From: a virus
DNA: 20,783 nt
Virus record (IMG/VR): IMGVR_UViG_3300031601_001390
Location: 1 to 20,783 of that record
Reading direction: 5' to 3' (one strand)
Shown: one piece after another, positions 1 through 20,783 of the stretch
Position numbering within the stretch: position 1 is the stretch's first letter
Layout of the letters: the number at the start of each line of letters is the position of its first letter
Translations under genes and position numbers: made by a program
The notes under the pieces: model-generated
Told to the model about the DNA's origin: nothing
Seen by the model: the letters and a program-made list of their open reading frames with translations, nothing else
Databases searched by the model: none

Positions 1-24
1 GGTTGTTCATGTCGTTTTGCAACC
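1..24. other. Short inverted repeat at left edge
   Basis: GGTTG at 1-5 can pair with CAACC at 20-24 around a 14-base loop, followed by a run of six C at 23-28. The left side is cut by the window edge, so the stem may be longer. It lies just ahead of the terminase genes, where packaging (cos or pac) sites often sit, but nothing else identifies it as one and there is no T-run to make it a terminator. Its function is unknown. Confidence 0.2.
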
Positions 25-68
25 CCCCTCCAAGTTTCCCAGAAAAAAAGGTCACCTGATCTGGACCC

Positions 69-488
69 ATGAGCAAAAAAAAAGAGAAAGCGCCAAAAAA
101 GGACCCAACCGTAAAAGCGGTGCTCAACACCCGGCTTGTGTGGATTTATCGCGAGGCTGGCAAGCTGGCGAAATTCCGGGCCGATGTAATGAAGTCCGGC
201 AAGCTGACCCCAATCTCTCAGCTCAGCTCGCTCATCAGATTGACCCGTGCAGATCTCGACGAGACCAAGATCCGGATAGCAGAGCTGGCAGCGGCCGAGC
301 TCGCCAATACCCCTGACGGCCGGGACGAGTGCACGCCGGATGAGTGGGAGGCCAGGGTCAAGATGGACGCGATAGCCGCAGACAATGGCGACCTCATGAT
401 CTACATGATGGAGCTAGGCCAGCGGCTCAAATATAATATCTACGTCAATGACGAGGGTGAACTCAAGGTCGAGAGGATCTCCCTGTGA
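69..488 (+). CDS. Putative terminase small subunit (by position)
   Basis: This 139-residue protein begins with a lysine-rich tail (MSKKKEKAPKKDP) and is otherwise mainly helical and acidic towards the C-terminus (residues about 75-139). An in-frame stop at 57-59 makes ATG 69 the first possible start. The ribosome binding site is weak (GGA at 63-65). The next gene, the large terminase, starts inside its stop codon (GTGA overlap at 485-488), so the two are translationally coupled. In cos and pac phages the gene immediately before the large subunit is usually the small subunit that recognises the packaging site. I cannot see a clear helix-turn-helix, so the function rests on position and size. 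The basic N-terminus would suit DNA contact. It could also be an unrelated small phage protein. Confidence 0.6.
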   Translation: MSKKKEKAPKKDPTVKAVLNTRLVWIYREAGKLAKFRADVMKSGKLTPISQLSSLIRLTRADLDETKIRIAELAAAELANTPDGRDECTPDEWEARVKMDAIAADNGDLMIYMMELGQRLKYNIYVNDEGELKVERISL

Positions 489-1951
489 GACAGCTACTCA
501 CCCCGGATCGTGAATGGCGTCAGACTCATCGCGCCTATGAATCCATGCGCTGGACCAATGCTCAGCGCCGTCTTTTTGACTCGCCGTATCGGCTCACTGT
601 CGCCTGGGGCGGGAACGGCCAAGGCAAATCAAAAGCCGCAGCTGAACTCACCCGTAAAGCTCTCGCGAGACAGCTCTACTGGCAGCAGCCGGCCAGAATC
701 GGTGAGACTGTAATCCTCGCGGGGAACACCTGGTCACAGCTCGGCTCCACGTTGGAGTACTTCTGGGAGCTGATCGATCCGCGCTGGTTCAAGGAGACAC
801 TCCGTTTTGAAGGCGGACGAATCCAAGGCCAGCGACTGCAAGTCTACGACATCATTGACGGCCCAGCCAGAGGTGGATGCTTACGCTGCGGCACCTTCCG
901 CGCGGAGAATCTGGCGGGCCCAAGAGCTGGAGTGGTCGTCACCGATGAGCCGCTTCCCGAAGATGTGCACAACGAGCTCTGGCCCCGCCTTTTTGGGCGC
1001 GGCGGGAGAATGTACCAGAACTTCACGCCAGCGCCGAGTTCCAAGGACACCTCCGACGCTAAGCTCGACTACCTCTGGGACATGGTCGATAACCCAGAGC
1101 TCCCATGGGCCGGTGAGATCCAGACGCCGCTCACTCTTGACGCGGTCACTCCCCGCGGAGGTCTGCTTGAAGTACCATGGGCTACCCAGCTTGAGATTGA
1201 CCAATTTGAGTCCGGCCTCAGCGCGGTCGTCCGAGATTGCCGAATGGGTAGGACCAGGCGAAAGAAGAGCAACACCGCCTACTATTCCGCTTGGGGCGCT
1301 CATCTGCTCACCCCTACACCACCTCTCTGGTTTGGCCAGGCCATGTCAAGGCCGGTCGCGGATCAGCGGGCGAACCCGGTCAGAGTGGGGATCGGGATCG
1401 ACCACGGATCTAAGCCAGGAGCCCAGCGCGCCATCCTTGCCATGGTATTTGGCTTCGGGCTTAACGCTCGCGTCTGGATCGCCGACGAATACGCCGGCGA
1501 TGGTCGGACTGATAGCGAGCAAGACGCGGCCGGAATCCTGGCCATGCTGGAGCGCCAGGGGATCGCGCTCGAGGACGTGGATCAGTGGGTCGGAGATCGC
1601 GCTCACGGCGGAGATTGGCGCGGCGGCAAGAAGAGCAACTTCCGCCTTCAGCAGGCTATCGCAGAGGCGATCGGCATCTCGACCCAAAGCCGCGGATGGA
1701 AGAGCCGGCTCCCCAAGAATTTACAGCGGATCCACACGCCGGCAAAGAAGGATAAGAGCGTCTACGAAGGTGCAGACATCATTCATCGCTTGATGTTGCG
1801 CGGGCCAGAGTGGTACGCTGTCAGTCAGCGCTGTACTCAGCTCGACCGCGATCATACCGACTGGCAGGGCGGATCTCGCGAGCCAGCTAAAGACGGATGT
1901 GACGGTGAGCGTTACATCGTGGTACCAATGGTAGAGGGACGGAGGTATTGA
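485..1951 (+). CDS. Terminase large subunit
   Basis: This 488-residue protein is the motor that pumps DNA into the prohead and cuts concatemers. The N-terminal ATPase domain has a Walker A loop GGNGQGKS at residues 42-49. A hydrophobic strand ends in a Walker B pair with catalytic glutamate, VVVTDE at 150-155. The C-terminal part looks like the RNase H-fold nuclease: GIGIDHGS places an acidic residue at D306, a second candidate is D371 in GDRAHGGD, and D470/D473 lie near the C-terminus, where the last metal ligand is usual. The length fits the family. The GTG start at 485 overlaps the preceding stop, and the TGA stop at 1949-1951 overlaps the portal ATG. The ATPase assignment is firm; the nuclease residues are inferred from spacing. 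Confidence 0.93.
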   Translation: MRQLLTPDREWRQTHRAYESMRWTNAQRRLFDSPYRLTVAWGGNGQGKSKAAAELTRKALARQLYWQQPARIGETVILAGNTWSQLGSTLEYFWELIDPRWFKETLRFEGGRIQGQRLQVYDIIDGPARGGCLRCGTFRAENLAGPRAGVVVTDEPLPEDVHNELWPRLFGRGGRMYQNFTPAPSSKDTSDAKLDYLWDMVDNPELPWAGEIQTPLTLDAVTPRGGLLEVPWATQLEIDQFESGLSAVVRDCRMGRTRRKKSNTAYYSAWGAHLLTPTPPLWFGQAMSRPVADQRANPVRVGIGIDHGSKPGAQRAILAMVFGFGLNARVWIADEYAGDGRTDSEQDAAGILAMLERQGIALEDVDQWVGDRAHGGDWRGGKKSNFRLQQAIAEAIGISTQSRGWKSRLPKNLQRIHTPAKKDKSVYEGADIIHRLMLRGPEWYAVSQRCTQLDRDHTDWQGGSREPAKDGCDGERYIVVPMVEGRRY

Positions 1952-3252
1952 TGCAAATTCCAGTCGGCTGGAAAGGAAGCTCGAAACGCACACCAGCGCA
2001 GCAGATCGCGTTGGCGGTGAGGATCGTCGACAATAAGCACTGGCAAGACGCGCTTCAGCGCGCGAAAGACGAGCTAGGTGATCGCGCGCTCCAGATCGGA
2101 CCTCTCGACATCACGCGCAACACGCTGCGCACTTATGTCCGGCGCGCTGGTCCGGCCTACCTCACTCCGCCGATGACCGACGATCTGGATGCCGGCCTAG
2201 CCGCTGCTCTCGGCGATTATTCCGCCAAGACCCTCGTAAAAACCTACGCTGAGGTGAGTGCGCGTCCGATGCCTACCGACATGATCAAGATCGGCTATAA
2301 GACCCTTCGCTATCAGCTCGCCGCTGGCTACGCGGGGACGATGATCGGCCACTCGGATCGGCTAAAACACGTGGTCCTTCATGTCATTTCGCCGGCCGCG
2401 CTCTCTCTGGAGTACAGCTCGGAGGACCCCAACGAGCCGACGATTATCAGATACTCATGTAATCGAGCGCTCAACGGCGAGCTTACGGCCGTGGTAGATG
2501 AGTACGATCTGACCGATCTGGACAAGCCTCACTATCGAGTCATCTCTCAGGGCTCCGATGTGACCGGGAAGATCTACGGGCGCACCTTTGAAGGCGACGA
2601 TTATTGGTGGCGTTATTCAGACGGCACGCCTTATCACCGGATCGTGATCCGCGGCCATCCTGACGATGCCTACGAGACTGAGATGCTCATAGAGACAACG
2701 CTGAAAATGTGCGCTCTATGGACTCATTGGGGCGCAGGTATCCGGGACGCCGGCCACCCTCAGCGCCACGTCGCTAATCTCATGCTAGCCGGATCGGGCT
2801 CCGACTCGGGTCAGCAGATCACTGGAGTCTCCGCGGCCCCCGAGACTGTCATGTCTTGGGAGGTCATCGATCCAGATAAGGAGATTGCTCACTGGCAGGA
2901 TGCTCCCGGATTTGATCCAGAAGTCATCGGGAGATCCCTACGCGGCTATGAGCTGACTCCCCTGTCAGCGATGGGTCTCCCTGTCGACTACGAGCGCACC
3001 GGCGGCGAGCCCACCGAGTCAGAGCACCGCGCACTGCAGGAGCTGATCGCTGCGACGTATCCGGAGTCACGACGTTCCGACGGCGAGATCTACCGCAGAG
3101 CGGCGGCGACGATGAATCGCGCCACTGCGGCAGACGACAAGGCTAAGACCACTGATTATCGAGAGGATCGATATGCTACGCTCTACCGAGACGAGGTTGA
3201 GCGCGCCCTAGTACCTGAGGAGGTAGAAAATGGTGGAGAAGACAACACTTGA
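1951..3252 (+). CDS. Portal protein
   Basis: I choose ATG 1951 (433 residues) over the TTG three bases upstream, because GGAGG at 1941-1945 sits five bases before the ATG and only two before the TTG. The product follows the large terminase directly and has the size of a siphovirus portal, the dodecameric ring at the capsid vertex that docks the terminase and later the tail. Supporting features are a mixed alpha/beta body (residues about 50-300), an acidic, charged C-terminal region ending EEVENGGEDNT, and a helical C-terminal third of the kind that forms the crown. No single diagnostic motif is visible, so the call rests on gene order and size. The last 23 bases overlap the next gene, which reads in another frame. 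Confidence 0.75.
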   Translation: MQIPVGWKGSSKRTPAQQIALAVRIVDNKHWQDALQRAKDELGDRALQIGPLDITRNTLRTYVRRAGPAYLTPPMTDDLDAGLAAALGDYSAKTLVKTYAEVSARPMPTDMIKIGYKTLRYQLAAGYAGTMIGHSDRLKHVVLHVISPAALSLEYSSEDPNEPTIIRYSCNRALNGELTAVVDEYDLTDLDKPHYRVISQGSDVTGKIYGRTFEGDDYWWRYSDGTPYHRIVIRGHPDDAYETEMLIETTLKMCALWTHWGAGIRDAGHPQRHVANLMLAGSGSDSGQQITGVSAAPETVMSWEVIDPDKEIAHWQDAPGFDPEVIGRSLRGYELTPLSAMGLPVDYERTGGEPTESEHRALQELIAATYPESRRSDGEIYRRAAATMNRATAADDKAKTTDYREDRYATLYRDEVERALVPEEVENGGEDNT

Positions 3253-3901
3253 GGAGCTTGTTGAGAGCTTAACAACGGCCCTAACCGGACGCCGAAAGCA
3301 GACTGACCTGGACGGTGACGACCTTGACTTTGAGACCACCGGAGACACGTCCAATAAACGAGCGCTCCTAAATCGTCTCAGCGAGGTCACCCGCGCGCGA
3401 AAGGCCGAAAGGCAGAGCGCGCTCGAAGAAAAGACCGCCATCCTGGCTCAGGTCGAAGGTCTCATTAAGGGGATCGAGACCTTCAAATCGGAGACAGCCT
3501 CATCTGTCGCCGATGGAATCAAGGCTCGTGACCTTGTGCACGATGACGATCTCGCCCTCGTCGGGATGGGGGTTAGCGATCCAACCGGCCGACGCACTAT
3601 GCGCCAGGTTCGGGCCGCAGCCCCTGAGGCAGAGCGCGGCGACAACATCAGCTCGTGGTGGGAGGCTCAGGTCAAAGCCCAGCAAGCCTTCCAGGCCGAC
3701 CCAGAAAAAGCAGCGGACCCCGGGATCGCTCGTGTCCTCACGCCGTATCTCCCCGCTCCAGACAAGGCCAATGACTCATCGAGGCCAGGTGGCTATCCGC
3801 GAGGAGTTGACACTCAGACCGCGGCACCGACAGGGCTCGCCGAGATAGACACGACCCTGTCTCCAGCTGAGTATTTTGCCGCCGCCAAAAAACTAGGTTG
3901 A
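3230..3901 (+). CDS. Putative capsid scaffolding protein
   Basis: This 223-residue protein is highly charged. Residues about 42-88 look like a long helix or coiled coil (RLSEVTRARKAERQSALEEK and onward); the C-terminal half is rich in Pro, Ala and Gly and ends with a short amphipathic, lysine-containing segment (SPAEYFAAAKKLG). Lying between portal and major capsid gene, with no protease motif, it fits an internal scaffold that nucleates prohead assembly; a basic C-terminal helix binding the capsid protein is typical of such proteins. The start is supported by GAGGAGG just upstream of ATG 3230, inside the end of the portal gene. I see no Ser-His or Ser-Lys protease signature, so a protease-scaffold fusion is unlikely. 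Function is inferred from position and composition. Confidence 0.65.
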   Translation: MVEKTTLEELVESLTTALTGRRKQTDLDGDDLDFETTGDTSNKRALLNRLSEVTRARKAERQSALEEKTAILAQVEGLIKGIETFKSETASSVADGIKARDLVHDDDLALVGMGVSDPTGRRTMRQVRAAAPEAERGDNISSWWEAQVKAQQAFQADPEKAADPGIARVLTPYLPAPDKANDSSRPGGYPRGVDTQTAAPTGLAEIDTTLSPAEYFAAAKKLG

Positions 3902-3926
3902 CACGCGCCGATTCTGCGCGTAACCC
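3898..3926 (+). promoter_or_regulatory. Weak promoter-like match before capsid gene
   Basis: A perfect TTGACA (3898-3903) overlaps the scaffold stop, but the hexamer 17 bases further on is TAACCC, a poor -10. A second transcript start for the major capsid gene would make sense, since capsid protein is needed in large amounts. The match is weak and may be chance. Confidence 0.15.
3903..3921 (+). promoter_or_regulatory. Hairpin between scaffold and capsid genes
   Basis: ACGCGC (3903-3908) and GCGCGT (3916-3921) form a perfect 6-bp stem around a 7-base loop, directly after the scaffold stop codon. The 91-base gap to the capsid gene is the longest gap in the head module. No T-run follows, so it is not a normal terminator; an mRNA processing or stabilising element is possible. 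Confidence 0.35.
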
Positions 3927-3992
3927 TAGAGATATCTCATCCCGCTCCACCGGCGTCGTAGGTGCAATACGAGATCTACGGCGGAATGAAAA

Positions 3993-4949
3993 ATGGCAGC
4001 AGGATCCTGGCGCACTGACGCAGGCATCGGCGACGCGAATGTCGCATTAGTCAACGGTCCGATCCAGATGGCGATGAACGCCACCACGAAAAATCAGATC
4101 GCTATCGCAGATCCGGTCATCCAGGGCATCCTTGCCAGAGACACCGGGTACTCTCAGCTCATCGGTGCGCTCGGTCTCCAGCAGTCCTTCGCCGCGATCG
4201 GGCAGGGCAAGATGACGGCGACCGCTGAAGGATCCGACGTCGCCGCGACCAACTTTACGATCGGCACCACGTCACTGACTCCGGCTAGGCGTGAGTTCGC
4301 GCGCAACGCCTCCGACATGGCGCGGGCGCTGCAAGAGAAGCTCCTCAGTGGCCAGCTCGCTCCGGACATGTACGCGATGATGGTCTATGAGGGCTATCTG
4401 GTCTGGGGCAATACATTCATCGACCTCCTTGTCGCTCACGCGTCAGCCACTACCTACGAGGCCGGCACCACCGGCACGGGTCTCCTCTGGTCTACGATCA
4501 TGCACATGGTGTATGACATGGTAGATCGTGGCAACACCGGGCCAATCGCCGGGTTCATTTCGGTCAAGGGAATTAAGGATCTCGCAGACGACACCCTGTC
4601 TCTCGGCGGGGCCGTGCAGATGTCGCAGCAAGCTCAGCAGTTCCTCGACATCGGAGCCTCCGGAGCTCGCATCGGGACATTCTTCGGAAATTTGCATCTC
4701 TATATGAACAGTGAGCTCGACACCGACGGTGCCGACACTCTAGGGATCGCGGTCGGCTCTGAGGGGCTCGACTCTAAGCACCAGATAGTGAATCTCCCCT
4801 ACGAGGCGATCAGCCTTGTTGAGGCTGGCCTCTATACGGTCGAGCTCAAGCGCGCGGCCGGTGGGACCACCCGGACCAGTGTTGCGACCTACAACGCCAC
4901 TGGGATCCGCCAGCAGAGAGCACTCTCGGCCATTCGCTACGCCACTTAA
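3993..4949 (+). CDS. Major capsid protein
   Basis: This 318-residue protein follows portal and scaffold and precedes connector genes, the standard place for the shell subunit. It is moderately sized, with no signal peptide. It begins with a helical segment (about 15-60), has Gly/Ala/Thr-rich loops in the middle, and ends in beta-rich sequence (NLPYEAISLVEAGLYTVELK, then the C-terminal IRQQRALSAIRYAT), which is compatible with an HK97-like fold. Residues about 95-135 contain a charged helix (RREFARNASDMARALQEKLL) that could be the spine helix. The ATG at 3993 has only a modest GGCGGA upstream; an out-of-frame ATG at 3986 lies between. The fold is inferred, not shown by motif; the identity rests on position and length. 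Confidence 0.75.
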   Translation: MAAGSWRTDAGIGDANVALVNGPIQMAMNATTKNQIAIADPVIQGILARDTGYSQLIGALGLQQSFAAIGQGKMTATAEGSDVAATNFTIGTTSLTPARREFARNASDMARALQEKLLSGQLAPDMYAMMVYEGYLVWGNTFIDLLVAHASATTYEAGTTGTGLLWSTIMHMVYDMVDRGNTGPIAGFISVKGIKDLADDTLSLGGAVQMSQQAQQFLDIGASGARIGTFFGNLHLYMNSELDTDGADTLGIAVGSEGLDSKHQIVNLPYEAISLVEAGLYTVELKRAAGGTTRTSVATYNATGIRQQRALSAIRYAT

Positions 4950-4969
4950 TAGGATCCTGAGGAGGATAC

Positions 4970-5638
4970 ATGGCAATAGTTCGAGAGGGCGACCCGATCA
5001 TCCAGGATCAGTTCAGCCTGGATCAGACCCAACTCATCACGAGCTCCCCGATTGACCTCGGCCACGCTAGGGAGGAGCCTTACACGCTTTTCGTGTCTCC
5101 GTCTCAGCTCATGTGCAAGTTCGGTCGAATCGTGGGCAGGCTCTCAAAGGCGCTTCATACGCCTGGCCAAAATGGCAATGGAAAAGCTACCGGTGACACC
5201 GGCGCTGGCGCATACCTTATGACGCAGGGGATGACTAGGGTCCCCCACGACTTCGAGTGCGTTGCCTTTGGCAAGGCCCGCGTCATCGGCGGCAACGTTC
5301 AGAGCACCTATCTGGACTCATACGTCTCGACCGACATCTCGGGCAACAGGATCCGTCGATGGGTCGACGCTTGGCACCGTCCGGTTCAGCTAGGTCACCT
5401 CACTGAGTGGGAGTTTGACGAGGACGGATACTGCGACTTCCTTGAGCGCTGTCTCAAGATTGTCACTCCGGGTAAGATCTCTGACCTCCAGATCAGGATC
5501 GCTACCAAGTCGCTCATCAAGCAGATCGAGGGACTCACTGATCGTGACGACGCCCGGTCAAGGCGGATGCTTGCGGTCTGCCTCTTGCACCTGCCACCCG
5601 ATCTCGCTCCCAAGAAGGCCAAGAAGGCCAAGAAGTAA
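4970..5638 (+). CDS. Unknown head-module protein with Lys-rich tail
   Basis: I do not recognise this 222-residue protein. It has a strong GAGGAGG site ahead of ATG 4970. The central part contains a Gly/Asn-rich loop (GQNGNGKATGDTGAGA, about 68-83); the C-terminal third is helical with a mixed-charge segment (EGLTDRDDARSRRMLAV). It ends in PKKAKKAKK, encoded by a 9-base direct repeat (AAGAAGGCC twice, then AAGAAG; 5612-5635). Basic tails on head proteins often contact DNA or an acidic partner. Position directly after the capsid gene suggests a head completion, decoration or connector role, but this is inference only. Confidence 0.6.
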   Translation: MAIVREGDPIIQDQFSLDQTQLITSSPIDLGHAREEPYTLFVSPSQLMCKFGRIVGRLSKALHTPGQNGNGKATGDTGAGAYLMTQGMTRVPHDFECVAFGKARVIGGNVQSTYLDSYVSTDISGNRIRRWVDAWHRPVQLGHLTEWEFDEDGYCDFLERCLKIVTPGKISDLQIRIATKSLIKQIEGLTDRDDARSRRMLAVCLLHLPPDLAPKKAKKAKK

Positions 5639-5655
5639 ACATCTGACAATTAGCC

Positions 5656-5671
5656 ACTGACTTAGGTCAGT
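5656..5671 (+). promoter_or_regulatory. Hairpin just upstream of a ribosome binding site
   Basis: ACTGAC (5656-5661), loop TTAG, GTCAGT (5666-5671): a perfect 6-bp stem that ends three bases before the GAGGA site (5675-5679) of the next gene. There is no T-run. It could slow or control initiation, or block decay of the capsid message from the 3' side. Confidence 0.35.
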
Positions 5672-5683
5672 ATCGAGGAATCG

Positions 5684-6439
5684 ATGGCGATAGCAGTCTA
5701 CGAAAGAATCAAAAGAAAGGCAGCCGCATTTATGGGCATGCTTCTCTACACATCCGCGACATGCGCGGATGAAGACGGGGTCGCGCTCCTTGCTGGCATC
5801 GGCACTCCCACCACATCTGTGTATGGCGGGCAGACGCTCGACACAGATCAGGTCGCGCTGGGCCTTCAAGCCGACGCCACGAATGTAGACGCTTGCCTGC
5901 GTCTCACCATCGACGGCGGATCCAGCTGGACTGCCATCAAGCCCGGCTCGCTCGACTGGTACTCCGGCACCATCGTCAACGCCGCAGCAGATGACGCAAC
6001 CGGGATCCACGCATCCAACGACGACGACACACAGGCCTGGCCAGGCGCAATCACGTCTCCAGTCGTCCCGCGTAACGTGACAGTCACCTTCGGATCTGCC
6101 TGGGCAGGCGGCGACGTGACCTTCACCGGCATCGACCAATTTGACGCGGTCATCTCAGAGATCATCGCCGATGCGACCGGTCTTGTCACCGGCACGAAGA
6201 TCTTCAAGACGGTGACCGGGATCGCTCACGAGCTGCTCGGCCCGGGCGGGCTCAATCACGGCGCTAGCGCTGGCTGGGGCCATAAGCTCGGAGTCACTCA
6301 GACTCTGGCCGCTCAACTCGGCGTCCTGGCAGTGGACGGCATCAACGAGGCCGCGACTTGGGACGACACCTACCACGCCTTCATCCCCACCACGATCCCC
6401 GACGGCGCCCACGATTATTCGTGGACGATCGCCACATAA
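5684..6439 (+). CDS. Head-region structural protein, paralogue A
   Basis: This 251-residue protein is paralogous to the next gene. Shared blocks include PRNVTVTFGSAWAGGDVT at about 129-146 (PRNLSFTFGAAWDGGNVT in the partner), a following KIFKTVT (KIYKTVT), and a C-terminal block with EAATW at 222-226 then PTTIPDGAHDY (PTTLPDGAKDF). It is Thr/Gly/Asp-rich, low in Lys and probably mostly beta, like phage decoration, fibre or head-surface proteins. The N-terminal 25 residues (IKRKAAAFMGMLLYTS) are more basic and hydrophobic and have no match in paralogue B; they are too weak for a confident signal peptide. GAGGA at 5675-5679 gives a short four-base spacer to ATG 5684. Function unknown; virion surface role inferred. 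Confidence 0.65.
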   Translation: MAIAVYERIKRKAAAFMGMLLYTSATCADEDGVALLAGIGTPTTSVYGGQTLDTDQVALGLQADATNVDACLRLTIDGGSSWTAIKPGSLDWYSGTIVNAAADDATGIHASNDDDTQAWPGAITSPVVPRNVTVTFGSAWAGGDVTFTGIDQFDAVISEIIADATGLVTGTKIFKTVTGIAHELLGPGGLNHGASAGWGHKLGVTQTLAAQLGVLAVDGINEAATWDDTYHAFIPTTIPDGAHDYSWTIAT

Positions 6440-6451
6440 AGGAGTTCTCTT

Positions 6452-7216
6452 ATGGCTTATAGCCTCACTCGATTCACTTTTCGTCAAGATGACGTCGCCT
6501 CAATAGAGTTCGGCTCCGGCGGCGCTCCCGCTGGCGTCGACCCTGGCAGCATCGGTTGGTCCCGTCCAACCGGCTCTATCATCACCTGCACCGACTCTGG
6601 CGCTCAGTATATCCACGATGGGACTGGCACCTGGGATCAGCAGCTCGACGCTAACAGCACCTTCCAGGACGCCGCCGACCTCCAGGACATGGTCACAGAG
6701 GCCGTCCTCGCTCCAACCGCAGACGCCGTCGCCGCGATCCACGCCGGCTTCCCCGGCAACAACGCGAGCAACGACTTCCCCGGCGCGTTCACGAATCCCG
6801 ACGTGCCGCGCAACTTGAGCTTCACTTTCGGCGCCGCTTGGGACGGCGGCAATGTCACGCCCGTTGGTACCGACATCGACGACGCCCCATGCACCGAGGT
6901 CATCACGGCCCCCGGCGGTGGCGGCGTAGTCCAGAGTCTCAAGATCTACAAGACCGTCACGTCAGCCACTAAGGGCGCGATCGGTATCGACGCCGCGACA
7001 TGCAGCATCGATAGCTGGCACATGCTCGGCCTGGTCAATCCGCCTGCTGTCGATGGCGGGATCCTGTCAGTGGCTGGTCTCACTGAGGCCGCGACTTGGA
7101 GCGCCGCCCCGCAGGCTAAGGGCTTCACCCCGACGACACTCCCCGACGGCGCCAAGGATTTTGTCGCCGAGTTCCCCAGGGCCGGCGCTACCAGCGTCGT
7201 GACCGCAACCCCATAG
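6452..7216 (+). CDS. Head-region structural protein, paralogue B
   Basis: This 254-residue protein is a tandem paralogue of the gene 12 bases upstream. The matching blocks lie at about the same distance from each end: PRNLSFTFGAAWDGGNVT at about 119-136, KIYKTVT shortly after, EAATW at 212-216 and PTTLPDGAKDF near the C-terminus. Even the DNA keeps a 15-base identical run (6347-6361 and 7085-7099) and a shared CCCCGACGGCGCC. The first 90 residues differ from paralogue A and contain a GTGTWD segment. A clear AAAGGAG precedes ATG 6452. The arrangement fits a gene duplication within the head module giving two related surface or connector proteins. The role is not recognised. Confidence 0.65.
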   Translation: MAYSLTRFTFRQDDVASIEFGSGGAPAGVDPGSIGWSRPTGSIITCTDSGAQYIHDGTGTWDQQLDANSTFQDAADLQDMVTEAVLAPTADAVAAIHAGFPGNNASNDFPGAFTNPDVPRNLSFTFGAAWDGGNVTPVGTDIDDAPCTEVITAPGGGGVVQSLKIYKTVTSATKGAIGIDAATCSIDSWHMLGLVNPPAVDGGILSVAGLTEAATWSAAPQAKGFTPTTLPDGAKDFVAEFPRAGATSVVTATP

Positions 7217-7224
7217 GATCGTAG

Positions 7225-7965
7225 ATGACCCTCAGAGTCGCCACATATGCACCTACCCGGCCGATTGAGTATCTCCTTGAGGGAGCGGCTGGGCAGACTA
7301 TTCAGTGTCCGATCCAATACGGCACTGATGGCATAGTGGCGCCTGACTCTGGGGTGATCACCATCACTAAGCCAGACGGCACCGCCTTTGTCTCTGGCGC
7401 CGAGGTCGTGGTGTCCTCCTCCATCGCGAGCTACACGCTGACACCTGCGGCGTCGGAGACTCTGGGGGATGGCTGGACTGTCGACTGGACTCTCACCTTT
7501 GCTGGCGTGGCCTACCCAACATATCGCTACAAGGCGATCCTCTGTGAGTATGTCCCGCACTGCCCGATCGCGCTGGGTGACCTCTACACTTATGAGCCCG
7601 AGCTCCGCCACAGGATCCCGCAGAGTCAAGGCGACCGCGGAGACAACACCGGCTGGCAGCCTCAGATTGACTCGGGCTACTACAGCCTGATCGAGTACCT
7701 CATCAGCAATGGCCGCCACGTCTGGGAGATCCGCGGGATGACCGGTACGCGTGAGTGGCTCCGCACTAAGATACTGATGCTGTGTTGTCGAGCGCTGGCG
7801 ACTAGCGATAATAGCGTCTGGGCTCGCAAGGCCACGGATTATCGCTACGAGCACCGCCTGGCCGTAGCCAATCTCAAGATCCAGTACACCTCCGATCCTG
7901 CATCTATACGCAGAGGGGGGTCTCCAGTTATTCGGCTCGCTCCTGTTGGGAGGCCAGTCTTTTGA
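7225..7965 (+). CDS. Putative head-tail connector protein with Ig-like N-terminus
   Basis: This 246-residue protein appears to have two parts. Residues 1-105 look like a beta sandwich (SGVITITKPDGTAFVSGAEV, SYTLTP, WTVDWTLTFAG), similar in pattern to Ig-like modules in phage proteins. Residues about 115-246 are helical and charged (YYSLIEYLISNGRHVWEIRG, EWLRTKILMLCCRALA), resembling small helical head-tail connectors. Two adjacent Cys lie in the helical part (MLCCRA). The ribosome binding site is weak (AGGA). The TGA stop lies inside the TTG start of the next gene. A connector or adaptor role is inferred from gene order, between head proteins and tail genes. Confidence 0.55.
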   Translation: MTLRVATYAPTRPIEYLLEGAAGQTIQCPIQYGTDGIVAPDSGVITITKPDGTAFVSGAEVVVSSSIASYTLTPAASETLGDGWTVDWTLTFAGVAYPTYRYKAILCEYVPHCPIALGDLYTYEPELRHRIPQSQGDRGDNTGWQPQIDSGYYSLIEYLISNGRHVWEIRGMTGTREWLRTKILMLCCRALATSDNSVWARKATDYRYEHRLAVANLKIQYTSDPASIRRGGSPVIRLAPVGRPVF

Positions 7966-8387
7966 TTTACGACGCCCGATATTATGAGGAGCTGCTCGAC
8001 GATCTCTATGATGGGATCGAGGGCCTCAATGTCGCTGGTTACCGCTGGGATGACACTGACGGCTGGGAGCGTTCGCGCGGCCCGCTGCTCGATGGCGCTC
8101 CCGCTCACCACCTTGAGTTCTGGATCGACCTCGGCGGATCTAAGCTCGACGGATCGCAGATGGTCCACGAGTCGAGTGTCCTCTACTCGGTGAGGTACCA
8201 GCAGGAGGAGGATCCCCGCAGTCAGGGGATCGCTCAAGCGTCCATCCGAGACATGATGATGCACCTAATGAGGTGGGGCCGCCAGGATGGCGTCAGGACT
8301 CGACCCATCAACTCCCAGATCGCCGCCACCGCAGACTACATGATACTCACCGTTTCTTTCGAGACTCGCATCCCCTGGAGGCCATAA
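7962..8387 (+). CDS. Putative tail terminator / minor tail protein
   Basis: This 141-residue protein starts with TTG at 7962, supported by TTGGGAGG ending eight bases upstream and by the TTGA overlap with the previous stop. The alternation of strands and helices (YYEELLDDLYDGIEGL helix; HHLEFWIDLGG strand; SSVLYSVRYQ strand; DMMMHLMRWG helix; DYMILTVSFETRIPW C-terminal strand) resembles the small alpha/beta tail terminator proteins that cap the tail and join it to the head. Size and location before the tail tube gene agree. There is no decisive motif. Its TAA overlaps the next ATG by one base. Confidence 0.55.
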   Translation: MIYDARYYEELLDDLYDGIEGLNVAGYRWDDTDGWERSRGPLLDGAPAHHLEFWIDLGGSKLDGSQMVHESSVLYSVRYQQEEDPRSQGIAQASIRDMMMHLMRWGRQDGVRTRPINSQIAATADYMILTVSFETRIPWRP

Positions 8388-8887
8388 TGGCTAGCCGCAC
8401 ATCCGCTCTACTTGTCCTCGCCTTCTCGGCTGTCACAGCCCCGGACGACCCCTATGAGGGACCGGGCAACAACTTGAAGATCGAGAATGACACCAACGGC
8501 CGGCGCTGGTCGCAGGGCAACGGCTCTGGCCAGGTAGATAGTGTCCTTCGTCGCGACGGCACACTGGCCGGAGGTGGGTCCGATAGCTACGATCTGCTCG
8601 CCGCTGGTGGCTTGGTTGACGCGCAGAACCAGCCCATCGACGCCGATGAGGCTAAAGTCTTGATCATCAAGTGCGTCACCGGCTCAATCACAGTGAAGAA
8701 TCCGGCGGCCAACGGGCTCGATTGCTTCACCGCCGCGTCAGAGGGCATCGCCCTGACGGCAGGACAATCCTTCGCTTTCGACCTTGGGGCACTCGGTCTC
8801 GACGTCGCGACCAACTCAAAATTCGACATCGCTGAAGTCGGGGCTGTGGGCGCGACCTACATCCTTGGCCTGGCTGTCGCTCAATAG
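8387..8887 (+). CDS. Conserved-type phage structural protein, function unknown
   Basis: The open frame extends upstream to 8273, but the real start is ATG 8387 (166 residues): GGAGG at 8377-8381 lies five bases before it and it overlaps the previous stop by one base. The body has a pattern I associate with a phage structural family of unknown role next to tail genes: SYDLLAAGGLVDAQNQPI, then VLIIKC, then LTAGQSFAFD and a C-terminal YILGLAVAQ. It is beta-rich with few charged residues. The N-terminal ALLVLAFSAVTA is hydrophobic but has no basic start typical of a signal peptide. It probably belongs to the virion (tail or neck); the exact position is unknown. Confidence 0.6.
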   Translation: MASRTSALLVLAFSAVTAPDDPYEGPGNNLKIENDTNGRRWSQGNGSGQVDSVLRRDGTLAGGGSDSYDLLAAGGLVDAQNQPIDADEAKVLIIKCVTGSITVKNPAANGLDCFTAASEGIALTAGQSFAFDLGALGLDVATNSKFDIAEVGAVGATYILGLAVAQ

Positions 8888-8896
8888 GAGGATCTC

Positions 8897-9388
8897 ATGA
8901 GCGTTGTCAACGCTAATTTCACCGACGGTGTCATCACTACCACGGACGACGGCGGCAACAGCGCCACGCTACTCCTGGCGGAGGGAGATTTCTCCCTCAC
9001 CTATGACGCTCAGGATGGTCGTGAAGGCACCGTCAGCCAGACCAGAGGTAAGGTCAGCGGGGCCCGAAAGGCAGCGCGCCGACTAGGCTCTATCAGCATG
9101 TCGGCTAAGCTGGCCGCGCCAAACAGCAACTTCGCGAAGCTGGTCGCTGGTCAGACGGCTGGCTACGTCTCCGTGACGCTGGATCTCGGCGATCTCAATG
9201 GCGTCGACTGGGACTTCTCTTTTGATTACGGCGCCGAAGCTCGCGCATACTACGGTGAGGACGCCGTCTTTGGTGAGGTCACTGTCACCGAGAGCGACCC
9301 ATCCACGGTCGCGTTCACCGCCGAGCTGCTCGGCCCCATCTACTCTGCGGATTCCACCGGGGTAACCACCCTAGTGAGCTCCCGCTAG
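8897..9388 (+). CDS. Putative major tail (tube) protein
   Basis: This 163-residue protein has an excellent AGGAGG site before ATG 8897. It is rich in beta strands separated by Gly/Asp turns (TLLLAEGDFSLTYD, SVTLDLGDLNG, DFSFDYGA, VAFTAELLGP) and has a basic patch (GKVSGARKAARRLG, about 51-64), which suits a tube-forming subunit. It lies two genes before the tape measure and directly before the tail assembly chaperone, the usual place of the major tail protein in siphoviruses. It is at the small end for the family. The call comes from position and composition. Confidence 0.6.
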   Translation: MSVVNANFTDGVITTTDDGGNSATLLLAEGDFSLTYDAQDGREGTVSQTRGKVSGARKAARRLGSISMSAKLAAPNSNFAKLVAGQTAGYVSVTLDLGDLNGVDWDFSFDYGAEARAYYGEDAVFGEVTVTESDPSTVAFTAELLGPIYSADSTGVTTLVSSR

Positions 9389-9410
9389 TCCATGTCTTGA
9401 GGAGGACAAT

Positions 9411-9899
9411 ATGGAAGATATGAACATCGACGAAATCATGGCGGGCTTTGAGGTCGCCAAGGTGAAGATCGGGAAGCTTGAGGTCGAGCTCATCAAGCCT
9501 AGCCCGCTCTTCAGCCTGGCCGTCTCACACACTCAGACCCAGATTGACGGCGCGACCAAGGGGCAGAAACTAGCGTGGGCTGCGGCTTCACTCGCGGCAT
9601 GTTGGCCGAAGGATAGAGCCTGGCCGATCCAACCAAGGCCTCGCCCCTGGGGAGCCGGCGTAAAAGTTGAGACGTACGGCCACAAGGTCTTCGATGATCT
9701 TCTTCTCGGCGGCTGCGACCTCGGCGAGGTCCTCACCGCTGGGACTAGCGCGCACCGTCTCGCTGTCGAGTCGCTGCTCAGCCAGAGTGAGCTACAGGCA
9801 GCGCGGGATTTATTGCGAGCCCGTCTGGAAGATATCTCCAGGCGGCCTACAGAATCTGCCGAGACTACGGACAGCCCCCCGATTGGTGGGACGGACTAG
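9411..9899 (+). CDS. Tail assembly chaperone (zero-frame product, gpG-like)
   Basis: This 162-residue protein is preceded by GAGGAGG five bases from ATG 9411. It is soluble, begins with an acidic segment (MEDMNIDEIMAG) and contains a helical C-terminal region (LAVESLLSQSELQAARDLLRARLEDI, about 116-142). It sits between tail tube and tape measure, where lambda gpG and its equivalents lie. Those proteins bind the tape measure during tail assembly and are made both alone and as a longer frameshifted form. The last residues after about 143 are low-complexity (Ser/Thr/Pro/Gly), as expected if the functional C-terminus is in another frame. The frameshift product is given as a separate entry. Confidence 0.65.
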   Translation: MEDMNIDEIMAGFEVAKVKIGKLEVELIKPSPLFSLAVSHTQTQIDGATKGQKLAWAAASLAACWPKDRAWPIQPRPRPWGAGVKVETYGHKVFDDLLLGGCDLGEVLTAGTSAHRLAVESLLSQSELQAARDLLRARLEDISRRPTESAETTDSPPIGGTD

Positions 9900-9958
9900 A
9901 TAACGGCACACAGGGCACCCTCCTTGCGGACCTGGAGAGGCGCACGAGGGTGAAATGA
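9411..9958 (+). CDS. Tail assembly chaperone, -1 frameshift product (gpGT-like)
   Basis: A second frame is open from 9791 to its TGA at 9956-9958 and has no ATG, GTG or TTG start, so it can only be reached by frameshifting. Slipping back one base at C CCC CCG (9875-9881) joins the first 157 residues of the chaperone to a 25-residue extension, DWWDGLDNGTQGTLLADLER and five more residues, 182 in total. The extension is rich in Trp, acidic and basic residues, unlike the Ser/Thr/Pro zero-frame end. Its TGA overlaps the ATG of the next gene (ATGA at 9955-9958), the same junction used elsewhere in this operon; without the frameshift a 55-base gap would remain. Siphoviruses commonly make a gpGT-like protein this way. 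The exact slip site is inferred. Confidence 0.65.
9875..9881 (+). promoter_or_regulatory. Putative -1 ribosomal slippery site
   Basis: The heptamer C CCC CCG fits X XXY YYZ, with CCC and CCG read in the zero frame (Pro156, Pro157). After slipping back, CCC CCC allows re-pairing except at one third position. The overlapping -1 frame has its last upstream stop at 9788-9790, so a slip anywhere between 9791 and 9899 would work, but this is the best heptamer. Confidence 0.55.
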
Positions 9959-10479
9959 CCACAGTCAGATCAGGAGCCAGCAAAATCAAGATCGGGGACG
10001 CGGCAGTGGTCGCTCACCTGGATCAGATCTCCAGCGGTGCCGCGTCGAGTTTCATCGCTCGCGCTAAAAAAGAGCTAGAGGGCATCAAGACCAGCGCCAT
10101 GCAGCGCTGGCCAAGAAGGACCGGCAAGAGCGCAAATTCGTTCGTGGTCGGGTCCCACGTCACCCCGAGCGAGATCAAAGTCCAGCTGACCAACACTAGC
10201 GGCTATGCTTTTTATGTGCGCTGGAGCGTCCGGAGTAAAGAGGGCATCGACGCCCAGATCGAGCGGGCAGCTGCTCGCGGCCTGACCGGCGCAACGCAAG
10301 CCACTCTCCGCGCTCGCGAGCAACGGCGTCTCTGGAGATGGCATGGCAAAGGAGCGCCCACAGATAAGCTCGCCGGTAAATCGGCCTGGATCACTCTGAT
10401 AAGGCGGCCAGCCAAAACGGCCCTCAAGGCGCTCATCCCAGAGCTGCAGGCCGACCTCATCAAGATCGCCGGGAGATAA
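9955..10479 (+). CDS. HK97-gp10-like tail completion protein
   Basis: This 174-residue protein contains a segment typical of the HK97 gp10-like / minor tail completion family: a helix (SFIARAKKELEGIKTSAMQRW) followed by PRRTGKSANSF, then two strands ending in the YAFYVR motif at about 82-87. The family lies at the head-tail interface or tail end. The C-terminal half is strongly basic (LRAREQRRLWRWHGKGAPT, then TLIRRPAKTALKAL) with helices. It begins inside the frameshift stop (ATGA). Such genes normally come before the tail tube gene; here it lies between chaperone and tape measure. Family placement comes from motif pattern only. Confidence 0.55.
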   Translation: MTTVRSGASKIKIGDAAVVAHLDQISSGAASSFIARAKKELEGIKTSAMQRWPRRTGKSANSFVVGSHVTPSEIKVQLTNTSGYAFYVRWSVRSKEGIDAQIERAAARGLTGATQATLRAREQRRLWRWHGKGAPTDKLAGKSAWITLIRRPAKTALKALIPELQADLIKIAGR

Positions 10480-10481
10480 TC

Positions 10482-13373
10482 ATGGCAGCCAGCGACACAA
10501 TCAGGCTCACGTACACTGCGGAGATAAAGGATCTCAAGAAGAGGCTCGCGGAGATCCCAGAGGTCACCGCGGCCGAAGCTCGAAAGATGGTCAATGAGCT
10601 CAACAAGAGCGTCAAATCCGTTGAGCGCGGCCAGGACAGGATCGCCAAGGCCAGTCAAAAAGCTGGCAAGAGCATCTCGACGAACATGAGCAGCATCAAC
10701 GCGAGTGTCAACAGGGCGGCCATTGGGTTTGCCGCGCTCGGCACCGCTGCCGTCGCCGCGCTTGGTGTGGCCTCGTTGTCGGTGGGATCTGAATTCGAGT
10801 CGCAGATGGCCAAGGTGCAGGCCGTCACCGGCGCGACGTCCGAGGAGATGGCGCGGCTCGAAAAGAAGTCACGCGACATGGGTAAGACGACCCTATTCAG
10901 CGCGACCCAATCCGCGCAGGGCATAGAGGAACTCGGCAAGGCTGGCCTAACCACATCAGAGTCTATCACGGCTCTTGACTCTGCCCTGTTTTTTGCTGGT
11001 GCGACTGGTCAGGAGATCAACGAGAGCTCAACAGTTCTAGTCTCGACGATGAAGCAATTCGGCCTGGAGGCCTCAGACGCCACTAGGATCACTGACGTCT
11101 TCAGCCTTTCGATGAGGACCTCCCTCTTTGACGCCGAGTCACTAAGCGAGGCTATGAAGAAGGCGGGCACCACCGGCTCTGGCTTCGGCATGACGCTGGA
11201 AGAGACGACGGCCGCCCTGGCTGCGTTTGCCGATCTTGGCTTGGCTGGTTCCGTCATTGGTACCAATTTCAATTCGATGATGATCGCCGCGGCCAAGGGT
11301 ACCCAGCAAAGCGCCGCCGCGCTCAAAAAGTATGGGCTTGTCCAAGACGACATCAACCCAGAGCTGCACACCGCAGGTGAGCTCCTGCAGATCGTCGCAG
11401 ACCACAGCATCACCGCCGGCGACTCGATCCGGATCTTTGGCACGAAGGCTGGAGCCAACATCGCCAAGATCGGCGAGTCCATCAGATCTGGCAAGACCGA
11501 CATCGAGGGCTACACGGCGGCGCTGGTAGACTCGGCGGGCACCACGGCTAAGGCGTACGACATCATCTTGGACACGGTCTCAGCCAGGATGCAGATCGTG
11601 GGGTCGTCCGCTCAAGACCTGCTCATCACCATATTTGATTCTTACGCCGCACCGCTCACCGAGGTCCTTGATGAGATCCCTGCGTTCATCGGGCAGGTCA
11701 CTACCGCTTTCGAGGCCAGCTCCGATGAGATAGAGGCGCTGACCGGTGAGGCGCTAGGCAACCTCAGCGACTGGCTCAAGAACGAGGGGCCACAGTTTGC
11801 CGAGTTTGCCGCTGACACGGCCGTCGCGATTGCCGAGGTCTCGGTAGAACTCTCTAAGGTCCTGCCCTACCTCAAGGATATCTCGATCCTAGTGGGGACA
11901 GCGTTTGCGGCGGCCAAGGTCTACCAGATGGCTAAGGCTGTGAAGGCGGCCACGCTGGCTATCAGAGCGTTCGGGGTCTCTGGGGTAGCCGCTATGGGTC
12001 CCGTGGGCATTGCAATCGCCGGCACGGCTGCTGCGGCTGCTACTTTGATGATTATTTTTGATGGAATGGAAAAAAAGATCATAGCCCAAGAGCGCAGGGC
12101 CATGAGCTCGGGACAGGAGCGACTGAATCTGATCGATGCCGAGATGGCAGCGCTAGATAAAAGAGAAAAGCAGATCGAGATGTCGCTAATCCTCAATGGG
12201 CGCCTCCGCGAAAATGACGCTAAACAAAAAAAGGCACTAGTCGAGTGGGAGTGGGCCGCACAGGCCGCGACGGCAGTGTTCGGCGAGAAAAACGCAAAGA
12301 ACGCCAAAGACCTCCAAATGAAGGAAATGGCTGGAATTATCCGCAAGCAGCAGCTTCTCGGATATGAGCGACAGAACGAAGTAGAATCGATGGAGGCGCG
12401 AGCAGCCCACACTGCGGAGCTGAAGGAGCAGCAGAAAGCCGCCGAAAAACTAGCCAAGGAGCTGGGTAAGCCTATCGTGATCCCGACTTTCTCCGGCGAC
12501 GGGCCCGAAGGGCCAGAAGGGCCAGAGGACAATACCGAGCAGATCAAAGCCCAAGAGCAGCTCGCCGCCATGGCCCAGCGCGCCTCGGATGCCACGCTCA
12601 CCGCTAGCCAGCTTATTCAGATCGAGCGGGAGCGCGAGATCGACCAGCTGATGGAGCTGGGCAAGGTCAGCGGAGACATGGCTCTGGCAGAGGTGGCCGC
12701 CGCTGATGTCAGGGCAGAGGCAGAGGTTAGACTCGCAGATCTCCGGACGGAGCTGGCTAAGAGGCAGGACGCAGAGCGACAGGCAGCGCTTGACGCCAGC
12801 ATGGCCGCAGACGCTGAGCTCTACGACGCTAAGGTATCACTGGCCCAGAGCTCGCTAGGGACGATCGAGTCTCTTGCTCGTCGCGCGTCGCAGGCCGAGG
12901 GTGAGCACGCGATGCTCTCCTTCGTGATCGCGCAGGCCTCAGCCGTGAGTCAGATCGCGATCAACACCATAGTCGCGGCCTCTCGCTCACTTGCCGAGCT
13001 CGGTCCAATAGCTGGTCCGATTGCCGCAGTTGGCATGGGGATAGCAGGTGCTGGACAGGCGGCTGCGGTGCTGTCAGAGAGCCCTCCATCATTCTACACG
13101 GGTGGCTTCACATCTGCTGCACAGTCGCCGGACGCCATACCGGCGACCCTGCATCCCGACGAGGCGGTCCTCAACAAGACCGGCCGAAAGGAGATGGGAG
13201 ACGACGCCATCAGGCGTGCTAACCGTGGACAGTCTGACTCTACGCCCTCCATGACCTTTCGGGTCGACGGCCGAGAGTTTGGCTCGATCTCGGCTCGGCA
13301 AGCTCGGCAAGGTGGTAGACTGTCAGAGGAGCTAACACGTAGGTCAGGCCGGCTAGGCAGGAGAGCGAGATAA
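10482..13373 (+). CDS. Tail tape measure protein (TP901 type)
   Basis: This 963-residue protein is the largest in the tail core apart from the tip protein. Residues about 100-400 carry the TP901-type tape measure core: FESQMAKVQAVTGATSEEMA, then the AKKAGTTGSGFGMTLEETTA-like helical repeats, and NFNSMMIAAAKGTQQS. Hydrophobic stretches at about 79-102, 497-527 and 816-865 fit the membrane-interacting segments usual in this family. Residues about 540-670 and 690-780 are coiled-coil-like, separated by a GPEGPEGPE linker at 674-682. The C-terminus has the common SFYTGGFT and HPDEAVLNK segments. At about 0.15 nm per residue it would set a tail near 140 nm. GGGAG lies six bases before ATG 10482. 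Confidence 0.92.
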   Translation: MAASDTIRLTYTAEIKDLKKRLAEIPEVTAAEARKMVNELNKSVKSVERGQDRIAKASQKAGKSISTNMSSINASVNRAAIGFAALGTAAVAALGVASLSVGSEFESQMAKVQAVTGATSEEMARLEKKSRDMGKTTLFSATQSAQGIEELGKAGLTTSESITALDSALFFAGATGQEINESSTVLVSTMKQFGLEASDATRITDVFSLSMRTSLFDAESLSEAMKKAGTTGSGFGMTLEETTAALAAFADLGLAGSVIGTNFNSMMIAAAKGTQQSAAALKKYGLVQDDINPELHTAGELLQIVADHSITAGDSIRIFGTKAGANIAKIGESIRSGKTDIEGYTAALVDSAGTTAKAYDIILDTVSARMQIVGSSAQDLLITIFDSYAAPLTEVLDEIPAFIGQVTTAFEASSDEIEALTGEALGNLSDWLKNEGPQFAEFAADTAVAIAEVSVELSKVLPYLKDISILVGTAFAAAKVYQMAKAVKAATLAIRAFGVSGVAAMGPVGIAIAGTAAAAATLMIIFDGMEKKIIAQERRAMSSGQERLNLIDAEMAALDKREKQIEMSLILNGRLRENDAKQKKALVEWEWAAQAATAVFGEKNAKNAKDLQMKEMAGIIRKQQLLGYERQNEVESMEARAAHTAELKEQQKAAEKLAKELGKPIVIPTFSGDGPEGPEGPEDNTEQIKAQEQLAAMAQRASDATLTASQLIQIEREREIDQLMELGKVSGDMALAEVAAADVRAEAEVRLADLRTELAKRQDAERQAALDASMAADAELYDAKVSLAQSSLGTIESLARRASQAEGEHAMLSFVIAQASAVSQIAINTIVAASRSLAELGPIAGPIAAVGMGIAGAGQAAAVLSESPPSFYTGGFTSAAQSPDAIPATLHPDEAVLNKTGRKEMGDDAIRRANRGQSDSTPSMTFRVDGREFGSISARQARQGGRLSEELTRRSGRLGRRAR

Positions 13374-16300
13374 TGGGCATAGATAAATCAGGTGACAGTC
13401 TTCGAGGGATCCTAGTCCCTGACTCTAGGCGCGAGTTCTGGGCTGGGCAATCCGGCGAATTTTCCGCCGGAGCCAAGATCTCCAAGCTCAACTCAATGAG
13501 CCCGATAGCCGGGATCCCGCTGCCGAGCCAGAGCGGAGCTATGGGCCTCAGGGCGAGCGGTCCGCAGACCAATATCCTCTACACGCTCACCAATAAGGGA
13601 GGTCTCCCTGGCACAGACGAGTGTGGGATGCTCTGGAGCGACACCGACGGATCTGGTTACCGTGGTTGCGATCTGCCTAACGTCTCTACGGCCTTCGAGC
13701 CCTTGCCTCAAGCCGGCAAGGTGCTTAGGACGCCCCATATCAAGGCCCTGCCAAACGGTAAGCTCATCAAGACCTACTGGAGTGACGGCGTAGGTGTAGA
13801 GGTACGAGTCAGGGATCCCGACACAACTACCTGGGGCGCTGCTGTACTAGTGCACGCTGAGACCGCCACGAATCCACGGCCCTGCCTCCAGATCATGCCA
13901 GGTGGGAGGGTCCACCTCTACGCCTTTGAAGCGCTGGACGCGACCACGCTCCAGATCATCCTTTATTACTCGGACGACGACGGGGCCACTTGGGGAAATG
14001 TGGGGTACGTGCTGGCCGACTCGATAGATCTCGCCACCTACACCAATTATTACCGCATCAGGACTGGCTACATCAACGGTCAGATGATCATGATGCTGCA
14101 CCTTAAGTTGCCAGCGACGCCAGCAGCCCGAGACGACGTCCTCTCTCAGTGGGCTAGCTCGGACGGTGGGCACTACTTCTCCGAGGTGTACACTCAGAGC
14201 GGCGTCGATGAGGACAACGCAGCCGCTAGCCCAGAGATAGTCATAGACCAGGGCGTCATCCTGGTGGGCTATATCAGAGCCACTGATAACGGTCATGGCA
14301 CCGACCAGATCCACGCAGAGTGGAGGCGACTCGGCACGGCGTGGTACCGCTACGACTACGCTCCGGTGCTCGGCACCACCTACGCCACCGCCGCGGCTAG
14401 GGAGTGGGGCGTACTCACCGCCGCAAAGATAGACGCCTCATTTTTTGCTTTCTGGGCCGACGATGATGGGAGCCTATATTGCACGGGCAAGGACTACACC
14501 ACGGGCGCAGCGTCAATTATGCGCTCCATCGATCACGGAGCCACATGGATAGGCACAGGGACGACAGCACGCTTCACTTCATTAGGTCAGTGCTGGTGGG
14601 ATCACAACTCGACCGCTGATATACCGCTCCACTTCGCGGCCGTTGCTTGGCGGGGCAAGTCCGTAATAGTCACCGGCTGGAAGCGAGCAGGAGCCCAAGA
14701 GGACGCGATAGGTGTCGTCTACTTGGGCGGCTGGCAAACAACGACAATGGCAAACAGGACCTCTATCCTGCGGCCTACGCACAGGAGAGGCTGGGAGCGT
14801 CCTGGCTACTCTACATCTATGCCAGACGGCACCGGCGTTTGGGCCAAGGCTGGAGCTGGTCTAGCGGTTATAAGTGCAGACATCTATCTTGTCTTGACGC
14901 CAACGGCCGTTCAGACTGTCACCTACAGCACGTCACCTGTCGCCACTCTCGGCCAGGGCCTCAATGCAGAGTGGGCTCTGCAGCGGGCAGCAGGCGTTGG
15001 CTCGTCCCCACGGATGCAGTTGGAGCTCACCGAGGCAGGGCTACCGCAGAAGGGGTATGGCATCTATGTCAAGCTCACGGACACGCACGCCCAGCTCTGG
15101 GACATGCATGTGTTCCCTGCTATGATCAGTGAGGTGCTACTCCCTGACACCTCCACCGGTTTTTATCGGATCAGGATGGCCCTTCGGTCTGACAACGGGA
15201 GCGCTCAGATAGCACCGCATGACACCACGGCAGACACTGTCTGGACTACCATCGGCAGATCCACCGCACTCACTGACAGTGGGACCCACAGCGGTAATCT
15301 AATCGAGTGGGGCATGGACGGAGGCGGGACGAGCGCCTGGATCGAGTGGCATTACTCGGCCGGCTCCTACTCATCAGCGGCTACTTGGACGGCCGGTCAA
15401 GCCACGCGCTCTCGCTATCCTCGGCCCGTGCTGGGATCTCCTGTCTGGTTTGGCCTGGGTGTCTCCTTGTCGGCTGACACAGGCCCTACCGTAGTAGGGG
15501 ACGAGTGGGTGACGACTCCGACAGCAGAGTATCCGGTGAGCAATTTGGACCCAACGGTCGAGCCAAGCCCGAGACACCCCTGGAGGTCAAGGCTCTATAA
15601 CGATATGACCTCGTTGGCCATTGATGAGATCAGGCTCGCCTGGACGCTCGGCGACGTAGATGAGTACGGGATGAGCAGCCTATGGGGCATGTGGATAGAC
15701 GGCGCTAACTGCGCAGGACTCGGCATCTACCTCTACTATGGAGGGGCATGGCATCATGTCAAGACTACCGGGTACGACACCTTCTCCGGGGTTAAGGCTG
15801 GTAGCACCCTGAGAGTGAATATCGGCGGGGCCGAGTCAGGAGGTAATAAGTGGCGTAGAGGTGAACTCGATGGGGCTGGCGTTGAGTCGGTCACAATGAT
15901 TGTCAACGCCTCAGACTGGGTCGGCAAGATAAAAACCAATCGCCCGGGCTCTACTTTTATTGACATCCCAAACAAGTCGATGAGATTCGCGGCCACGATA
16001 GAAGGCAACAGTGTGCTCTTAGTGGCCGCTCCGATTGTGAGGCTCTGGCCGAAGAGGCATCTGATCCTCATTAATCTGGACGACTACGACAAGGAGATCC
16101 AGGGCGTTCAGATCAGGATCACCAAGCAGCCGAGGGTGAGGCCGCGGTCACCGGGCAACCCCTATGATGGATATTTCGAGATCGGGAAGGTGGTCTTTGG
16201 GCCCATCTGGGCCTGGGGGCGTGACTACTCTTGGGGTCGCTCCATTGGATACGAGGTCTCGCAAGACATAGTCACCGCAGAGGACGGCACTAGAATAGTC

Positions 16301-16666
16301 CGCGCTCTCGCTCCTATGCGGCGGATAGTCGAGATGAGCTGGGCCGACGGGGTAGATGAGTGCTCACACCTGTCCGAGGATCTACCCGACTACGTGTCGT
16401 TCAAGGATGCTGGCTCAGCTGTCTCGTTCCTCAACGACACTCCTCTAGATATCGCCGACGAGGTGAGGCAGCTGCAGGGTGCTTATACGCCCGTCGTCTA
16501 CGTGCCCATTATCCCGAGGGACAGCACCGGAGACTATGACCAGTGGGGGCAAGGTGGTGTCTATGGCCGCATTACCGAGAGCGTGAGCGTTGACACAGTG
16601 CTAGGTCAAGAGGGTGTCGACGAGCTAATGAGACTCTCTAAGCTCGTGATTGAGGAGGAGATCTAA
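13373..16666 (+). CDS. Tail-tip protein with sialidase-like Asp-box repeats
   Basis: This 1097-residue protein starts one base into the tape measure stop (TAATG). Its N-terminal half carries repeated Asp-boxes (S-x-D-x-G-x-x-W/F): SDDDGATW at 200-207, SSDGGHYF at 262-269 and SIDHGATW at 385-392, with a degenerate ADDDGSLY at 362-369. These mark blades of sialidase-like beta-propellers, so residues about 110-470 probably form a propeller that could bind or cut surface glycans. The C-terminal half (about 500-1000) is beta-rich and Trp-rich, compatible with lectin-like or tail-tip domains. Placed after the tape measure, it is a good candidate for a distal tail or receptor-binding protein. No sialidase arginine triad is assigned, so enzyme activity is not claimed. 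Confidence 0.75.
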   Translation: MGIDKSGDSLRGILVPDSRREFWAGQSGEFSAGAKISKLNSMSPIAGIPLPSQSGAMGLRASGPQTNILYTLTNKGGLPGTDECGMLWSDTDGSGYRGCDLPNVSTAFEPLPQAGKVLRTPHIKALPNGKLIKTYWSDGVGVEVRVRDPDTTTWGAAVLVHAETATNPRPCLQIMPGGRVHLYAFEALDATTLQIILYYSDDDGATWGNVGYVLADSIDLATYTNYYRIRTGYINGQMIMMLHLKLPATPAARDDVLSQWASSDGGHYFSEVYTQSGVDEDNAAASPEIVIDQGVILVGYIRATDNGHGTDQIHAEWRRLGTAWYRYDYAPVLGTTYATAAAREWGVLTAAKIDASFFAFWADDDGSLYCTGKDYTTGAASIMRSIDHGATWIGTGTTARFTSLGQCWWDHNSTADIPLHFAAVAWRGKSVIVTGWKRAGAQEDAIGVVYLGGWQTTTMANRTSILRPTHRRGWERPGYSTSMPDGTGVWAKAGAGLAVISADIYLVLTPTAVQTVTYSTSPVATLGQGLNAEWALQRAAGVGSSPRMQLELTEAGLPQKGYGIYVKLTDTHAQLWDMHVFPAMISEVLLPDTSTGFYRIRMALRSDNGSAQIAPHDTTADTVWTTIGRSTALTDSGTHSGNLIEWGMDGGGTSAWIEWHYSAGSYSSAATWTAGQATRSRYPRPVLGSPVWFGLGVSLSADTGPTVVGDEWVTTPTAEYPVSNLDPTVEPSPRHPWRSRLYNDMTSLAIDEIRLAWTLGDVDEYGMSSLWGMWIDGANCAGLGIYLYYGGAWHHVKTTGYDTFSGVKAGSTLRVNIGGAESGGNKWRRGELDGAGVESVTMIVNASDWVGKIKTNRPGSTFIDIPNKSMRFAATIEGNSVLLVAAPIVRLWPKRHLILINLDDYDKEIQGVQIRITKQPRVRPRSPGNPYDGYFEIGKVVFGPIWAWGRDYSWGRSIGYEVSQDIVTAEDGTRIVRALAPMRRIVEMSWADGVDECSHLSEDLPDYVSFKDAGSAVSFLNDTPLDIADEVRQLQGAYTPVVYVPIIPRDSTGDYDQWGQGGVYGRITESVSVDTVLGQEGVDELMRLSKLVIEEEI

Positions 16667-18348
16667 TGCCAGCCCCAGCAGGACTAACGTCACCACCTGT
16701 CTGCCTTATGACCCTCACCTTCGCCGGCAAGATCTGGCGCGTTGCTAGTGAGCCAGTGAGCGTCACCGACAGAGAGGGGATCGCGCACCTCTACCGAGGA
16801 GGCCTGCCTACCATGGACCTCCGAGATGAGATCTCATGGCTCGCTGACGGGGAGCCTCCCGAGACAGACGTAGAGTGGATCCTACCCGCTGACGTGGCCT
16901 TGCTGATCTCGCAGGGTCATGTGCTCGATGGGGCTGATGTGGAGGTCTCACTCTGGCGACGGGGCGATCCCTACGAGCAGCGTCTAGTGATGATATCTGG
17001 CCAGGCCGCCGATCCTGTCTACGGTACGCTCGGGACTTCCACGACGTTCAGACTTAGCTCTAGCGCCAGTATTGCGACGATGAGCAACGAGCACCCCGAC
17101 CCAGCGTGGATCGTCAGCGACGCAACTCTGGACTACACGAACTCGGTAGACGAGGGCAACTATTACCCCACTGTCTTTGGTCGGCCTGGGGTATTTTATC
17201 GAACAGGGACCAAGACGCGAGGCAGGGCCACGCCGGTAATCCTGATCAACATCAACGATCTTAACGACGTTGAGCCCAACGACTGGTCTGTCGACCCCGC
17301 CACCGGGAGCTATTACCTGATCGCCAATGGCGCCGAGAATATAAGAGCAAAGCGGGTCAGGATCCACGACGTCACAGATGGGATCTCTGACTTCGTGCAA
17401 GTGTATCGAGCGCAGGATCTTGTCGGCAATAAGATATGGATAGGCCGGTCGACACCCACGCCCGGTATACCTGCCGTCGCCGGCCACGTCTACTACGCCA
17501 GTTGGGACGACGAGGACGATGAGGTGGGGGGCGCCATCCTTGCACGCGACAAGAGCGGCGAGGTGATGGAGGGCGGCGGCGAGCTCCTGCACTGGGCGCT
17601 CGGGCTGACGGACCTACCTATCCAGTGGGATCTCACTGGAGCGTCACGCCGAGCTCTGGACCAGTACCACCTCGCCGGGTATTGGGATGAGGCCTGTCAG
17701 GCCTACGAGTGGATCCGGGATAACTTGCTCCCGATCCTGCCGGTCTCGCTCAAGTGGTCGGCTCAAGGTCTCTATCCTGTGGTCTGGCGACACTGGGCCA
17801 CAGAGGCAGACGCCGTCGCACACCTTGAGGATGGGCGTAACTGCTCGGTCTATGACGACGTGGTGACCAAGGGCAGGGAGGACGTGGTCAATAAGGTCTC
17901 GCTATCTTACGCCCTGGATCCTCATGAGTCGGGGCGGTACCGTGAGATCGCTGTGTGGGGATCTGATCAGGTGACAGAGTTCTTCGTAGCCCCCCCAATC
18001 TTGGGCCCCATCGAGATGCCCCACGGACTCTATGAGGTAGAGAGCACATCAGAGGCGACGAGGGTGTCAGCCAGGACATACGGTACTCACACGCTGGAGC
18101 TTACTAGCGACGTCATCTGGGATCGCGCCACAGCCGAGCTTGTCGTCGCATGGATCGTGGCGGCCAGGGCCAAGCCTTACCAGATCTACTCACTGAGCGG
18201 GGAATGGAAGATCGGGGGCATCAACGCCGGCGACGTGATCATTATCACCTCTGCCAAGCATCATCTCGACCGACGGGTGGCCCATGTCAGGTCGGTTACA
18301 TGGCGAGGCATCAATGCCGTTAAGATATATGTTATGATATTCTCGTAA
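16666..18348 (+). CDS. Baseplate hub / tail-associated protein
   Basis: This 560-residue protein is coupled to the previous gene by a TAATG overlap. The N-terminal half is beta-rich (TLTFAGKIWRVASEPVSV). The C-terminal part ends in GDVIIITSAKHHLDRRVAHV, a pattern seen in tail hub proteins of the gpJ or gp27-like group, where a final domain closes with a short loop and strand. An acidic stretch (YYASWDDEDDEVGG, about 278-291) lies in the middle. Order after tape measure and large tip protein, and before lysis genes, suggests a hub that closes the tail tube. No peptidase domain is evident. Function inferred from order and the C-terminal pattern. Confidence 0.6.
   Translation: MPAPAGLTSPPVCLMTLTFAGKIWRVASEPVSVTDREGIAHLYRGGLPTMDLRDEISWLADGEPPETDVEWILPADVALLISQGHVLDGADVEVSLWRRGDPYEQRLVMISGQAADPVYGTLGTSTTFRLSSSASIATMSNEHPDPAWIVSDATLDYTNSVDEGNYYPTVFGRPGVFYRTGTKTRGRATPVILININDLNDVEPNDWSVDPATGSYYLIANGAENIRAKRVRIHDVTDGISDFVQVYRAQDLVGNKIWIGRSTPTPGIPAVAGHVYYASWDDEDDEVGGAILARDKSGEVMEGGGELLHWALGLTDLPIQWDLTGASRRALDQYHLAGYWDEACQAYEWIRDNLLPILPVSLKWSAQGLYPVVWRHWATEADAVAHLEDGRNCSVYDDVVTKGREDVVNKVSLSYALDPHESGRYREIAVWGSDQVTEFFVAPPILGPIEMPHGLYEVESTSEATRVSARTYGTHTLELTSDVIWDRATAELVVAWIVAARAKPYQIYSLSGEWKIGGINAGDVIIITSAKHHLDRRVAHVRSVTWRGINAVKIYVMIFS
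18330..18338 (+). promoter_or_regulatory. Candidate extended -10 promoter for lysis genes
   Basis: TGTTATGAT (18330-18338) fits TGnTATAAT with one mismatch, inside an AT-rich island at the end of the hub gene (18319-18342), which stands out from GC-rich surroundings. There is no -35 match; extended -10 promoters can work without one. The predicted start would give a leader of about 30 bases before the endolysin ATG at 18378. Confidence 0.3.
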
Positions 18349-18377
18349 CACAAGCACATAGTCCTGGTGCCGATCAC

Positions 18378-18872
18378 ATGAGATCCATAGTAGCCATAGT
18401 CATCCATCACTCTGTGAGCTCCACCTGCACTGATAGAGAGGAGATCACGCGCTGGCATAAGCACCGCGGCTTTCGCACGATCGGCTATCACTACCTAGTG
18501 CGCCTCGACCACGGCCAGGCCATCATCGAGAGAGGACGCGCCGAAGACGAGAGGGGGGCGCACCTTGTCCCGCAGTACGGCGCGGAGATCTCCAACAGCA
18601 ACTCGCTGGGGATCTGTATCGCTGGCAATCACGAGATCAACGATCCCGACGGTCGACTCTGGACGCAGGCTCTCGAGCTCGCCGCGGAGCTCTGCCACCA
18701 CCACCTACTCACCGAAGATCAGGTCTACGGGCACAACGAGTTGAGATCGACGCTCTGTCCAGGCACCAAGATGGACATGGAGCTGTTCCGCGGGGAGCTT
18801 CACGATCTCCTCGATGCTCCGATGGACCTGCGAGAGCGCGGCACAACTACCTCACCTCTGGCCAGGCCATGA
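18378..18872 (+). CDS. N-acetylmuramoyl-L-alanine amidase (endolysin)
   Basis: This 164-residue protein belongs to the Amidase_2 / T7-lysozyme-like fold, which cleaves the bond between N-acetylmuramic acid and L-alanine in peptidoglycan. Visible signatures are IVIHHS with the first zinc ligand at H10, GYHYLVRLDHG at 36-46 (with the Tyr of T7 lysozyme's active site at Y37), SNSLGICIAGNHE at 74-86, and YGHNELRSTLCPG with zinc ligands H119 and C127. The length matches the bare catalytic domain: no cell-wall-binding domain and no signal peptide, so export must rely on a holin. The ribosome binding site is poor. It overlaps the holin candidate by four bases (ATGA). Confidence 0.9.
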   Translation: MRSIVAIVIHHSVSSTCTDREEITRWHKHRGFRTIGYHYLVRLDHGQAIIERGRAEDERGAHLVPQYGAEISNSNSLGICIAGNHEINDPDGRLWTQALELAAELCHHHLLTEDQVYGHNELRSTLCPGTKMDMELFRGELHDLLDAPMDLRERGTTTSPLARP

Positions 18873-19099
18873 GCGACGACGAGGTCACAGTGCGAGAGTT
18901 TGTTGAGCTCGCTGGCTCTATAGACCTGCTCACCGTCAAGATGGACGTCTTCATTCTGACCAACAAGGCCGAGCACGACGCCATCACAGCGGCGATGGAG
19001 CGAGGAGCTCAAGACGCGCTCAAAATCAAGCTCGCCCTGCTAGGGAGTGGGACGAGCATTGTGCTGGTCATCGTGACTGGCGTTCTTGCGCTCTTATAA
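18869..19099 (+). CDS. Putative holin, single C-terminal TM segment
   Basis: This 76-residue protein is directly coupled to the endolysin. Residues 1-52 are acidic and amphipathic (MSDDEVTVREFVELAGSIDL, then KAEHDAITAAMERGAQDA), likely helical or coiled coil. Residues about 58-76 are a hydrophobic segment (GSGTSIVLVIVTGVLALL) that ends the protein. The layout resembles XhlA-like lysis membrane proteins: a soluble N-terminal helix and one C-terminal membrane helix. Its place next to the amidase supports a holin role, making membrane lesions that release the endolysin. Proteins this short cannot be assigned by motif; a membrane-anchored accessory is the alternative. Confidence 0.65.
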   Translation: MSDDEVTVREFVELAGSIDLLTVKMDVFILTNKAEHDAITAAMERGAQDALKIKLALLGSGTSIVLVIVTGVLALL

Positions 19100-19132
19100 A
19101 AAAGGCCCCGCTGGAGATGAAGCAGCAGGGCC
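19098..19132 (-). terminator. Intrinsic terminator of the leftward operon
   Basis: GGCCCCGCTG (19104-19113) pairs with CAGCAGGGCC (19123-19132), 9 of 10 positions, around a 9-base loop. On the - strand it is followed by six U (A-tract at 19098-19103). There is no T-run on the + strand side, so the orientation is leftward. It overlaps the last codons of the holin gene. Confidence 0.7.
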
Positions 19133-19249
19133 AGGAGTCACAAGGGGTGTCCAGCTAACTATGGCAGGTCAGCGCGCCCGAGTCAAGAGCGTGGTAAGAT
19201 GCCCCTACCCCTCACACCTCTCATGCTGATGTGCCCCTTGAGGGGATTT
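19100..19249. other. Convergent intergenic region
   Basis: About 150 bases between the holin stop and the stop of the leftward gene. It holds one terminator in each direction. Also present are a TGGTAAGAT extended -10-like match at 19192-19200 and a 22-codon open frame at 19161-19229 with no suitable ribosome binding site; neither is convincing. Confidence 0.6.
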
Positions 19250-19251
19250 TT
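19208..19251 (+). terminator. Terminator of the late operon
   Basis: CCCCTCA (19208-19214) pairs perfectly with TGAGGGG (19239-19245) around a 24-base loop, or CCCC/GGGG closes a TTGA tetraloop; the stem is followed by A then five T (19247-19251). It is placed after the lysis genes and ends inside the stop codon of the leftward gene. The large loop or short stem makes it weaker than the leftward one. Confidence 0.5.
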
Positions 19252-19660
19252 ATCTAGCAGCCTTGGCGTCGCGGACCTCAAGGCGGTGCTTGATGGCATC
19301 ACCGATGCCAGTGTCCGCGATCCGCTGCAAGCGCAGACGGAACGGGGAGACCTTGCGCTTGCCACCGCGGGCTTTGCGGCTAATCTGGACTGCGATCTCG
19401 GCGACACCCTTAGTGATGCGATCTCGGGCGCTCTCTGACAGCTCCCTCCAGCCGGGGAGCCAGTCGCAGTGGTCGTCGATGATGACGGCGATTGCTCGGG
19501 TGGCGATCTCGAACTTCTCGGCGCCGGGTAGATGTGAGTGGTCGAGCTCCTCAACAAGGTCCGTGATCTCCTCCACGATCTGCGGGATGTGCTCGATGGC
19601 GTCCATGAGGCCAAAGCTTGTGAGCATGGCGCCGATTGAAGCGAGCTTAATTAGGTTCAT
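19250..19660 (-). CDS. Unknown protein, last gene of the leftward operon
   Basis: This 136-residue protein has a strong AAGGAG (19671-19666) five bases before its ATG. Residues 1-21 are fairly hydrophobic (MNLIKLASIGAMLTSFGLMD); then follows an amphipathic acidic helix (AIEHIPQIVEEITDLVEELD, 21-40), and from about residue 90 the chain turns basic (ISRKARGGKRKV, RLRLQRI, IKHRLEVRDAKAAR). I do not recognise it. It converges on the lysis genes. The N-terminus could be a signal anchor, but Gly/Met/Asp make it weak. Alternatives are a DNA-binding accessory (basic end) or a lysis modulator (hydrophobic start). It overlaps the previous gene by 14 bases. Confidence 0.65.
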   Translation of the reverse strand: MNLIKLASIGAMLTSFGLMDAIEHIPQIVEEITDLVEELDHSHLPGAEKFEIATRAIAVIIDDHCDWLPGWRELSESARDRITKGVAEIAVQISRKARGGKRKVSPFRLRLQRIADTGIGDAIKHRLEVRDAKAAR

Positions 19661-20003
19661 TCTTTCTCCTTGCCCAGGCCACGATTAGGCCTGGGCTTGT
19701 GTTTAGGCGCTCAGCGTACAGCACGCTCAGCGTCCTTGTCTCATCAGTATTAAATTGGTCAAAAAGCTCTCCGAGGAGCACGTCGTCAGGGACTAGATCG
19801 AGAGCCGCGGCAACCTGCTCTACTGTCAGTCCACACCTCGCACGTATCCGAGTCCACCTTCCATCTGGCCGGGCCTGTCTTGGCGGTGCTGGGACGAAGA
19901 CGCCCCTGACTACATGAGGCGGCAGGGTGATCGGGCCACAGGGCACCGAGCATGGGCAGTTGAGGGCGCAGCTCTTGGCGCTGACACCTTGAGGCCTAGT
20001 CAT
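19647..20003 (-). CDS. Small Cys-cluster protein with HTH-like segments
   Basis: The frame extends to 20063, but the ATG at 20003 (118 residues) overlaps the stop of the preceding gene (ATGA), as the other genes of this operon do. The N-terminal part has four Cys in SCALNCPCSVPCGP (C12, C16, C18, C22), a possible metal site. The following region is Pro/Arg-rich. Residues about 60-117 are helical, with a helix-turn-helix-like LTVEQVAAALDL and a final YAERLNTSPGLIVAW that resembles the HTH units in the upstream protein. A DNA-binding role is likely but not proven. The metal site is conjectural. Confidence 0.6.
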   Translation of the reverse strand: MTRPQGVSAKSCALNCPCSVPCGPITLPPHVVRGVFVPAPPRQARPDGRWTRIRARCGLTVEQVAAALDLVPDDVLLGELFDQFNTDETRTLSVLYAERLNTSPGLIVAWARRKNEPN

Positions 20004-20404
20004 CTGGTACCCCGCGCCCTGAGGTTGAGCCACGCCCTCACACTGGCTAGGTTGATGCCCCACTCCTTGGCGAGCCCTGGGACGGTCCAGGGCTCCTTGA
20101 TACGCTCTAGACGCGCCCGGGTTAGCGCGGTGCTCTTGGCTGTGGCTCGATTGACCTTGGCCGGCATGACCACGCCCTCATTGACGAGCAGCTCCTCGTT
20201 GTCGATGCACCAATAACGAGAGGCGGAGGCGCCCTGCATGCCCCACCGCTTGGAGAGCTGACTGTAAGTGTAGCCACCGGCGCGGAGGTCCTTTATTCGG
20301 GGCGCCATGTCTATATTATTGTGACGCCTCGGGCCTATCCGTCTTGGTGCTGGCGCGTCGGGATCTGTGCCGGGATCGCGCCAGTCCCACTTGTGGGCGT
20401 TCAC
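20000..20404 (-). CDS. Protein with two tandem HTH-like units
   Basis: I start at GTG 20404 (134 residues): GGAG lies five bases upstream and the GTGA overlaps the stop of the previous gene. TTG 20419 has its GGAG touching the start codon and is less likely; an internal ATG at 20308 (MAPRIKDL) is a further option. Two similar segments stand out: YTYSQLSKRWGMQGASASRYW and WTVPGLAKEWGINLASVRAWL, matching at T, L, K, WG, AS, R. Both look like helix-turn-helix units about 60 residues apart, so the protein probably binds two half-sites or a long site. The Arg/Pro-rich leader (DAPAPRRIGPRRH) may add DNA contacts. A regulator is the likely role. Confidence 0.65.
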   Translation of the reverse strand: MNAHKWDWRDPGTDPDAPAPRRIGPRRHNNIDMAPRIKDLRAGGYTYSQLSKRWGMQGASASRYWCIDNEELLVNEGVVMPAKVNRATAKSTALTRARLERIKEPWTVPGLAKEWGINLASVRAWLNLRARGTR

Positions 20405-20685
20405 GTTCGCTCCGCCCAACTCCTGATCTCCTCTGGGAGAGTCAGGACCTGTAGCGAGATGTAGGTTACGCTGTACACCTGAGCGAGGAGCACTAGGTAT
20501 ACCCCTGACGGGCCCTTAGTCCTGCCGTCCTCCAGCTTGGCGAGGACATCCGCGCTAGGTGCAAGGTCCTCATCAAGGCCCATATCAACCGCTACCATCT
20601 GGCAGCGGTTGCTGATCTCCCTGCGTGACACTGGCCGCTCCGCTCGGAATCCTGCGCGTAACTCTGTAAGCTTCTCTGATAACAT
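20401..20685 (-). CDS. Cro/CI-like helix-turn-helix regulator
   Basis: This 94-residue protein starts at ATG 20685 with GGAGGT four to five bases upstream. It has the size and helical pattern of small XRE-type (Cro/CI-like) repressors: a first helix (MLSEKLTELRAGFRAE), a segment with the usual Ser-Arg turn (PVSRREISNRC), a third segment (APSADVLAKLEDGRTKGPS) that would include the recognition helix and following turn, then LLAQVYSVTYISLQV. It is the first gene of the leftward operon and its promoter lies by repeated operator-like sites, which fits autoregulation. Whether it controls lysogeny or early genes cannot be judged. Confidence 0.7.
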   Translation of the reverse strand: MLSEKLTELRAGFRAERPVSRREISNRCQMVAVDMGLDEDLAPSADVLAKLEDGRTKGPSGVYLVLLAQVYSVTYISLQVLTLPEEIRSWAERT

Positions 20686-20688
20686 CTT

Positions 20689-20738
20689 ACCTCCACATTC
20701 AGACTACCTGTTCTTATCCTCGCCGTCAAATTATTATA
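20689..20738 (-). promoter_or_regulatory. Promoter and leader of leftward operon
   Basis: TATAAT reads leftward at 20738-20733, with AT-rich sequence around it; the predicted start is near 20726, giving a leader of about 40 bases with GGAGGT at 20694-20689. No -35 match is seen at 16-18 bases upstream, where the first 22-bp repeat lies; the promoter may depend on an activator or an AT-rich UP-like region. Confidence 0.5.
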
Positions 20739-20782
20739 GCCTATCGGGATAATAAAACTTGCCTATCGGGATAATAAAACTT
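20739..20782. repeat. Two tandem 22-bp direct repeats (operator or iteron-like)
   Basis: Units 20739-20760 and 20761-20782 are identical; both start GCC and end ACTT, and the base after the second unit is again G, so a third unit may begin beyond the window. Each carries the inverted repeat TATC-GG-GATA in the centre. Twenty-two bases is about two helical turns, placing proteins on one face of the DNA. The array directly abuts the TATAAT of the leftward promoter. It may be a repressor operator or the edge of an iteron array of a replication origin. Confidence 0.7.
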
Positions 20783-20783
20783 G

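Follow-up and report, generated by a model that had tools for sequence, protein, structure and literature searches.

The window analysed here is the whole of an IMG/VR virus record of 20,783 bases, and its tail gene region raises the question of where, and by what signal, ribosomes would pass from the zero frame of a small gene upstream of the tape measure gene into the overlapping -1 frame. The preliminary description of this DNA had proposed a programmed -1 frameshift of the G/GT type at C CCC CCG (9875-9881). The comparative evidence for a frameshift of this type is strong, but not for that site; judging from the related loci, the slip site is most likely G GAT TTA at 9806-9812 (Table 1). 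Comparison and prediction provided conserved -1 coding, a homologous heptamer, a hairpin and, in the window, no other usual start codon. We consider it very probable that the locus carries a lambda-type tail assembly chaperone gene, in which a -1 slip at G_GAU_UUA, aided by the hairpin, yields both G and GT.

Table 1. Features of the G/T region and its neighbours (positions in the window).
Feature	Positions	Strand	Basis
Probable major tail (tube) protein	8897-9388	+	Position only
Gene G, putative zero-frame tail assembly chaperone, 162 aa	9411-9899	+	ORF; same-position homologues in L004, L006, L034, L036 and others
Putative slippery heptamer G_GAT_TTA	9806-9812	+	Homologous heptamer in the window and 35 relatives
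T domain in the -1 frame (GFIASPSGRYLQAAYRICRDYGQPPDWWDGLDNGTQGTLLADLERRTRVK)	9806-9958	+	Conserved in relatives; AF2 three-helix model; purifying selection in relatives
Predicted stimulatory hairpin	9821-9845	+	-16.3 kcal/mol; z -3.2 and -3.1 (35- and 36-nt segments)
C_CCC_CCG, the site proposed earlier; judged a chance run inside T codons CAG CCC CCC	9875-9881	+	Not conserved; chance frequency
Next gene, 174 aa	9955-10479	+	Homologous ORFs after GT in L004 and L006
Tail tape measure protein	10482-13373	+	PHROG 1533, E 1.4e-66; Pfam PhageMin_Tail, E 3.1e-34

Relatives of the locus were found through several of its proteins. G alone returned none in a single-protein scan or in tblastn against phage isolates, nor did the 16666-18348 protein in a single-protein scan, and the terminase had no tblastn match among phage isolates; the G proteins of two relatives gave nothing or one insignificant match. 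A search with the tape measure protein led to L002 and one with the terminase to L004-L007; many more came from searches with alignments of two proteins, the terminase and the 7225-7965 product, and three MAG contigs were added to these. From four -1 frames we made a T profile, which then recovered the domain from dozens of loci; almost without exception it lay at -1 to an upstream G ORF. T stood at -1 to G, with a homologous start, in relatives recovered by terminase, connector or tape-measure homology. The three MAG contigs, L103, L104 and L105, are terminase relatives in bins called Gammaproteobacteria, Gaiellales and Pseudomonadota, respectively; the contig is long (315 kb) for L105 only, and what the two short contigs hint about the host may be binning noise.

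The -1 frame of the window is open from 9791, after the TGA at 9788-9790, to the TGA at 9956-9958, and encodes ...YRICRDYGQPPDWWDGLDNGTQGTLLADLERRTRVK*. The preliminary description saw no start codon and a plausible protein end in this frame; indeed, no ATG, GTG or TTG precedes the conserved domain, and the frame is real coding sequence. Since it is kept across many relatives, its openness is far beyond chance. The low-complexity end of the zero frame, also remarked on there, is due to the late G stop of the window. Conservation of the -1 frame in related phages, proposed at the same time as a check, was borne out. For the region beyond the G stop in close pairs of relatives, some of which have a member in common, pN/pS was 0.27 in the T frame versus 1.67 and 2.39 in the other two frames, and the relatives' T frame thus shows the signature of purifying selection. 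Conserved T begins at 9806 with a Gly/Lys-Phe pair encoded by GGA TTT, GGG TTT or AAA TTT, that is, 69 nt upstream of C CCC CCG. An AF2 model of the 50-residue T segment (pLDDT 90.0) consists of three helices (6-21, 25-30 and 33-48).

The preliminary description had also raised a base error here. A base lost in assembly could in principle have broken a single long gene into two frames; in favour of this are the C6 homopolymer and the origin of the record, a virus contig of a public collection. However, the same -1 relation of G and T occurs in dozens of separate contigs that have no C-run there, which contradicts this explanation and leaves it vanishingly unlikely.

The start of the -1 T frame falls on one homologous heptamer in all 36 distinct loci, which are the window and 35 relatives and form 21 groups at less than 75% T identity. 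The commonest version is A AAT TTT (11 loci), followed by G GGT TTC (nine), G GAT TTC (six), G GAT TTT (three) and G GGA AAC (two); five are singletons, namely A AAT TTC, A AGT TTC, G GGT TTT, A GGT TTT and the G GAT TTA of the window. The strict form X_XXY_YYZ is found in 24 of the 36. The window heptamer deviates from it, its Y triplet being identical and its X triplet, GGA, non-identical, and its last codon, UUA, differs from that of every relative. At the X_XX position, G_GA is recognised as an intermediate class, and pea enation mosaic virus shifts at G_GAU_UUU (PMC5009743). Of the 35 relatives, 34 have their G stop 13-43 nt beyond the heptamer; only in the window and L103 does the zero-frame stop lie at +91 nt. 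The window is therefore among the least typical members of the set. Outside these loci, L067 may have a counterpart, A AAA AAA at roughly the expected place, and the more distant L007 has, by eye, C CCT TTC at 10932 together with a T-like -1 frame.

Codon choice at the heptamer was examined next to its pattern. The Phe codon was TTT in all 19 groups with Phe, for which the product of the background fractions is about 1e-10; this was not taken as proof, because a zero-frame Phe would force TTT too. The tie was broken by the two G GGA AAC loci, L010 and L103, in which F is replaced by K in the -1 frame and by N in the zero frame while the slippery pattern is retained. Given that both frames change their residue and the pattern is kept, the comparison argues for selection acting on the nucleotides of the heptamer rather than on the protein.

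These results bear directly on a slip at C CCC CCG. The motif is indeed present in register within the open -1 region, and a slip there would leave the frame open to 9958; yet conserved T coding has already begun upstream of it, the motif is absent from the relatives, and in 34 of the 35 relatives slippage at this position is impossible since the G frame ends before it. L103, which shares the late G stop of the window, has no C-run. Slippage at the C-run would also drop helix 1 (residues 6-21) of the modelled T, and the fold that follows it is weaker than that of shuffled sequences (z +1.2). In-frame CCCCCC recurs at 17991, and the genes of the window contain 12 strict in-frame XXXYYYZ heptamers; we judged C CCC CCG to be an unremarkable run, not above chance. 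A slip at this site is accordingly very improbable. The puzzle noted earlier, of a C-rich site that lacks an A/U-rich second codon, disappears because G GAT TTA is the better site. Restricting a search to strict XXXYYYZ in the overlap would single out the C-run and overlook the probable true site.

Stimulatory elements were compared at the homologous heptamer. In the window, a stem of 9 bp (9821-9829/9837-9845) with a 7-nt loop is predicted 8 nt after G GAT TTA. Over 22 loci, the downstream fold was stronger than in-gene controls (p 0.002, an approximate value, the loci being related), and several A AAT TTT loci had no downstream structure. SD-like GAGG lies 17 nt upstream of the heptamer in 15 of the 21 groups; upstream of the window heptamer no such element was found, a value of -4.5 kcal/mol there being reached in 21% of in-gene controls. 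It is conceivable, although for both parts together we put it somewhat short of an even chance, that the homologous shift site has changed among A AAU UUU, G GGU UUC, G GAU UUN and G GGA AAC yet stayed slippery, and that the lineage of the window has lost the SD-like stimulator and relies on the downstream hairpin. If so, these phages would form a natural series that keeps the chaperone ratio while exchanging recoding signals. The relocated slip site in any case comes with a set of natural variants of the heptamer, all at a single homologous position.

A different route to T would be separate initiation, or termination-reinitiation, in place of frameshifting. The T of the window lacks a usual initiation codon of its own, which is not so in every relative: about half have an ATG, GTG or TTG in the T frame several codons past the heptamer, and in some of these T might also start independently. 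In L002 the SD-like GAGGAGGGG accompanies an ATG located 36 nt past the heptamer; the G stop lies in a TAATG in the L029 group, and ATG ATG occurs at +27/+30 in L008. On the other hand, no ATG, GTG or TTG is present in the T frame near the heptamer in the window, in L004, in the L017 group or in most A AAT TTT loci, yet the heptamer is retained across the set. As a substitute for frameshifting, separate initiation is thus highly unlikely. The T-frame ATG codons at or near the G stop are located at 7311 in L002, at about 9230 in L029 and at 10019-10024 in L008, and T might additionally be made alone in these three.

We infer slippage itself, its rate and the binding roles, and the products of the frameshift at G_GAU_UUA are given here as predictions. 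Most ribosomes would read gene G to its end. A minority would slip back by one base with GAU and UUA in the P and A sites, helped by the hairpin, so that zero-frame GAT TTA re-pairs to GGA TTT; they would then read on at -1 from position 9812 until the UGA at 9956. The resulting GT, 182 aa, would comprise 9411-9812 followed by 9812-9955, with the last 28 residues of G replaced by 48 that contain the three-helix T domain. If lambda is a guide, binding of the tape measure protein would fall to the G part and recruitment of tail tube subunits to the T part; G and GT would be made in a set ratio, and both would be absent from virions. A slip at 9806-9812 predicts the GT peptides DLIASPSGR, YLQAAYR and DYGQPPDWWDGLDNGTQGTLLADLER, whereas one at C CCC CCG would instead predict PTESAETTDSPPDWW... 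and also PTESAETTDSPPDWWDGLDNGTQGTLLADLER.

The chaperone identity of G is suggested by its position, by the two-frame design and by a few weak family matches within the set of G proteins. A weak match to PHROG 3860 ('tail assembly chaperone') came from two of 30 G proteins (best E 0.0026) and one to Pfam DUF7426 (PF24201) from three of 30 (best E 0.0027); the window's own G matches neither. In PHROG and Pfam HMM searches, it had no significant family match to a protein of known function. Its AF2 model has a pLDDT of 88.9, and PDB profile, Foldseek and VIA-align searches gave no credible match and no significant fold relative of known function, the fold searches bringing up only weak listings of N15 GT and of the chaperone of Arthrobacter phage Kitkat.

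The arrangement resembles that of lambda in several respects. The gene lies shortly 5' of the tape measure gene and would give a short G and a longer -1 fusion, a slippery-class heptamer is located near the 3' end of G, and a second ORF overlaps this end in a shifted frame under protein-level selection, as judged in the relatives. In contrast to lambda gpG/gpGT, to which no sequence similarity was detected, the slip site of the window is G_GAT_TTA, that of lambda being of the GGGAAAG type, and GT and the tape measure gene are separated by one extra gene. This is very probably a known kind of recoding signal, the lambda-type gpG/gpGT, in a new example from an uncultured phage lineage, and the comparison defines the T domain of a lineage without an isolate match in the collection searched. 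In the reviewed lambda mechanism, the short G and the longer -1 fusion share their N terminus (PMC5009743). With regard to its heptamer, the window is like the sites of umbraviruses, dianthoviruses, mesoniviruses and insect-specific flaviviruses, in which X_XX is G_GA, and a YYY of UUU is shared at least with pea enation mosaic virus (PMC5009743). Unlike those systems, which belong to RNA viruses and eukaryotic ribosomes, Z is A here and the site lies in a tail gene of a dsDNA phage.

At the 3' junction of T, the stop (TGA, 9956-9958) and the next start (ATG, 9955-9957) overlap as ATGA, as had been described. The same overlap had been ascribed to other genes of the operon; at the 13373 and 16666 junctions, however, the overlap is of one base, stop and start sharing an A. 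The 174-aa gene is the one gene between GT and the tape measure gene, and L004 and L006 have a counterpart as well. On the 5' side, a homologue of the 8897-9388 product, about 49% identical, is encoded directly 5' of G in L004 and L006; PHROG and Pfam searches with this product returned no credible family match.

The gene at 10482-13373 is certainly the tape measure gene. Its DNA is 89% identical to that of L002 over 10728-12142 and 12351-13553, while the upstream G/T region has no DNA match. From this pattern, the tape measure gene seems to have been exchanged between phages with different chaperone modules, with a break near its 5' end. Farther downstream, inspection by eye suggests an amidase-like endolysin gene (18378-18872) followed by a small holin-like ORF (18869-19099).
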